From positions 3,676,001 to 3,740,000 of the forward strand of contig NZ_CP089924.1 of NCBI RefSeq assembly GCF_021284765.1: a DNA stretch of 64,000 nt, read 5' to 3'. Below are positions 1-64,000 of this stretch, piece after piece; the first letter of the stretch is position 1; each line of letters opens with the position of its first letter. The DNA comes from Lysobacter sp. 5GHs7-4 (GTDB taxonomy: Bacteria > Pseudomonadota > Gammaproteobacteria > Xanthomonadales > Xanthomonadaceae). Made by a program: the position numbers and the translations under genes. The notes beneath the pieces were generated by a model. It did no database searches. It saw nothing but the letters and a program-made list of their open reading frames with translations, and was not told the origin of the DNA.

Positions 1-936
1 CGAGGCCGACGCGCCGTTGGCGAGATTGCCGATGGTCCAGGCGCCGGTGCCGGGCACATAAGCGCCCGCGCCGTTGTCGGACACATAGGTGTAGCCATTC
101 GGCAGCAGGTCGGCGACGGCAACGCCGGTCGCGGCGCTGGGACCGTTGTTGGTGACCGTCAGCGTGAAGGTGACGTTGGTGCCCACGGTCGGCGTGCTGT
201 TCGACACGCCCTTGACGATGGACAGGTCGGACGAGGCCACCGGCGTCGGGGTCGACGTCGAGGTGTTGTTGCCCGGGGTCGGATCGCTGGTCGTCGACGA
301 TACTGTCGCGGTGTTGGCGTAGGTGCCGGTGGCGCGCACGGTGGCCACGATCTGCAGCGAGGCCGAAGCGCCGTTGGCCAGCGCACCGATGGTCCACACG
401 CCGGTACCGGACACATAAGCGCCCGCGCCGTTGTCGGACACATAGGTGTAGCCGTTGGGCAGCAGGTCGGCGACCGACACCGCCGCCGCAGCGGACGGGC
501 CGTTGTTGGTGACCGTCAGGGTGAAGGTGACATTGGTGCCCACGGTCGGCGTGCTGTTGGACACGCCCTTGACGATGGACAGATCCGCCGAGGCCACCGG
601 CGTCGGGGTCGACGTCGACGTGTTGTTGCCCGGGGTCGGATCGCCGGTGGTGGACGACACGGTCGCGGTGTTGGCGTAAGTGCCGGTCGCGCGCACGGTG
701 GCGACGATCTGCAGCGAGGCGCTGGCGCCGTTGGCCAGGCTGCCGATGGTCCACACGCCGGTGCCGGACACGTAGGCGCCCGCGCCGTTGTCGGACACAT
801 AGGTGTAGCCGTTGGGCAGCAGGTCGGCGACCGACACCGCCGCCGCAGCGGACGGGCCGTTGTTGGTGACCGTCAGGGTGAAGGTGACGTTGGTGCCCAC
901 CGTCGGCGTGCTGTTCGACACACCCTTGACGATGGA
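1..936. repeat. Tandem 357-bp coding repeats (class B)
   Basis: The boundary GACGATGGACAG recurs with its final CAG at 223, 580 and 937, exactly 357 bp apart. This gives two complete units (223-579 and 580-936) and part of a third that runs out of the window. The two full units are near-identical. The repeat length differs from the 414-bp class in the same gene. Confidence 0.85.
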
Positions 937-2475
937 CAGGTCGGCCTGCGCCGCGATGGTGGTGTTGGCGGTGCTGCTGTTGTTGCCGGCGGTCGGGTCG
1001 CTGGTGCCCGCGGGCGCGGCGACGGTGGCGGTGTTGGCGATCGCGCCCGGGGTGGTCGCGGTGCCGGTCACGGTGACGGTGACGAAGCTGGTGTCGGCCG
1101 AGGTGGCCGCGCCGGTATCGACCGGCAGGTTGGCAGTCAGCGCGATCGCGTTGCCGGTGCCGCTGGCCGCGCTGCAGGTCGAGCCCGCGCCGGTGCCGGC
1201 GCAGGTCCAGCTGACCGAAGTCAGGTTGGCCGGCACGGTGTCGGCGATGCTCGCACCGGTCACGGCGCTGGGACCGTTGTTCCACACGCGGATGGTGTAG
1301 GTGACGGTGCCGCCCTGGTTCACCGTGGCGGTACCGGTCTTGCTGATCGCCAGGTCGTTGAGCGCCGTGATGGTGGTGTTGGCGGTGCTGCTGTTGTTGC
1401 CGGCGGTCGGGTCGCTGGTGCCCGCGGGCGCGGCGACGGTGGCGGTGTTGGCGATCGCGCCCGGAGTGGTCGCGGTGCCGGTGACGGTGACGGTGACGAA
1501 GCTGGTGTCGGCCGACGTGGCCGCACCGGTATCGACCGGCAGGTTCGCGGTCAGCGCGATCGCGTTGCCGGTGCCGCTGGCCGCGCTGCAGGTCGAGCCC
1601 GCGCCGGTGCCGGCGCAGGTCCAGCTGACCGCGGTCAGATTGGCCGGCACGGTGTCGGCGATGCTCGCGCCGGTGACCGCGGCCGGGCCGTTGTTCCACA
1701 CGCGGAGGGTGTAGGTGACGGTGCCGCCCTGATTGACGGTGGCGGTACCGGTCTTGCTGATCGCCAGGTCGTTGAGCGCGGTGATGGTGGTGTTGGCGGT
1801 GCTGCTGTTGTTGCCCGGCGTCGGGTCGGTGGCGCCAGCCGGCGCTGCCACGGTGGCGGTGTTGGCGATCGCGCCCGGGGTGGTCGCGGTGCCGGTGACG
1901 GTGATGGTGACGAACGCGGTGTCGGCCGTGGTGGCCGCGCCGGTATCGACCGGCAGGTTCGCGGTCAGCGCGATCGTGTTGCCGGTGCCGCTGGCCGCGC
2001 TACAGGTCGAACCCGCGCCGGTGCCGGCGCAGGTCCAGCTGACCGAGGTCAGGTTGGCCGGTACGGTGTCGGCGATGCTGGCGCCCAGCGAGCTGCTGAC
2101 GCCGTTGTTCCACACAAGGATGGTGTAGGTGACGGTGCCGCCCTGATTGACGGTGGCGGTGCCGGTCTTGCTGATCGCCAGGTCGGACGAGGCCGCCAGG
2201 GTGTTGGTATCGGTGGACGAGCAGACGCCGGCGCTGAAAGTGCGCCCGGCGCCGGTGCACGACGCGCCGCTATTGGTCACGCCGCTGGGCGGCGAGATGC
2301 TCGCGGTGTTGCTCAGCGACGGCGGGAAGGTCTGGGCCAACGCCAGCGGTGCTGCGAACAGCAGCATCGCGGCCAGCGCGAAACGAGACACGGTCCGGGA
2401 CAGACGCGATCCTGCTTTCTCCTCGCGGCCATGCTGCGGCGGAGTGGCGGACGGGCGGGTGTTGGCAGTCTTCAT
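1..2475 (-). CDS. Exported DUF11 tandem-repeat protein (C-terminus cut by window edge)
   Basis: An open frame runs without a stop from an ATG at 2475 to the window edge (825 codons seen). The N-terminus is basic, then has a hydrophobic signal-peptide core at about residues 31-48 ending in LALAQ, so the protein is exported. After a half-domain it carries two classes of beta-sandwich repeat. Three class-A units of exactly 138 residues (414 bp; boundaries near nucleotides 2179, 1765, 1351 and 937) contain SKTGTATVNQGGTVTYT, TCAGTGAGSTCSAA and NTATVAAPAG. Class-B units of exactly 119 residues (357 bp; boundaries near 937, 580 and 223) contain NNGPSAAAAVSVADLLPNGY. This is the DUF11 (TIGR01451-like) pattern of large surface proteins. 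The anchor is not visible because the C-terminus lies outside. The start is 18 nt after the upstream stop, in the same frame. No clear Shine-Dalgarno sequence is visible. The function is unknown; adhesion is only a guess. Confidence 0.8.
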   Translation of the reverse strand, partial: MKTANTRPSATPPQHGREEKAGSRLSRTVSRFALAAMLLFAAPLALAQTFPPSLSNTASISPPSGVTNSGASCTGAGRTFSAGVCSSTDTNTLAASSDLAISKTGTATVNQGGTVTYTILVWNNGVSSSLGASIADTVPANLTSVSWTCAGTGAGSTCSAASGTGNTIALTANLPVDTGAATTADTAFVTITVTGTATTPGAIANTATVAAPAGATDPTPGNNSSTANTTITALNDLAISKTGTATVNQGGTVTYTLRVWNNGPAAVTGASIADTVPANLTAVSWTCAGTGAGSTCSAASGTGNAIALTANLPVDTGAATSADTSFVTVTVTGTATTPGAIANTATVAAPAGTSDPTAGNNSSTANTTITALNDLAISKTGTATVNQGGTVTYTIRVWNNGPSAVTGASIADTVPANLTSVSWTCAGTGAGSTCSAASGTGNAIALTANLPVDTGAATSADTSFVTVTVTGTATTPGAIANTATVAAPAGTSDPTAGNNSSTANTTIAAQADLSIVKGVSNSTPTVGTNVTFTLTVTNNGPSAAAAVSVADLLPNGYTYVSDNGAGAYVSGTGVWTIGSLANGASASLQIVATVRATGTYANTATVSSTTGDPTPGNNTSTSTPTPVASADLSIVKGVSNSTPTVGTNVTFTLTVTNNGPSAAAAVSVADLLPNGYTYVSDNGAGAYVSGTGVWTIGALANGASASLQIVATVRATGTYANTATVSSTTSDPTPGNNTSTSTPTPVASSDLSIVKGVSNSTPTVGTNVTFTLTVTNNGPSAATGVAVADLLPNGYTYVSDNGAGAYVPGTGAWTIGNLANGASAS
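937..2178. repeat. Three tandem 414-bp coding repeats (class A)
   Basis: The reverse-strand boundary CAGGTCGTT or CAGGTCGGA recurs at 937, 1351, 1765 and 2179, giving three direct repeats of exactly 414 bp. The units at 937-1350 and 1351-1764 are almost identical in nucleotides. The unit at 1765-2178 is more diverged. This suggests recent duplication or gene conversion within the gene. Confidence 0.85.
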
Positions 2476-2493
2476 GCGTAGGCCCAAACAGGG

Positions 2494-3825
2494 TCAGTAA
2501 GCGCCGGCGTTGGCGTTGAACGCCACCGGTACGGTGATGGTGGCCGTGCCGTTGGCGAGCAGATTCACGGTGAGCGAAACGGTGTTGCCGCCCGCGGTGC
2601 CGCCGGTAGCGGCGCTGCAGCTGGAACCGGCGCTGGCGGCGCAGCTCCAGGTACCGGACAAGGTGGCGCCGGCCGGCAGGGTGTCGGCGATCTGCGCGGC
2701 GGTGATCGTCGTCGCGCCGAAGTTGCGCGCGATCAGCGTGTAGCTGGTCGTGCCGCCAGGCGTGTAGCTCGTCGCGACGTCGCTCTTGGCGATGGTCAGA
2801 TCGGTCACAGTGGCGTTGACGAAGGTGCAGGTGATGTTCTGGTTGGCGCGGTAGTTGGCCGCGGCGATGGTCAGCGCGTTGCCGGCCAGCGACGAGGTCA
2901 CCACGGCGTTGCTCTGGTCGACGCAGCTCGCCGACTGCAGCACGAAGCCGGCCACCGCGGTCTCGGTCACGCCGATGGCCGCACTGTGGTTGGTGATCGG
3001 GAACACCGCGGAGGTCGCCGGGTTGAGCGTGCCGGTGTTGAGCGTCGGCGAGCCGACGCCGTTGGTGCCGGTGAACGGGAAGCTGCCGGTGTTGGCCAGG
3101 GTCTGCTTGACGATGCGCAGGTCCGAACCCGCCAGCGACCAGATCACTTCCAGGCCGTCGCCGGTACCGCCGCCACCCGGATCGATGGCGACGACGGAGA
3201 AGGTCAGGCTGGTGATGCCGGTGCCGTCGAAGCGGATCGAGCCGCAGCCGGTGCCGTTGGCGGCGGTGGTGCTGCATTCGGTGCTGGCGGCGGCCGCGCC
3301 GCCGGTGGTGCGCTGAAAGCTGTTGCCGGTGACGGTGAAGACCGAGTTGCCGCTGAGCCGGGTCAATCCGACGGTGCCGCCGGTGGACACGTTGCTGGTC
3401 AAGGTCCACTGCGAGGAGTTGTTGAGGCCGCCGGACGAACCGCCGATGCGGTCCATGTGCAGCACGGGGTTGTCCACCGCCTTGCTGAAGGTGACGGTGA
3501 AGGTGCGATTGCCGGGCTGAACCAGCATTTCCAGCCCGTTGGCGCCTGCGACCGTGCCCGTGTACGGGTTGGTCCAGAAATTGGTGGTATTGAACGTGCC
3601 GTTCGTATACGGATTGCCGGCGCCGCCGCCCAACGCGCCCGACCAGGTCACGGTCACGCCCACCGCCGGCGAGGTCGTGGTGTTGCCAGCACCGTTGGTC
3701 CAAGTACCGGTGGTCGCGGCCGCGGCGCTACCGGCGACGAACAGCAGGGCCAGCAACGCGGCACAGGCGCGTGCGGTCGATCCGTAAAGCCGGCCGTAGA
3801 GCCGGCGATTGACTGCTATCGTCAT
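2494..3825 (-). CDS. Exported DUF11-domain protein ending inside a domain
   Basis: This 443-residue protein starts at an ATG (3825) directly before a classic signal peptide (ALLALLFVAGSAAAA, residues about 20-35). Earlier ATGs exist up to 4104 but would put about 90 low-complexity residues before the signal. The mature N-terminal half (about 36-270) is rich in Thr, Asn and Gly and resembles a beta-sandwich ectodomain. The C-terminal part includes a DUF11-like domain (TIAKSDVATSYTPGGTTSYT near residue 330). The protein stops at AFNANAGAY, before the closing strand NTATV that such domains normally have. The stop is in frame with the next gene, only 18 nt away, so this may be the front part of a once longer gene. 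Function unknown; the likely location is outer surface or secreted. Confidence 0.7.
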   Translation of the reverse strand: MTIAVNRRLYGRLYGSTARACAALLALLFVAGSAAAATTGTWTNGAGNTTTSPAVGVTVTWSGALGGGAGNPYTNGTFNTTNFWTNPYTGTVAGANGLEMLVQPGNRTFTVTFSKAVDNPVLHMDRIGGSSGGLNNSSQWTLTSNVSTGGTVGLTRLSGNSVFTVTGNSFQRTTGGAAAASTECSTTAANGTGCGSIRFDGTGITSLTFSVVAIDPGGGGTGDGLEVIWSLAGSDLRIVKQTLANTGSFPFTGTNGVGSPTLNTGTLNPATSAVFPITNHSAAIGVTETAVAGFVLQSASCVDQSNAVVTSSLAGNALTIAAANYRANQNITCTFVNATVTDLTIAKSDVATSYTPGGTTSYTLIARNFGATTITAAQIADTLPAGATLSGTWSCAASAGSSCSAATGGTAGGNTVSLTVNLLANGTATITVPVAFNANAGAY

Positions 3826-4311
3826 AAAAGTCCGCGCGTCGGGTGCCGCAGCAGCACCCGCACGCAGCCTCCGGCCACGCGCGCACGCTCCTGCGTCATC
3901 AGGTTTTTTTTGAATCCCCATGGCACCCAAACGGGTGCCAAATCTCACGCCAGTGCCGCACTCGATCCGTGTGTCGGGTGCTGGCATGTGCGGACGCGAG
4001 GAATGTTCCTTCCTCCAAATCCCTTCCGCACTGCGCACATCCGTCAGCCTTGGCTCCGGAGGTACGCTGCAAATAGTGTGCCATCCATCACATTCGAACG
4101 GCAACCCAATTCACAGAAGCCTGTCCTGTCTTTTGCCTAATCCACGATTTGATAGCTGCAGGGCAACTAGCGCCGTTATGCGTCACATTCTGCGCCAGCG
4201 GTATCAGGGGAATTACCTACTAAGCCACTGAAAACACACAGAAGTGGGCGCTATCGGCCACACCCTCTGTGAAGGGCCCAAGGCCGGGTTCGGCTGAACA
4301 CGGCCTCGCCC
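3826..4311. other. Divergent intergenic region, relatively AT-rich
   Basis: About 490 bp lie between the DUF11 gene (minus) and ispB (plus). I see no supportable gene; the reading frames here are short and lack coding character. It holds the palindrome at 3921-3940 and a run of eight T at 3904-3911. Composition is less GC-rich than the surroundings, as expected for two outward promoters. Confidence 0.5.
3921..3940. promoter_or_regulatory. Perfect palindrome upstream of the DUF11 genes
   Basis: TGGCACCCAAACGGGTGCCA is an 8-bp perfect inverted repeat with a 4-bp centre, about 96 bp upstream of the DUF11 start codon. A T-run sits at 3904-3911 on the plus strand. It could be a transcription-factor operator or an RNA hairpin in the leader. 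It does not have terminator form, because no U-run directly follows the stem on either strand. Confidence 0.4.
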
Positions 4312-4317
4312 TATACT
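4312..4317 (+). promoter_or_regulatory. Candidate -10 box for ispB
   Basis: TATACT lies 28 bp before the ATG at 4345, one mismatch from TATAAT. The best -35 at 17-bp spacing is weak (TTCGGC near 4289). A transcript from here would have a leader of about 20 nt. Confidence 0.35.
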
Positions 4318-4344
4318 TTGCGTCCCCACTGCACCGGCTCCCCC

Positions 4345-5343
4345 ATGCCTTCCAGCGCATCGCCCCTGTCCGTTCCCGACCTGGCGACCATCCAATCCCT
4401 GGCCCGAGACGACATGGCGGCGGTCGACGCCCTGATCCGGCGTCGCCTGGCCTCGGACGTGGTCCTGATCAACCAGGTCGCCGAGTACATCGTCGGCGCC
4501 GGCGGCAAGCGCCTGCGGCCGATGCTGCTGCTGCTGGCGGCCGGGGCCCTGGACCACCGCGGACCGGACGCCCACCAGCTGGCGGCCGTGGTCGAGTTCA
4601 TCCACACCGCCACCCTGCTCCACGACGACGTGGTCGACGAGTCCGACCTGCGCCGCGGTCGCAAGACCGCCAACGCGGTCTGGGGCAACGCCGCCAGCGT
4701 GCTGGTCGGCGACTTCCTGTACTCGCGCAGCTTCCAGTTGATGGTCGAACTGGACCGCATGGAAGTGATGAAGATCCTCGCCGACACCACCAACGCCATC
4801 GCCGAGGGCGAAGTGCTGCAGCTGCTGCACGTGCGCAATCCGGACACCGACGAGGGCGCCTACCTGCGCGTGATCGAGCGCAAGACCGCGGTGCTGTTCG
4901 CCGCCGCGACCCGCCTGGGCGCGCTGCTGTCGGGCGCGGACGCGGCCACCCAGCAGCGTCTGCACGACTACGGCATGGCGCTGGGCTACGCCTTCCAGAT
5001 CGCCGACGACGTGCTCGACTACGCCTCCGATGCGCAGACGCTGGGCAAGAACCTCGGCGACGACCTGGCCGAAGGCAAGGCCACGCTGCCGTTGATCCAC
5101 GCCATCGCCCACAGCGACGACGCGGTGCGCGCGCGTCTGCGCGCGGCGGTCGAACACGGCGATACCGACGCCATGCCCGAGGTGATGGCAGCCATCCACG
5201 CCACCGGCGGCCTGGACTACAGCCGCCAGCGCGCGCGCGATTACGCCGACGCGGCCGAGGCCGCGCTGGACGGGTTGGACGAAAACGACTACATGGCGGC
5301 GCTGCGCGGCTTGGCGCGGTATGCGGTGAGCCGGGATCACTGA
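4345..5343 (+). CDS. ispB: Octaprenyl diphosphate synthase (polyprenyl synthetase)
   Basis: This enzyme condenses isopentenyl diphosphate onto allylic diphosphates to build the all-trans C40 side chain of ubiquinone. The 332-residue protein has every trans-prenyltransferase landmark: GGKRLRP (53-59), the first Asp-rich motif LLHDDVVDESDLRRGR (91-106), the Lys-Thr pair RKTAVLF (about 179-185) and the second Asp-rich motif QIADDVLDYASD (218-229). The small residues just upstream of the first Asp motif (HTAT) fit a long-chain product. I chose the ATG at 4345 over the in-frame TTG at 4318, because family members start close to this point and a -10-like box lies just upstream. Chain length (C40 against other lengths) is inferred from family and host, not from a diagnostic residue. 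It stands alone on the plus strand. Confidence 0.9.
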   Translation: MPSSASPLSVPDLATIQSLARDDMAAVDALIRRRLASDVVLINQVAEYIVGAGGKRLRPMLLLLAAGALDHRGPDAHQLAAVVEFIHTATLLHDDVVDESDLRRGRKTANAVWGNAASVLVGDFLYSRSFQLMVELDRMEVMKILADTTNAIAEGEVLQLLHVRNPDTDEGAYLRVIERKTAVLFAAATRLGALLSGADAATQQRLHDYGMALGYAFQIADDVLDYASDAQTLGKNLGDDLAEGKATLPLIHAIAHSDDAVRARLRAAVEHGDTDAMPEVMAAIHATGGLDYSRQRARDYADAAEAALDGLDENDYMAALRGLARYAVSRDH

Positions 5344-5430
5344 GTTGGGGCGCGGTAGTTCGGTGCCGCGCGTTGCGTAGCGCGTTGGCGCCAGGCCGCG
5401 CTTGCGCAGCCGATCGTCGTGCCGCGTGCC

Positions 5431-5466
5431 CTCACCCCACCCCCTCCCCCGTAAACGGGAGAGGGG
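5431..5466. repeat. Dispersed palindrome, CTCACCCC family, copy 1
   Basis: CTCACCCCACCCCCTCCCCC followed by GTAAACGGGAGAGGGG forms an imperfect hairpin. A related half (CTTCTCCCGCTTGCGGGAGC) follows at about 5500-5520. The same family recurs at 23901-23936 and 36241-36352. It sits between convergent ispB and the hydrolase gene, where it could also help transcription to end. Confidence 0.6.
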
Positions 5467-5574
5467 CTAAAGCAACTTCCTCGCCTTCGGATTGGCCCTT
5501 CTCCCGCTTGCGGGAGCGGCGCTAAAGCAGCCCTTCGCTATTGGCCCCTCTCACCCGAAGCCTGCCAACCGCGA

Positions 5575-6360
5575 TCACCGCGCCCCGAAACGCTCGTCGA
5601 AGAAGTCGCGCATCATGCGCTCGGCGCGCTTGGCCGCGCGCTCGTTGTAAACGCAGCCCGGCGGGTTGTTGGCTTCCGGCTCGGCGAAGCAATGCACCGC
5701 GCCGCTGAAATTGACGAACTGCCAGTCGGCGCCGGCGGCGTCCATTTCCTTCTCGAAACTGGCGATGTCCTGGTCGGTGATGCCGCGGTCGTCGGCGCCG
5801 TTGAGCACCAGCACCGGCGTGCGCACGGCGTCGTCCTGCGCCGGCAGGTCGGTCGCAAGCCCGCCGTGGAAGCTGACCACGCCGGCCAGTTCGCTGCCGC
5901 CGCGCACCAGCTCCAGCACGGTGCTGCCGCCGAAGCAGTAACCCAGCGCGCCGATCTTGTCCGCGTCCACCGGCGCCTTGCCGGCCTGGGCCTTGAGCAC
6001 CTTCACCGCTTGCTCGATGCGCGCGCGCAGCTTGGGACGATCGGCGCGCAGAGGCCCGGCGACCTTACCGGCGGCCTTGTCGTCCTTAGGACGGATCTTG
6101 CTGCCGTACACGTCGGCCACCAGCACCACGTAATCGTCGCCGGCGATGTGCTTGGCGCGCTCGATCGCGGCCGGCGTCACACCCTTCCAGTTCGGCACCA
6201 TCACCAGGCCCGGCCGCTTGATCGCGTTGACGTCGTCGTAGACCAACACGCCGGTGAAGGATTCCTTGCCGACCTTCCACGTGACCGGCTTGGCCTGCAT
6301 CGCGGCGAACGCGGGCGAGGCGCACAACACTAGAACGATCGCGGCTACGAGACGGCGCAT
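5575..6360 (-). CDS. Exported dienelactone-hydrolase-family protein
   Basis: This 261-residue alpha/beta hydrolase belongs to the dienelactone hydrolase (DLH) family. A signal peptide (residues 1-20, VLVLCASPAFAA) predicts a periplasmic or secreted enzyme, unlike the cytoplasmic chlorocatechol enzymes. The nucleophile is Cys142 in GYCFGG. The acid is Asp190 or Asp191 (NGADDRG) and the base is His223 (SGAVHCFAEPEA). The cysteine nucleophile and the HCF motif are typical DLH features. The substrate cannot be told from sequence; no aromatic-degradation genes are nearby. The nearest neighbour, murD2, is transcribed the same way but ends 76 bp upstream of this start, so co-transcription is possible but not required. 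Confidence 0.85.
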   Translation of the reverse strand: MRRLVAAIVLVLCASPAFAAMQAKPVTWKVGKESFTGVLVYDDVNAIKRPGLVMVPNWKGVTPAAIERAKHIAGDDYVVLVADVYGSKIRPKDDKAAGKVAGPLRADRPKLRARIEQAVKVLKAQAGKAPVDADKIGALGYCFGGSTVLELVRGGSELAGVVSFHGGLATDLPAQDDAVRTPVLVLNGADDRGITDQDIASFEKEMDAAGADWQFVNFSGAVHCFAEPEANNPPGCVYNERAAKRAERMMRDFFDERFGAR

Positions 6361-6436
6361 GGCGGCTACTCCCTGAGGTAAGCGCGCAGCCTACCTCGCG
6401 CCGATGACGCCGAGATGTGAAGGCGGTCGCGTCCGC

Positions 6437-7825
6437 TCAGGCGATGCCCAGCCCCGGGATCGAACTGATCGCATCGGGATCGAAGCCCGCCAACTCGGCG
6501 AAGTGGCGGCCGCGCGCCACGTAGTCGCGATACGGCCCGAAACTGGGTGCGCCCGGCGACAGCAGCACCACGCCGTCCTCGCCCAAGGCCGCGCGCGCCT
6601 GCGCCATGGCGTCGGCCAGGTCGACGGCCGCGCTCAGGCGGAAATCGGATTGCGCGACCAGCGGCGCCAGCAGCGCGTGGATGCGCGGGCCGTTCTCGCC
6701 CATGGTCACGATCGCCACCGGCGCCTTGCGGCGCATCGCGTCGGCGAACACGCCCCACTCCACGCCGCGGTCGTGGCCGCCGACCAGGATCGCGATGCGT
6801 TGGCCGTCGTAGCAATCCAGCGCCGCGAGGCTGGCATGCGGCGTGGTGCTGATCGAATCGTTGACGTAGCCGATGCCGTCGCGAACGCCGATCGGCTGCA
6901 GGCGATGCGGCAGCGGGCGGAAGCTGGCCGCGTGCGAAGCCAGCGGCGCGGCGTCCAGGCCCAGGGCCTCGATCGCGGTCAGCACCGCGCACAGGTTGCC
7001 GCGGTTGTGGCGGCCCGGCAGCGGCAGCGAGGCGGTGTCCATGATCTGCGCATCGCCGCGATAGAGCGCATCGCCGCGCAGATGCCAGCCGTCCTCGCGG
7101 CCGAACCAGCGCACTTCGCTGTCGGGCAGCGACAGCGCGGCCAGGGTCGCGTCGTTGGCGTTGAGCACCGCGATGCGCGGCTTGGCGTCGGTCAGCAGGC
7201 GCAGCTTGTCCTCGACGTAGCGCGCGTGCGAGCCGTGCCAGTCCAGATGCTCGGGAAACACGTTCAGCGCGACCGCGACCTCGGGCCGCACGCCGCCGGC
7301 GGCGACGTCGCCGGTCTGGTAGCTGGACAGTTCGATCGCCCAGAATTCCGGCGCCTGCGGCGGCGCCATCAGTTCCAGCAGCGGCAGGCCGATGTTGCCG
7401 GCCAGGGCGGTGCGGTGCCCGGCCGCGCGCAGCAAATGCGCGAGCAGCGAGGTGGTGGTGCTCTTGCCCTTGGTGCCGGTCACGCAGACGGTGCGCGCCT
7501 CGGGATGTTCGCCGAACCACAACGCGGTGCCGCCCAACAGACGCGTGCCCTGCTCCACCGCAGCCACGGCCTCGGCGCGGTATGGGCTGATGCCCGGCGA
7601 CTTGATCACGAACTCGAACGCGCCCAGGCGCTCGGCGCTGGCCGCGGTCTCGATCAGCAGGCGCGCATCGTTCAAGGCGCGCGCGTCGGCGGCCTCGTCC
7701 TGCGAGCAGAACAGGGTCAGGGTCAGTTCCGGCAGGCGCTCGCGCAGCACTCTGTAGGCGGCGCGGCCTTCGCGGCCCCAGCCCCACAGCGCTACGCGGC
7801 GTCCGTCAAGCTGAGAAATACGCAC
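6437..7825 (-). CDS. murD2: UDP-MurNAc-L-Ala--L-glutamate ligase MurD2
   Basis: This cytoplasmic Mur ligase of 462 residues has the ATP-binding loop [15 protein letters not shown] (about 115-129), an ELSSYQ segment, and the Mur-ligase signatures [12 protein letters not shown] and [15 protein letters not shown]. By sequence alone it would be called MurD. Immediately upstream, overlapping by 20 nt, is murL. In Xanthomonas oryzae this same pair was shown to work together: MurD2 adds L-Glu (not D-Glu) to UDP-MurNAc-L-alanine, and MurL then epimerises the terminal residue. I therefore name it murD2 by context and family. The overlap with murL indicates translational coupling. Ordinary D-Glu-adding MurD is the alternative reading; a second murD elsewhere in the genome would support murD2. 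Confidence 0.85.
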
Positions 7826-9167
7826 GCAGACGCTCCCACAGCGCGGGCGGCAAACGCTGTTCCTCGTCCAGCACCAGCAGCGGCTCGATGCGCAGATCCT
7901 CGGCGTCCAGCTGCGGGCGGATCTCGCGCGCGAAGCGCTCGACCAGGGTGTCCTCGCGCCATTCCGGGCGTTCGCTCAGCGCGGCCATCGCCGCACGCGA
8001 TTCGCGGCCCTCGCCCACGCACTCGAACGGCTTGTGGTCCTGATACTCCAGCAAGGCGTCGTAGCCGCCGATCTGGCCCGCATCGTCGAGCAGGTTGCGG
8101 CCGAAGATGCCGACCAGGCGCGGCTTAGGCATGAACGGCGCCAGCGCCAGGAATACGAAGTGGCATTTCGGGCAAACGCCGCACCAGCGGTTGGCCGGAC
8201 GCTCGCCGAGGATATGGAAGTTGCGGTTGCAGCTGCTGAAGTGCGCGTCGTAGCGGTCGCTGCGCGCGAACTGACGCGCCACCGCCAGCTCGCTGAGCGG
8301 GCGCAGCAGCGAGTAGTAATGCAGATCGGCGGCGACGTGGCGCTGCAGGTGATCGCCGAACGCCTGCTCGCAGGCCCAGCCCTTCGACCACTGGTGGTTC
8401 ACCTCGCCGGTGCCCTCGATGAGGCTGCCGTAGCTGGCCGAACGCTCGTTCGAGAACACCACTTGGTCCACGCCATGCAGCAACGCGGCCAGCGCCATGA
8501 TCGCCGAGTTCACCACCGTCACCGGGATATGGCCGTTCCACGCGCCTTCGCGGTTGTAGTCGAACAGCTGCGGCGCCAGCGCGCGGCCCAGGTTCAGGGT
8601 CGGCAGGCCGGTGCGCTGCGCGCAGGCGGCGATCAGCTGCGAGCCGCCGATCCAGGTCACCGTCTGTTCGACGCCCAAGGCGCGCAGCGCCTCGATGCTG
8701 ACCAGCGAATCCTTGCCGCCGCCGATGGCGACCAGGGCGTGCTCGCGCAGGCCCAGCGCGGGCGCCGAGGGTTCGGCGGCGGCGGTGGCCGGGAACTTGA
8801 TCTTGCCGTGCAGGTTCAGGCCGTTGCGGTAAGCGAACTCGCCCAGGCCGTTGACGTAGATCAGTTCCAGCAGGTCCGCGGTGTCGGCGTCGATCGCGTA
8901 GGAATCGATGCGGATCTCTTGCGGCACCGCGGCCTTGTAGTAGCTCACGCCCGCGATCAGGTGCAGCAGGCGCAGCGCGCGCTCGACCGCGGCCGCGCGT
9001 GCGTCGTCCAGCGCGAACGGCGCGCCCGGCACGGTGATCGTCTCGATCAGCTCCGGGCCGTCGTCGAACGCGTAGACCAGCTGCGCCACGCCGCTCGCCG
9101 CGTCCAGGCCGCAACGCACGAAACGGAACGCGCGGATCGCCTCGCGCTGGAAACGCCAATCAGTCAT
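7806..9167 (-). CDS. murL: UDP-MurNAc-L-Ala-L-Glu epimerase MurL
   Basis: MurL converts the terminal L-Glu of UDP-MurNAc-L-Ala-L-Glu to D-Glu using ATP, replacing glutamate racemase in peptidoglycan precursor synthesis. The 453-residue protein has a glycine-rich ATP-pyrophosphatase-type loop ([16 protein letters not shown], about 147-162), the conserved stretch [20 protein letters not shown] (238-257) and a cysteine cluster (C313, then WCGVCPKC at 328-335) that could bind metal. Its start ATG overlaps the lysAC stop by one base (TAATG), and its end overlaps murD2 by 20 nt. All three genes therefore probably form one transcript. The family is best known from Xanthomonadaceae and some actinobacteria. 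Assignment rests on family recognition plus the murD2 partner. Confidence 0.88.
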
Positions 9168-11776
9168 TACAGATCACCTTCTTGCAGAACTTGCTCGGCG
9201 GGCAGCGCCCGCAGGTTGTAGGTATGCGCCATCGCCATGCCGTAAGCGCCGGCGTCGGCGACCAGCAGCACATCGCCCTCGGCGGTCGCGCGCGGCAACG
9301 GGCGGCCGCGGCCGAGCACGTCGCTGCTTTCGCAGATCGGGCCTACCACGTCGAAGGCGACGCTGTCGGCGTCGTCCAGGCGGCTGAGGTTGTGGATGCC
9401 GTGATAGGCCTCGTACATGGCCGGACGCATCAGCGCGTTCATGCCGGCATCGCCGCCGACCCGGCGCACGCCGTCCTTCTCGACCACCTGGGTGACGGTC
9501 AGCAGCAGCACGCCGCTCTCGGCGACCAGATAGCGGCCGGGCTCGACGATCAGGCCGTAACGCGGGTAGGCGGCCTTGATCTCGGCCAGACCGTCGCGCC
9601 AGGCGGCGAGGTCGAACTCCCGCGCCTCCGGCGTGTAGGCGACCGGCAGGCCGCCGCCGATGTCGATGGTCTCGATGGTGCCGATGCCGTCGGCCAGACC
9701 GGCCAGCTGCGCGTACACGCCGCGCCAGTGGCGCGGATCGTCGATGCCGCTGCCCAGGTGGGCGTGCAGGCCGGCGATGCGCACGCCGAGACGGCGCGCG
9801 TGCTCGACGAAGGCGTCGAAACGCGACATCGGCAGGCCGAACTTGGCGGCGACGCCGCCGGTACGCACCTTCTCGTGGTGGCCTTCGCCGTGGCCCAGGT
9901 CGATGCGCAGCCAGATCGTGCGGTCGCGGAACACCTCGGGCCAGTTCTGCAGCGCTTCGAGGCTATCCAGCGTGACGGTGACGCCGCGCGCGAACGCGGC
10001 GACGTACTCGCGCTTGGGCGCGAAGCTGGGCGTGAACAGCACGCGCGCCGGGGCGAGCTGCGGCAGAGTCTCGAACACGCGTTCGATCTCGCCCAGCGAT
10101 ACGCACTCTAGGCCGAAGCCTTCGTCGGCGATCGCACGCAGCACGTCCGGATGCGAGTTGGCCTTGATCGCGTAGTAGCAGCGATCGATGGAGGCCGTCT
10201 CGCGCAGCGAACGCGCGCGTTCGCGCACCGTCGCCAGGTCGTAGACGTAGCGTGGCGTACCGGCCGATGCGGCTTCGAGCAGGCGCGCGCTTTCGCCGCG
10301 CCACCAGGCCGGCGCGCGCGTGGGTTTGCCGTGCGCGATCTCACGCCAGCTCGGCCCGAACACGCTGTCGTCGCGCACCGGCATCGCGCCGCCGCGGATC
10401 AGTTCGTGGTGCAGATGCGGCAGCAGGCCGTCGGCGTCGGCCTCGTCGATGACGAAGGTCAGGTTGAGATCGTTCGAGGACTGCGAGATCAGATGCACGC
10501 GCTCGCGCCCGAACGCCGCCCAGATGTCGGACAGCCGGTGCAGCAGCGAGCGCATGCCGCGGCCGACCAGGGTCACCGCCGCGCAGGGCGCGATCACCTT
10601 GACCCTGCACACCTCGGCCAGGTCGGCCGACAAGGCTTCCAGCACGTTGCTGTTGACCAGGTTCTCGCTGGGGTCCAGCGATACGGTGACGTTGGTTTCC
10701 GACGAGCCGATCAGGTCGATCGACAGACCGTGGCGCTTGAAGCGCTCGAACACGTCGGCCAGGAAGCCGACCTGCTGCCACATGCCGATGCTTTCCATCG
10801 ACACCAGCACGATGCCGTTGCGGCGGCTGATCGCCTTGACGCCCGGCACGGTCGCCGCGCTGGCGTCGATGCGGGTGCCGGGCAGATCGAAACGCTCGGT
10901 GTCGAGGATCGCCATCGGCACGCCGGCGTCGCGGCACGGCGCGATCGAGCGCGGATGCAGCACCTTGGCGCCGGTGGTCGCGATTTCCTGCGCTTCGGCG
11001 TAGTCCAGGCGGGTCAGCAGGCGCGCGTCGGGCACCTCGCGCGGATTGGCGCTGAACATGCCGGGCACGTCGGTCCAGATTTCGACCCGCTGCGCCTTGA
11101 GCAGCGCGCCGAAGTAGGCGGCCGAGGTGTCCGAACCGCCACGGCCGAGAATCGCCGTACCGCCATCGTCGTGGCGCGCGATGAAGCCCTGGGTCAGCAG
11201 CATCGGCGCGGCCTGGCGGGCGAAGCGCGCGGCGAATTGCGCATCGGGCTCGCGCCGGCAGTTCACCGACAGGCGCCGCGCCCAGGCACTCTGGTTGGGC
11301 AGCGAGACCGCGTCCAGCCAGTCGCGCGCGTCGCACCAGCCGAAATCGTGGCCCTGGCTGCGCAGGTAGGCCGTGCCGATCGTCGACGACAGCAGCTCGC
11401 CCTGCGCCAGCACCTCGGCCTGCCAGTCCAGCGCGCGCGCGGCGACGCGCGGATCCACGGCCAGCGCCTGCAGCGCGGCCAGGCGCTCGCCCAGCACGGT
11501 GTCGGCATCCAGGTCGAGTTCGGCGCAGAACGCGCGATGGCGTTCGACCAGCGCCTGCACGCGTGCGGCGATGTCGTCCTGCGCGCCTTCCGGCGCGCTG
11601 GCGATCGCCTGCAGTTCGTTGGTCACGCCCGACAGCGCCGACACCACGACCACGACGCGTACGCCGTCCTCGTGCATGCGTTTGGAGGCGAGGCGTCCGA
11701 TGGTGTCCCAACGGTTGCGGCGGGACACCGAAGTGCCGCCGAACTTGAGTACTACCCAACGAGATGCTTCCGCCAC
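9167..11776 (-). CDS. lysAC: Bifunctional aspartate kinase / diaminopimelate decarboxylase
   Basis: This is a fusion of the first and last enzymes of the diaminopimelate-lysine pathway. Residues about 1-470 are aspartate kinase (WVVLKFGGTSVSRR at the N-terminus, GRGGSDTSAAYFGALL), with ACT-type regulatory segments (SIDLIGSSETNVTVSL; HLISQSSNDLNLTFV). Residues about 480-869 are PLP-dependent diaminopimelate decarboxylase, with the PLP lysine near residue 538 (CYYAIKANSHPD), HAHLGSGID, EPGRYLVAESG and GPICESSDVL. I chose the GTG at 11776 because GGAG lies 8 nt upstream and the kinase motif follows at once. An in-frame ATG at 11851 would add 25 residues with no homology features. The fusion is characteristic of Xanthomonadaceae. 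As one operon with murL-murD2, it places precursors of the peptidoglycan stem peptide together. Lysine feedback through the ACT segments is expected from the family. Confidence 0.92.
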   Translation of the reverse strand: MAEASRWVVLKFGGTSVSRRNRWDTIGRLASKRMHEDGVRVVVVVSALSGVTNELQAIASAPEGAQDDIAARVQALVERHRAFCAELDLDADTVLGERLAALQALAVDPRVAARALDWQAEVLAQGELLSSTIGTAYLRSQGHDFGWCDARDWLDAVSLPNQSAWARRLSVNCRREPDAQFAARFARQAAPMLLTQGFIARHDDGGTAILGRGGSDTSAAYFGALLKAQRVEIWTDVPGMFSANPREVPDARLLTRLDYAEAQEIATTGAKVLHPRSIAPCRDAGVPMAILDTERFDLPGTRIDASAATVPGVKAISRRNGIVLVSMESIGMWQQVGFLADVFERFKRHGLSIDLIGSSETNVTVSLDPSENLVNSNVLEALSADLAEVCRVKVIAPCAAVTLVGRGMRSLLHRLSDIWAAFGRERVHLISQSSNDLNLTFVIDEADADGLLPHLHHELIRGGAMPVRDDSVFGPSWREIAHGKPTRAPAWWRGESARLLEAASAGTPRYVYDLATVRERARSLRETASIDRCYYAIKANSHPDVLRAIADEGFGLECVSLGEIERVFETLPQLAPARVLFTPSFAPKREYVAAFARGVTVTLDSLEALQNWPEVFRDRTIWLRIDLGHGEGHHEKVRTGGVAAKFGLPMSRFDAFVEHARRLGVRIAGLHAHLGSGIDDPRHWRGVYAQLAGLADGIGTIETIDIGGGLPVAYTPEAREFDLAAWRDGLAEIKAAYPRYGLIVEPGRYLVAESGVLLLTVTQVVEKDGVRRVGGDAGMNALMRPAMYEAYHGIHNLSRLDDADSVAFDVVGPICESSDVLGRGRPLPRATAEGDVLLVADAGAYGMAMAHTYNLRALPAEQVLQEGDL

Positions 11777-12048
11777 CGCTACTGTCTCCGGTCTGTTGTC
11801 GCGCTCAGGGATGTCCGGCTGCGGCCGGACGCTGGTTTGGGGCCAGGCCACGGCCGGCGGGCGCGCCGAGCCGGCCCGTGGGCATGCCCGGGGCCGGAGA
11901 CTCGAAGGGTCGCGCTCGCCCGCGGCGCGGGCATGAGCCTGCGATTCTAAACGGGAAAGCGACGGCGCAGGCCGGCGCCGGGCGCAACACTGGAACCACC
12001 GCAGCGGAACGGTTCTACTGGCCCACCGCCCCGTCCCCCGAGACCGCC

Positions 12049-12936
12049 ATGACCCTGCGCCGCTACCTGCAACTGGACGTGTTCGCCGACCGCCCCGGCG
12101 CGGGCAATCCGTTGGGCGTTGTGTTGAACGCCGACGGCCTGGACAGCGCCGCGATGCAGGCCTTCGCGGCCTGGACCAACCTGTCGGAAACCATCTTCCT
12201 GCTGCCGCCGGTGGAAGGCGCGGACTACCGGGTGCGCATCTTCACGCCGCGCCAGGAACTGCCGTTCGCCGGCCATCCCAGCGTGGGCGCGGCCTGGGTC
12301 GCGATCGACGCCGGCCTGGCCACGCCGCGCGAGGGCGCGCTGGTGCAGGACTGCGCGGCCGGGCTGCTGCCGGTGCGGGTCGCCGGCAGCGGCGCGCGCG
12401 CGCTGATCTCGGTGCGGGCGCCGCGTTCGCGACGCATCGACCCGGCCGAACTCGACCAGCCGGACGCGATCGCCGCCGCCCTGGCCGCGGTGACCGCGCC
12501 GCTGGCCCTGGGCGAGCGCGCACCGGCCCTGTGGGACAACGGCGCGCGCTGGTGGGTGCTGGAACTGGCCGACGCCGCGGCGGTGCGCGCCCTGCAACCG
12601 GACCTGCCCGCGATCGCCGCGCTGACCCGCAGCTGCGGCGCGGTCGGCCTGGGCGTGTACGCGACCGCCGACGCCGGCGACCATCAGCTGGTCGTGCGCG
12701 CCTTCTGCCCTGCCGACAACATCCCCGAAGACCCGGTCACCGGCAGCATCAACGCCTCGATCGGCGCCCAGCTCGCGGCCAGCGGCGGCTTCCCCGGCGG
12801 AGCCACGCGCTATGTCGCCAGCCAGGGCCGCGAACTCGGCCGCGACGGACGGGTCGAGGTCGCGCTGGATGCCGAGGGCGAGATCTGGATCGGCGGCCGC
12901 GTCCAGGCGGTTATCCGCGGCCGCGCCGATTGGTAA
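12049..12936 (+). CDS. PhzF-family isomerase, copy 1
   Basis: This 295-residue protein of the PhzF phenazine-biosynthesis-like fold (two-domain, diaminopimelate-epimerase-like) opens with RRYLQLDVFADRPGAGNPL, and the catalytic Glu47 lies in NLSETIFLL. RQELPFAGHPSVGAA (about 68-82) and the C-terminal PEDPVTGSINASIGAQL are also intact. Members catalyse proton-shuffling isomerisations. True PhzF acts on dihydro-hydroxyanthranilate, but no other phz gene is present, so a phenazine role is unlikely and the substrate is unknown. I chose the ATG at 12049 because the family N-terminus starts there; the upstream frame extension has no homology. A second, similar gene begins 52 bp downstream. Confidence 0.85.
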   Translation: MTLRRYLQLDVFADRPGAGNPLGVVLNADGLDSAAMQAFAAWTNLSETIFLLPPVEGADYRVRIFTPRQELPFAGHPSVGAAWVAIDAGLATPREGALVQDCAAGLLPVRVAGSGARALISVRAPRSRRIDPAELDQPDAIAAALAAVTAPLALGERAPALWDNGARWWVLELADAAAVRALQPDLPAIAALTRSCGAVGLGVYATADAGDHQLVVRAFCPADNIPEDPVTGSINASIGAQLAASGGFPGGATRYVASQGRELGRDGRVEVALDAEGEIWIGGRVQAVIRGRADW

Positions 12937-12988
12937 GCTGCGCGGCCCAGCGGACCCCACGCCGCGACTCCACGACGATCCACCGCCT

Positions 12989-13864
12989 ATGAAGCGCCGT
13001 TACCTGCAATTGGACGTATTCGCCGACCGTCCCGGCGCCGGCAATCCGCTCGCGGTGGTGCTGGATGCGCAAGGCCTGGACGATGCCGCCATGCAGGCGA
13101 TCGCGCGCTGGACCCGGTTGCCCGAAACCACCTTCGTGTTCGCGCCGACCGCGCCGGGCGCGAGCTATCGCATCCGCATGTTCAGTCCGCGTCGCGAAGT
13201 GCCGTTCGCCGGCCATCCCAGCGTCGGCACCGCGCACGTGGTGTTGAGCGCCGGCCTGGCCGAAGCCGTCGATGGCCGCCTGCTGCAGGAAGGCGTGGCC
13301 GGCCTGCTGCCGCTGGCGGTGGACGGCGACGGCGCCTCGCGCACCATCGCGGTGCGCACGCCGCGCGCACGCGTGCTGGAAACCGCCAGCGCCGAAGATC
13401 CGCGCCTGAGCGCCGCCCTGCGCGGGCTGCCGCTGGGCGCGTTGCCGCCGGCGCTGATGGACGGCGGCCGCCGCTGGTGGCTGGCCGAACTGCGCGACGA
13501 AGCCGCATTGCGCAACGCCACACCGGACTGGGCCGCGATCGGCGCACTGGCCGAGTCCACCGAAAGCATGGGCCTGTGCGCGTTCGCACGCGCCGACGCC
13601 GGCAACGACTACGACCTGGTGGTGCGCGCCTTCGTCGGCGCGCCCGCCCAGTTCGAAGACGCGGCCTCGGGCGCCGCCAACGCCACCCTAGCCGCCTGGC
13701 TGCAGCACAACCAGGCCCTGCCCGGCCGCGACGGCCGCTACACCGTCAGCCAGGGCCGCGAGGTCGGCTTCGACGCGCGCCTGCAACTGCGCGTGGACGC
13801 CGACGGCGAAGTCTGGTCCGGCGGCCGCGTGCATCCTATCGTCAGCGGGCATATCGATTGGTAG
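12989..13864 (+). CDS. PhzF-family isomerase, copy 2
   Basis: This 291-residue paralogue of the gene just upstream shares the opening RRYLQLDVFADRPGAGNPL, the catalytic Glu46 (RLPETTFVF) and REVPFAGHPSVGTA. It differs at the second active-site region, where the usual EDPVTGS reads EDAASGAANATLAAWL. The Asp is kept but Pro and Val are lost, which may change the substrate. The two genes lie in the same direction 52 bp apart and probably share a transcript. The pair looks like an old tandem duplication, since the proteins are clearly alike but far from identical. No phenazine genes are in the window; function unknown. Confidence 0.85.
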   Translation: MKRRYLQLDVFADRPGAGNPLAVVLDAQGLDDAAMQAIARWTRLPETTFVFAPTAPGASYRIRMFSPRREVPFAGHPSVGTAHVVLSAGLAEAVDGRLLQEGVAGLLPLAVDGDGASRTIAVRTPRARVLETASAEDPRLSAALRGLPLGALPPALMDGGRRWWLAELRDEAALRNATPDWAAIGALAESTESMGLCAFARADAGNDYDLVVRAFVGAPAQFEDAASGAANATLAAWLQHNQALPGRDGRYTVSQGREVGFDARLQLRVDADGEVWSGGRVHPIVSGHIDW

Positions 13865-13943
13865 GCGCGGCGTTCGCGCCGCTGTGGGACGCTCGCCGTA
13901 CCTGGGCAACGGCTCCCGCCATTTTGCTCCCACAGTCCCACTC

Positions 13944-14056
13944 GTCATTCCGGCGAAAGCCGGAACCCATGTGGCCTTGTCGCTGCAAGATCGCATCTGC
14001 GAAAGCATCTGACGAAGGCGAAGGTCAAGATGGGTTCCGGCTTTCGCCGGAATGAC
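13944..14056. repeat. REP-like inverted repeat, GTCATTCCGG family, copy 1
   Basis: A left arm at 13944-13970 (GTCATTCCGGCGAAAGCCGG then AACCCAT) and its exact reverse complement at 14030-14056 flank about 60 bp. Each arm also contains the smaller palindrome CCGGCGAAAGCCGG. The same element occurs at 50350-50447 and 53782-53874. It fills the 313-bp gap before the small exported protein; I see no other structure in that gap. Confidence 0.8.
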
Positions 14057-14177
14057 GGCGATGAAGACGGTAACGTTTACAGCCAAGACTTTCGATCGTT
14101 GCCACCGCCAACCAGCGGCGAACAACCCAGCGATTCTCAATAGGCTACGCTGAGCGCTCAGGCCAGGGTATGACCTC

Positions 14178-14588
14178 ATGAGCAAGCATGTTCTGTCGGG
14201 CATCTTCGCTATCGCGGCGACTTCGGCGGCCGCTCAATCCGCAACACCTGCCACCCTGGTCGTTCCGGACCCTGCCCACACCTGGGCTGCGGCTCAAATC
14301 GGCAGCGTGTTGGAAGGCAATGTGAGTTATCACGAAGGCTCGTTGCTACAAGCGCTCTCGCTAGCCAAAGCCGGCGGTGTCGGAGGTGTGGTGGAAATCC
14401 GGCTAGACACCTCCGCTGCTTTCGAGTCCGGACGGGTGGTCTGCTACTCGCCGGCCGGACGCAAGCTTTGGGAGGAGAAGGTGATGTTCAATCTCGGCGG
14501 CGGCGAGGAGCGGATCGCCAGGCGCTTCGCCGATGCCCTGGAGAAGAAAGTATCGGGCAAACGTTGCTCGCAAGATTCCGGCGACTAA
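14178..14588 (+). CDS. Small exported protein of unknown function
   Basis: This 136-residue protein begins with a signal peptide (MSKHVLSGIFAIAATSAAAQ), so it is probably periplasmic. The mature part has no motif I recognise. It contains a Gly/Val-rich stretch (LAKAGGVGGVVEIRLDTSAA), then SGRVVCYSPAGRKLWEEKVMF, and ends with a lysine-rich segment and one cysteine. The phrase PAGRKLWEEKV next to a beta-rich pattern hints at a small nucleotide-binding-like or outer-membrane-assembly fold, but that is only an impression. It is followed 43 bp later by the SRPBCC gene on the same strand. Confidence 0.6.
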   Translation: MSKHVLSGIFAIAATSAAAQSATPATLVVPDPAHTWAAAQIGSVLEGNVSYHEGSLLQALSLAKAGGVGGVVEIRLDTSAAFESGRVVCYSPAGRKLWEEKVMFNLGGGEERIARRFADALEKKVSGKRCSQDSGD

Positions 14589-14631
14589 GCTTTTATCCAA
14601 AACCACTGCACACGCGATACTCGGGAGCGCC

Positions 14632-15372
14632 ATGAGCGAAACGCACGAGCAAGCCATCGTCGACATCACCATCGCCGCGCCCATCGAAACCGTGTGGGAT
14701 GCCCTGCGCGATCCGGCGCGGATCGCGCAATGGTTCGGCTGGGATTCGCCGTCGCTGGCCGGGGAAATCCAATTCATCTTCGTCGATCACGCCACCGGCG
14801 ACGAGGCGAACCGCAAAATCCAGTTCGACGGCTGGGAAGGCATCGCCGAAAGAATCGAGCTGGTGTCCATCGCCGGCAGCACGCGCGTGCGCCTGCTGCG
14901 CACCGGCGGCCCGGCGCTGGACTGGGTGGCGGTGTACGACGACATCAGCCAGGGCTGGATCACCTTCTTCCAGCAGCTGCGGCTGATGCTGGAATGCCAT
15001 CCCGGGCAGACCCGGCGCACGCTCTATCTGTCGGGCCCCGCGCAGGCGGGCGTCGGCGAGCCCTCGGCCGCACTCGGCCTGGGCTCCGTCGCCTCCCTGC
15101 CTCCCGGCGCGGCTTGCACCGCGATGCTCGCGACCGGCGACCAAGTTTCGGGGCAGGCCTGGTACCGAACGCATTTCCAGACCGCTGTGACGGTGGATCA
15201 ATGGGGCCAGGGCCTGTTGGTCGTTACCGACAAGGGCCCCTCGCCCGAGCGTCCGCACGGCGGCGGCTCGGCGTTGCTGACCACCTATGGCCTGTCCGAC
15301 GCCGAGTTCGCTGCGCTGGAAGGGCGCTGGAAGGAATGGTGGGCGGCCCGCTACCCCAAGCCCGCCGAGTGA
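14632..15372 (+). CDS. SRPBCC-domain (AHSA1-like) protein
   Basis: This 246-residue cytoplasmic protein opens with the START/SRPBCC signature VDITIAAPIETVWDALRDPARIAQWFGWD (about 9-37, in two pieces: VDITIAAPIETVWDAL and RDPARIAQWFGW). An AHSA1-type C-terminal helix segment follows (WITFFQQLRLMLECHPGQT, about 108-126). The second half (about 150-246) is less typical and ends in DAEFAALEGRWKEWWAARYP, like some stand-alone activator-of-Hsp90-ATPase homologues. A GGGAG ribosome site precedes the ATG at 14632. Such proteins bind hydrophobic ligands; no specific ligand or partner can be inferred here. Confidence 0.75.
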   Translation: MSETHEQAIVDITIAAPIETVWDALRDPARIAQWFGWDSPSLAGEIQFIFVDHATGDEANRKIQFDGWEGIAERIELVSIAGSTRVRLLRTGGPALDWVAVYDDISQGWITFFQQLRLMLECHPGQTRRTLYLSGPAQAGVGEPSAALGLGSVASLPPGAACTAMLATGDQVSGQAWYRTHFQTAVTVDQWGQGLLVVTDKGPSPERPHGGGSALLTTYGLSDAEFAALEGRWKEWWAARYPKPAE

Positions 15373-15459
15373 GCGCACGCGAACGTGCGTAGTCGTTCCG
15401 CGGCTGTCGCTGCGCTCACGAAATCGGACCGAGGCTTATTTACGCAGCATAGAGGCACC

Positions 15460-15893
15460 ATGCGCAGCATCGTCCTCCCGGCCCTGTTCTCCGCGGCCCT
15501 GTTGTTTCCGGCGATCGTCTCAGCCGATGAAATATGCGTGTCCCACGGCTTGGACGTGTGCGAACGCGCGCGGCAATTCGCGGCCTGGTTGAACCACAAC
15601 CGCGCCCGTAACGGCCAGCACTTCGAGGTGAGCCGCGCACAAAGCCAGGGCCGCTCCATCGAAGTCCACTTCACCTACCTGCACGGCAAGGACGGTTTCG
15701 ACCGCATGCTGGCGGAGACCGGACGGACCCGACAGCAGTTCGAAACGACCTTGCTGGAAATTTCCCAGGAAGGCGGCTGCAAGAAACCGCGCGCAGCATC
15801 GTGCTCAACGGCGGAAAATTCGTCGCGATCTACGAGTTCTCGGACCGCACGCGCATTTACGAGCACACCGTCGACGCCTGCCCAGCGCCATAA
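15460..15893 (+). pseudogene. Small exported protein, frameshifted near 15780
   Basis: The frame from the ATG at 15460 encodes a signal peptide (MRSIVLPALFSAALLF to VSADE) and a Cys-containing domain (CVSHGLDVCERARQFAAW) up to EISQEGGC. After that it turns into Ser/Thr/Arg-rich nonsense that would run into the next gene. A one-base shift between about 15773 and 15783 restores a sensible reading, ETARSIVLNGGKFVAIYEF then SDRTRIYEHTVDACPAP, and a stop at 15891-15893. The distance from start to stop is one base short of a whole number of codons, consistent with a single deletion. The intact product would be about 144 residues with paired cysteines, likely periplasmic. It is either a recent pseudogene or a sequencing error. 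Confidence 0.65.
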
Positions 15894-15919
15894 CGTTCCC
15901 GGATCGACGCGTATGGTCG

Positions 15920-15947
15920 AAAAAAGGGCCCGCTCGCGCGGACCCTT
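15920..15947 (-). terminator. Rho-independent terminator for the glycine-zipper gene
   Basis: Read on the minus strand, AAGGGTCCGC-GCGA-GCGGGCCCTT forms a 10-bp stem with one G-T pair. It is followed directly by T residues (A-run at 15920-15925 on the plus strand). It lies about 60 bp past the stop of the minus-strand gene at 16007. Confidence 0.7.
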
Positions 15948-15964
15948 GCTCTCGTTGATTGCAG

Positions 15965-15995
15965 CGGTCGGATGCGGCACTGCCGCATCCGACCG
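15965..15995. repeat. Perfect 14-bp hairpin after the glycine-zipper gene
   Basis: CGGTCGGATGCGGC and its exact reverse complement are separated by 3 bp, starting 12 bp beyond the minus-strand stop at 16007. No T-run follows. It may stabilise the 3' end of the mRNA ahead of the true terminator at 15920-15947. Confidence 0.6.
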
Positions 15996-16006
15996 TCCAG
16001 GCGCCC

Positions 16007-16699
16007 TTACTCCGGCCGCACGTCCACGCGCACGCGGATCTTGTCGCCCGGGTGGTAGTTGGTGCGGGTGCGGTAGCTGCGGCCGCCGTATTCGTAAGTC
16101 ACGTCGTAGGCGCTGACCGCGCGGTCGTCGCCGCCGTAGCCGGTGTTCTGGACCGGATCGCAGACGCGCACCGAACCGACGCGGTCGCGGTTGCTGTTGC
16201 GCTTGCTCTGCTCGTAGACGCTGCGGCCGGCCATGCCGCCGACCATGGAGCCCACGGCCGAGGTCGCGTAGCGCGCGCTGCCGCCGCCGACCTGGCTGCC
16301 GACCGCCGCGCCGATGAGGCCGCCGATCACCGTGGCCACGGTGCGTCCGGTCTCGGTGCCACCGGAGCGGCGGTAGTTGCCGTACTGGTCGGTGTAGCCG
16401 TCGTCGCGGCGGGAGTAGTCGTCGTAACCGCGGTCGTCGTAGCCGTCGTAGCTGCCGCCGCCGTTGACGTAGGTCGGACGCTCGTAGCAACGCTGCGCGC
16501 CGTACTGGCCGCTGTTGTAGGAATCGAACACCGGATCGACGCGCAGCACGCGCGCGTAGTCGACCTGCGAACCCGAAGAGGCCGGGTAGCTGTTCGGATA
16601 GCCCGAACCGTAACCGTTCTGCGGATAGGACTGCGCCGAGGCGACGCCGGTGGCGGCGGCGAGGACCAGGCTAAGGGCGGTAACGGACAGGCGCTTCAT
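16007..16699 (-). CDS. Exported glycine-zipper (SlyB / 17 kDa antigen-like) protein
   Basis: This 230-residue envelope protein starts with a signal peptide (LSLVLAAATGVASAQ). A low-complexity Tyr/Gly/Ser/Asp stretch follows (about 24-110, including YDGYDDRGYDDYSRR). A glycine-zipper segment (TVATVIGGLIGAAVGSQVGG then GSARYATSAVGSMVGGMAG, about 120-160) is typical of the Rickettsia 17 kDa surface antigen and SlyB families, which associate with membranes. The C-terminus (VTYEYGGRSYRTRTNYHPGD then KIRVRVDVRPE) is the usual small beta domain of this family. There is no lipobox cysteine after the signal, so it is not a lipoprotein. It has its own terminator. The role is probably envelope integrity; the exact function is unknown. 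Confidence 0.8.
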   Translation of the reverse strand: MKRLSVTALSLVLAAATGVASAQSYPQNGYGSGYPNSYPASSGSQVDYARVLRVDPVFDSYNSGQYGAQRCYERPTYVNGGGSYDGYDDRGYDDYSRRDDGYTDQYGNYRRSGGTETGRTVATVIGGLIGAAVGSQVGGGSARYATSAVGSMVGGMAGRSVYEQSKRNSNRDRVGSVRVCDPVQNTGYGGDDRAVSAYDVTYEYGGRSYRTRTNYHPGDKIRVRVDVRPE

Positions 16700-16803
16700 G
16701 GCTCGGGCTCCACACGCCGGGATGGCGTGGATCGCATCGTCGGGTCGCGGCGGTCAACGCCGGCTGAATCCGGCCGCGGTTTCGGTGCCGGACCTGGCGG
16801 CGT

Positions 16804-17505
16804 TTACCTGGCCGACAGCCAATCGGCGACGCGTCCGGCCAATTCGGCCGCGCCGCGTCCCAGCAGGGGGCCGACGTGGCTGGGCGATGGCGCGCGCCAC
16901 AGTTCGGCGTTCCAGGCCCGGGCGAGTTCGGCGGTGAGTTCCGGCGGCACGTCGCGATCGGCGGACGAGGCCACGCACAAGGTCGCGCAGGCGGGCGCGG
17001 CGACGGCGACACCGGCCTGCGCGGTGCGCAGCACCGCCCCGGACTCGTCGCGCCAATGCCGGTAGGCGTAGAGCCGCGTCGCCTCGTCGGCGTCCGGCAG
17101 CGCGCGCCGGGTCGAGTCCAGCCGCGCCTCGCGTCGCCACGGCACCCGCGCGGGCCACTCGCGCGGCGGGCGTCGCGTATGCCACGGCGCCGGCGGCAAC
17201 GGATTGACCAGCACCAGCGCATCGGCGGCTTCCGCGCAACGCAAAGCCAGCAGGCCGCCCAGGCTGGCGCCGATCAATGTGCGCGGACGCGGCAAGGCGT
17301 CCAGCGCGGCGCGCACCTGCTGCAGGTAGTCGTCGAATCCGGTGGCGGCCAGGCCGGCGGCCGTGGGCTGCAGGTCGGGCGCATGCGCGTGAAACCCGCG
17401 CGCGCTCAGTGCCGCGCACCAGAGGTTCCACTCCCAGCCGCCGCCGCCCGCGCCATGGACCAACAGGGCGTGGCGGACCGGCGCGGCGCGGGCCGGCGTC
17501 GACAA
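16804..17505 (-). CDS. Alpha/beta hydrolase
   Basis: This alpha/beta hydrolase of about 233 residues has LVHGAGGGGWEW (oxyanion region, 15-26), nucleophile Ser81 in LIGASLGGLLALRC, an acid in SSADRDVPPEL and His in SPSHVGPLLG. There is no signal peptide, so it is cytoplasmic. No ATG fits. The TTG at 17505 has GGAAG about 8 nt upstream and gives MSTPARAAPVRHALLVHG, so I use it; a GTG just before RHALLVHG is possible. It starts 33 bp after the osmC stop on the same strand, and the two probably form an operon. The substrate is unknown. Confidence 0.75.
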   Translation of the reverse strand: MSTPARAAPVRHALLVHGAGGGGWEWNLWCAALSARGFHAHAPDLQPTAAGLAATGFDDYLQQVRAALDALPRPRTLIGASLGGLLALRCAEAADALVLVNPLPPAPWHTRRPPREWPARVPWRREARLDSTRRALPDADEATRLYAYRHWRDESGAVLRTAQAGVAVAAPACATLCVASSADRDVPPELTAELARAWNAELWRAPSPSHVGPLLGRGAAELAGRVADWLSAR

Positions 17506-17537
17506 GCGTGGCGCTTCCGGCCCGCGCGTTCGCGGCC

Positions 17538-17966
17538 TCAGGCCAGCGCCGCTTCCAGGCTGATCGGCACCGCGCTCAGCGCCTTCGACACCGGACAGTT
17601 GGCCTTGGCGTCCTCGGCGATGGCCTGGAACTTGGCCGCATCGATGCCGGGCACCTCCGCGCTCACCTTGAGCCGGATCTGGGAAAAGCTGGGGCCGCCT
17701 TCCATCGACAGATCGACCTCGGCGCGGGTGTCCAGGCGCGCGGGCGGGTGACCGGCCTCGGTCAGCTTGGCCGACAGCGCCATGGTGAAGCAGCCCGCAT
17801 GCGCGGCCGCGATCAGCTCCTCCGGATTGGTGCCCTTCTCCTCGCCGAAGCGGGTATTGAAGGCGTAGCGCGTGTTCTCCAGCACGCCGCTCTGGGTGGC
17901 CAGACGGCCCTGGCCGCTCTTGAGGTCGCCTTCCCAATGCGCGGTGGCGTGACGCGAAATGCCCAT
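17538..17966 (-). CDS. osmC: OsmC-family peroxide reductase
   Basis: This 142-residue protein has the two redox cysteines of OsmC: Cys59 in [15 protein letters not shown] and Cys124 in [13 protein letters not shown]. It also has the N-terminal [11 protein letters not shown] and the [10 protein letters not shown] signature. OsmC proteins reduce organic hydroperoxides with dihydrolipoamide or thioredoxin-type donors in the cytoplasm and are often induced by stress. I chose the ATG at 17966 because GGAG lies 7 nt upstream and OsmC proteins start here. The alpha/beta hydrolase gene follows 33 bp downstream. Confidence 0.9.
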
Positions 17967-18035
17967 GGCCTGACTCCGGTGGATGAGGGGCGGCCAGGGT
18001 AACCGTGAGGGTGTTAGTTCCGTATTGCGGTTGCA

Positions 18036-18191
18036 AAGCAAATCCCCCCTAGCCCCCCTTTTTCAAAGGGAGGAACTGCATGCGTTTTCCGAGTGAGGCG
18101 GCCGGTCTTGCCTCTCGCGAAGCGCCGCCCCCCTCGCAAAGGGCCGGTCTTCCCCCTTTGAAAAAGGGGGATTGAGGGGGATTTGCTTCTA
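18036..18191. repeat. Inverted-repeat element, AAGCAAATCCCCCC family, copy 1
   Basis: The left arm (AAGCAAATCCCCCCTAGCCC then CCCTTTTTCAAAGGG) and the right arm (CCCTTTGAAAAAGGGGGATT then GAGGGGGATTTGCTT) are near-perfect reverse complements of about 36 bp flanking about 85 bp. A second copy with the same outer arms and an unrelated centre lies at 61889-62055. This has the form of a non-coding MITE or REPIN. The rest of the gap to 18374 holds nothing I can assign. Confidence 0.8.
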
Positions 18192-18374
18192 CGACCCATG
18201 TTGCAACGCAACCCAACCCGGGCTTGACCCGCCCCCGCGCCTGCGGGAGTCTTGATTCCCGGCCCCCCGAACGCCGGCACCCGCCATGACCGCCCGCCGA
18301 GCGCTCCACGCTCGGGCGCGCAGCGCGGACAGCCATGACGGCCTTCCCACCCTCACCCAGGGAGAAGTCCGCTC

Positions 18375-20435
18375 ATGTCCTACAGCACAGCATCCATCCG
18401 CAACGTGGCCCTGGCAGGCCACCCCGGCGCCGGCAAAACCACGCTCTTCGAAGCCCTGCTGCAAGCCGGCGGCGCACTCCAGACGGCAGGTAGCATCGAA
18501 CGCGGCAGCACCGTCTCCGACTTCGATCCGATCGAGAAGCAGCGCGGCCATTCGCTGGACGCCGCCATCGCCAGCACCGATCACGCAGGCATCCACGTCA
18601 ACCTGATCGACACCCCCGGCTATCCCGACTTCCGCGGCCCGACCCTGTCGGCGCTGGCGGCGGTGGAAACGGTGGCGATCGTGGTCGACGCCGACACCGG
18701 CGTGGAATACGGCACGCGCCGGATGATGGAACACGCCAAGGCGCGCAACCTCTGCCGCGTGCTGGTGGTCAACAAGATCGACCACGAGGGCGCCAACGCC
18801 GCGCGCGTGCTCGACGACCTGCGCGAGAGCTTCGGCCCCGAATGCCTGCCGCTGAACCTGCCCGCCGACGGCGGTCAGCGCATCGTCGACTGCTACGCCG
18901 CGGCCGCGGCCGGCAGCGCCGAGGCCAGCGACCTGGGCGCGGTCGGCGACTGGCACCAGAAGATCATCGACCAGGTCGTGGAGATCAACGAAACGGTGAT
19001 GGAGCATTACCTGGACCTGGGCGAAAGCGGCCTGTCCGGCACCGAACTGCACGACGCCTTCGAACAATGCCTGCGCGAAGGCCACCTGGTACCGGTGCTG
19101 TTCTGCTCGGCGCGCAGCGGGGTCGGCGTCAAGGAACTGCTGGACGCGGCCGAGGCGCTGTTTCCGCACCCGGGCGAGGCCAATCCGCCGCCGTTCGTGA
19201 AAGGCACGGGCGACGATGCGCAGCCGATCGTGGCCACGCCCGACCCCAACGCGCACGTGATCGCCGACGTGTTCAAGATCGTCAACGATCCCTTCGTCGG
19301 CAAGCTCGGCGTGTTCCGCGTCTATCAGGGCACGCTCAAGCGCGACACGCAGCTGTTCGTCGACGACGGCAAGAAGCCGTTCAAGGTCGGCCACCTGTTC
19401 AAGCTCAAGGGCAAGGACCACGTCGAGATCGATCAGGCCATCCCCGGCGACATCGCGGCGGTGGCGAAAGTCGACGAGCTGCATTTCGACGCGGTGCTGC
19501 ACGACAGCCACGACGAGGACCAGATCCACCTGGCGCCGCTGAACTTCCCCAAGCCCATGTTCGGCCTGGCGGTGGAGGCGGCCAGCAAGGGCCAGGAGCA
19601 GAAGCTGTCGACCTCGCTGCACAAGCTGTCCGAGGAGGATCCCTGCTTCCACGTCGAGCACGAAACCGAGACCAACGAGACCGTGATCCGCGGCCTGTCC
19701 GACCTGCACCTGCGCATCAACATCGACCGTCTCAAAGACAAGTACGGGGTCGAGGTGAAGGCGCGGCCGCCGCGCATCGCCTACCGCGAAACCGTGAGCG
19801 GCAAGGCCGAGGGCCACCACCGCCACAAGAAGCAGACCGGCGGCGCGGGCCAGTTCGGCGAGGTGTTCCTGCGCGTGGAGCCGCTGCCGCGCGGCGGCGG
19901 CTTCGAGTTCGTCGACGAGGTCAAGGGCGGCACCATCCCAGGCCAGTTCCTGCCGGCGGTGGAAAAAGGCGTGCGCCAGGTGCTGCACCAGGGCGCGCTG
20001 GCCGGGTATCCGATGCAGGACGTGCGCGTGATCGTCTACGACGGCAAGCATCATCCGGTCGACAGCAAGGAGGTCGCGTTCGTGGCCGCCGGCAAGAAGG
20101 CGTTCCTGGATGCGATCGGCAAGGCGCGGCCGCAGGTGCTGGAGCCCATCGTCGACCTGGAGGTCAACGCGCCCGAGCAGCACATGGGCGACATCAGCGG
20201 CGGCCTGGCCAGCAAGCGCGCGCGCATCAACGGCACCGACGCCGCGCGCGGCAACGAGATCGTCGTCAAGGCGCAGGTGCCGCTGTCGGAACTGGAGGGC
20301 TATGCGGCCGAGCTGAAATCGGTGACCGCCGGGCGCGGACGCTACTCGCTGGACTTCAGCCACTACGAGCCGGTGCCGGCGACGGTGCAGCAGAAGCTGG
20401 TCGACGCCTTCAAGCCCAGGGCCGAGGAGGACTGA
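18375..20435 (+). CDS. Elongation factor G-like GTPase (EF-G paralogue)
   Basis: This 686-residue cytoplasmic translational GTPase has all EF-G domains. G1 is GHPGAGKTT (15-23), G3 is DTPGYPDF (79-86) and G4 is NKID (133-136). The domain IV loop GHHRHKKQTGGAGQFGEVFL (about 478-497) and the C-terminal EGYAAELKSVTAGRGRYSLDF also match. Switch I reads VSDFDPIEKQRGHSLDAAI instead of the canonical RGITI, as in the EF-G-like (FusA2) branch. It stands alone, away from rpsL-rpsG-tuf, which also argues that it is the paralogue and not the main elongation factor. Its role (alternative translocation, recycling or stress) is not fixed by sequence. Confidence 0.88.
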   Translation: MSYSTASIRNVALAGHPGAGKTTLFEALLQAGGALQTAGSIERGSTVSDFDPIEKQRGHSLDAAIASTDHAGIHVNLIDTPGYPDFRGPTLSALAAVETVAIVVDADTGVEYGTRRMMEHAKARNLCRVLVVNKIDHEGANAARVLDDLRESFGPECLPLNLPADGGQRIVDCYAAAAAGSAEASDLGAVGDWHQKIIDQVVEINETVMEHYLDLGESGLSGTELHDAFEQCLREGHLVPVLFCSARSGVGVKELLDAAEALFPHPGEANPPPFVKGTGDDAQPIVATPDPNAHVIADVFKIVNDPFVGKLGVFRVYQGTLKRDTQLFVDDGKKPFKVGHLFKLKGKDHVEIDQAIPGDIAAVAKVDELHFDAVLHDSHDEDQIHLAPLNFPKPMFGLAVEAASKGQEQKLSTSLHKLSEEDPCFHVEHETETNETVIRGLSDLHLRINIDRLKDKYGVEVKARPPRIAYRETVSGKAEGHHRHKKQTGGAGQFGEVFLRVEPLPRGGGFEFVDEVKGGTIPGQFLPAVEKGVRQVLHQGALAGYPMQDVRVIVYDGKHHPVDSKEVAFVAAGKKAFLDAIGKARPQVLEPIVDLEVNAPEQHMGDISGGLASKRARINGTDAARGNEIVVKAQVPLSELEGYAAELKSVTAGRGRYSLDFSHYEPVPATVQQKLVDAFKPRAEED

Positions 20436-20443
20436 GCGCACGG

Positions 20444-20471
20444 CCGCCTCCGCGCGCTGGCGCGGAGGCGG
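20444..20471 (+). terminator. Strong hairpin after the EF-G-like gene
   Basis: CCGCCTCCGCGC-GCTG-GCGCGGAGGCGG is a perfect 12-bp stem with a 4-nt loop, 9 bp after the stop codon. No T-run follows. It may end transcription weakly or protect the 3' end. Confidence 0.5.
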
Positions 20472-20540
20472 GGCGGTGTCACAATCGGCGCTGGCCGGCG
20501 CGCGTGCCCGCGCCGCGCCCTCCCCCTTCCGAGTCCGTGC

Positions 20541-21794
20541 ATGAAGCCAGCCACCCCCGACAACGCCGTCGATCCGCAGTTCGAAAAGGCCCTGGACACG
20601 GCCACGTCGGTAAGCGCGCACCCGCTCGAGGCCGCCGCCGTCCTGATCTTGGTGGCCGGCGCGCTGCTGCTGGCCCACTACGTCAAGTTGCGCTTGCGCC
20701 CGCGCCTGAGCGCGCGTCCGCGCACGCGCATCGTGTTCGATTATCTGTTCACGCCGTTGCTGGCGCTGCTGATGCTGGTGACGGTGTCCGCGTTCGATCC
20801 GTTCGGCGAGTTCGGCCGCGCCGCGTTGTCGGTGGTGGCCTTGGCGATGGCGCTGTTCGTGCTGTTCCGGCTGCTGGGCGTGCTGGTGGAGCTGTTGTTC
20901 CGGCCGACGGCGTTGCTGAAGGTGCTGATGCGCGTGGCCACGGTCCTGGCCTGGGCCATGAGTTTGCTGGCGCTGTTCGGCGAACGCTACGCGATGATCG
21001 GCAAGCTGTTCGAGGCCAAGCTCAGCGTCGGCCAGATCAGCCTCAGCACCGAGGACGCGTTGAGCGGCCTGATCGCCGGCGTGGTGATCGTGATCGTCTC
21101 GTACTGGGCCACGCGCACGCTGGACAAGACCATCCAGCGCAGCCCGCACCTGGCGCCGAACCATGTGCTGGCGCTGTCGCGCATCGCCGGCGTGCTGGTG
21201 TGGCTGGTGGCGCTGATCCTGATCTTCAGCGCCAGCGGCATCAACCTGGCCGCGCTGGCGGCGTTCGGCGGCGCGCTCGGCATCGGCTTGGGCCTGGGCC
21301 TGCAGAAGCTTGCGGCCAGTTACGTGAGCGGACTGATCGTGCTGTTCGAGCAATCGGTGCGGGTGGGCGACAGCGTCTCGGTGGGCGGCGTGCTGGGCCG
21401 GGTCACGCGCATGACCGTGCGCTACACCATGATCCGCACCCGCGACGGGCTGGAGGCCATCGTCCCCAACGACACCCTGACCGGCAACACCATCCTCAAC
21501 CAGTCCTGGTCGGACCGGAACGTGCGCCTGACCGCCAGCGTGGTGGTCAAGGGCGCCACCGACACCGTGGCCGCGCGCACCATCTTCCTGCGGGCGGTCG
21601 CCGGGCAGTCGCGCGTGCTGCGCACGCCGGAACCCGGCGTGTACGTCAGCGCCATCACCGACAAGGGCATCGTGCTGGAAGCGCAGCTGTGGATCGCCGA
21701 TGCCGAAAACGGCCAGCACGCGCTGCTGTCGGACATCTACGACGCCACCCTGGCCGAGTACCGCGTCCAGGGCATCGAACTGGCCGCGCCCTAG
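20541..21794 (+). CDS. Small-conductance mechanosensitive (MscS-family) channel
   Basis: This 417-residue inner-membrane protein is predicted to have about five hydrophobic helices. The first lies near residues 28-47 and others near 65-85, 93-120, 175-195 and 210-235. The MscS pore helix and beta domain follow: AALAAFGGALGIGLGLGLQ (Gly/Ala-rich pore lining, about 236-254), then LIVLFEQSVRVGDSV (about 263-277) and GLEAIVPNDTLTGNTILNQS. The C-terminal vestibule continues to the end. It protects against hypo-osmotic shock by opening on membrane tension. It is longer than E. coli MscS at the N-terminus, as in many YbdG/YnaI-type members. It is single, 105 bp after the EF-G-like gene. Confidence 0.87.
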   Translation: MKPATPDNAVDPQFEKALDTATSVSAHPLEAAAVLILVAGALLLAHYVKLRLRPRLSARPRTRIVFDYLFTPLLALLMLVTVSAFDPFGEFGRAALSVVALAMALFVLFRLLGVLVELLFRPTALLKVLMRVATVLAWAMSLLALFGERYAMIGKLFEAKLSVGQISLSTEDALSGLIAGVVIVIVSYWATRTLDKTIQRSPHLAPNHVLALSRIAGVLVWLVALILIFSASGINLAALAAFGGALGIGLGLGLQKLAASYVSGLIVLFEQSVRVGDSVSVGGVLGRVTRMTVRYTMIRTRDGLEAIVPNDTLTGNTILNQSWSDRNVRLTASVVVKGATDTVAARTIFLRAVAGQSRVLRTPEPGVYVSAITDKGIVLEAQLWIADAENGQHALLSDIYDATLAEYRVQGIELAAP

Positions 21795-21833
21795 CGCCGC
21801 GCGCACGCATCATCGCGGGAGTAGGATGGGGCC

Positions 21834-22223
21834 GTGACCGACACCACCATCCCGCGCTTCTTCTGGACCTTCCCGATGCGGCTGGTGCGCGAGGCGCGCC
21901 TGGACGAGGCGCTGGCGGACGACGGCCGGCTGCGGATCCTGTTCCTGTGGGGCAAGGACTGCCCGAACTGCGACGTCGCCAAGGGCCAGATCCTGCTGAC
22001 GCCCGAACGCTTCCGCTGGGACGACGTGGAGTGGCTGCACGACAACGTCTACGAAGACCCGCGCATGGGCACGCGCTTCGGCCTGCACGGCATCCCGGCG
22101 TTCCTGGTGTTCCGCGGCGCCAAGAAGCTGGGGCGCATCGGTCAGTGGCCGGGCCCGGATGCGTTCGTGGCGACCATCGAGAAGCTGCGCGCACCCGAAG
22201 CGCACACCGCCGCTTTGGGGTAG
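21834..22223 (+). CDS. Thioredoxin-fold protein with CPNC motif
   Basis: This 129-residue cytoplasmic protein has a thioredoxin core: LRILFLWGKDCPNCDVAKGQ (33-52) with redox cysteines 43 and 46, the cis-proline region GLHGIPAFLVFRGAKKL (about 83-99), and GQWPGPDAFVATIEKL at the end. The CPNC motif differs from CGPC of thioredoxin and resembles thiol-reductase-like families. The start is a GTG at 21834, with purine-rich GGGAGTAGGATGGGG just before. No partner is evident; it follows the MscS gene by 39 bp on the same strand. Confidence 0.75.
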   Translation: MTDTTIPRFFWTFPMRLVREARLDEALADDGRLRILFLWGKDCPNCDVAKGQILLTPERFRWDDVEWLHDNVYEDPRMGTRFGLHGIPAFLVFRGAKKLGRIGQWPGPDAFVATIEKLRAPEAHTAALG

Positions 22224-22262
22224 GAGCGGCGTAAGCCGCGACCGTGAATCCCGCACGCGATC
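22221..22262. repeat. Half copy of the GGAGCGGCG palindrome family
   Basis: GTAGGAGCGGCGTAAGCCGC followed by GACCGTGAATCC matches one arm of the inverted repeat at 33161-33247. It begins at the stop codon of the thioredoxin-like gene. Confidence 0.55.
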
Positions 22263-22425
22263 GGCTTGCCGCCGGCCTGCGCCGCCCCGATCGCGCCTCA
22301 CGCCGCGCCTACCCCTAGGCACCGCGGTTCGCGCAACGCTGATTTCCGCGCGCCGACGACGCGGCGCACTTGGCGCCCCCGCAGCCGCGGCGCACACTGC
22401 GATACCCCACCCCACCGACGCCGCC

Positions 22426-23052
22426 ATGTTCGACACCGCCACCCTCGCCGCCTTTCTGGTCGCCGCCGTCGTGCTGGTGCTGATTCCGGGCCAGGGCACG
22501 GCCTGGATCGTGACCCAGGCCGCGGCCGGAGGCACCGCGCGCGGGGTGCGCGCCGCGTTCGGCCTGGAAACCGCCACCCTGATCCACGCCCTGGCCGCCG
22601 GCCTGGGTTTGTCGGCGCTGCTGGCGACCTCGGCGATGGCCTTCGAAGTGCTCAAGTACGCCGGCGCCGCCTACCTGATCTGGCTGGGCATCAAGGCCTG
22701 GCGCAGCCCGGACGAAGCCGCGCCGGCCGCGGCCGACGCGCCGGTCGCGAGCACGCGCAGCATTTACCTGCGCTCGGTGCTCACCGGCGTGCTCAACCCC
22801 AAGGTCGCGCTGTTCTTCCTGGCCTTCCTGCCGCAGTTCGTGCATCCCGAACGCGGCTATGTGTGGCTGCAGTTCATGGTGCTGGGCGCGCTGCTGTCGG
22901 TGATCGGCTTCAGCCACAGCCTGATGCTGAGCGTCGCGGTCGGCCGCCTCGGCCGGCGTTTCTCGACCGGAGCCGGCCGCTGGAAGCAGCGCATCACCGG
23001 CAGCGTGTTCATCGCCCTGGGCCTGCGCCTGGCGGTGCAGCAGCGCGGCTGA
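22426..23052 (+). CDS. LysE/RhtB-family amino-acid exporter
   Basis: This 208-residue inner-membrane protein of the LysE superfamily has about six hydrophobic segments. The N-terminal signature VLVLIPGQGTAWIVTQAAAG (about 16-35) corresponds to the family PGP motif. LKYAGAAYLIWLGIKAWRS (about 77-95) and TGVLNPKVALFFLAFLPQFV (about 118-137) are diagnostic of RhtB-like transporters. They export amino acids or homoserine lactones by proton antiport; the substrate here is unknown. The family start fits the ATG at 22426. Confidence 0.85.
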   Translation: MFDTATLAAFLVAAVVLVLIPGQGTAWIVTQAAAGGTARGVRAAFGLETATLIHALAAGLGLSALLATSAMAFEVLKYAGAAYLIWLGIKAWRSPDEAAPAAADAPVASTRSIYLRSVLTGVLNPKVALFFLAFLPQFVHPERGYVWLQFMVLGALLSVIGFSHSLMLSVAVGRLGRRFSTGAGRWKQRITGSVFIALGLRLAVQQRG

Positions 23053-23162
23053 GACCCGCGCCCGAGGTGAACCGCCGCCGCGCCGCGTTCGCGCGGCCGC
23101 TTGAAGCCCGCTGCCCGCGCCCTCAGGTCGTCAGTCACGACCTCATCCACGGAGTTGCGCGC

Positions 23163-23879
23163 ATGAAGACCCAGGGCTTGCTCGACCAGTTGCTGAAGAC
23201 CGCTCAGAACAGCCTGGGCGGTGGCGGCGGACTCGAGGGCCTGCTGGGCGGCGGCAAGCCGCCGGCGCGCTACGAAGAGAAGAAAGAGGAAAAGCGCGGC
23301 TTGCTCAACGCCGACTTCGGCAAGGGCGCGCTGGCCGGCGGCGCGCTGGGCCTGCTGCTGGGCAACAAGAAGATGCGCAAGATGGGCGGCAAGCTCGCCC
23401 TGTACGGCGGTGTCGCCGCCGTCGGCGTGCTCGCCTACAAGGCCTACGGCGCGTACCGCAAGCAGCAGGGCGGCAGCGCCGTCGAGCCGCAGACGGTCGA
23501 CCGCCTGCCGCCGCCGCAGGCCGAGCTGCACAGCCAGGCCATCCTCAAGGCCCTGGTCGCCGCGGCCAAGGCCGACGGCCATATCGACGAGCGCGAGCGC
23601 GAAGTGATCGAAGGCGAGTTCACCCGCATCGACAACGACCCGACCCTGCGCCAGTGGCTGCACGCCGAACTGGAAAAACCGCTGGACCCGGCCGAGGTCG
23701 CGCGCGCGGCGAGCACGCCGGAAATGGCGTCGGAAATGTACCTGGCCAGCCTGCTGGCCGCCGACGAACAGAGCTTCATGGAACGCGCCTACCTGGACGA
23801 GCTGGCGCGTCAGCTCAAGATCGACGACGCCCTCAAGGCGCAACTGGAAGCGCAATTGAAGGACGCCCGCGGGGGCTGA
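23163..23879 (+). CDS. DUF533 (YebE/TerB-like) membrane-associated protein
   Basis: This 238-residue protein opens with MKTQGLLDQLLKTAQNSLGG and a Gly-rich stretch. A glycine/alanine hydrophobic segment follows (ALAGGALGLLLGNKK, then GGKLALYGGVAAVGVLAYKA, about 55-95). The C-terminal all-helical TerB-like domain (about 125-238) has AILKALVAAAKADGHIDERE and LASLLAADEQSFMERAYLDE. This is the DUF533/YebE architecture, an inner-membrane-associated family seen in envelope-stress regulons. The acidic TerB-like pocket may bind metal. Start at the ATG 23163; the longer upstream frame has no homology. Confidence 0.82.
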   Translation: MKTQGLLDQLLKTAQNSLGGGGGLEGLLGGGKPPARYEEKKEEKRGLLNADFGKGALAGGALGLLLGNKKMRKMGGKLALYGGVAAVGVLAYKAYGAYRKQQGGSAVEPQTVDRLPPPQAELHSQAILKALVAAAKADGHIDEREREVIEGEFTRIDNDPTLRQWLHAELEKPLDPAEVARAASTPEMASEMYLASLLAADEQSFMERAYLDELARQLKIDDALKAQLEAQLKDARGG

Positions 23880-23900
23880 GCCCGGCCAGCAGTCGCCACC

Positions 23901-23936
23901 CTCACCCCAACCCCTCTCCCGCATGCGGGAGAGGGG
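23901..23936. repeat. Dispersed palindrome, CTCACCCC family, copy 2
   Basis: CTCACCCCAACCCCTCTCCC leads into a perfect 26-bp palindrome at 23911-23936 (CCCCTCTCCCGC and GCGGGAGAGGGG around AT). It sits 31 bp beyond the DUF533 stop and could act as a bidirectional terminator. Related copies are at 5431 and 36301. Confidence 0.7.
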
Positions 23937-24010
23937 CTTAAAAGGTTCCCGCCTGTGTCGCCGTTCATCCGCTCCGGGTATCGTGCGTGCATCGCCCACG
24001 GAAGCCGCCG

Positions 24011-24586
24011 ATGTCCGCCCGACCGCGCCTACGCTCCACCCTGCTGCGCTCCCTGCTGCTGGCCGCCGCGCTGCTGACGCTGGCGGCCTGCTCCACCCTC
24101 AACGCGGTCAACGCCTACCTCGGCAACGACGTCGCGTTCACCGCGCCGCAACTGCAGCAATCGCTGAACCGCAACTTCCCCAAGCGCTACGAAAAACTCG
24201 GCGGCCTGGTCGCGGTGACCCTGATGAATCCGCGCCTGACTATCCCCGACGACGGCGACCGCCTGCGTCTGGATTTCGACATCGCCTTGGCCGCCCTGGG
24301 CAGCCGCCCGTCGGGCCGTTTCACCCTGACCAGCGCGCTGCGCTACGACGCCGCCAGCCAGGGCCTGCACCTGCGCGATCCGCGCATCGACTACGTCGAC
24401 GTGCCGCAACTGGGCGGGGTGATGACCGGCGCCTCGCGCGAATTGCTCAACGCCTGGCTCAGCGACTACGCGAACCAGGAACCCGTCTACCGCTTCGACA
24501 ACAGCCTGCTCGACAAACTGGGTTCGCGCCGCATCGGCAGCACCCAGATCGAACACGGCCGCGTCGTCGTCCACCTCGACCGCTGA
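24011..24586 (+). CDS. DUF1439 (YceB-like) lipoprotein
   Basis: This 191-residue lipoprotein has a signal with lipobox LLTLAACST (Cys near residue 25). The mature protein, with LTAPQLQQSLNRNFPK-like features (FTAPQLQQSLNRNFPKRYEK) and long amphipathic beta-strands (GLVAVTLMNPRLTIPDDGDR), fits the DUF1439/YceB family of TULIP-like lipid-binding lipoproteins. The Asp right after the cysteine that would favour inner-membrane retention is absent (CST), suggesting the outer membrane. I chose the ATG at 24011 over a GTG at 23987. The next gene starts one base after the stop, so they are co-transcribed. Confidence 0.8.
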   Translation: MSARPRLRSTLLRSLLLAAALLTLAACSTLNAVNAYLGNDVAFTAPQLQQSLNRNFPKRYEKLGGLVAVTLMNPRLTIPDDGDRLRLDFDIALAALGSRPSGRFTLTSALRYDAASQGLHLRDPRIDYVDVPQLGGVMTGASRELLNAWLSDYANQEPVYRFDNSLLDKLGSRRIGSTQIEHGRVVVHLDR

Positions 24587-24587
24587 C

Positions 24588-25298
24588 ATGCGCGCGCTCG
24601 CTTACGCCGGTTGCCTGCTCGCCGCCGCGCTCGCCCTGAGCGCCTGCGGCAAGGACGACGACCCCGACACCCGCGCCGCCAACGGCGAGCCCGGCGAACT
24701 GCTGCCGGCGCCGCAGGGCGTCAGCGGCGGCGTCACCGGCATGCCCACCCAGCCCGGACCGGGCCAGGTCGGACCGCCGGTGGCGACGGGCGGCCTGCCC
24801 GAAGAAGTCGTGCTGGACGAGAACGGCAACCCGATCCTGCCGGCCACGCCCGAGGACGGCACCCAGCCCGTGGCCGACGACGGCACGCCGCTGACCGAGG
24901 ACGGCACCCTGCCGCCCACCGACGAGCCCACGCCGCAGGACGCGGTGGCGGTGCTGCGCGACTACTACTCCGCCATCAACGGCCGCAGCTTCGCCCGCGC
25001 CTACGCACTGTGGTCTGACGGCGGGCGCGCCAGCGGCCAGACGCCGCAGCAGTTCGCCGACGGTTTCGCCGACACCACCGGCGTTTCGATCGAGATCCTG
25101 CCGCCGGGCCGCGTCGATGCCGCCGCCGGTTCGCGTTATCTGGAGGTGCCGGTGGCGCTGACCGCGAGCCAGCGCGACGGCAGTCAACGCAAGTACGTGG
25201 GCGCGTATGTGCTGCGCCGCGCCGTGGTCGATGGCGCCAGCGCGGAACAGCGCGCCTGGCGCATCGGCAGTGCCGACCTGAGGGAAGTGAAGCCATGA
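24588..25298 (+). CDS. Lipoprotein with Pro/Gly-rich linker and NTF2-like domain
   Basis: This 236-residue lipoprotein has a signal with lipobox LALSACGKD (Cys near residue 20). A disordered linker rich in Pro, Gly, Asp and Glu follows (about 25-120, including GPGQVGPPVATGG and DGTPLTEDGTLPPTDEP). The C-terminal domain (about 122-236) starts DAVAVLRDYYSAINGRSFAR then AYALWSDGG, the typical opening of an NTF2-like/SnoaL-like fold. No catalytic residues can be assigned. It overlaps the next lipoprotein gene by four bases (ATGA), so the three lipoproteins 24011-26035 form one operon. Function unknown. Confidence 0.72.
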   Translation: MRALAYAGCLLAAALALSACGKDDDPDTRAANGEPGELLPAPQGVSGGVTGMPTQPGPGQVGPPVATGGLPEEVVLDENGNPILPATPEDGTQPVADDGTPLTEDGTLPPTDEPTPQDAVAVLRDYYSAINGRSFARAYALWSDGGRASGQTPQQFADGFADTTGVSIEILPPGRVDAAAGSRYLEVPVALTASQRDGSQRKYVGAYVLRRAVVDGASAEQRAWRIGSADLREVKP

Positions 25299-26035
25299 AG
25301 CTACGCGCGCTGGTGTCGTCCTCGTTGATCGTGCTGGCGCTGGGCGCCTGCAAGCCCGCGGCGCCGGCCGCCGATGCGCCCGCGACGGCCGCCTCGACCG
25401 CGCCGCCCGCGGCGGTACCCGCGGCTGCGGCGCCCGTCGCGCCGCAGCCCGCCGCCGCACCGGCCACGACCGCGCTGGTCCTGCCCGGCGATTTCGCTCC
25501 CGACACCACGCCCGATCAATTGCGCCAGCGCTTCGGCGCCGCCAACGTGCGCTTGGGCAAGGTGCCCGGCGCCGAGGGCGAAGAGTTCCCCGGCGTGATC
25601 CTGTTCCCCGACGATCCGGCCAAACGCGCCTACCTGTATTTCCAGAACGAACAGACCCTGCAGGGCCTGTCGCTGGTGCGCGTGCTGGACCGCGAATCGA
25701 CCTGGACGCTGGACAACGGCGTGCGCATGGGCCTGCCGCTGGCCGAGCTGGTCGCGCTCAACGGCAAGCCGATTTCGTTCTACGGCCTGGAGTGGGACTA
25801 CGGCGGCACCATCGTCGACTACCACGGCGGCAAGCTCGATGCGCGCAAGGACGAACAGGTCGGCCGCAGCGCCAGCCTGGGCCTGCGCGACAACGGAGAC
25901 CAGGGCATTCCGAACGGCGCCACGCCGGTCGGCGAAGGCACCTATTCCAGTGCCGATCCCAAGTATCCCGAGCAGGGCAAGTGGATCGTGGTGTCGGAGC
26001 TGTCGGCCTCGTTCCCGGGCGAAGACGATCTGTAA
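25295..26035 (+). CDS. Lipoprotein of unknown function with Ala/Pro-rich linker
   Basis: This 246-residue lipoprotein has the signal MKLRALVSSSLIVLALGACK with Cys19. An Ala/Pro linker (about 20-65) leads into a globular domain of about 180 residues (LVLPGDFAPDTTPDQLRQRF, EFPGVILFPDDPAKRAYLYF, NGVRMGLPLAELVALNGKPI). The phrase NGVRMGLPLAELVALNGKP resembles domains that sense or tune envelope parameters, but I know no named family for it. It overlaps the upstream gene by four bases and is 15 bp before the PIN gene. Probably outer-membrane lipoprotein; function unknown. Confidence 0.7.
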   Translation: MKLRALVSSSLIVLALGACKPAAPAADAPATAASTAPPAAVPAAAAPVAPQPAAAPATTALVLPGDFAPDTTPDQLRQRFGAANVRLGKVPGAEGEEFPGVILFPDDPAKRAYLYFQNEQTLQGLSLVRVLDRESTWTLDNGVRMGLPLAELVALNGKPISFYGLEWDYGGTIVDYHGGKLDARKDEQVGRSASLGLRDNGDQGIPNGATPVGEGTYSSADPKYPEQGKWIVVSELSASFPGEDDL

Positions 26036-26050
26036 GCGGCGGTGCCCGCG

Positions 26051-26515
26051 ATGACGGCGCCGCCCGCGCGGCTGGTGCTGGACACCAACGTCTGCCTGGA
26101 CCTGTTCGTGTTCCGCGACCCGCGCACGCGCGCGCTGGCCGACGCGCTGGCCAGCGGCCGCGTCGAGGCGGTCAGCGACGCCGACTGCCGCGACGAATGG
26201 CTGCGCGTGCTCACGTATCCGCAACTGGGCCTGGATGCGCAGGCGCAGGCCGCGGCATTGCAGGCCTACGACGCCTGCGTGCGCGTGCTGGCCGAAACCG
26301 AGCGCCGCCCGCAACCCGAACCCGCGCTGCCGCGCTGCGCCGATCCGGACGATCAGAAATTTCTCGAGCTGGCCTACGCCGCCGACGCCGCCTGCCTGCT
26401 CAGCCGCGATCACGCCCTGACCGTGCTGGGCCGCCGCAACGCGCGCGCGGGCTTGTTCGAGATCATGACGCCGCAGGCCTGGGCCGGCGTGGACGCCTAC
26501 CGCCACGGCGCCTGA
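26051..26515 (+). CDS. PIN-domain (putative toxin, COG1569) protein
   Basis: This 154-residue protein has the PIN nuclease fold. The first catalytic Asp11 lies in RLVLDTNVCLDLF, acidic residues in PDDQKFLELAYAADA (about 101-115), and the last in LLSRDHALTVLG. Such proteins are Mg-dependent RNases, often toxins of toxin-antitoxin pairs. No antitoxin-like gene lies on either side: upstream is a lipoprotein and downstream an AraC regulator. It is therefore an orphan PIN, possibly a housekeeping RNase. Start ATG 26051; a GTG at 26042 would add three residues. Confidence 0.8.
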   Translation: MTAPPARLVLDTNVCLDLFVFRDPRTRALADALASGRVEAVSDADCRDEWLRVLTYPQLGLDAQAQAAALQAYDACVRVLAETERRPQPEPALPRCADPDDQKFLELAYAADAACLLSRDHALTVLGRRNARAGLFEIMTPQAWAGVDAYRHGA

Positions 26516-26558
26516 GTCTGCCGGCGGCCGTCCTGTCCGCGCATGCGATACTCGCCGC

Positions 26559-27383
26559 ATGCAAGGCGTACCCGAACACTTCGTCCACGCCCACGACGCC
26601 GCCGAGTTCCGGCAGCCCGCGCATCGCCGCGGCATCGAGTTGTACCGCGCCCACATCGTCCGCCACGCCTTCGACCCGCACACGCACGAGGCCTACGGCC
26701 TGGGCGCGATCGAGTCGGGCGTAGAGCGCTTCCGTTACCGCGGCAGCGAGCATCTGGCGCCGCCGGATTCGCTGGTGATGATGAACCCCGACGTGCTGCA
26801 CACCGGCCGCGCCGAGACCGAGGGCGGCTGGCGCTACCGCATGGCCTATGTCGATCCTGACCTGGCCGCCGAGATCACCGGCGAACCGGGCTGGTGGTTC
26901 GACGACGCCGTGCGCCACGACCCCGCACGCGCACGCCGCATCAGCGCGCGCCTGGATGCGCTGTGGCATGCGCGCGAACCGCTGGCGTTCGACAGCCAGC
27001 TGGCCGCATTGCTGGAGGAGTTCCGCGATCACGCGCGCGTGCCGCAACGCGCGCGCGCCGAGGCCGCGCCGCGCTTCGCCCAGGTGATCGAGTATCTGCG
27101 CGCGCATCTGGCCGAACGTCTGAGCCTGGAAGCGCTGGCCGCCGTCGCCGGGCTCAGCCCCTTCCATTTCCTGCGCCGTTTCCGCGACCACTACCACGTC
27201 ACCCCGCAGCAGATGCTGATGGCGCTGCGCCTGTACCAGGCCAAGCGCCTGCTCGCCGACGGCGTCGCGCCGGCGCAGGTCGCGGCCGATACCGGGCTGA
27301 CCGACCAGGCCCATCTGACCCGCGCCTTCGCCAGCCGCTACGGCATCACGCCGGCGCGCTACCGCAAGCAGCTGCGCGGCTAA
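26559..27383 (+). CDS. AraC-family transcriptional regulator
   Basis: This 274-residue regulator has an N-terminal cupin-like sensor (HIVRHAFDPHTHEAYGLGAI, about 30-49, and PPDSLVMMNPDVLHTG, about 68-83) and a C-terminal double helix-turn-helix (about 175-274). The helices are LSLEALAAVAGLSPFHFLRR and APAQVAADTGLTDQAHLTRA, ending PARYRKQLRG. The closely spaced divergence-free arrangement with the EamA transporter 52 bp downstream suggests it controls that transporter. AraC regulators next to EamA or LysE exporters commonly respond to the exported compound. Confidence 0.85.
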   Translation: MQGVPEHFVHAHDAAEFRQPAHRRGIELYRAHIVRHAFDPHTHEAYGLGAIESGVERFRYRGSEHLAPPDSLVMMNPDVLHTGRAETEGGWRYRMAYVDPDLAAEITGEPGWWFDDAVRHDPARARRISARLDALWHAREPLAFDSQLAALLEEFRDHARVPQRARAEAAPRFAQVIEYLRAHLAERLSLEALAAVAGLSPFHFLRRFRDHYHVTPQQMLMALRLYQAKRLLADGVAPAQVAADTGLTDQAHLTRAFASRYGITPARYRKQLRG

Positions 27384-27435
27384 CGGGCGCAATCTCGTAC
27401 AAGAAATCCCGCCGCGCCGGCGCCATGCTGCGGCC

Positions 27436-28395
27436 ATGCTGATCGGAACCCTCTACGCACTGCTGGCCGGCCTGATCTGGGGCCTGGTCTTCGTCGGCCC
27501 GCTGCTGCTGCCCGAGTACCCGGCCGCCTTGCAGTCGGTCGGACGCTACCTGGCGTTCGGCCTGATCGCGCTGCCGCTGGCCTGGCTGGACCGCGATGCG
27601 CTGCGCCAGCTCCAGCGCGCCGACTGGATCGAAGCGCTCAAGCTCAGCGCGATCGGCAACCTGCTCTATTACCTGTGCCTGGCCGGCGCGATCCAGCGCG
27701 CGGGCGGGCCGTTGCCGACCATGATCATCGGCACCCTGCCGGTGCTGATCGCGATCGCCGCCAACCGCCGCAACGCGCAGCGCGACGGCCGTCTGCCGTG
27801 GGCCCGGCTGGCGCCGTCGCTGCTGCTGATCGGCGCCGGCATCGCCTGCGTCAACCAGGTCGAACTGCAAGCGCTGCTGGCCGACCGCGACGCCGACCTG
27901 CGCCGCTATCTCAGCGGCGGCCTGCTGGCGATCGGTGCGCTGATCTGCTGGACCTGGTATCCGCTGCGCAACGCCGACTGGCTGCGCGCCCACCCGGGCC
28001 GCAACCCGCGCACCTGGGCCACCGCCCAAGGCCTGGCGACGCTGCCGCTGGCGCTGCTGGGCTACGCCCTGCTGTGGGGCGGCAGCGCGGTCGGCGGCAG
28101 CGAATTCCCGATGCCGTTCGGCCCGCGCCCGGCGTTCTTCATCGGTCTGATGGTGGCGATCGGCCTGCTCGCCTCGTGGGTCGGCACCTTGTGCTGGAAC
28201 GAGGCCAGCCAGCGCCTGCCGACCGCCTTGGCCGGCCAGCTGATCGTGTTCGAAACGCTGTTCGCGCTGGCCTACGCCTTCATCCTGCGCGGCGCGATGC
28301 CGCGCCCGCTGACCCTGCTGGGCATAGGCCTGCTGATCGCCGGCGTGCTGTGGGCGCTACGGGTCAAACCGGTGCCCGCCACGCCCGCGCATTGA
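27436..28395 (+). CDS. EamA-family (DMT) transporter
   Basis: This 319-residue inner-membrane protein has the ten-helix duplicated EamA architecture: LYALLAGLIWGLVFVGPLLL at the N-terminus, an inner repeat end QRAGGPLPTMIIGTLPVLIA (about 90-109), and the second repeat ending FETLFALAYAFILRGAMPRP (about 272-291), TLLGIGLLIAGVLWAL. These are drug/metabolite exporters with unknown substrates. An in-frame-shifted ATG at 27425 lies close by, but 27436 gives the usual N-terminus. The neighbour upstream is an AraC regulator; the gene converges on the DUF5916 gene with only 9 bp between stops. Confidence 0.85.
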   Translation: MLIGTLYALLAGLIWGLVFVGPLLLPEYPAALQSVGRYLAFGLIALPLAWLDRDALRQLQRADWIEALKLSAIGNLLYYLCLAGAIQRAGGPLPTMIIGTLPVLIAIAANRRNAQRDGRLPWARLAPSLLLIGAGIACVNQVELQALLADRDADLRRYLSGGLLAIGALICWTWYPLRNADWLRAHPGRNPRTWATAQGLATLPLALLGYALLWGGSAVGGSEFPMPFGPRPAFFIGLMVAIGLLASWVGTLCWNEASQRLPTALAGQLIVFETLFALAYAFILRGAMPRPLTLLGIGLLIAGVLWALRVKPVPATPAH

Positions 28396-28404
28396 CCGCC
28401 GCGC

Positions 28405-30660
28405 TCAGATCTCGAAGCGGTACGACAGCTTGACCAGCAGTTGCTCGCTGTCGCGCAAATCGAAGGCGTCGCGGAACTCTCGCCCGGCGCTGCCCTGCAA
28501 CTCCAGTCCTTCCTCGAACAAGTCGCCGCCGCGCACGTAAGCGATGTACAGGTGCGACAACGGCGCCAGCTCGTAGCGGTAGCGGATCTGGAAGCCGAGG
28601 TTGCGCAGGTTGAAGTCGGGAATCGACTCGGCGACCTTGAGCGGGCGACCGTCGGCGGCCACGCGGTAGGCCTGGCGGCTGCGCGCATCCAGGCCGATCG
28701 CCTCCAGGCGCACGCGCAGCTCCTGCTTGTCGTCGATCAGCCACACCGAACCGGCGTTGAGCGAGATCATGTTGGAGCGGAAGCTGCCCAGCAGGTTGCC
28801 GCCGCGCCACAGCAGCCAGTCCGGGTTGTGCGAGATCTCTATGCCGCTGAAGAAGCTCAGGCGGTCGCTGGCGTTGTAGCGCGGCTCGAAGTACAGCCGC
28901 GACTTGCCCTCGTCCATGCCGCCCAGGCCTTCGGCCGCGTACTGGGCCTCGCCGTAGAACGACCAGCGCCCGTCGTTCTGGCGCGGACGGAAACGTTCGT
29001 AATACAGGTACAGCTTGGCCGGCACGTCGACCACGCCGTTGCCGCGCGTGATCAGGTCGTCGTGGCCGGAACTCCAGGCCGCGATCTCGGCGAACTCGTT
29101 GCCGCCGTCGCGCAGGTCGCTGCGGCGGTTGATCGCGAAGGCGTCGGCGATGTACACGCCCTGGTCGTTGTAGCGGCGCGAGACCGCGTAGTGGAAATCC
29201 TTGCCGGCGTAGATCGAATCGGCCGGCAGATCGGTCACCCGGTGCGCCAGGTCGTAGCGCAGGTAATTGAAGTTGTTGCGCTCGAGGTAGCCGAAGTCGT
29301 TGAGCTGAAGATCGCGGCCCAGGTGCAGCGCGTACAGCTGATGACGCCAGCCGTTGCCCATGTCGTAGTCCATGCGCACCTGCGCGCCGCTGTCGCGGAT
29401 GCCGCGGCCGGCCTGATCGACGTCGGAGGCGACCACGGTGCTGCGGATCGACCACTGCGAATTCGGCGTCCAGCGGTGGTCGAACTCGTACACCGTGGCC
29501 TCGCGGTCCAGGAACGGCCGGTTCACGCGTGTGACCATCGCGCCCACGCCCTGCTCGGCGAAGTCGCGGGTGGCGCGCACGGCGTAGAAGTCGCGCCCGA
29601 CCTCATCGGCCTCGTTGGCCGCGAACACGCCGTAGTTGAAACCGGCGGCGCTGCCGTTGAGCTTGATCGCGGCGGTGACGTCGCCGGAGCCGGTGCCGTC
29701 GTCGTTCCTGCCGCCGACGCGGCGCGTGTAGATCAAGCGGCTGTTGTTGTTGAGCGAACCGAAGGGCACGTCGAAGAAGCCCTGGTTCTCGGTGAAGAAC
29801 GGGCGCTTGTCGCTGAAGAAGGTTTCGGTGGCGCTGAAATTGACCGTGAGCTCGTCGCTCTCGACCTGGCCGAAGTCGGGGTTGACCGTCGCACTGAGCT
29901 GGAAGCGGCCGTTGGGCTTCCAGAACAGGTCCGCGCCGCCGTCGAAATCGCTGCCCTTGCCGACCGCGTCGTAAACGCCTGACACGTAGGGCGTGATCGC
30001 CAACAGCGACTGGCTGTAGGCCGGCACCTCGACGCGCTCGAACGCGGTCAGGAAGCGGCTTTCGTTGAAGCCCACCGCCGGCCACGACGCACGCTCGCCG
30101 GTGGCGCCGATCACCCGGTCCAGCGACACGCCCAGGGTGCGCTTGCCGCCGGCCGCCTCGCGCATCGGCGCGATGTGCCAGGGAATCAGCAGCTCGGCGT
30201 ACCAGCCGCTCTCGTCCTCGCTGGTGGCATGGCGCCAATCGCCGTCCCAGTCGTCGTTGAACTGGTTCTCGTTGGTGATGGTGGTGTCGATGATGCTGTT
30301 GGACAGCAGCACCGTGAAGTTGTAGCCGTTGCGGCCGTCGCCGTCGAAATCGACGTACAGGTTGACCCGGTCCACCGGCCCGCCCTGGTCGCGCTGGGCG
30401 AACTGGCGCCGGCGCGGAATGCTGGTGGGCTGGGTGTTGCGGAAGCCGATCGCCAGGCCCTCGGGCGTGGCCAGCAGCAGCGCCTCGGTCGGCTGCGGCG
30501 CCGGCGCGCGCGACAAGGGCTGGGTCAGGCGGAAATCGGTGATGCGCTGCGCGCCTTCCCACTCGGCGGGATCCAGGCGGCCGTCGATTTCCACCGCCTG
30601 CGCGAGCGGCGCGGCGCCGACTAGCGCGGCGAGTATGGCCAGGGTCAGGGGTGCGCGCAT
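28405..30660 (-). CDS. DUF5916 outer-membrane protein with CBM9-like domain
   Basis: This 751-residue exported protein has a signal peptide (LAILAALVGAAPLAQA), then a carbohydrate-binding-family-9-like domain (about 24-215). That domain opens VEIDGRLDPAEWEGAQRITD and contains NLYVDFDGDGRNGYNFTVLL. A long beta-rich region follows, with the DUF5916 hallmark PDFGQVESDELTVNFSATET (about 256-275) and FFSDKRPFFTENQGFFDV. It ends with alternating strands and a C-terminal aromatic-basic residue pattern (LLVKLSYRFEI) like outer-membrane barrels. This family is common in Xanthomonadaceae and Bacteroidetes; its biochemical role is not established. It stands alone, convergent with the EamA gene. Confidence 0.85.
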   Translation of the reverse strand: MRAPLTLAILAALVGAAPLAQAVEIDGRLDPAEWEGAQRITDFRLTQPLSRAPAPQPTEALLLATPEGLAIGFRNTQPTSIPRRRQFAQRDQGGPVDRVNLYVDFDGDGRNGYNFTVLLSNSIIDTTITNENQFNDDWDGDWRHATSEDESGWYAELLIPWHIAPMREAAGGKRTLGVSLDRVIGATGERASWPAVGFNESRFLTAFERVEVPAYSQSLLAITPYVSGVYDAVGKGSDFDGGADLFWKPNGRFQLSATVNPDFGQVESDELTVNFSATETFFSDKRPFFTENQGFFDVPFGSLNNNSRLIYTRRVGGRNDDGTGSGDVTAAIKLNGSAAGFNYGVFAANEADEVGRDFYAVRATRDFAEQGVGAMVTRVNRPFLDREATVYEFDHRWTPNSQWSIRSTVVASDVDQAGRGIRDSGAQVRMDYDMGNGWRHQLYALHLGRDLQLNDFGYLERNNFNYLRYDLAHRVTDLPADSIYAGKDFHYAVSRRYNDQGVYIADAFAINRRSDLRDGGNEFAEIAAWSSGHDDLITRGNGVVDVPAKLYLYYERFRPRQNDGRWSFYGEAQYAAEGLGGMDEGKSRLYFEPRYNASDRLSFFSGIEISHNPDWLLWRGGNLLGSFRSNMISLNAGSVWLIDDKQELRVRLEAIGLDARSRQAYRVAADGRPLKVAESIPDFNLRNLGFQIRYRYELAPLSHLYIAYVRGGDLFEEGLELQGSAGREFRDAFDLRDSEQLLVKLSYRFEI

Positions 30661-30921
30661 GGCGGATGCCTCGGTACTGATGGGGTTGGCCGCCGCAAAC
30701 CGCAGCGCGGACGTCCGGCATCGCTGGGATGCAAACGCCTGCTAAAAGGTTGCGTGTGGTGCTGACTCTGGCGGTTGCGCAGCCCGAGCGTGGCGAAGCC
30801 TAGACGGCGTGCGTCCGGTTACCGCATGGCAAAAGTCATGGCAACCATCGGCAGGGTTTGCGCATCCGCCGTTGGCACGGATTCTGCCTCGTCAAGGTGC
30901 GCGCGACCGCGGGCGCTTGTT

Positions 30922-32145
30922 TCAAGGCGCGGTGGCGTCGTGGGACACGAAAGCGACTTCGCCGGTGGGCAATTCCAGCCATTCCGGATGCGCCAAGGCG
31001 CGCGCGATGTCGGCTTGGCCAGACAGCCAGTGTTCACGCATCGCGACCCGGCCGAACTGGTAGTCCTTGAAGTGGCCGATGCGCGCGCGTTCGCGATAGA
31101 TCAGATGGATCACGCTGTAGCGGCGGTCGCAGGCCAGCTGCGCGGCGTACTGCGCCCAGGGATTGCTGCGGCGCACGTCCTCCGGGATCTCTTCCAGCAG
31201 TTCGCGCAGCAGGCGCCGGTAGTGCTGGGCCACGCGCTGGGTCTCGGTGATCAGCCGTGTACGGCTGGAGTACTGAATCTCTTTCTGCCGCTCGGCCACG
31301 TCCAGCAGCGTCTGCGGCAGCTCGCCCTGCGCGCTCCACAGATCGACCTGGAACACCAGGGTGTCGCGGCGCGGCTCGCTGGCCAGCACCTGCGACAGCG
31401 GCGTGTTCGACACCAGGCCGCCGTCCCAGTAGTACTCGCCGTCGATCTCCACCGCCGGAAACGCCGGCGGCAGCGCACCGGAGGCGAGGATGTGGCGCGC
31501 GTCCAGGCGCATCTGCGTGTTGTCGAAATACTCCAGATTGCCGGTGCGCACGTTGACCGCGCCCACCGAGACCCGGATGCCGCCGTCGTTGAGGCGGTCG
31601 AAATCGACCATGCGCTGCAAGGTCGCGATCATCGGCGCGGTGTCGTACCAACTGGCCTGCGCCGGACCCGGCGCGGCCAACGGATCCCAACCGCGCGGCT
31701 GGTAGAAACCGCGCTGGCCTTCGACCAGCGCGCGCCAGGCTTCCCAGGTGTCCAGCCAGGCGCGCAGTTCGTCGCCCAGCCCGGCGTAGCGCGCCTCCTG
31801 GCCCAGCGTGGTCGCCGGCAGCAGGGTCGGCTGCGAAATCGTGTCCCAGAACTCGCGCAGCGCCTCGACCCGCCGCCCGGGCGGATTGCCGGCGATGATC
31901 GCGGTGTTGAAGGCGCCGATCGAGATCCCGGCCAGCCAGTCGGGCGCGACGCCGGCCTCGTCCAGGCCCTGGTAGACGCCGGCCTGGTAGGCGCCCAGGG
32001 CGCCGCCGCCCTGCAGCACCAGGGCGGTGCGCTCGGGACGGCGCTGCGGCGGCGGGACGGCGGTGTTTCGGGCGGGCGCGGCGTTTTTCACCCTCGCGCG
32101 CTTGCGCGGGAGCGAAGCAGCACGCTTGCCCGGAGTGTCGGCCAT
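30922..32145 (-). CDS. Patatin-like phospholipase with DUF3734 tail
   Basis: This 407-residue protein has a patatin domain: ALVLQGGGALGAYQAGVYQG (about 41-60) with the oxyanion glycines, nucleophile Ser in AGISIGAFN (about 72-80), and the catalytic Asp in YYWDGGLVSNTP. The C-terminal DUF3734-type region includes RRSNPWAQYAAQLACDRR. The N-terminal 35 residues are basic and Ala-rich with no clear signal peptide. The catalytic dyad is complete. It starts 10 bp after the 3-hydroxybutyrate dehydrogenase gene on the same strand. A bdhA-patD operon of this kind is known in Legionella pneumophila. A link to polyhydroxybutyrate or lipid breakdown is suggested by context. Confidence 0.87.
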   Translation of the reverse strand: MADTPGKRAASLPRKRARVKNAAPARNTAVPPPQRRPERTALVLQGGGALGAYQAGVYQGLDEAGVAPDWLAGISIGAFNTAIIAGNPPGRRVEALREFWDTISQPTLLPATTLGQEARYAGLGDELRAWLDTWEAWRALVEGQRGFYQPRGWDPLAAPGPAQASWYDTAPMIATLQRMVDFDRLNDGGIRVSVGAVNVRTGNLEYFDNTQMRLDARHILASGALPPAFPAVEIDGEYYWDGGLVSNTPLSQVLASEPRRDTLVFQVDLWSAQGELPQTLLDVAERQKEIQYSSRTRLITETQRVAQHYRRLLRELLEEIPEDVRRSNPWAQYAAQLACDRRYSVIHLIYRERARIGHFKDYQFGRVAMREHWLSGQADIARALAHPEWLELPTGEVAFVSHDATAP

Positions 32146-32154
32146 GCGGCGACC

Positions 32155-32940
32155 TTACTGCATGTACCAGCCGTGGCTGACCACGATGCTCTGCCCGGTC
32201 AGGGCCGCGCTGGGGAACTCGGACAGGAAGCGCACGGTCTTGGCCACATCCTCGACGGTGGTGAACACGCCGTCGACGGTGTTGCCCAGCATGACCTTGC
32301 GGATCACTTCGTCCTCGCTGATGCCCAGCTCCTTGGCCTGCTCGGGAATCTGCTTGTCGACCAGCGGCGTGCGCACGAAGCCCGGGCAGACCACGTGACT
32401 GCGCACACCGTGCTTGGCGCCTTCCTTGGCCAGCACCCGCGACAGGCCCAGCAGGCCGTGCTTGGCGGTGACGTAGGCCGACTTCAGCGGCGACGCCTCG
32501 TGCGAATGCACCGAGCCCATGTAGATCACGGTGCCGCCCTTGTTGTCGCGGTACATGTGCGGCAGCACCGCCTTGGTGGTCAGGAACGCGCCGTCCAGGT
32601 GGATCGCCAGCATCTTCTTCCAGTCGCCGAAGGCGTAGTTCTCGATCGGGTTGACGATCTGGATGCCGGCGTTGGAGATCAGGATATCGACGCCCCCCAG
32701 CTCGGCCACCACGCGCTCGATACCGGCGTTCACCGCCGCCTCGTCGGTCACGTCCATGGCCACGCCGATCGCGCGCCCGCCGGCGGCGACGATCTCGTCG
32801 GCCACGGCCTGGGCGCCGGCCTGGTTGAGGTCGGCGATGGCGATCGCGGCGCCGGCGCGGGCCAGCTCATGGGCGATTTCCTTGCCGATGCCGCTGGCGG
32901 CTCCGGTGACGACGGCGACCTGGCCTTGGATCGAACTCAT
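32155..32940 (-). CDS. bdhA: 3-hydroxybutyrate dehydrogenase
   Basis: This 261-residue short-chain dehydrogenase has the NAD-binding motif [14 protein letters not shown] (9-22), the NAG motif ILISNAGIQ, and the catalytic Ser, Tyr and Lys in [20 protein letters not shown]. The substrate-binding [20 protein letters not shown] and the C-terminal SHGWYMQ are diagnostic of D-3-hydroxybutyrate dehydrogenase, which oxidises 3-hydroxybutyrate to acetoacetate with NAD. Start ATG 32940; the longer upstream frame lacks homology. It is followed by the patatin gene after 10 bp, which is likely co-transcribed. No phaC or phaZ is in the window. Confidence 0.92.
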
Positions 32941-33160
32941 GATGGCTCCTGGGAATGCGTAGGGGGCGCGACGCAGCGGGCGCGAGAGCGGCCATTGTCG
33001 CCGCCCTGCGTTATCGCGGCGTTGCGGCGCGGGACCGCAGTGTCCCGCGAGCGCGGCGCGGCCGGCCATCGGCCATTGGTACCAACCGGCCCCGCGCGGC
33101 GCCCGCTTCTCTTACAGGAGCCGCGCCCGCTGCAGGGTCGGCGCAAGCCGAACTCGCTTC

Positions 33161-33247
33161 CTGTGGGAGCGGCGTGAGCCGCGATCGCGAATCCGCGCCT
33201 ACGGCGCAGGCTGGGGACGACGGTCGCGGCTGACGCCGCTCCTACCC
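33161..33247. repeat. Inverted repeat, GGAGCGGCG palindrome family, full copy
   Basis: GGGAGCGGCGTGAGCCGCGA near the left end and GGTCGCGGCTGACGCCGCTC followed by CTACCCC at the right end are reverse complements, with about 30 bp between. One arm recurs at 22221-22262. It occupies most of the 330-bp gap between the bdhA start and the SET gene stop; nothing else is evident in that gap. Confidence 0.75.
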
Positions 33248-33270
33248 CAAAGCAGGGCGCGCGCCCTGCC

Positions 33271-33825
33271 TCAATCCTTCTTGGACTTCTTCTTGTCCTT
33301 CTTTTTCTTCTTGTCCTTGTCCTTCTTCTTTTTCTTCTTGTCCTTCTTGTCTTTCTTGTCCTTCTTCGGCTGCAGCATGGTGCCGGTGCAGTTCTCGGCG
33401 CCGCAGCGGCACTCCCAGATCTGCTTCAGGCGCTTGGTGTGCTTCTCGGCCAGGGTGATGCCGTAGTTGTAGGACAGCTCCTCGCCCGGCTCGATCGTGC
33501 GGATCGCCTCGATGAAGACCCGGTCCTGGCGGCGGTCGTCGCCCTCGTCCTCGTCCAGCACCGCCTCGCAGTTGGGCGCGCAGCTGTGGTTGATCCAGCG
33601 CGCGCTGTTGCCCTCGAAATTGGCGTCGATCACGTACTCGTCGTTGAGCGTGAACAAGAAGGTATGGCCGGAGTCGGTGTCGCCCGAATCGCCCGCGTCC
33701 ACCTCCTCGTGGGTGCGGCGGCGGCCCTTGTACTCGATGACGCGCTCGCCCTTGGCGATCGGCGTGACGGCGAAGACGCCGTTACCGTGGATGGCGGAGC
33801 GGCGGGCGGCGATCTTGCGCGGCAT
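33271..33825 (-). CDS. SET-domain methyltransferase with poly-lysine/aspartate tail
   Basis: This protein of about 184 residues has a compact bacterial SET domain: SAIHGNGVFAVTPIAKGERV (10-29), the SAM-binding core RWINHSCAPNCEAVL (76-90) and the catalytic tyrosine region GEELSYNYG (114-122). The post-SET cysteines are ECRCGAENCTG (C139, C141, C146). The last 31 residues (154-184) are only Lys (23), Asp (7) and Ser (1). SET proteins methylate lysines. The tail resembles histone-H1-like or nucleoid-protein tails and could bind DNA or itself be a substrate. I chose the ATG at 33825 because SET homology begins immediately; an ATG at 33855 would add 10 residues. It diverges from the sufR promoter region. 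The target is unknown. Confidence 0.85.
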   Translation of the reverse strand: MPRKIAARRSAIHGNGVFAVTPIAKGERVIEYKGRRRTHEEVDAGDSGDTDSGHTFLFTLNDEYVIDANFEGNSARWINHSCAPNCEAVLDEDEGDDRRQDRVFIEAIRTIEPGEELSYNYGITLAEKHTKRLKQIWECRCGAENCTGTMLQPKKDKKDKKDKKKKKKDKDKKKKKDKKKSKKD

Positions 33826-34190
33826 GCGGTAGTCCAGACGGAGACGAACGCGCATTTTGACCGCAAACGCGCGTCCACGGCCATCGGCGATGGCGCATCG
33901 CTCGCACGAGCGCGATCGCCTCGCGCGTTTGCGCCCGCTCGCGCCGGCCGATCTGCGGAGCAAACGCGAGCGGCGATCGCGCTTGCGGCCCCGGCCACCG
34001 CGCACATACGTGGCGGCTAGGCGCATGTCGAACGAACCCCGGCACGCACACCCGCGCCTGCGCCGCTACCTACCGGTTCCTCGGCGTCCGCTGCCGATCC
34101 GGCCGGCGCCGTGCACGCCCTGACCCCCGCTACGCCGCGCCCCCGCCCTGAACCGCCTGAATGCGGCCCCTGGCCCCGCCCGCCCGGAAA
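33826..34190. other. Intergenic region between SET gene and sufR
   Basis: No convincing gene. It contains an imperfect inverted repeat with arms near 33908-33932 (GAGCGCGATCGCCTCGCGCG then TTTGC) and 33959-33984 (GCAAACGCGAGCGGCGATCG then CGC). The rest looks like ordinary spacer in high-GC DNA. The suf operator lies just downstream. Confidence 0.5.
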
Positions 34191-34209
34191 CCGTACAATT
34201 CCGGTACGG
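34191..34209 (+). promoter_or_regulatory. Predicted Rrf2 operator overlapping the suf -10 box
   Basis: CCGTAC-AATTCCG-GTACGG is a perfect 6-bp inverted repeat with a 7-bp centre. The sequence TACAAT (34194-34199), a good -10 element, lies inside the left half. Transcription would begin near 34205, about 25 nt before the sufR ATG (34231). An Rrf2 regulator bound here would block RNA polymerase, giving autoregulation of the suf operon. This is a prediction from position and symmetry. Confidence 0.6.
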
Positions 34210-34230
34210 ATTAAACCGACCGCACCGACC

Positions 34231-34713
34231 ATGCTCCGCGTCACCAAACTCACCGACTACGCGACGGTCGTCCTGACCGTGCTTGCCGCCCATTGCGACG
34301 GCACGCCGGAGGCTGCGCCCGATACGGTGCTCAGCGCCTCCGAGCTGGCCGAGCGCGCCGGCCTGGAGACCCCGACCGTGAGCAAGCTGCTCAAGCCGCT
34401 GGCCCAGGCCGGCCTGGTCGAAGGCTTCCGCGGCGCCAACGGCGGTTACCGCCTGGCGCGGCCGGCCGATCGGATCGGCCTGATCGAGATCGTCGAGGCC
34501 ATGGAAGGGCCGCTGGGCATGACCGAGTGCAGCGTCCACGCCGGCAACTGCGGCATCGAGCAGCAGTGCGGCGTGCGCGCCAACTGGCGCCGCATCAACG
34601 ACGTCGTGGTCGAAGCCCTGCGCAGCGTGACCCTGGCGCAGATGCTGGCGCCGCCCGCGCCCCCGCCCGAACCCGACGCCAGGCGCATCGCATTGCGCCT
34701 GGCCAACGCATAG
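34231..34713 (+). CDS. Rrf2-family SUF operon regulator
   Basis: This 160-residue winged-helix regulator of the Rrf2 family (SUF-system regulator subgroup) opens MLRVTKLTDYATVVLTVLA, typical of IscR/RirA relatives. The recognition helix is ELAERAGLETPTVSKLLKPL (38-57), with a wing at FRGANGGYRLAR (67-78). Three conserved cysteines (C100, C107, C113 in TECSVHAGNCGIEQQC) would hold an iron-sulfur cluster that reports cluster supply. It heads the suf operon, 16 bp before sufB, and a palindrome overlaps the promoter. The Pro-rich C-terminal tail (APPAPPPEP) is probably disordered. The usual name in Xanthomonadaceae is sufR; the symbol is left blank because the cyanobacterial SufR is a different family. 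Confidence 0.9.
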   Translation: MLRVTKLTDYATVVLTVLAAHCDGTPEAAPDTVLSASELAERAGLETPTVSKLLKPLAQAGLVEGFRGANGGYRLARPADRIGLIEIVEAMEGPLGMTECSVHAGNCGIEQQCGVRANWRRINDVVVEALRSVTLAQMLAPPAPPPEPDARRIALRLANA

Positions 34714-34729
34714 ACAGTAGGCAGCCCCC

Positions 34730-36229
<1,500 letters not shown>

Positions 36230-36240
36230 TATCTGCTTTT

Positions 36241-36352
36241 CCTTCTCCCCCGGGAGAAGGTGCCCGAAGGGCGGATGAGGGTCCGGCGCGAGTACGTGGC
36301 AACGCGCTCGCGCCGGACCCTCACCCCAACCCCTCTCCCGCCGGGAGAGGGG
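36241..36352. repeat. Palindromic repeat inside the suf operon (CTCACCCC family, copy 3)
   Basis: Between sufB and sufC lie nested palindromes: TTCTCCCCCGGGAGAAGG; perfect 16-bp arms GAGGGTCCGGCGCGAG (36277-36292) and CTCGCGCCGGACCCTC (36307-36322); and then CTCACCCCAACCCCTCTCCC leading into a palindrome ending at 36352. As RNA this would form a long stable hairpin within an operon message. It matches copies at 5431 and 23901. Confidence 0.8.
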
Positions 36353-36374
36353 CCTAAAAGACACTGGAATACGT

Positions 36375-37139
36375 ATGCTCAAGATCGAAAACCTCCACGT
36401 CCGCGTCGCCGGCAAGGACATCCTCAAGGGTCTCTCGCTGGACCTGCAGCCCGGCCAGGTGCATGCGGTGATGGGGCCCAACGGCGCCGGCAAGTCCACG
36501 CTGGGCAACGTGCTCGCCGGCCGCGACGGCTACGAGGTGGTCGAGGGTTCGGTCACGTTCCAGGGCCGCGACCTGCTGGCGCTGGAGCCGGAAGAGCGCG
36601 CCGCCGAAGGCGTGTTCCTGGCCTTCCAGTACCCGGTCGAAATCGCCGGCGTCAACAACACCTACTTCCTGCGCGCCGCCCTCAACGCCCAGCGCAAGGC
36701 GCGCGGCGAAGCCGAGCTGGACTCGATCCAGTTCCTCAAGCTGGTGCGGCAGAAGCTGGCCGTGCTGCACCTGAAGGACGAGCTGCTCAATCGCGGCGTC
36801 AACGAAGGCTTCAGCGGCGGCGAGAAGAAGCGCAACGAAATCTTCCAGATGGCGGTGCTGGAACCCAAGCTGGCGATCCTGGACGAGACCGACTCCGGCC
36901 TGGACATCGACGCGCTCAAGAACGTGGCCGAGGGCGTCAACGCCTTGCGCTCGCCCGAGCGCGCGTTCCTGGTGATCACCCACTACCAGCGCCTGCTCGA
37001 CTACATCAAGCCCGACGTGGTGCACGTGCTGGCCGACGGCCGCATCGTCGAGAGCGGCGGGCCGGAGCTGGCGCTGGAGCTGGAAGCGCACGGCTACGCC
37101 TGGCTCAAGGACCGCATCGCACCGACCGCGGCGGCCTGA
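36375..37139 (+). CDS. sufC: Fe-S assembly ATPase SufC
   Basis: This 254-residue ABC-type ATPase of the SufBC2D complex has Walker A GPNGAGKST (34-42), a Q-loop in AFQYPVEIAGVNNTYFLRAA, the signature GFSGGEKKRNEIFQMAVLEP and Walker B KLAILDETDSGLDIDALKNV. The H-loop is VITHYQRLLDYI. ATP hydrolysis drives shape change of SufB-SufD during cluster assembly. The cytoplasmic protein has no membrane partner. It overlaps nothing upstream (145-bp gap with a palindrome), and sufD starts one base after its stop. Confidence 0.96.
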   Translation: MLKIENLHVRVAGKDILKGLSLDLQPGQVHAVMGPNGAGKSTLGNVLAGRDGYEVVEGSVTFQGRDLLALEPEERAAEGVFLAFQYPVEIAGVNNTYFLRAALNAQRKARGEAELDSIQFLKLVRQKLAVLHLKDELLNRGVNEGFSGGEKKRNEIFQMAVLEPKLAILDETDSGLDIDALKNVAEGVNALRSPERAFLVITHYQRLLDYIKPDVVHVLADGRIVESGGPELALELEAHGYAWLKDRIAPTAAA

Positions 37140-37140
37140 C

Positions 37141-38433
37141 ATGAGCGCCTTGCTGGACTCCTTCTCCGAAGCGCTGGCCCCGCTGCTGCAGCGCCAGCGC
37201 TACCACGGCCCGCAACGCAGCCAGGCGATGGACGCCGCACTGCGGGCCGGCCTGCCGCATGCGCGCAGCGAGGCTTGGAAGTACACCCCGCTGCGCAACC
37301 TTGAGCGTCGCCGCTACGCCGCGCCGCAGCCGGGCCTGTTCGACGCCGCCCTGCTGGCCGCGATTCCGGCGCCGCGTTTGGTGTTCAACAACGGCCGCTA
37401 CGACGCCGCCCTGTCCGACCTCGGCGGCCTCGCCGCCGGCGTCTCGCTGCGGCCGCTGTCGCAGGTGCTGGCCGAAGACGATGCGCGCGCGTCGAATTTC
37501 CTGGAGCGCCGCTATGAGCGGCCCGAGGACATCTTCGCCCGCGTCAACGCCGCCCTGGCCGAGGACGGCGCGGTGCTCAAGGTCGCCGCCGGCACCCAGG
37601 GCGGCAGCGTGCATCTGGTGTTTGTGGGCGCGCCCGTCGAGGGCGACATCGCCTGGCACCTGCGCAACCTCATCGAACTGCAGGAAGGCGCCAGCCTGAC
37701 CGTGGTCGAGCACCAGCTCGGCGGCGGCGAGCACAGCCACCTGGGCAACAGCGTCAGCCACGTGCACCTGGCCACGCGCGCCGCGCTCACGCACGCGCGC
37801 GTGCAGGACGAGGCCGCGGGCGCGGTGTCGATGGCGCGCACCGACGCCGTGCTGTCGCGCGAAGCGGTCTACCGCCGCCTCGACCTGGAACTGGGCGCGG
37901 CCCTGTCGCGCCACGAACTCAATGTCGCCCTGCACGGCGAAGCCGCGCGCGTGCACGCCAACGGCGTGCTGCTGGCGACCGGCAAGCGCCATCTCGACAC
38001 CCGCCTGGGCATCGACCATGTCGGCCGCGACAGCGCCTGCGACCTGGTCTGGCGCGGCATGGGCGCCGGCCGTTCGCGTGCCGCTTTCCACGGCGGCATC
38101 CTGATCCGCGAAGGCGCCGACGGCACCGCGGCGATGCTGTCGAACAAAAACCTGCTGCTGTCCGAAGGCGCCGAGATCGACACCCAACCGGTGCTGGAGA
38201 TCCACGCCGACGAGGTCCAGGCCGCGCACGGCGCGACCGTCGGCCAGCTCGACGCCAACGCCCTGTTCTACCTGCGCTCGCGCGGCGTGCCCGCCGAGCA
38301 GGCGCGCGCGCTGCTGACCGCCGCGTTCTGTCGCGAGACGCTGAGCGTGTTCGACGACGCCGGACTGCGCGCGTTGCTGGAAGCGCGCCTGGACACCGCC
38401 CTGTCCGCGCTGGAAGCAGGCACCGCCGCATGA
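37141..38433 (+). CDS. sufD: Fe-S assembly protein SufD
   Basis: SufD, 430 residues, is the SufB-like partner in SufBC2D, helping iron entry. It has the N-terminal SEAWKYTPLRNLERRRYA (about 42-59), a beta-helix core (for example GEHSHLGNSVSHVHLATRAA, about 197-216), GRDSACDLVWRGMGAGRSRA, and the C-terminal VQAAHGATVGQLDANALFYL then RSRGVPAEQARALL shared by the family. The start ATG is one base past the sufC stop. Its stop overlaps the sufS start by four bases (ATGA). Confidence 0.95.
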   Translation: MSALLDSFSEALAPLLQRQRYHGPQRSQAMDAALRAGLPHARSEAWKYTPLRNLERRRYAAPQPGLFDAALLAAIPAPRLVFNNGRYDAALSDLGGLAAGVSLRPLSQVLAEDDARASNFLERRYERPEDIFARVNAALAEDGAVLKVAAGTQGGSVHLVFVGAPVEGDIAWHLRNLIELQEGASLTVVEHQLGGGEHSHLGNSVSHVHLATRAALTHARVQDEAAGAVSMARTDAVLSREAVYRRLDLELGAALSRHELNVALHGEAARVHANGVLLATGKRHLDTRLGIDHVGRDSACDLVWRGMGAGRSRAAFHGGILIREGADGTAAMLSNKNLLLSEGAEIDTQPVLEIHADEVQAAHGATVGQLDANALFYLRSRGVPAEQARALLTAAFCRETLSVFDDAGLRALLEARLDTALSALEAGTAA

Positions 38434-39662
38434 ACGCTGCCGCCGCCCCTATCGACTGGGCCGCCGTCCGCGCCGACTTCCCGCTGTTGGCGCGCGAGGT
38501 GCACGGCAAGCCGCTGATCTATTTCGACTCGGCCAACACCGGCCAGAAGCCCGAAGCGGTGATCGCCGCGGTCGACGACTTCTACCGCCGCCACAACGCC
38601 AACGTCAGCCGCGCGGTGCACGCGCTGGGCACCGAGGCCACCGAGGCCTACGAAGGCGCGCGCAACAAGCTGGCGAAGTTCCTCAACGTGCGCGCCGACG
38701 AGCTGGTGCTGTGCAGCGGCACCACCTTCGCGCTGAACCTGGTCGCGTATTCCTGGGCGCTGCCGCGGCTGCAGCCCGGCGACGCGATCATGCTCACGCG
38801 CATGGAGCACCACGCCAACATCGTGCCCTGGCAGTTGGTCGCCCAACGCACCGGCGCGGTCATCAAGGTCGCCGAGATCGACGCCCTGGGCCAGCTCGAC
38901 CTGCCGCAGTTGTACTCGCTGCTGACCCCGGACGTGAAGCTGCTGGCGCTGACCCACGTGTCCAACGTGCTGGGCACGGTCAATCCGGTGCGCGAGATCT
39001 GCCGCGAGGCGCGCAAGCGCGGCATCATCAGCGTCGTCGACGGTTCGCAGGCCGCGCCGCACCGCGCGCTCGACATCGCCGCGATCGGCTGCGACTTCTA
39101 TGCCATCACCGGCCACAAGATGAACGGCCCCACCGGCACCGGCGCGCTGTGGGCGCGGCGCGAGCATCTGGCGCAGATGCCGCCGTTCCTCGGCGGCGGC
39201 GAGATGATCAAGGAAGTGCGCTTCGAGGGCACGGTGTTCAACGACGCGCCGCACAAGTTCGAGGCCGGCACGCCCAACATCGCCGGTTTCGTCGGCCTGG
39301 GCGCGGCGGTGGACTACTTGTCGGCCCTGGGCATGCAGCACGTGGAGGCACGCGAGCAGGCGCTGCTCGAGTACGCGACCGCCGCGCTGTCGGCGGTGCC
39401 CGGCCTGCGCATCTTCGGCCAGGCGCAGGAAAAAGCGGCGGTGATCAGCTTCCTGGTCGAGGGCGCCCACGCGCACGACCTGGCCACCCTGCTCGACCTG
39501 GAAGGCGTGGCGATCCGCTCCGGCCATCATTGCGCGCACCCGCTGATGCACCATTTCGGCGTGCCTGCGACCTGCCGCGCCTCGCTGGCCTACTACAACA
39601 CCTACGACGAGATCGACGCTTTCGTCGCCGCCTTGAACAAAGTCCGCACCCTGCTCGCATGA
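38430..39662 (+). CDS. sufS: Cysteine desulfurase SufS
   Basis: SufS, 410 residues, is a group II PLP-dependent cysteine desulfurase. It takes sulfur from cysteine for SufB. It has IYFDSANTGQKPEAVIAAVD (about 31-50), the PLP lysine near residue 230 (YAITGHKMNGPTGTGALWAR), and the active-site cysteine near residue 368 in IRSGHHCAHPLMHHFGV. Group II enzymes usually need SufE or SufU as a partner, but neither is encoded in this operon, so one is expected elsewhere. Its ATG overlaps the sufD stop, and its stop overlaps the GNAT start. Confidence 0.95.
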   Translation: MNAAAAPIDWAAVRADFPLLAREVHGKPLIYFDSANTGQKPEAVIAAVDDFYRRHNANVSRAVHALGTEATEAYEGARNKLAKFLNVRADELVLCSGTTFALNLVAYSWALPRLQPGDAIMLTRMEHHANIVPWQLVAQRTGAVIKVAEIDALGQLDLPQLYSLLTPDVKLLALTHVSNVLGTVNPVREICREARKRGIISVVDGSQAAPHRALDIAAIGCDFYAITGHKMNGPTGTGALWARREHLAQMPPFLGGGEMIKEVRFEGTVFNDAPHKFEAGTPNIAGFVGLGAAVDYLSALGMQHVEAREQALLEYATAALSAVPGLRIFGQAQEKAAVISFLVEGAHAHDLATLLDLEGVAIRSGHHCAHPLMHHFGVPATCRASLAYYNTYDEIDAFVAALNKVRTLLA

Positions 39663-40204
39663 ACGACACGCCCCTGAGTTTCCGTCCCGCCACCCACGCC
39701 GACATCGACGCGCTGGTGGCCCTGGTCGAATCGGCCTACCGCGGCGACAGCAGCCGCGTAGGCTGGACCACCGAGGCCGACCTGCTCGGCGGCCGCCGCA
39801 CCGGCGCCGACGACATCATCGAATGCATCGAGCGCCCGCACAGCGTGCTGCTGGTGGCCGAACGCGCCGCCGATGGCGGCGACCCGGAGCTGCTGGCCTG
39901 CGCGCACGTCGCGATCGAGGACGGCGCCGGCTACTTCGGCCTGTTCTCGGTGCGCCCGAGCCTGCAGGGCGGCGGCATCGGCAAGATCGTCATCAACGAA
40001 GCCGAGCGCATCGCGCGCGAGGACTGGCGGCTGCCGGCGATGCGCATGACCGTGATCGACGTGCGCAGCGAGCTGATCGCCTATTACGAGCGCCGCGGCT
40101 ACCGCCGCACCGGCGTGATCAAGCCGTTCCCGTACGGCGATGCGCGTTTCGGCGATCCCAAGCGCGACGATCTGCGCTTCGAGGTTCTGGAAAAGCTGTT
40201 CTGA
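39659..40204 (+). CDS. GNAT-family N-acetyltransferase in the suf operon
   Basis: This 181-residue acetyltransferase opens LSFRPATHADIDALVALVES (6-25). The acetyl-CoA loop is VRPSLQGGGIGKIVINEAER (about 99-118), and the C-terminal motif is ELIAYYERRGYRRTGVIKPF. The Q-x-x-G-x-G/A pattern needed for acetyl-CoA binding is present (QGGGIGK). Its ATG overlaps the sufS stop (ATGA), so it is translated with the suf operon. The acceptor is unknown; its fixed place after sufS suggests it modifies a Suf protein or a small molecule in cluster supply, but that is speculation. Confidence 0.85.
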   Translation: MNDTPLSFRPATHADIDALVALVESAYRGDSSRVGWTTEADLLGGRRTGADDIIECIERPHSVLLVAERAADGGDPELLACAHVAIEDGAGYFGLFSVRPSLQGGGIGKIVINEAERIAREDWRLPAMRMTVIDVRSELIAYYERRGYRRTGVIKPFPYGDARFGDPKRDDLRFEVLEKLF

Positions 40205-40261
40205 GCACCGCGCCAGCCCGCCGTTGACCGGCCACCAGCCAGCCGTAAGAGAGCACGCACC

Positions 40262-40585
40262 ATGGGCAACTGGATTTTCGTTTGCGCCACCTCGCAGTTG
40301 CTGCCTGGCGAGTCCACCGTGGCCTGGGACGGCGACACGCCGATTCTGGTCTGCAACTACGACGGCGACTATTACGCGCTGGAGGACAAGTGCTCGCACG
40401 AGGACTTCGAGCTTTCGGCCGGCAACTACGACGGCGAAGCCGCCACGGTCGAGTGCGTGCTGCACGGCGCCAAGTTCGACATCCGCGACGGCCGCCCGCT
40501 GTGCGCGCCGGCTTACAGCCCGGTGCCGAAGTTCCCGGTCAAGGTCGACGACGTCGGCGTCTGGACCCGCGACGACCGCGGCTGA
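40262..40585 (+). CDS. Rieske-type [2Fe-2S] ferredoxin in the suf operon
   Basis: This 107-residue soluble Rieske protein has cluster ligands Cys44-His46 (DKCSHEDFELS) and Cys65-His68 (ECVLHGAKFDIRDGRP), the standard C-x-H and C-x-x-H pair. It lacks the membrane anchor of respiratory Rieske subunits and resembles the small ferredoxin subunits (BphF/NirD-like) that carry electrons to oxygenases or other redox enzymes. It ends the suf operon, 57 bp after the GNAT gene, and converges on an esterase gene. It may supply electrons for cluster assembly, or act as a recipient of clusters. Confidence 0.9.
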   Translation: MGNWIFVCATSQLLPGESTVAWDGDTPILVCNYDGDYYALEDKCSHEDFELSAGNYDGEAATVECVLHGAKFDIRDGRPLCAPAYSPVPKFPVKVDDVGVWTRDDRG

Positions 40586-40615
40586 TGCGGCCCGGCGATC
40601 GGGCCGCGACCCTGT

Positions 40616-41662
40616 TCAATCCTTGCTCAAGGCGCGTCGCAGCGCGGCCTGCCAGCTGGCGCTGAACTCGCGCGAGACTCGCGCCTGCCCGCTCATGATG
40701 TCGAAGCCGTGATAGGCACCTGGCACTACCTGCAGCTCGACGGGCACGCCGGCCTCGATCAAACGCGCGGCAAACGCCAGGTCCTCCTGCGCGAACAGGT
40801 CCAGGGCGCCCACGCCCATCCACGTCGGCGGCAGACCGCGCAGATCGGAGACGCGCGCCGGCACCGCTTCGGCGGGCGCCGTGTCCATGGTCGGCGTGCG
40901 CCCCAACACCGATGTCCAACCGTAGGCGTTCGAGCCCTCGTTCCAGATGTAGCGCCCGACGTGCGCGGGCGCTGAGCGCAGCGTGGTGCGGTCGTCCAGC
41001 ATCGGGTAGCGCAACACCTGTAAGCGGATCGAGTGCTCGCCGCGGTCGCGCGCGCGCAAGGCCACCGCGGCCGCGAGGCCGGCGCCTGCGCTCTCGCCAA
41101 GCAGGGCGATGCGGGCGGAGTCGACGCCCAGCGCATCGGCCGAGCGATGCAGCCAGCCCAGCGCCGCGTAGGCGTCGTCCAACCCAGCCGGGGTCGGGTG
41201 TTCGGGCGCGAGCCGGTAGTCGACCGACACCACCACCACTTCCAGCGCGCTCGCCAGTCTCTGCAATTCGGGCATCACCACTTCCGGCACGCCTACGACA
41301 TAGCCTCCACCGTGCAGATGCAGCACCGCCGGCTTGCCGCCCCGTTCGGGGGCGGGATCGAAGATCAGCACGCGCAGACGCGGATTGCCGGCACCGCCTT
41401 CGATGTAGCGCTCTAGCGGCTGAACGGCCGGCGGCGGCAGGGTCGGCGGCGGCGGCGCCCGGCGCACCGCCTGCACGTTGCTCCCATCCAAGGTCAATGC
41501 CGGAATCTGCGCCAGCACGGCGCGCAACTCCGGATCGACCTGCGCCAACGCGGCCGCATCGACGGCAGCCGTCGCGGTGCCCGACGCCGATTGGGCGCCG
41601 GCGTCCGCCGCACACAGGCAGGCGATCAGAGCGAGGGACGAAGCAGGAACGGATCGACGCAT
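40616..41662 (-). CDS. Exported HSL-family alpha/beta hydrolase (esterase)
   Basis: This 348-residue esterase has a signal peptide (SLALIACLCAADAGAQ), so it is periplasmic or secreted. Hormone-sensitive-lipase-family motifs are complete: HLHGGGYVVGVPEV (oxyanion HGGG), nucleophile Ser in LLGESAGAGLAAAV, then a catalytic Asp in the LDLFAQEDLAFA region and His in PGAYHGFDIM. A clear AGGAG site lies 5 nt before the ATG. Substrates are probably short acyl esters. It stands alone and converges with the suf operon. Confidence 0.88.
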   Translation of the reverse strand: MRRSVPASSLALIACLCAADAGAQSASGTATAAVDAAALAQVDPELRAVLAQIPALTLDGSNVQAVRRAPPPPTLPPPAVQPLERYIEGGAGNPRLRVLIFDPAPERGGKPAVLHLHGGGYVVGVPEVVMPELQRLASALEVVVVSVDYRLAPEHPTPAGLDDAYAALGWLHRSADALGVDSARIALLGESAGAGLAAAVALRARDRGEHSIRLQVLRYPMLDDRTTLRSAPAHVGRYIWNEGSNAYGWTSVLGRTPTMDTAPAEAVPARVSDLRGLPPTWMGVGALDLFAQEDLAFAARLIEAGVPVELQVVPGAYHGFDIMSGQARVSREFSASWQAALRRALSKD

Positions 41663-42005
41663 GGGTACTCCTGTGTGAGGGGCGGCGCTTGAGCGCTGCG
41701 TCGCAGGTCGCCGGGGCGTGGCCTGCCTTCATCTGGCCCGCCACGCCGACAGATCGGAACAGCCTGCCAGGGCCAAGCGCTGCCCATTTCGAAGTTGTCC
41801 GAAGCATGACACTGCCTCATCGCCCTCGGTTTCCCCTGCCCCTGCCGGCTTCCCCAGCCCCCTCTGGCGCGTTTCGACCACCGCCGAGCCGGTTTTTCTC
41901 GACTCCGCGTTCATTTTTCGTTGCAAATGCGAATCGCTCTCATTAATATTCCCGATTGACGCGGCCCCAGCGGCCGCACCTCCCCTACGCTTTCTCGGAA
42001 TTCCC
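41663..42005. promoter_or_regulatory. Intergenic control region before the TonB receptor
   Basis: Divergent space between the esterase (minus) and the receptor (plus). Its right end is AT-rich and carries the Fur box and promoter given separately. The left end holds the AGGAG ribosome site of the esterase. I see no gene in it. Confidence 0.6.
41921..41949 (+). promoter_or_regulatory. Promoter with embedded Fur box
   Basis: The -35 TTGCAA (41921-41926), 17-bp spacer and -10 TAATAT (41944-41949) form a good sigma-70 promoter. The spacer is filled by AATGCGAATCGCTCTCATT (41926-41944), which matches 14 of 19 positions of the Fur consensus core AATGATAATCATTATCATT. Fur bound with iron would cover both promoter elements, so the downstream island should be switched on by iron starvation. 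Confidence 0.75.
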
Positions 42006-44327
42006 ATGTCGACCACGAAGTTCGTCGTGTCGCCGCTTGCCGGCGCCCTTGCTCTCGCCCTCAGCGTTCCTGCGGTCGCCGCCCCCGCGCCCGACCCCCA
42101 GGCCAAGGATCTGGACGGCGTCGAAGTCCACGGCGTGAAGGTGCAGAAGGCCAGCTCGGGCAAGTACACCGCGCCGCTGCGCGATACCCCGCAGACGATC
42201 ACCGTGATCGACCGCAGCACCATCGACGGCCAGAACCTGCTGTCGCTGCAGGACATCCTGGCGACCCTGCCGGGCATCACCTTCGGCGCCGGCGAAGGCG
42301 GCGGCGGTTTCGGCGACAAGATCAACCTGCGCGGCTTCGACGCCAGCAACGACATCACCGTCGACGGCGTGCGCGACAGCGGTCTGTACAGCCGCACCGA
42401 TCCGTTCAACCTGGAATCGGTGGAAGTCATCAACGGCGCCAACTCGGTCTACTCGGGCGCGGGCTCGGTGGCCGGCACCATCAACCTGGTCAGCAAGTCG
42501 GCCGGCGCCACCGAATTCCACCGCGCCAGCATCGCCGCGGGCACCGACGACTACGCCCGCGTCACCGCCGACAGCAACTTCCTGCTCGGCGAGAGCAGCG
42601 CGTTCCGCATCAACGTGATGGCGCACCAGAACGACGTACCCGGCCGCGACGTCGAGCGCAACGAGCGCTGGGGCATCGCGCCCTCGCTGACCTTCGGCCT
42701 GGGCAGCGACACCACCTGGACGCTGAACTACGTCCACCAGGAAGACGACAACATCCCCGAGTACGGCGTGCCGTTCTTCAACGGCGGCCCGCTGCCGGGC
42801 GTCGATCCGTCGACCTATTACGGCTACAAGAACATCGACAAGCAGGAAATCGAGTACGACTCGCTGACCTCGATCCTGGAGCACCGTTTCAGCGACACCA
42901 TGAAGGTGCGCAACCTGACGCGCTGGCAGCAGGTCGACCAGTTCTCGCTGGTGGACGCGGTGCAGGGCACCTGGTGCATGCCCAACGGCCTCACTCCGCT
43001 CGGCGTCGCCTGCCCGGCCGGCGTGGGCCCGGGCCGCTACTTGCCCAGCGGCCCGCGCGGTTTCGGCCGCGACACCCGCAACACCACGCTGTACACCCAG
43101 ACCGACCTGACCACCGAGTTCAACACCGGCCCGGTGCAGCACACCCTGGTCGCGGGCTTCTCGGTGATGCACGAAAGCTTCGACCTGGACACCACCAGCG
43201 ATTTCCGCAACGCCAACGGCACCAACCCGTACATCACCGGCCTGCCGACGATGGACATGTTCAACCCGGACAACGTCTACCGCGGCCCGATCAACCGCAC
43301 CCTGACCGGCCGCACCGAAGGCGAGCTCGACAACCAGGCGATCTACGTGTTCGACACCATCAAGTTCAGCGAGCAGTGGTTGCTGAGCCTGGGCGCGCGC
43401 TACGAGCACAACGAAGGCAAGACCAACACCGCCACCGTGGTGCTGGCGCCGACCACCGTGGGCGCGCCGCTGCCGGCGCAGCCGATCGGCACCGTCACCG
43501 GCTACGGCGTGCCGGCCAAGAACACCGACGATCTGTTCTCGTATCGCGCGGGCTTGGTCTACAAGCCGGTCGAGAACGTCAGCATCTACGCCGCCTACGG
43601 CAACTCCAAGACGCCGTCCAAGGCCTCGGTCAACGGCTCGTGCACGCTCACCAGCACCACCGGCACCGCCAACTGCACGGTCGATCCGGAAACCGCGGTC
43701 AACTACGAGATCGGCGCCAAGTGGGACCTGTTCGACGGCCGCCTGGCCCTGACCGGCTCGCTGTTCCGTAACGATCGCGAGAACTACAAGGTCTCCGATC
43801 CGGGCAACCCGAACAACCCGACCGGCGCGCAGCAGCTCGACGGCCGTGCGCGCGTCGACGGCGCGATGCTGGGCCTGTCCGGCCTGCTCACCGACCATTG
43901 GGCCGTCTACGCCAACTACGCCTACCTCGACAGCGAAGTCGTGCAGGGCGTGTCCGACCGTCAGGCCGGCCTGGGCCTGGACTACACCAAGGGCGACCGC
44001 CTGCTGAACGTGCCGGAGCACTCCTTCAGCCTGTGGACCACCTACGACCTGTCGCCCAAGTGGCAGATCGGCTACGGCGCGACCTACCAGGGCAAGATCT
44101 GGCTGACCCAGCACAGCGCGACCAACCCCAACGGCCCGCTGGTCACCGCCGACAGCTATTGGACCCACCGCGCGATGGTCAACTACAAGATCAACCGCAA
44201 CGCCGCCCTGCAGCTCAACGTCAGCAACCTGGCCGACGAGGAGTACTACACCCGCATCCGCAACAACGGCTGGGCGACGCCGGGCGAGGCGCGCCAGGTG
44301 GTATTGAGCGCCAACTTCACGTTCTAA
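42006..44327 (+). CDS. TonB-dependent siderophore receptor (Fiu/PiuA-like)
   Basis: This 773-residue outer-membrane receptor has a signal peptide (LAGALALALSVPAVAA), a plug domain (LRDTPQTITVIDRSTIDGQN, about 58-77; GFGDKINLRGFDASNDITVD; GSVAGTINLVSKSAG) and a 22-strand-type barrel. It ends RQVVLSANFTF with the C-terminal aromatic residue. Plug and barrel patterns fit the catecholate receptor group. The piuC-like gene that follows supports a PiuA/Fiu assignment. It transports ferric siderophores using TonB energy. Expression is expected to be Fur-repressed through the box at 41926-41944. The ATG at 42006 gives the signal peptide directly. Confidence 0.9.
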   Translation: MSTTKFVVSPLAGALALALSVPAVAAPAPDPQAKDLDGVEVHGVKVQKASSGKYTAPLRDTPQTITVIDRSTIDGQNLLSLQDILATLPGITFGAGEGGGGFGDKINLRGFDASNDITVDGVRDSGLYSRTDPFNLESVEVINGANSVYSGAGSVAGTINLVSKSAGATEFHRASIAAGTDDYARVTADSNFLLGESSAFRINVMAHQNDVPGRDVERNERWGIAPSLTFGLGSDTTWTLNYVHQEDDNIPEYGVPFFNGGPLPGVDPSTYYGYKNIDKQEIEYDSLTSILEHRFSDTMKVRNLTRWQQVDQFSLVDAVQGTWCMPNGLTPLGVACPAGVGPGRYLPSGPRGFGRDTRNTTLYTQTDLTTEFNTGPVQHTLVAGFSVMHESFDLDTTSDFRNANGTNPYITGLPTMDMFNPDNVYRGPINRTLTGRTEGELDNQAIYVFDTIKFSEQWLLSLGARYEHNEGKTNTATVVLAPTTVGAPLPAQPIGTVTGYGVPAKNTDDLFSYRAGLVYKPVENVSIYAAYGNSKTPSKASVNGSCTLTSTTGTANCTVDPETAVNYEIGAKWDLFDGRLALTGSLFRNDRENYKVSDPGNPNNPTGAQQLDGRARVDGAMLGLSGLLTDHWAVYANYAYLDSEVVQGVSDRQAGLGLDYTKGDRLLNVPEHSFSLWTTYDLSPKWQIGYGATYQGKIWLTQHSATNPNGPLVTADSYWTHRAMVNYKINRNAALQLNVSNLADEEYYTRIRNNGWATPGEARQVVLSANFTF

Positions 44328-44390
44328 TCCGGACTTCCACGTCCGCGCGCGCCGCCCGGGACCTCCCGGGCGGCCGCATTGAGGCCATCC

Positions 44391-45077
44391 ATGCTGCTGC
44401 ACGTCCCCAAAGTCCTCGGCCCCGAACAGGTCGCGCATTGCCGGCAGCGGCTGGCGCAGGCCGGCTGGGCCGACGGCCGCATCACCGCCGGGCATCAGTC
44501 GGCCAAGGCCAAGGACAACGCGCAGCTGCCCGAAAACGATCCGGTCGCGCGCGAGCTGGGCGCGATCATCCTCGACGCCCTGGCCAAGAGCCCGACCTTC
44601 TTCTCCGCCGCACTGCCGCAGCGCGTGTTCCCGCCGCTGTTCAACCGCTACGAAGGCGGCCAGGCGTTCGGCTTCCACGTCGACAACGCGATCCGCTACG
44701 ACCGCAGCCGCGGCGGCATGGACACGGTGCGCACCGACCTGTCGGCGACGCTGTTCCTGTGCGAGCCGGAGGAATACGACGGCGGCGAACTGGTGATCGA
44801 GGACACCTACGGCAGCCACAGCATCAAGCTGCCGGCCGGCGACCTGGTGCTTTACCCCGGGACCAGCCTGCACAAGGTCACGCCGGTCACGCGCGGCGCG
44901 CGTCTGGCCTCGTTCTTCTGGATCCAGAGCCTGCTGCGCGAGGACGCGCAACGCCGGCTGATGTTCGAACTCGACGTCTCGATCCGCCGCCTCACCGCCG
45001 ACGTGCCCGAGCATCCGGCGCTGGTGCAGCTGACCGGCGTGTACCACAACCTGCTGCGGCGCTGGAGCGAGCCTTGA
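44391..45077 (+). CDS. piuC: Fe(II)/2-oxoglutarate dioxygenase, PiuC/YbiX type
   Basis: This 228-residue PKHD-type hydroxylase family protein has iron ligands His96 and Asp98 ([12 protein letters not shown]) and His161 ([16 protein letters not shown]), and the 2-oxoglutarate-binding Arg near 168. The N-terminal [10 protein letters not shown] and the [10 protein letters not shown] segment are typical of PiuC. In Pseudomonas piuC lies beside the siderophore receptor piuA, as here. Its substrate is not known; modification of siderophore or iron-related compounds is often suggested. A TTG at 44379 is possible, but the ATG at 44391 fits the family. The next gene starts inside its stop codon. Confidence 0.92.
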
Positions 45078-45739
45078 GCGCCAGCGACGCCACCGCGCGC
45101 GCGCGCGATGCGGCCGCCGCCAAGGCCGGCGATCCGAACCGGCGCGCGTACTGGCTCAAGACCCTGCACCGCTGGCATTGGATCAGCGCCGCGCTGAGCC
45201 TGGTCGCGCTGGTGCTGTTCGCCGCCACCGGCATCACCCTCAACCACGCCGCGCAGATCGAATCCGAGCCGCAGGTGGTCACGGTCAAGGACACCTTGCC
45301 GGCCAGCGCCTTGCGCGGCCTGCAGGGCGAGCGCGCGGCCGATGCGCCGCTGCCGGCCGGCGCGCGCGACTGGCTGCGCGCGCAGCTGGGCGTGAACGCC
45401 GAGGGCCGCAGCGTGGAATGGTCCGACGGCGAGGTCTACGTGTCGCTGCCGCGCCCGGGCGGCGACGCCTGGCTCAGCATCGACCGCGAGAGCGGCGCGA
45501 TCGAATACGAAGTCACCACCCGCGGCTGGATCGCCTGGCTCAACGACCTGCACAAGGGCCGCAACACCGGCGCGGTGTGGCGCTGGTTCATCGACCTGTT
45601 CGCGGTCGCCTGCCTGCTGTTCGCGCTGACCGGCCTGTGGCTGCTGCAACTGCACGCGCGCCAGCGCGGCAAGACCTGGCCGCTGGTCGCGGCGGGGCTG
45701 GCGATACCGGCGCTGCTGATCGTCCTTTTCATGCATTGA
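45074..45739 (+). CDS. PepSY-associated transmembrane protein
   Basis: This 221-residue inner-membrane protein of the PepSY_TM family has a first membrane helix at [20 protein letters not shown] (about 31-50) and a periplasmic domain with PepSY-like [17 protein letters not shown] (about 137-153). Two more helices follow ([20 protein letters not shown], about 176-195; [18 protein letters not shown]). Conserved His residues at HRWHW and near helix ends could bind haem or metals. In PiuB a PepSY unit is fused to a flavoreductase. Here the reductase is a separate gene at 48226, in the same operon. It starts with TTG at 45074, overlapping the piuC stop. Confidence 0.82.
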
Positions 45740-45755
45740 CCCCCTGGAGATAGCG

Positions 45756-46277
45756 ATGAAGTTGTTGCCCCGCACCGCACTGATCGTCGCCCTGGCGATG
45801 CCGGTGTCGGCGATCGCCGCCGACCTCGACCTGAGCATCGAGATCCCGCGCCTGAAGGTCGCCGAATACCACCGCCCCTACGTCGCGGCCTGGATCGAGC
45901 GCCCCGACAACACGGTCGCCGCCAACCTGGCGGTCTGGTACGACGTCGACATGAAGAACGGCGAAGGCACCAAGTGGCTGAAGGACATCCGCCAGTGGTG
46001 GCGACGCAGCGGCCGCACGCTGAAGATGCCGGTCGACGGCGTCAGCGGCGCGACCCGCGCGGTCGGCCAGCACGCGCTGAACTTCAAGGGCGGCAGCAAG
46101 CCGCTGGCCGGTCTGGCCCCGGGCCAGTACACGCTGGTGGTCGAGGCCGCGCGCGAAGTCGGCGGCCGCGAAATGCTGAGCATTCCGTTCCAGTGGCCGG
46201 CCAAGGGCGGCGCACAGAACCTGTCGGCGCAAGGCAAGACCGAACTGGGCGCGGTGCGCCTGGCGGTGAAGCCCTGA
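45756..46277 (+). CDS. Exported DUF2271 protein with FMN-attachment motif
   Basis: This 173-residue periplasmic protein has a Sec signal (ALIVALAMPVSAIAA) and a DUF2271 beta-sandwich (LDLSIEIPRLKVAEYHRPYV, AAWIERPDNTVAANLAVWYD). The segment MPVDGVSGATRAVGQH contains D94-G-V-S-G-A-T100, a match to the ApbE target pattern in which the threonine receives FMN by a phosphoester link. An ApbE gene lies two genes downstream. The protein is thus predicted to be a flavinylated periplasmic electron carrier between the membrane reductase and ferric siderophores. The FMN claim is inference from motif and context. It follows the PepSY gene by 16 bp. Confidence 0.83.
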   Translation: MKLLPRTALIVALAMPVSAIAADLDLSIEIPRLKVAEYHRPYVAAWIERPDNTVAANLAVWYDVDMKNGEGTKWLKDIRQWWRRSGRTLKMPVDGVSGATRAVGQHALNFKGGSKPLAGLAPGQYTLVVEAAREVGGREMLSIPFQWPAKGGAQNLSAQGKTELGAVRLAVKP

Positions 46278-46365
46278 TCCGCGATCAGGCCGCGCGCGCA
46301 TCGCGCCGCGGCTTCGCGTCCGTCTCGCTTACGACGAACTCTCTCATCACTTCGGAGCTGCGCCC

Positions 46366-47172
46366 ATGAAGATCAAACTCGCCGCCCTCGCGCTCGCCGC
46401 GCTCGGCTTCGCCACCTCCGCACAGGCGCACAAGGCCTGGCTGCAGCCCTCGCAGACCGTGTTCTCCGACAAGGGCGCCTGGCTGACCGTCGACGCGGCC
46501 GTGTCCAACGACCTGTTCTACTTCAACCACGTGCCGCTGCCGCTGGAGCGCTTGCGCATCACCGCGCCGGACGGCAGCGCGGTGCAGCCGCAGAACGCGG
46601 CCACCGGCAAGCTGCGCAGCGTGTTCGACGTCGAACTGGCGCAGGAAGGCACCTACAAGATCGCCATGGTCAACGAGGGCATGTTCGCCAGCTACAAGCT
46701 GGGCGGCGAAGCCAAGCGCTGGCGCGGCAAGGCCGAGGAGTTCAAGGCCGGCATCCCGGCCGGTGCGACCGAAGTCAACGCATCGGAAAGCATGGGCCGC
46801 GTCGAGACCTTCGCCACCGTCGGCTCGCCGACCACCACCGTGTTCAAGAGCAGCGGCAAGGGCATCGAGCTGGTGCCGGTCACCCACCCCAACGACCTGT
46901 TCGCGGGCGAGAAGGCGACCTTCCAGTTGCTGGTCGACGGCAAGCCGGCCGCGGGTCTGAAGATCGAAGTGGTGCCGGGCGCGACCCGTTACCGCGATCA
47001 GCAGAACGACATGCAGCTGACCAGCGGCGCCGACGGCAAGTTCGAGATCACCTGGCCGCAGGCCGGCATGTACTGGCTGGAAACCGCCAGCGAAGACGCC
47101 AAGACCACGCTGCCGGAAGCCAAGCAGCGCCGTCTGAGCTACGTCGCCGTGTTCGAAGTGCTGGCGCAATAA
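46366..47172 (+). CDS. Exported DUF4198 protein
   Basis: This 268-residue periplasmic protein has a signal MKIKLAALALAALGFATSAQ-A, with mature N-terminus HKAWLQPSQTVFSDKGAWLT. An N-terminal histidine after cleavage is common in this family and could help bind metal. Two beta-sandwich regions follow: about 22-150 with VNEGMFASYKLGGEAKRW, and about 165-268 with LVDGKPAAGLKIEVVPGATR. DUF4198 proteins often sit beside PepSY, DUF2271 and ApbE genes and are linked to metal or cobalamin uptake. No flavin motif is visible here. Probably periplasmic metal or siderophore handling. Confidence 0.82.
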   Translation: MKIKLAALALAALGFATSAQAHKAWLQPSQTVFSDKGAWLTVDAAVSNDLFYFNHVPLPLERLRITAPDGSAVQPQNAATGKLRSVFDVELAQEGTYKIAMVNEGMFASYKLGGEAKRWRGKAEEFKAGIPAGATEVNASESMGRVETFATVGSPTTTVFKSSGKGIELVPVTHPNDLFAGEKATFQLLVDGKPAAGLKIEVVPGATRYRDQQNDMQLTSGADGKFEITWPQAGMYWLETASEDAKTTLPEAKQRRLSYVAVFEVLAQ

Positions 47173-47203
47173 GCGAACCGACGTGCGAACGCCTGAGGTC
47201 CGC

Positions 47204-48208
47204 ATGACGTGGAGCGGCACGAGTTGGGGCGACTCCGCCCCAACCGCCGCCAGCACGCGTGCGCTGCACACGCTGACCGGCCGCAGCATGGGCACGCAGT
47301 GGTCGGTGAAGCTGGTCGCCGAGGCCGCCGCCCTGACGGCGCTGGAGCGCGGCATCCAGGCGCGCCTGGACGAGGTCGTCGCGCAGATGAGCACCTGGGA
47401 GCCGGATTCCGACCTCAGCCGTTACAACCGCGCCGAGGCCGGCACGGTGCAGGCGCTGCCGGACGGTTTCTATGCGGTGCTGGACGCGGCGCTGAAACTG
47501 GCCGCCGACACCGACGGCGCCTACGACCCCACCGTCGGCCCCTTGGTCAACCTGTGGGGCTTCGGCCCCGACGGCGCGCGCGACGCGACGCCGTCGGAGG
47601 CCGACATCGCCCAGGCGCAGGCACGCGTGGGCTGGCAGCGGGTCGGTTTCGATCCGCTCGCGCGCAGCGCGACGCAGGCTGGCGGCACCTATCTGGATTT
47701 CTCCTCGATCGCCAAGGGCTACGGCGTGGACCGCGTGGCGGCGTGGCTGCGCGAGCAACAGATCGACGCCTTCCTGGTCGAGGTCGGCGGCGAGCTGTAC
47801 GGCCACGGGCGCAAGCCCGATGGCGGCGCCTGGCGAATCGCGATTGAACGCCCCCAGCACGATGCCGAAGAGGACGACGGCGGCGCGGCGCTCGCGTTGG
47901 ACGGATTCGCGATCGCGACCTCTGGCGACTACCGGCGCTATTTCGATCACCAGGGCCGCCGCTATTCGCACACCGTCGACCCGCGCAGCGGCCGGCCGGT
48001 CGCGCATGCGCTGGCCTCGGTCAGCGTGCTGCACCCGCAATGCATGCAGGCCGATGCCCTGGCCACGGTGCTGGCGGTGCTGGGCCCGCAGGCGGGCATG
48101 GCCTACGCCAACCGCCGTCAGTTGGCGGCGATGTTCGTCATGCACGACGGCGACGGCTTCCTGACCCGGATGACGCCGGCCTTCATCGCGCGCCAGCGCG
48201 CGGCCTGA
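47204..48208 (+). CDS. apbE: FAD:protein FMN transferase (ApbE)
   Basis: This protein of 334 residues has the ApbE signatures TGRSMGTQWSVKLVAEAA (about 26-43), DGAYDPTVGPLVNLWGFGPD (about 104-123), GTYLDFSSIAKGYGVDRVAA (about 163-182) and EVGGELYGHGRKPDGGAWRI. The metal site SGDYRRYFDHQGRRYSHTVD then PRSGRPV is also present. It moves FMN from FAD to a threonine of a target protein; the DUF2271 protein in the operon carries a fitting motif. Oddly there is no signal peptide or lipobox, though ApbE usually works in the periplasm, and only 31 bp separate it from the previous gene. A GTG at 47183 would add 7 non-hydrophobic residues. I chose ATG 47204, which has GAGG upstream. Confidence 0.88.
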   Translation: MTWSGTSWGDSAPTAASTRALHTLTGRSMGTQWSVKLVAEAAALTALERGIQARLDEVVAQMSTWEPDSDLSRYNRAEAGTVQALPDGFYAVLDAALKLAADTDGAYDPTVGPLVNLWGFGPDGARDATPSEADIAQAQARVGWQRVGFDPLARSATQAGGTYLDFSSIAKGYGVDRVAAWLREQQIDAFLVEVGGELYGHGRKPDGGAWRIAIERPQHDAEEDDGGAALALDGFAIATSGDYRRYFDHQGRRYSHTVDPRSGRPVAHALASVSVLHPQCMQADALATVLAVLGPQAGMAYANRRQLAAMFVMHDGDGFLTRMTPAFIARQRAA

Positions 48209-48225
48209 GGTTGCGTTCGTCGCGT

Positions 48226-49884
48226 ATGTCCGCCCGTACCACTTCCGCTGCTGCGCACCGACGCATCGACTTGAGCACGATCGGCAACGCGCTGGTATTG
48301 CTGGCGCTGGCCGTGCTCGCCTACCTGTTGCTGCGCTGGCAGGCCGAGCCGGTGCGCTGGCTGGCACCGGACCGGCAGCGGCTGCTGTGGGCGGCCGCGG
48401 GCGCGGGCGCATACGCCGCCTTCGTCGGCGCCGTCGCTTGGGCGCGCGCACGCCGCGCGCGTGCGCAGGCGTTGCCGCGCGCGGCCGCGGACACCGCCCA
48501 CGAATGGCTGGTCGCCTACGCCAGTCAGACCGGCCACGCCGAGTTCCTGGCGCGTCGCAGCTGGCAGGCGCTGGCCGACAGCGGCATCGGCGCCGATATC
48601 GCCTTGCTCGGCGGCCTGGATGGGAGCGCGTTGGCGCGCTATCGCCAAGCGCTGTTCGTGGTCAGCACCACCGGCGAAGGCGACGCGCCGGATTCGGCCG
48701 CGCGCTTCGTGCGCGTGGCGATGGGCGCGCCGGCGGATCTGTCCGGCCTGCGCTATGGCGTGCTCGCGCTGGGCGATCGCGAGTACGAGCAGTACTGCAG
48801 CTTCGGACACCGCCTGGATCACTGGCTGCGCCACGCCGGCGCGCAGCCCCTGTTCGATCTGGTCGAGGTCGACAACGGCGAGCCCGGCGCGCTGCGCCAC
48901 TGGCAGCATCACCTGGGTTTGCTCGCCGGCCACACCGATCTGCCCGATTGGAGCGCGCCGTCGTACCGCCCTTGGCGCCTGAGCGAACGCGCGCTGCTCA
49001 ACCCGGACAGCGTCGGCGGCCCCGCGTTCCATATCGCGCTGACGCCGGAAGACCCGGCCGAACTGCAATGGCAGGCCGGCGACATCGCCGAGATCGGGCC
49101 GCGCAACGGCGAAGCCGATGTGGCCGCATGGCTGGCGGAGGCGCAGCAGGACGGCGCGGCACCCGTGCGCATCGGCGATGAGATCGACAACTTGACCGCC
49201 CGCCTGCGCGCTTCGCGCCTGCCCGACGCGCACGCCGCGCGCACGCAGTCGCCGCAAGCGATCGCCGAGGCCCTGCAGCCGTTGCCGCACCGCGAGTACT
49301 CGATCGCCTCCCTGCCAGACGACGGCAGCCTGCACTTGCTGGTGCGGCAGATGCGACAGCCCGACGGACGCCTGGGCAGCGGCAGCGGCTGGCTGACCGC
49401 GCATGCCGCCGAACAGGCGCGCATCGATCTGCGCATCCGCCGCAACCCCTCCTTCCACGCGCCGCCCGACGCGCGGCCGATGATCCTGATCGGCAACGGC
49501 ACCGGCATCGCCGGCCTGCGCGCGCTGCTGAAGACGCGCATCGCCAACGGACAGACGCGCAACTGGCTGCTGTTCGGCGAACGCAGCGCGGCCCACGACT
49601 TCCACTACCGCAACGAGCTGCAGACCTGGCTGAGCGACGGTCTGATCGAGCGCATCGACCTGGCGTTCTCGCGCGACGGCATCGAACGCGTGTACGTGCA
49701 GCAGCGCCTGCGCGAACAGAGCGCGCGCTTGCGCGAATGGTTGGACGCGGGCGCCGCGGTCTATGTCTGCGGCAGCCTGGAAGGCATGGCGCCGGCGGTG
49801 GATGCCGTGCTGCGCGAGACGGTGGGCCTGGAGGCGCTGGAAGCGATGGCGCTGGATGGGCGCTACCGGCGCGACGTGTACTAA
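48226..49884 (+). CDS. Membrane-anchored flavodoxin / NADPH-FAD reductase
   Basis: This 552-residue protein of CysJ/PiuB type has two N-terminal membrane helices (about 18-40, including NALVLLALAVLAYLLLRW, and 46-68). A flavodoxin domain (VAYASQTGHAEFLARRSWQA, about 101-120; VVSTTGEGDAPDSAARFV) is followed by FAD-binding PLPHREYSIASLPDDG and NADPH-binding MILIGNGTGIAGLRALL. The C-terminus is GRYRRDVY, as in sulfite-reductase flavoproteins. It would pass electrons from cytoplasmic NADPH to the PepSY membrane protein and on to the flavinylated periplasmic protein. It lacks the PepSY part found in PiuB, which is supplied separately in this operon. Start at ATG 48226 gives both helices. Confidence 0.88.
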   Translation: MSARTTSAAAHRRIDLSTIGNALVLLALAVLAYLLLRWQAEPVRWLAPDRQRLLWAAAGAGAYAAFVGAVAWARARRARAQALPRAAADTAHEWLVAYASQTGHAEFLARRSWQALADSGIGADIALLGGLDGSALARYRQALFVVSTTGEGDAPDSAARFVRVAMGAPADLSGLRYGVLALGDREYEQYCSFGHRLDHWLRHAGAQPLFDLVEVDNGEPGALRHWQHHLGLLAGHTDLPDWSAPSYRPWRLSERALLNPDSVGGPAFHIALTPEDPAELQWQAGDIAEIGPRNGEADVAAWLAEAQQDGAAPVRIGDEIDNLTARLRASRLPDAHAARTQSPQAIAEALQPLPHREYSIASLPDDGSLHLLVRQMRQPDGRLGSGSGWLTAHAAEQARIDLRIRRNPSFHAPPDARPMILIGNGTGIAGLRALLKTRIANGQTRNWLLFGERSAAHDFHYRNELQTWLSDGLIERIDLAFSRDGIERVYVQQRLREQSARLREWLDAGAAVYVCGSLEGMAPAVDAVLRETVGLEALEAMALDGRYRRDVY

Positions 49885-49998
49885 CGCGCCCCTTCAACGC
49901 TATATCCGAGCCGGTGGCGCCGCCACGTTGCTCGCCATTCCCGCTGCTCACGCCCCGACTCACTTCGTGCCCGGTGGCGCCCCGGCTTTCCGCCCCCG

Positions 49999-50302
49999 CG
50001 GAAACGAAGATCTTGCGCTCGTGGCGCTCTATGCCGTCATCCCCGCGAAAGCGGGGATCCAATGACTTCAGTGCCATGCGTCGGCGAACAGCTCAACACC
50101 CAGACGGGAAACGAGGATCTTGGATTCGTAGTGCCTTATGCCGTCATCCCCGCGAAAGCGGAGATCCTGTGACTTCAGCGCCATGCGTCGGCGAACAGCT
50201 CAACACCCAGACGGGAAACGAGGATCTTGGATTCGTGGCGCTCTGTGCTGTCATCCCCGCGAAAGCGGGGATCCAGTGACTTCAGCGCCATGCGTCGGCG
50301 AC
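49999..50302. repeat. Tandem array of a 107-bp repeat with embedded REP core
   Basis: The REP core GTCATCCCCGCGAAAGCGGG begins at 50036, 50143 and 50250, exactly 107 bp apart. Between cores the sequence (TGACTTCAGCGCCATGCGTC, GGCGAACAGCTCAACACCCA, GACGGGAAACGAGGATCTTG) is nearly identical, with a partial first unit and a truncated last unit. A related single core lies inverted at about 54434-54463. This is a short local amplification of a REP unit. Confidence 0.85.
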
Positions 50303-50349
50303 TAAGCGCACCCTGCCTGCCGCTCCATCCAATTCCGCTACTCGCACCC

Positions 50350-50447
50350 GTCATTCCGGCGAAAGCCGGAACCCATGTTGACGTTGACTCTTTGAAGCGC
50401 CAAGCCGAAGCGAAATCAAAATGGGTTCCGGCTTTCGCCGGAATGAC
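50350..50447. repeat. REP-like inverted repeat, GTCATTCCGG family, copy 2
   Basis: A left arm at 50350-50376 and its exact reverse complement at 50421-50447 flank about 44 bp. The arms are identical to those at 13944-14056; the centre differs. Confidence 0.8.
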
Positions 50448-50652
50448 GGATTTTGCGGTTGCCACGGCCTGCGGATTTGCGCTTTTCCCCGGCATACGGA
50501 TCCTCCGGCTACCTGGGTACGCGAGTGCCGGATTGTCTGGGAACACGAAGCTTCGAGTGCGCAGGAACAAGGAGCTTCGTTTGTCCGGGAACAATTCCAC
50601 CTCGACGCTCTCACGCGTGTAGCCATGGCCGGCCGTGCCGGCGCGCAGCGCT

Positions 50653-51288
50653 CTACTCAGCCCGCGCCACCCGCACCAACAGCACTTCGCCGCCGCCGTC
50701 GAGCACCGCGCGCAAGCGTGCTGCGCCGGCGGCGAGCACCGCAGTGTCGCCGGCCGCCAACGGCGGCAGGCCGGTGTCGTCGGCGAAGCGGGCCTGGCCG
50801 GCGATCAGGTGCACCGCCCAGGTCTGGCCCGGCTCGGCGAAGATCACCATCGGCCCCACCAGCGGGCGGTGCCACAGTTGCGCCTGCACGCGGTCGCGGC
50901 GCCACATCAGATTGAAGTCGTGGGTGACGCCGTCGATCAGTTCGCCCCGGACCACGCGTTCGCCGGCGAAGCGCAGCTTGTCGTGCGGCGGCAGCAATTC
51001 GTGCAGTTCGCCGTCGTCGAAACGCAGGCGCAGGCCGTTGCCGCTGAGCAGCACCAGTTCGCGGTCCACGCCCGGAAAGGCCGAGAACGCGGCGTCGCGT
51101 TCAATCTCGGCGATCGACAGGCGCCAATCCCAATCGTCGCCGTCCACCGGCCGCGCCTGCGCGTCCAGGCGCAGGATCTCGCGCGTCCAGCCGAGCTGGT
51201 TGCGCCAGCGCTCGCGTCGGTACTCGTTGGCCGGAATCGCCCAGCAGCGCCCGCCGTGGGCGGTCCCCGTTTCGTCTGTCATCGCCAT
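50653..51288 (-). CDS. HutD/Ves-family protein
   Basis: This 211-residue cytoplasmic protein of the HutD/Ves cupin family has WAIPANEYRRERWRNQLGWT, DDWDWRLSIAEIERDAAFSA and FPGVDRELVLLSGNGLRLRF. The conserved THDFNLMWRRDRVQ is near residue 123. HutD is often linked to histidine use and Ves to cold-induced stress; no hut genes are nearby, so the role is unknown. ATG at 51288; an ATG at 51282 is two residues in. It is preceded by a 375-bp gap toward comEA. Confidence 0.82.
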   Translation of the reverse strand: MAMTDETGTAHGGRCWAIPANEYRRERWRNQLGWTREILRLDAQARPVDGDDWDWRLSIAEIERDAAFSAFPGVDRELVLLSGNGLRLRFDDGELHELLPPHDKLRFAGERVVRGELIDGVTHDFNLMWRRDRVQAQLWHRPLVGPMVIFAEPGQTWAVHLIAGQARFADDTGLPPLAAGDTAVLAAGAARLRAVLDGGGEVLLVRVARAE

Positions 51289-51663
51289 CGCTGTCGTCGG
51301 CCTGGATGGCGGAAAGTCTAACCATCGCGGCGTTAGCGCGGCTGATGGCGCGGTTGCCCCGTGATGGCACAGAGGCCGGCACGAACCCGATCGCCGGCAA
51401 GAGCGCGGGCGGCGGGTACGAGCTGTCGCGCGTACCGGCGTGCCAGCAGGCATGGGCATGGGCGCGAACACAGACCCGCGCCGGTCGTGACCCGGTCCGC
51501 GGATCGCGGATCGCGGCCGGACCGTCACCCCCATGCGCCGCCGCCCGTGGATCCTTCCACGGACGGGCGGCTCACTTCCTTGTCCAGGGCTCTCCCCCTG
51601 CATTCGTCGGGCATCCTGCCCGTGCGTTGCCGGACACCGCATCCGTGCGGGACCGGCGGTTCG
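51289..51663. other. Gap between the HutD-like and comEA-like genes
   Basis: About 375 bp without a supportable gene. It contains a hairpin with 9-bp arms (GCCGCCCGT and ACGGGCGGC, near 51538-51573) past the comEA-like stop and a small CGGGCATCCTGCCCG palindrome. Either might end transcription, though no T-run follows. Confidence 0.4.
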
Positions 51664-52023
51664 TCAGCGGCGGTTGGCCGCGCGTTGGCTGCTGCCGCCG
51701 CCATAGGCGGGCGCGACCGGCTTGCGCGCCGGTGCCGCCTCGCCGATCACGATGCGGTCGCGGTTCTTTTCCACGGTCTTCAGGCCGATGCCCTTGACCA
51801 GGGCCAGCTGCTCGGGGCTGCGAAAGGCGCCGTTGGCCTTGCGGTAGGCGACGATGGCCTCGGCCTTGGACGCGCCCACGTTGAGCAGCACCCGGTCCAG
51901 GGTGGCCACGTCGGCGCTGTTGATATTGACCTTCTCGGCGGCCACGGCGCTGCCGGCAAGCAGCAGCGACAACCACAGCACGCGGGCGACGAGGGCGAGG
52001 ACGTTCATCTTGTTCAGCTCCAT
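51664..52023 (-). CDS. ComEA-like helix-hairpin-helix protein
   Basis: This 119-residue exported protein has a signal peptide (LVARVLWLSLLLAGSAVAAE) and a double helix-hairpin-helix DNA-binding domain: VNINSADVATLDRVLLNVGA (about 32-51), then SKAEAIVAYRKANGAFRSPE and QLALVKGIGLKTVEKNRDRI. This is the ComEA pattern: a periplasmic DNA receptor for natural transformation in Gram-negatives. The C-terminus is a basic, Gly/Arg-rich tail (PARKPVAPAYGGG). No other com gene is near. An ATG at 52008 is a possible shorter start. Periplasmic DNA-binding is supported; competence is inference. Confidence 0.82.
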   Translation of the reverse strand: MELNKMNVLALVARVLWLSLLLAGSAVAAEKVNINSADVATLDRVLLNVGASKAEAIVAYRKANGAFRSPEQLALVKGIGLKTVEKNRDRIVIGEAAPARKPVAPAYGGGSSQRAANRR

Positions 52024-52218
52024 GAGGTGGAATCCGGTTCCGGCATCGGCGGCGTGGGGGCGCTACCGGGGGAAACAGGCTCCGCGACTCGATGGGGACA
52101 GCGTACCGATGGGCGCGCGCCGAAAAAGCCAGCGGATGCCGCATCCCAAGGTAGGAAAAGTCCTACACGGCCCGGAGGCGTAAACTGGGTGGTCTCACCC
52201 CCAGCTCGAGGCCCATCC

Positions 52219-53709
<1,491 letters not shown>

Positions 53710-53781
53710 TCGCGCAAGCGTGGGGCCGGATCGCGAGGATCCGGCGCTTTACGCAATGACGGGATTGCCCTTGGTTATCCC

Positions 53782-53874
53782 GTCATTGCGGCGAAAGCCG
53801 GAACGTATGCTGAACTTGCCTAGAGGCCAAACGTTGGCGACAGCAAAATGGGTTCCGGCTTTCGCCGGAATGAC
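53782..53874. repeat. REP-like inverted repeat, GTCATTCCGG family, copy 3
   Basis: A left arm at 53782-53809 (one mismatch: GTCATTGCGG) and right arm at 53848-53874 flank about 40 bp. It lies in the 336-bp gap between the M20 peptidase and the GlsB-like gene; the rest of that gap holds only the latter's GAGGAGGGG ribosome site. Confidence 0.8.
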
Positions 53875-54045
53875 GGTCGCGAGTACCACCGGCCGATAGC
53901 GGCCGTCGTACGATTCAGCCGCGAAGCGCCCAGCGGCGGCCTCCTTTCGCGACACCCCGCCGCCCTGCTGCGCCGCGACACGGCGCTCACCTCCCCGACT
54001 GCTAGGATTTCCGGGCGTCACCACGACCCTGAGGAGGGGAACGCT

Positions 54046-54288
54046 ATGGGCGGTATCGTTTATACGATCATCATCGGTGCGGTCATAGGTGTGCTGGCAC
54101 GGTTCTTCAAACCGGGCGCCGACCCGATGGGCTGGATTCTCACCATCCTGCTCGGCATCGCAGGCGCGTATGTCGGCAGCCTGCTGTACGCGGGCGGCGG
54201 AATGATCGGCTTCATCGTCTCGATCATCTGCGCCATCGTGTTGCTGTTCCTCTACGAGATCATCCGCAGCAAGACGGCGAAACGCTGA
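54046..54288 (+). CDS. GlsB/YeaQ/YmgE-family small membrane protein
   Basis: This 80-residue integral membrane protein has three hydrophobic segments: IVYTIIIGAVIGVLARFF (4-21), MGWILTILLGIAGAYVGSLL (28-47) and MIGFIVSIICAIVLLFLY (53-70). It ends in basic residues (RSKTAKR). The Gly-rich repeats and length match the YeaQ/GlsB transglycosylase-associated stress family. The ribosome site GAGGAGGGG is excellent. Often induced by osmotic or general stress. A terminator follows at 54312. Confidence 0.87.
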   Translation: MGGIVYTIIIGAVIGVLARFFKPGADPMGWILTILLGIAGAYVGSLLYAGGGMIGFIVSIICAIVLLFLYEIIRSKTAKR

Positions 54289-54311
54289 GCTGGCGTTGGT
54301 CGTGCGAGAGG

Positions 54312-54335
54312 ACGCCCCGGCTTTGGCTGGGGCGT
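54312..54335 (+). terminator. Rho-independent terminator after the GlsB-like gene
   Basis: ACGCCCCGGC-TTTG-GCTGGGGCGT forms a 10-bp stem with one G-T pair, followed by TTGCGTTT. It lies 23 bp after the stop. Confidence 0.65.
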
Positions 54336-54431
54336 TTGCGTTTGGCGCACGCTGTTCTCAGCCGAGGCGGGCGAGCCTGGCGCTATTCGGGCGAGCGGCG
54401 CTGCGACGCAAGAGCGCTGCGATGCGCCGAA

Positions 54432-54464
54432 GTCACTGGATCCCCGCTTTCGCGGGGATGACGA
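54432..54464. repeat. Inverted single copy of the GTCATCCCCGC REP core
   Basis: ACTGGATCCCCGCTTTCGCG then GGGATGAC is the reverse complement of the core repeated at 50036, 50143 and 50250, here as a single unit between the GlsB-like gene and cysNC. Confidence 0.7.
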
Positions 54465-54539
54465 ATCGGAACCGCACGGCGCTTCAAATCGCACCGCGAA
54501 CCGCAAGGGCGAGAGCCAGTGGCGCACGCGCGTGGCCCC

Positions 54540-56411
54540 TCACCCCAACAAGCGATCGATCACCCGCTGCGCCAGCGCTTCGGCGTCGTCGTCCACCGTG
54601 TTCAACACCAGCTCCGGCGCGTCCGGCGCTTCGTAGGGCGAGTCGATGCCGGTGAAGTTGGGGATCTGGCCGGCACGGGCCTTGGCGTACAAGCCCTTGA
54701 CGTCGCGCTGTTCGGCCACCGCCAGCGGTGTGTCCACGTAGACCTCGACGAACTCGTCGGGGCCAAACAGTTCGCGCGCCATGCGCCGCTCGGCGCGGAA
54801 CGGCGAGATGAAACTGACCAGCACGATCAGGCCGGCGTCGGTCATCAGGCGCGCGACTTCGGCGACGCGGCGGATGTTCTCGACCCGGTCCTCATCGGTG
54901 AAGCCCAGATCCTTGTTGAGGCCGTGGCGGACGTTGTCGCCGTCCAGGATGTAAGTGTGGTGGCCCAGCGCGTGCAGGCGCTTTTCGACCAGATTGGCGA
55001 TGGTCGACTTGCCCGAACCGGACAGGCCGGTGAACCACACGCAGCGCGGCGTCTGCGCCTTGCTGCGCGCGCGCGCGGCCTTGTCGACGTCGACGTGCTG
55101 CCAATGGATGTTGCCGGCGCGGCGCAGGGCGAAATCCAGCGTGCCGGCGGCGACGGTGGCGTTGTCCTCGCGGTCGATCAGGATGAAGCCGCCCAACGCG
55201 CGGTTGTCGCGGTAGGCCTCGAACGCGACCGGCTGATCGAGGTTGAGGTTGCAGTACGCGACCTCGTTGAGCTCCAGATGCTTGGCGGCCAGTTGCGCCT
55301 GCGTATTCACGTCGATCTTGTGCTTGATCTCGGTGACCGTGGCGCTGACCGTGCGCGTGCCGATCTTGAGCCAGTACGGGCGGCCGGGCAGCAACGGGCT
55401 CTCGCCCATCCACAGCAGATGCGCGGCGAACTGGTCGGCGACCTGCGCCGGCGCGGCGGCCGCGGCGATCACGTCGCCGCGGCTGATGTCGAGTTCGTCG
55501 TCCAGCGTGAGGGTGACGGCCTGGCCCACGCCGGCCACGTCCAGGTCGCCGTCGGCGGTGACGATGCGCGCGATCCTGGAGCGCCGGCCCGAGGGCAGCG
55601 CCGCGATCTCGTCGCCGGGCCGGACTACACCCGCGGCGACGGTGCCGGCGAAGCCGCGGAAATTCTGGTTAGGGCGGTTGACCCACTGCACCGGCAGGCG
55701 GAAACCGACCTCGGTTTCGACGCGCGACACGTCCACCGTTTCCAGGTGTTCGAGCACGCTCGCGCCCTCGTACCAGGGCATCGCCTGCGAGCGCTGCAGC
55801 AGGTTGTCGCCGCGCAGCGCCGACAGCGGGATCGCGGCGACCTGGGCGATGCCGTGCTGCGCGGCGAGCGCGCGGTATTCGTCGGCGATGGCCTCGAACA
55901 CGCCCTGGTCGTAACCGACCAGGTCCATCTTGTTGACCGCCAGCAGCACATGACGGATGCCCAGCAACGCGGCGATGTAGGTGTGGCGACGGGTCTGGGT
56001 CAGCAGCCCCTTGCGCGCGTCCACCAGCACCACCGCCAGGTCGGCGGTGGAAGCGCCGGTGGCCATGTTGCGGGTGTATTGCTCGTGGCCCGGGCAGTCG
56101 GCGACGATGAACTTGCGCCGCTCGGTGCCGAAGTAGCGGTAGGCGACGTCGATGGTGATGCCCTGTTCGCGCTCGGCGGCCAGGCCGTCGACCAGCAAGG
56201 CGTAATCGATCTCGCCGTTCTGGGTGCCATGACGGCGGCTGTCGGCGCTGAGCGCGGCCAGTTGGTCGTCGAACAGCAGACGCGTGTCGTGCAGCAGGCG
56301 CCCGATCAGGGTGCTCTTGCCGTCGTCGACGCTGCCGCAGGTGATGAAGCGCAGCAGGCCCTTGGACTCGTGCAGGTGCAGGTAGGCGGCGATGTCTTCG
56401 GCGACGGCCAT
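54540..56411 (-). CDS. cysN: Bifunctional sulfate adenylyltransferase large subunit / APS kinase (CysNC)
   Basis: This 623-residue fusion has an N-terminal CysN GTPase-regulated ATP sulfurylase subunit (about 1-440): G1 [20 protein letters not shown] (22-41), [27 protein letters not shown] and NKMD. The C-terminal APS kinase (about 450-623) has [20 protein letters not shown] (about 455-474) and [20 protein letters not shown]. CysD-CysN makes APS from sulfate; the APS kinase part then makes PAPS for CysH. Its start overlaps the cysD stop (TGATG), so the subunits are translated together. Fused CysNC is common in Xanthomonadaceae. Expected regulator: CysB (62105). Confidence 0.95.
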
Positions 56412-57403
56412 CAGAAATAGCCCTCCTGCTTCTTCTTCTCCATCGACGCGGAAGGGTCGTGGTCGATCACCCGGCCCTGGCGTTCGGAGGTGGTGGCGAC
56501 CAGCATCTCGGCGATGATCTTCTCCAGGCTGTCGGCCTCGGATTCGATCGCGCCGGTCAGCGGATAGCAGCCCAGGGTGCGGAAGCGCACGCGGCGCAGC
56601 TGCGGGGTTTCGCCCGGACGCAGCGGCAGGCGCTCATCGTCTACCAGGATCAGGGCGCCGTCGCGTTCCACCACCGGCCGCTCGGCGGCGAAATACAGCG
56701 AAGGCACCGGGATCTTCTCGCGGTAGATGTAGAGCCAGACGTCCAGCTCGGTCCAGTTCGAGATCGGGAACACGCGCACGCTCTCGCCGCTGCGGATGCG
56801 GGTGTTGTAGAGGCTCCACAGCTCCGGGCGCTGGTTCTTGGGATCCCAGCGGTGCTGCTCGTTGCGGAACGAGAAGATGCGTTCCTTTGCACGCGACTTC
56901 TCCTCGTCGCGGCGCGCGCCGCCGATGGCGGCATCGAAGCGCGCTGCGTCCAGGGCCTGCTTCAGGCCCTGGGTCTTCATCACGTCGGTGTGGACGCTGG
57001 CGCCGTGGCTGATCGGGCCGATGCCGCGGGCGACGCCGTCGGGGTTGGTGTGCACGCGCAGCTCGACGCCGGTCTCGGCGGCGCGGCGGTCGCGGAAGGC
57101 GATCATCTCGCGGAACTTCCAGCCGGTATCGACGTGCAGCAGCGGGATCGGCGGGCGCGCAGGATAAAAGGCCTTGAGCAGCACATGCAGCAGCACCGAG
57201 CTGTCCTTGCCTACCGAGTACAGCATCACCGGGTTGCGGAACTCGGCCGCGACCTCTCGAAGGATATGGATGCTTTCGGCTTCCAGGCGGTCTAGATGGC
57301 TCAGGTCCAAGGTCGGGCTCGTGGCTGCGGGGCGTGCGTCGGCGCCGCGCCGGGGCACGGCGCGACCGCGACTATCTGACCACAGAAGGGAATCGAGGGG
57401 CAT
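56411..57403 (-). CDS. cysD: Sulfate adenylyltransferase small subunit CysD
   Basis: This 330-residue PP-loop ATP sulfurylase subunit has [20 protein letters not shown] (about 33-52), the ATP loop [20 protein letters not shown] (about 59-78), [20 protein letters not shown] (about 162-181) and [20 protein letters not shown]. The C-terminus [19 protein letters not shown] is family-typical. Compared with E. coli CysD there is an Arg/Ala-rich N-terminal extension of about 30 residues ([20 protein letters not shown]). Translation may actually start at a TTG just before DLSHLD. It is first in the cysD-cysNC operon and diverges from cysJ. Confidence 0.93.
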
Positions 57404-57573
57404 GCCAGGCGCGAGGCGACAGCGAACGGGCCGCCATTAGGCCGCCGCCGCCCGCGCCGGCGGAAATGAGCGCAGGGCATGAACGCATAACGCAGCATCC
57501 TTTCCGCGCGCCTCGCGCGGGTCCTAGCCTGCAGGCTCCGAACCTTGCCGTTCCCTGCCCCGAGCCGTCTGCC
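57404..57573. promoter_or_regulatory. Divergent control region cysD-cysJ
   Basis: About 170 bp between two divergent sulfate-assimilation operons. It holds the direct repeat AACGCA-T-AACGCA at 57482-57494 and a CGCGCGCCTCGCGCG hairpin just after. These could be part of a CysB-binding region, but no proven consensus is available to me for this group. I could not pick out clear -10/-35 boxes. Confidence 0.35.
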
Positions 57574-59385
57574 ATGCCCGCGTCCGCGCAACTCGCCATC
57601 CCAGGCACCCCGCTCGCCGAGGACCGGCTGTCCGCGCTGCTGCGCCTGACCGAAGGCTTGGACCGCGACGGCCTGTGGTGGTTGTCGGGCTACACCGCCG
57701 GCCTGGCCGCGCGCACCGTCGGTGGCGCCCCCGCGCCGGCCCCGCTGGCGCCGGAAGCGCGCAGCAGCGAGCGCCTGACGGTGGTCTACGGCAGCCAGAC
57801 CGGCAACGCCAAGCGCCTGGCCGAGCAGCTCGCGGCCCAGGCCGAACAGGCCGGCCTATCGGTGCGCCTGCTGCGCGCCGACGCCTACCCGACCCGCGAA
57901 CTCAAGAACGAGCGCCACCTCTACCTGGTCGTCAGCACTCAGGGCGACGGCGATCCGCCCGACGACGCGCGCGGCTTGGTCGAGTTCATCGCCGGCAAGC
58001 GCGCGCCGGAGCTGAAGCAGCTGCACTACGCCGTGCTGGGCCTGGGCGACTCCAGCTATCCGCAGTTCTGCGCGATCGGCCTCAAGCTGGACGAGCGCCT
58101 GGCCGAACTCGGCGCCACCCGCCTGCTGGCGCGCGGCGATGCCGACCTGGACTTCGAAACCGTGGCCACGCCCTGGCTGCAGCAGGCCCTGGCCGCGGCC
58201 AAGGACGCGCTGAAGCCCAGCGCGCCGCTGGCCACCGTCACCCCGCTGCGCCCGCTGCCGGCCGCGCCCGCCTACACCCGCGAGGCCCCGTTCGCGGCCG
58301 AGCTGCTGGTCAACCAGCGCCTGACCGTGGGCGGCAGCGACAAAGACGTGCGCCATATCGAGCTGTCGCTGGAAGGCTCCGGTCTGAGCTACGCGCCCGG
58401 CGACGCGCTGGGCCTGTGGCCGCGCAATCCGCCGGCCCTGGTCGAGGCGGTACTGCGCACGCTGGAGCTGGACGGCGACAGCGACATCGAACACGGCGGC
58501 CAGCGCCTGCCGCTGCGCCAGTGGCTGGGCGAGAAGCGCGAACTGACCAAGCTGGCGCGGCCCTTCGTCGCCAGCCACGCTGCGCACGCGCGCAGCGAGG
58601 ACCTCAACCGCCTGCTGGCCCCGGACAACGCCGCCGCGTTCACCCGCCTGCTCGCCGACACCCAGGTGATCGACCTGCTGCAGCGCTACGACGGCTCCTG
58701 GTCGGGCGAGGAACTGGTGGCCGCGCTGCGTCCGCTGACGCCGCGCCTGTACTCGATCGCGTCCAGCCAGAAGCTGGTCGGCGACGAGGTGCACCTGACC
58801 GTGGCGCATGTCGAATACGCCAGCGATGGCGGCACGCGCTGGGGCGCGGCCTCGCACCTGCTCGCGCGCAGCGAGGAAGGCGCGCGCCTGCCGGTGTTCG
58901 TCGAACACAACGAACGTTTCCGCCTGCCGCGCGACGGCGCCCGCGACGTGATCATGATCGGTCCCGGCACCGGCGTGGCGCCGTTCCGCGGCTTCGTCCA
59001 GGAACGCGCCGCCGACGGCGCCAGCGGGCGCAACTGGCTGTTGTTCGGCAATCCGCATTTCCGCAGCGATTTCCTCTACCAGACCGAATGGCAGGCGGCC
59101 CTGAAGTCCGGCCAGCTGCATCGTCTGGACCTGGCGTTCTCGCGCGATCAGGCCCACAAGATCTACGTGCAAGACCGCCTGCGCCAGGCCGGCCGCGATC
59201 TCTACGACTGGCTGGAAGGCGGCGCGCATCTTTACGTCTGCGGCGACGCCACGCGCATGGCGCGCGACGTGCACGCCGCGTTGCTGGCGGCGATCGCCGA
59301 GCACGGCGGCAAGAGCGCCGAAGACGCCGAGGATTATCTGAACGCCTTGCAGCAGCAGGGCCGCTACGCCCGGGACGTGTACTGA
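57574..59385 (+). CDS. cysJ: Sulfite reductase flavoprotein subunit CysJ
   Basis: This 603-residue flavoprotein passes electrons from NADPH through FAD and FMN to CysI. The flavodoxin domain (about 68-210) shows [20 protein letters not shown] (about 69-88) and [23 protein letters not shown] binding is at [12 protein letters not shown] (about 389-400) and [21 protein letters not shown] binding is at [20 protein letters not shown] (about 460-479), and the C-terminus is GRYARDVY. An N-terminal segment ([20 protein letters not shown]) matches CysJ. The ATG at 57574 fits the family length. cysI starts one base after its stop. Confidence 0.95.
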
Positions 59386-59386
59386 T

Positions 59387-61135
59387 ATGTCCGCGCACTC
59401 CGTCGAAGACATCAAGCGTTCCAGCGCGCGCCTGCGCGGCAGCCTGCTGGACAGCCTGGCCGACCCGGTCACCGGCAGCCTGCGCGAGGACGATCAGACC
59501 CTGATCAAGTACCACGGCAGCTACCAGCAGGACGACCGCGACCTCCGCGAGGAGCGCCGCCTGGCCAAGCTGGAGCCGGCCTACAGCTTCATGATCCGCA
59601 CCCGCACGCCGGGCGGCGTGGTCAGCCCCGCGCAATGGCTGAAGCTGGACGCCATCGCCACCACTTACGCCGAACGCGGCCTGCGCATCACCACGCGCCA
59701 GGCGTTCCAATTCCATGGCGTGATCAAGACCGAGCTCAAGCCGACGATGGCGGCGATCAACGCCGCGCTGATCGACACCCTGGCCGCCTGCGGCGACGTC
59801 AACCGCAATGTCGCGGTGGCCGCCAACCCGCAGCGCTCGCAGGCGCATGCCGCGGTCTACGCGCAGGCCGCGGCGCTGTCCGAGCACCTGCTGCCCAACA
59901 CCCGCGCCTACTACGAAATCTGGCTGGACGAGGAGCGCGTGGCCGGCAGCGGCGAAGAGGACGAACCGATCTACGGCAACGTCTACCTGCCGCGCAAGTT
60001 CAAGATCGGCTTCGCGGTGCCGCCTTACAACGACGTCGACGTGTTCGCCCAGGACCTGGGCTATATCGCGGTGCTGGACGAGGCCGGCGAGCTGCAGGGC
60101 TACAACGTCAGCGTCGGCGGCGGCATGGGCGCGACCCACGGCGATCCGGAAACCTATCCGCGTCTGGGCAACGTGATCGGCTTCGTCACGCCCGATCAGG
60201 TGATCGCGGTCGGCGAGGCGGTGGTCACCGCCCAGCGCGATCACGGCAACCGCGCCGTGCGCAAGCGCGCGCGGCTGAAGTACACCATCGACGACCACGG
60301 TCTGGAGTGGTTCAAGAACGAAGTCGAACGCCGCGCCGGGTTCTCTCTCCTCCCCGCGCGGCCGTTCGCCTTCGCCCATAATGGCGATCGTTTCGGCTGG
60401 GTCGAAGGCGAGGACGGACGCGCGCACCTGACCCTGCGCATTCCTGCCGGCCGCATCGTCGACGGCGAATCCGCCGACGGCGCCCAGGTGCGCCATCTCA
60501 GCGGCCTGCGCGAACTGGCGCGCGTGCTGGACGAAGCCGGCGACGGCACGCAGTTCCGCATGACGCCCAACCAGAATCTGACCATCGCCGGCATCGCGCC
60601 CGCGCTGCGCGAACGCGTCGACGCGCTGATCGCGCAGTACGGTCTGGACGGCTATCGCGCGGCCAGTCCGTTGCGCCGCAACGCCCTGGCCTGCGTCGCG
60701 CTGCCGACCTGCGGCCTGGCGATGGCCGAGGCCGAACGCTATCTGCCGGAACTGATCGGCAAGGTCGAGACCTTGCTGGAGCGCCACGCCATCGCCGATG
60801 CGCCGATCCACCTGCGCATCAGCGGCTGCCCCAACGGCTGCTCGCGTCCGTACCTGGGCGAGATCGCCCTGGTCGGCAAGGCGCCCGGCCGCTACAACCT
60901 GATGCTGGGCGCCGATCACCGCGGCCAGCGCCTCAACACGCTGTACCGCGAGAACATCGCCGAGCCCGAAATCCTGGCCGCGCTGGACCCGCTGTTCGCC
61001 GATTACGCCGCGCAGCGCCAGGCCGACGAAGGCTTCGGCGACTACCTGCTGCGCAGCGCCGCCGTCGTCATTCCGCCCCACGCCATCCGGCCGAGCATTC
61101 CGATCTCGGTCGTCGCCTCCGAGGTCCGCGCATGA
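59387..61135 (+). CDS. cysI: Sulfite reductase hemoprotein subunit CysI
   Basis: This 582-residue hemoprotein reduces sulfite to sulfide with six electrons, holding sirohaem and a [4Fe-4S] cluster. Cluster and haem cysteines are visible as C-x5-C (CVALPTC in [20 protein letters not shown]) and C-x3-C ([18 protein letters not shown]). The N-terminal [20 protein letters not shown] and [20 protein letters not shown] are diagnostic of the NADPH-type CysI. It sits between cysJ (1-bp gap) and cysH (4-bp ATGA overlap). Sirohaem is supplied by CysG at 63378. Confidence 0.96.
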
Positions 61136-61878
61136 GCCCGCCCGATCCCATCACCGCCGCCGAATCGCCGCGCGCGCTGGCCGATCTCAACCGTTGGCTG
61201 GAACGCCTGAGCGCGCAGGACCGTATCGCCTGGGCGCTGGAGAACACCGCCGGCGAGCACGCGCTGTCGTCCAGCTTCGGCGCGCAGGCCGCGGTCAGCC
61301 TGCACATGGTCACGCGGCAGGCGCCGAAGATTCCGGTGATCCTGATCGACACCGGTTATCTGTTCCCGGAGACCTACCGCTTCGTCGACGACATGAGCAG
61401 CCGCCTGGACCTGAACCTCAAGGTCTATCGGCCGCAGATCGGCATTGCCTGGATGGAAGCGCGCATGGGCAAGATCTGGGAACAGGGCGTGGACGGCATC
61501 GAGCGCTACAACCGCCTGCGCAAGGTCGAGCCGATGCAGCGCGCCTTGAACGAGTTGGGCGTGCGCACCTGGATCGCCGGCCTGCGCCGCAGCCAGTCCA
61601 GCAGCCGCGCCAACCTCGACTTCCTCAGCCTGCGCGACGGCCGCTGGAAACTGCACCCGCTGGCCGACTGGAGCGACCGCGACGTCTGGCAGTACCTGCA
61701 GCAGCACGACCTGCCCTACCACCCGCTGTGGCACGACGGCTACGTGTCGATCGGCGACGTGCACACCACCAGCAAGCTGGAGGCCGGCATGCGCGAGGAG
61801 GACACGCGGTTCTTCGGGCTCAAGCGCGAGTGCGGGCTGCACTTCGACGATGAGGGGACGACGGAGCAGGCGGCTTGA
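61132..61878 (+). CDS. cysH: Phosphoadenylyl-sulfate reductase CysH
   Basis: This 248-residue enzyme reduces PAPS to sulfite with thioredoxin. It has [20 protein letters not shown] (about 44-63), [20 protein letters not shown] (about 69-88), [16 protein letters not shown] (about 144-159) and the single catalytic cysteine in the C-terminal KRECGLHF (Cys234). The extra cysteine pairs of APS reductases (CC and CXXC) are absent, so it uses PAPS; this fits the APS kinase fused in CysNC. Its start overlaps the cysI stop. It ends the cysJIH operon, followed by a repeat element. Confidence 0.94.
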
Positions 61879-61888
61879 GGATTGCGCG

Positions 61889-62055
61889 CTAGAAGCAAAT
61901 CCCCCCTAGCCCCCTTCTACAAAGGGGGAACGGTAGTTTCGTGCGGACCTGCCGTTGTCGCTGATTTGCGCGCGCTCGCCAGTGGCGATAGAGCCCAGAT
62001 CTTGCGCCTGCAGTTCCCCCCTTTGAAAAGGGGGCTAGGGGGGATTTGCTTTTCA
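61889..62055. repeat. Inverted-repeat element, AAGCAAATCCCCCC family, copy 2
   Basis: Outer arms GAAGCAAATCCCCCCTAGCC then CCCTTCTACAAAGGG and their reverse complement near 62011-62055 (CCCCTTTGAAAAGGGGGCTA then GGGGGGATTTGC) flank about 85 bp. It matches the element at 18036-18191 in arms and in overall size, but not in the centre. It fills the gap between convergent cysH and cysB, where it may also end both transcripts. Confidence 0.8.
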
Positions 62056-62104
62056 GAGACTCAGACGCCAACGAAACCGCGCTGCGCGGTCGAACGCCCT
62101 CTCC

Positions 62105-63091
62105 TCAAGCCACGCTCTTACCCCGCACCAACTCGTCCCAGCTGGGCGCGCGCGGCCACTGCGCCTCGAGATTGCCCTCGAGCACGCGCCGCAAATCGCG
62201 GCGGTCGATCTGCGGCGCCAGGCCGTGCAGCAGTTCCAGCGCGTAGTCGCGCAGCACGCGCGCGCGCGGGATCACCGCCCAGGTCACGCATTCGGGCAGC
62301 GCATCGGGCGCGGTCAGCGCCTTGAGGTCTTCGTCGCGCCCGGTCACGGCCATCTCGGCCAGCACGCCCACGCCGAGGCCGGCGCGCACGTAGGTCTTGA
62401 TCAGGTCGGCGTCGCGCGCGGTCATCGCCAGTTGCGGTTCGGCGCCGCCGGCGGCGAAGGCGCGCCGCAGCGAGGATTCCGGACGCGTCGAGGATTCGTA
62501 GCTGATCAACGGGTGCGCGGCCAGTTCGCTGAGCGTGGGCGCGCGCTTGAGCGCGGCCAGCGCATGCGTGCTGGGCACCAGCACCACGCGCCGCCAGCGG
62601 AACAGCGGCACCGCCAACCCGCCCTCGGGCGCGGCGCCGGCGGTGCTGATCACCGCCAGGTCGGCATTGCCGTGCGACAGATGCTCCAGCACCTCGCCGT
62701 CGGCGGCGGCCTGCAAGTGCACGCTGACCTGCGGGAAGCCGCGCTTCACGTTCGCGATCACCGGCGGCAGCACATAACGCGCCTGGGTGTGCGTGGTGGC
62801 CAGGACCAGGCGGCCGGCGTGCTGGCCGCGCTCGTTGGCGGCGTAGGCGCGGATGTTGCCGGCCTCGTCGAGGATGCGGCGCGCATGCGCGAGCACGCGC
62901 TCGCCGGCCGGCGCGATCGCTTCCAGGCTGCGGCCCTTGCGCACGAACAACTGGAAGCCCAGCTCGTCCTCCAACTGCTTGAGCTGCTTGGACAAGCCGG
63001 GCTGGGTCGCGTGCACGCGCTCGGCGGCCAAGGTGATGTTGAGGCCCGAGTCGGCGATGGCGACCAGGTAGCGCAGTTGGGTCAGGGTCAT
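62105..63091 (-). CDS. cysB: LysR-type regulator of cysteine synthesis CysB
   Basis: This 328-residue LysR-family regulator has an N-terminal winged helix-turn-helix (MTLTQLRYLVAIADSGLNIT, LAAERVHATQPGLSKQLKQL, residues 1-40) and a C-terminal periplasmic-binding-like sensor (about 92-310). The sensor region ATTHTQARYVLPPVIANVKR (about 97-116) is characteristic of CysB/Cbl. In enteric bacteria CysB activates sulfate genes with N-acetylserine as signal. Its place beside cysJIH and cysG supports the same role. Start ATG 63091; the longer upstream frame has no homology. It diverges from cysG. Confidence 0.92.
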   Translation of the reverse strand: MTLTQLRYLVAIADSGLNITLAAERVHATQPGLSKQLKQLEDELGFQLFVRKGRSLEAIAPAGERVLAHARRILDEAGNIRAYAANERGQHAGRLVLATTHTQARYVLPPVIANVKRGFPQVSVHLQAAADGEVLEHLSHGNADLAVISTAGAAPEGGLAVPLFRWRRVVLVPSTHALAALKRAPTLSELAAHPLISYESSTRPESSLRRAFAAGGAEPQLAMTARDADLIKTYVRAGLGVGVLAEMAVTGRDEDLKALTAPDALPECVTWAVIPRARVLRDYALELLHGLAPQIDRRDLRRVLEGNLEAQWPRAPSWDELVRGKSVA

Positions 63092-63377
63092 AACGGCGGG
63101 ATCCGAAGCGGGGAGACGGAGGAACGGCGGCAGGCGGCGGCGCGGCAACACCCGGGCATCCGACACGGCATCGCGTTCACATTCATCTCTTTATTCGGAT
63201 AGAAGGATTTATAGATTAAGCCGGCCCCGGGCCGCTGTCCAGTAGTGTCCGCCCGCCGGCGCAGCCGCGCTCATGCCGTTAGGGCATGGGCACAGGCGGG
63301 GGCGTCATTTCCCCCGCCGCGCGGGGATTTGTAGGTTCGCCCCATCGTCTTCAGGCCCAACGCGCCCCGCCTTTCGT
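63092..63377. promoter_or_regulatory. Divergent cysB-cysG intergenic region
   Basis: 286 bp with an unusually AT-rich block at about 63180-63220 (TCTTTATTCGGATAGAAGGA then TTTATAGATTAAG) in otherwise GC-rich DNA, the likely promoter zone. Hairpins CATGCCGTTAGGGCATG (about 63272) and ones built on GCGGGG lie nearer cysG. Autoregulation by CysB would be expected here but is not shown. Confidence 0.45.
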
Positions 63378-64000
63378 ATGAGTACCGGTCTTTTTCCCCT
63401 GTTCGCCGCTCTGCGCGGCCGTGCCGTTCTCGTGGTGGGCGGCGGCGCGGTCGCGCAGCGCAAGGTCGAGGCCTTGCTGGACGCCGGGGCGCAGGTGCGC
63501 GTCGGCGCGCCCGCGCTGCAGGCTTCGCTGGTGCAGCTGGCCGAACAGGGCCGCATCCGCCACCTGCCCGGCGAGTTCGTCGAGCAGTGGCTGGACGAGG
63601 TCTGGCTGGCGATCGCCGCCACCGACGACGTCGCGGTCAACCGCGCGGTCGCCGCGGCCGGCGAGGCGCGCCGGCTCTGGGTCAACGTGGTCGACGACGC
63701 CGAAGCCTCCAGCTTCCACGTGCCGGCGCGGATCGAACGCGGGCCCTTGCAGATCGCGATCTCCAGCGGCGGCGGCGCGCCGATGCTGGCGCGGCATCTG
63801 CGCGAGCGCCTGGAAACTCAGCTCGATCCGTCCATGGCCGACCTGGCCGAACTGCTGGGCCGCGAACGCCTACGCATCCGCGCGCGCTATCCGGACCTGG
63901 GCGCGCGCCGGCGTTTCTTCGACGGCCTGCTCGACGGCCCGCTGCAGGGCCTGTTGCGCCAGCGCCGCCATCGCGCGGCGCAGCGCGCATTCGACGACGC
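63378..64000 (+). CDS. cysG: Siroheme synthase CysG, N-terminal part (window-truncated)
   Basis: An open frame runs from ATG 63378 to the window edge (207 codons). It begins with the precorrin-2 dehydrogenase/sirohydrochlorin ferrochelatase module: FPLFAALRGRAVLVVGGGAV (about 6-25, NAD-binding glycines), then AQRKVEALLDAGAQV, VNVVDDAEASSFHVPARIER (about 101-120) and AISSGGGAPMLARHLRERLE (about 126-145). In full CysG a uroporphyrinogen-III methyltransferase domain follows. It makes sirohaem for CysI. Whether the methyltransferase half is present cannot be seen. Confidence 0.9.
   Translation, partial: MSTGLFPLFAALRGRAVLVVGGGAVAQRKVEALLDAGAQVRVGAPALQASLVQLAEQGRIRHLPGEFVEQWLDEVWLAIAATDDVAVNRAVAAAGEARRLWVNVVDDAEASSFHVPARIERGPLQIAISSGGGAPMLARHLRERLETQLDPSMADLAELLGRERLRIRARYPDLGARRRFFDGLLDGPLQGLLRQRRHRAAQRAFDD

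Follow-up and report, generated by a model that had tools for sequence, protein, structure and literature searches.

In the window, as we call the whole 64,000-nucleotide stretch of DNA analysed here, an operon for iron uptake carries what appears from its sequence to be an unusual division of labour: the flavin-attaching ApbE would stay in the cell, and its target, a DUF2271 protein, would be exported. Our preferred explanation of the whole locus, to which we give a probability of roughly 0.55, is a Fur-repressed iron operon with a flavin chain to Fe(III), in which a cytoplasmic ApbE would flavinylate DUF2271 before export. The island is a known type of bacterial iron-uptake cluster, probably with outward electron flow via a flavin-tagged protein.

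Coordinates, Pfam and NCBIfam matches placed seven genes where the earlier note had put them, all on the plus strand between 42006 and 49884, with the following features.

41923..41947, + strand: Fur-box-like promoter site, two overlapping 19-base matches
42006..44327, + strand: TonB-dependent siderophore receptor, Fiu/CciT-like (PF00593, 3.4e-53; PF07715, 5e-22)
44391..45077, + strand: piuC/cciO/ybiX-type Fe(II)/2-oxoglutarate dioxygenase (PF13640, 2e-13; PF18331 (PKHD_C), 3.9e-22)
45074..45739, + strand: PepSY_TM_like_2 membrane protein, TTG start (PF16357, 6.7e-79)
45756..46277, + strand: DUF2271 protein with Sec-type signal peptide, predicted FMN carrier (PF10029, 3.2e-51)
46035..46055, + strand: flavinylation motif D-G-V-S-G-A-T, residues 94-100 (Thr100) of DUF2271
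46366..47172, + strand: DUF4198 secreted protein, signal peptide by inspection (PF10670, 1.8e-58)
47183..48208, + strand: ApbE flavin transferase without signal peptide, GTG start (PF02424, 1.3e-89)
48226..49884, + strand: Flavodoxin/FAD/NADPH reductase, CysJ-like (PF00258 (Flavodoxin_1), 4.5e-25; PF00175 (NAD_binding_1), 2.3e-11)

The genes are spaced by 63, -4, 16, 88, 10 and 17 bases from receptor to reductase, the 4-base overlap being that of the PepSY gene, read from its TTG start, with piuC. The receptor scored above the NCBIfam cut-off for TonB-dependent siderophore receptors (TIGR01783, 250.6 versus 223.5 bits) and reached 453 bits against the NCBIfam Fiu model, below its cut-off of 686, while PiuC was above the cut-off in three of the four PKHD-type NCBIfam models that it matched (NF003975, 370 versus 180 bits). 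The reductase has two N-terminal membrane helices by inspection, its nearest relatives in the PDB are CysJ chains, and its PF00667 match fell under the Pfam cut-off. Values of dN/dS between the window and two relatives were 0.08-0.30 for all six genes tested, indicating purifying selection. Pfam profile searches of the whole genome found a single ApbE and a single DUF2271, and FMN_bind domains were absent.

Fur control of the operon is probable. The Fur box claimed earlier is kept across loci, but it is a weaker match than had been stated. No match to the exact Fur consensus was found with up to three mismatches, and the site at 41923 agrees with the consensus at 12 of 19 bases, which five other places in the 64 kb equal. 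Shuffled promoter regions also score 11 to 14, so that the site is not significant by consensus alone. The conserved form GCAAATG[AC]GAAT...TCTC, however, was the best or tied-best match 5' of the receptor in all 10 loci examined, which come from eight distinct genomes including the window's.

We compared the island with a family set of 61 loci (60 fetched loci and the window), a phylum set of 60 loci, and a named set consisting of the best 80 of 589 loci from a wider search. The five core genes (PepSY, DUF2271, DUF4198, ApbE and reductase) occurred in this order in 52 of the 61 family loci, in 56 of the best 80 named loci and in 16 of the 60 phylum loci; all seven genes were in order in 30, 11 and none of these, respectively. 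The gene order is not due to chance, and its frequency in the loci surveyed indicates that the operon is ordinary for the host's family. A plasmid of Methylobacterium currus carries receptor, dioxygenase, PepSY, DUF2271, DUF4198 and ApbE genes in the order of the window.

The small PepSY protein (221 aa) covers only positions 170-291 of the 295-position PepSY_TM model, and it does not have the full-length PepSY_TM by which FoxB/PiuB-type proteins are recognized. Among 18 sequences H35, H160, H194 and H221 were invariant and H58 was nearly so. A profile search of the PDB with this protein returned no convincing solved relative and no FoxB, and the suggestion that it binds haem therefore comes from the conserved histidines only. 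We take PF16357 to be shared by this protein and VciB of Vibrio cholerae. VciB (COG3295) is described as a PepSY-like homologue with reported iron reductase activity (PMC8238504, PMC11870441) but, unlike the window protein, as having no association with flavinylation genes (PMC8238504). FoxB, PiuB and HiuB carry histidine-ligated haem in the inner membrane and are linked to Fur and siderophore use (PMC13001220); they are full-length proteins, FoxB having two PepSY domains, whereas the window has a half-size PF16357 protein and a separate flavin carrier. The earlier note took this for a split PiuB and regarded the split, with its separate carrier, as a notable twist. As a novelty the idea does not hold: the small form, PF16357, is the usual one in the surveyed clusters, the five-gene core was reported from Caulobacter in 2013, and the class was described in 2021. 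Full-length PepSY_TM fused to reductase also occurs beside DUF2271 and ApbE, as seen in two clusters that we checked.

In the 2021 survey of Meheust et al. (eLife, PMC8238504), which argued for iron reduction by these systems, 3220 PepSY-like flavinylation clusters were counted, with DUF2271 in 2833, DUF4198 in 1500 and a TonB gene in 231. Those clusters share a PepSY-like protein, DUF2271, DUF4198 and ApbE with the window, and the window has what that paper uses to define a PepSY-like system, namely PF03929 or PF16357 together with ApbE or DUF2271 and at least one target with a signal. The same five core genes form the Caulobacter locus CC3059-3063 / CCNA_03155-03159, which is Fur-repressed (PMC3751524) and in which insertions lower fitness in EDTA (PMC11870441). 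The Caulobacter receptor and dioxygenase, CCNA_00028/00027 (cciT/cciO), are a separate pair, whereas the corresponding pair heads the operon in the window. In Alteromonas macleodii, DUF2271/DUF4198 pairs lie beside Fe-responsive TonB receptors and are induced by iron limitation; in that species DUF2271 comes as a fusion with a PF16357 or an ApbE-type (COG1477) domain (PMC7190382), whereas the window genes are separate. The mechanism proposed in the earlier note is thus sound as a hypothesis, with a siderophore receptor and a plausible predicted chain from NADPH through reductase and PepSY to FMN on DUF2271, but it is not new, the system having been described already.

The motif D-G-V-S-G-A-T was confirmed at residues 94-100 of the window DUF2271, in the conserved column of the domain, and T100 was invariant in alignments A1 and A4. 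It has the canonical form of the ApbE substrate motif, given as D-x-x-[ST]-G-A-[ST] in a review according to which labelling drops to about 50% when the Ala is changed to Val (PMC12052999). It has been shown for one DUF2271 protein that its ApbE attaches the flavin to the threonine of the motif, and a Thr-to-Ala change abolishes the reaction (PMC8238504).

The window ApbE has PF02424 and the Ser-His-Asp triad of an FAD:protein FMN transferase, S247-H263-D291, each residue of which differed in at most one of 77 rows, and the spacing of the triad is the same as in the Vibrio enzyme (S241-H257-D285; PMC12052999). A decayed ApbE was considered and rejected, given the intact triad and dN/dS values of 0.20 and 0.27 against two relatives. 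The protein has neither the N-terminal signal peptide nor the lipobox of an extracytosolic ApbE, a point that the earlier note had overlooked. Between 47183 and the stop before it the frame contains no start codon, an ATG is possible at 47204, and no start yields a hydrophobic segment before the core. A periplasmic ApbE acting on a periplasmic DUF2271 therefore misfits the window genome.

To score signals across loci we used a hydrophobic-segment test, applied to every ATG, GTG or TTG start up to 60 codons from the core, with a threshold of at least 1.9. The test stands in for SignalP and was poor on receptors (34 of 77 at 1.9 or above), probably because of rough frame placement. Among family and phylum loci, 15 of 100 ApbEs passed, compared with none of 51 PiuC proteins, which served as a cytosolic control, and 94 of 97 DUF4198 proteins; DUF2271 passed in 62 of 96 at 1.9 and in 93 of 96 at 1.6. 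The best 80 of the 589 named loci comprised 17 without ApbE and 63 with it, of which 55 were without signal, 7 with signal and 1 borderline. After removal of identical cores, since some named loci repeat family loci, a tree was built of 133 non-redundant ApbEs that lie beside DUF2271 in the family, phylum and named loci; 117 were without signal and 16 with signal. Borderline rows L100, L138 and L203 were counted as having no signal, L140 (score 1.92) was relabelled by eye as having none, and L205 and L212, whose motifs were unread, were left out. Public gene calls on two plasmids, from Methylobacterium and Acidovorax, also start ApbE without a signal peptide.

Control ApbEs were the 20 best of 30 low-scoring ApbE matches in the host's family, each in a stretch of about 2.5 kb. 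Sixteen of the 17 that had no DUF2271 within that stretch were signal-positive, and the last scored 1.79. The other three (L244, L249 and L257) share an open frame with DUF2271, the fusion in L257 being confirmed by Pfam. These fusions look signalled (scores 1.72, 2.01 and 2.07), suggesting that flavinylation outside the cytosol is also used.

The window clade joins signal-bearing ApbEs in a group of 14 rows with support of 82, and the window ApbE may have lost its signal separately, a point on which the tree, being unrooted, cannot decide. This grouping with some of the 16 signalled ApbEs among the 133, together with the signalled fusions, was counted against pre-export flavinylation. Near the N-terminus, 34 of the 117 signal-less ApbEs and none of the 16 signalled ones carry the element R-[VILM]-[LFAV]-[IV]-P (shuffled expectation 0.39), which is missing from the window ApbE.

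Many of the DUF2271 motifs end in x-P-T in place of x-A-T. This was so in 43 of 96 family and phylum loci, all 43 of which have ApbE in the cluster (42 scored signal-less, the other being L140), whereas the proline motif occurred in none of 19 family and phylum loci without a nearby ApbE. Within the named set, the best 80 of 589, proline was found in 15 loci, each of which has an ApbE without signal, and in none of the 7 loci with a signalled ApbE or the 17 without ApbE. On the tree of 133, the 117 signal-less ApbEs divide into 60 with x-A-T and 57 with x-P-T, and the 16 signalled ones all go with x-A-T. One x-P-T case is Caulobacter segnis (L238), with D-G-V-T-S-P-T and a signal-less ApbE. 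The target threonine and the aspartate were kept in 43 of 43 proline motifs, which suggests that x-P-T motifs still take FMN. The fewest changes required on the tree were two for the signal and at least nine for the motif. Independent evolution of the association between motif and signal was not upheld by a paired test (p = 1), because close neighbours on the tree with different motifs mostly agree in signal state; the apparent link between proline and the missing signal thus rests on never seeing the other combination, relatedness preventing an independent test. ApbE position 208 stood out as a candidate for co-variation with x-P-T, but it was picked as the top one among several hundred columns, relatedness confounds it, and it was kept as a lead only.

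By their sequences the DUF2271 signals are Sec-like. An RR pair within the first 12 residues was found in 3 of 111 parsed signals, beside signal-less ApbEs, and export of folded, flavinylated DUF2271 by Tat was rejected on this count, with 25 of 176 signal regions unparsed.

In the mechanism that we favour, the Fur-repressed operon would acquire iron from a ferric (xeno)siderophore, which the receptor would bring in and the ligand of which PiuC would probably process. Electrons from NADPH would pass through the FAD and FMN of the membrane-anchored reductase to the haem or haems of the small PepSY protein and from there to FMN on Thr100 of periplasmic DUF2271, which, perhaps with DUF4198, would reduce Fe(III). 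As FAD is available in the cytoplasm, ApbE would most likely load FMN onto the DUF2271 preprotein there, and Sec would then export the preprotein with its flavin. Attachment in the cytoplasm is the likeliest course because ApbE has no signal peptide, and flavinylation of the preprotein is the simplest reading because DUF2271 has a Sec signal and its only ApbE is predicted to be cytoplasmic. The chemistry is reasonable: a motif of only seven residues can be enough, ApbEs truncated to a cytosolic form show activity (PMC12052999), and co-expression of DUF2271 with its ApbE in the E. coli cytoplasm, both signal-truncated, gave a flavinylated product (PMC8238504).

Several points count against loading before export. 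We know of no FMN-bearing preprotein that passes SecYEG. The sole DUF2271-linked ApbE tested in vitro is described with a signal peptide (PMC8238504), and an apbE mutant was not rescued by ApbE expressed in the cytosol (PMC12052999). The same iron-reduction chain could instead be served by an ApbE that is exported without a leader or with a partner's help and modifies DUF2271 in the periplasm, which we consider rather unlikely. The review just cited (PMC12052999) places the ApbEs of exported targets in the periplasm, the ApbE-DUF2271 fusions look signalled, and the R-[VILM]-[LFAV]-[IV]-P element, standing in the signal's place, could be a docking or export element; the element is, however, missing in 83 of the 117 signal-less ApbEs, including the window's. 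No export route that we know of fits. It is extremely doubtful that the missing signal is an artefact of start choice or a sequence error: the N-termini are predicted ones, but the frame upstream of 47183 offers no start, all starts within 60 codons were scored, and of 133 genes, spread over many genera, 117 are without the signal, in agreement with the public annotation in the two cases examined.

Three Xanthomonas-type genomes have a signal-less ApbE beside a receptor and PiuC (dN/dS 0.28-0.33), and neither DUF2271 nor FMN_bind was found in these three, so that a signal-less ApbE may have another target. These genomes too were counted against pre-export flavinylation. They would fit an ApbE whose main target is cytosolic, with flavinylation of DUF2271 partial or absent, as would the proline in place of alanine in 57 of 133 clusters and the precedent of the Klebsiella pneumoniae fumarate reductase, whose ApbE is signal-less like the window's and whose target stays in the cytosol (PMC12052999), whereas the window target is signalled. 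We regard this as distinctly improbable: the window motif is canonical, the last threonine persists in every one of the 43 proline-type motifs, and the genome has no FMN_bind target, the only kind of other target searched for. Reduction of another metal complex, such as copper, in place of ferric siderophore is very unlikely. The Bordetella PepSY_TM protein CrpH lies beside a copper TonB receptor and supports haem-copper oxidases (PMC13038864, PMC12914433), but it belongs to a different PepSY_TM subfamily, in an operon without a Fur site, and the siderophore-type receptor, PiuC and the conserved Fur-like site here point to iron.

Accounts of flavinylation for extracytosolic electron transfer generally place ApbE in the periplasm, anchored to the membrane, where it depends on FAD from beyond the cytosol. 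If, as we prefer, the flavin is loaded inside the cell, FAD export would be unneeded and Sec would need to let through a chain that already bears its flavin. More tentatively, we suggest as a possible generalization that across Proteobacteria the ApbE dedicated to DUF2271 is cytoplasmic, that the FMN-bearing preprotein leaves via Sec, and that the pairs have repeatedly shifted from x-A-T to x-P-T. If true, surveys that demand a signal peptide on ApbE would misplace this widespread iron-reduction system, and the accepted ApbE motif would be widened. Our literature searches on DUF2271, ApbE motif and localisation, and PepSY siderophore reductases turned up no discussion of a cytosolic ApbE for exported DUF2271. 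The paper of Meheust et al. is framed on extracytosolic flavinylation, and the passages of it drawn on here give neither the location of ApbE in PepSY-like clusters nor x-P-T (PMC8238504); its supplementary tables contain signal predictions, and its authors may have seen the signal-less ApbE.

DUF2271 was missing by the local profile in 25 of the 121 family and phylum loci, which were kept out of the motif table. Ten of these 25 (L146-152 and L155-157) carry a more distant DUF2271 with the motif [DNS]-G-x-[ST]-G-A-S and a signal-less ApbE, and one locus of the ten that was checked has a long, PepSY-fused reductase.

We compared synonymous divergence across window positions 44391-49884 between the window and two relatives, L039 and L040. 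The dS values of apbE and the reductase gene (0.42-0.56) were about twice those of piuC, PepSY, DUF2271 and DUF4198 (0.17-0.24), a difference that perhaps arose from codon bias or recombination.

ApbE was also found to be kept where no DUF2271 match was seen. At loci L072, L086 and L090 (genomes G006, G085 and G058, respectively), the receptor-PiuC pair is followed directly by an ApbE that lacks a signal peptide, and none of these three genomes contains a DUF2271 or FMN_bind match. The dN/dS of these signal-less ApbEs was 0.28-0.33. The genomes are probably Xanthomonas, because they belong to the same genus as genome G111, whose ApbE is nearest to the Xanthomonas bonasiae ApbE of L202.

At three loci found among the control ApbEs (L244, L249 and L257), ApbE is fused to DUF2271 and the N-termini are signal-like; such a fusion puts enzyme and substrate on one side of the membrane. 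Among the signal-less ApbEs, 34 of 117 carry a short conserved N-terminal element, R-[VILM]-[LFAV]-[IV]-P, at the position expected for a signal peptide, as in the ApbEs of L208, L172, L121, L238 and L263. An annotated Methylobacterium ApbE likewise begins with this element.

Outside the window, at G000:C1:2800024-2801342, a PepSY_TM match lies in two pieces, one with a stop within it, and is possibly a broken full-length PepSY gene. Elsewhere there are three full-length PepSY_TM matches, all without stops.

Four matches to the palindromic repeat ATCCCCGCGAAAGCGGGGAT were seen in the window with up to 3 mismatches (0.01 expected), three of them spaced 107 bases apart immediately 3' of the operon.

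Features flanking the operon (window positions)
38430-41662, just upstream: class-V aminotransferase, presumably SufS-like, and Rieske ferredoxin-like protein, both on the operon's strand, then alpha/beta hydrolase on the opposite strand
50039-50058: ATCCCCGCGAAAGCGGGGAT copy
50146-50165: ATCCCCGCGAAAGCGGGGAT copy
50253-50272: ATCCCCGCGAAAGCGGGGAT copy
54440-54459: ATCCCCGCGAAAGCGGGGAT copy

Upstream of the operon, the aminotransferase and Rieske ferredoxin-like genes are followed by an alpha/beta hydrolase on the opposite strand.
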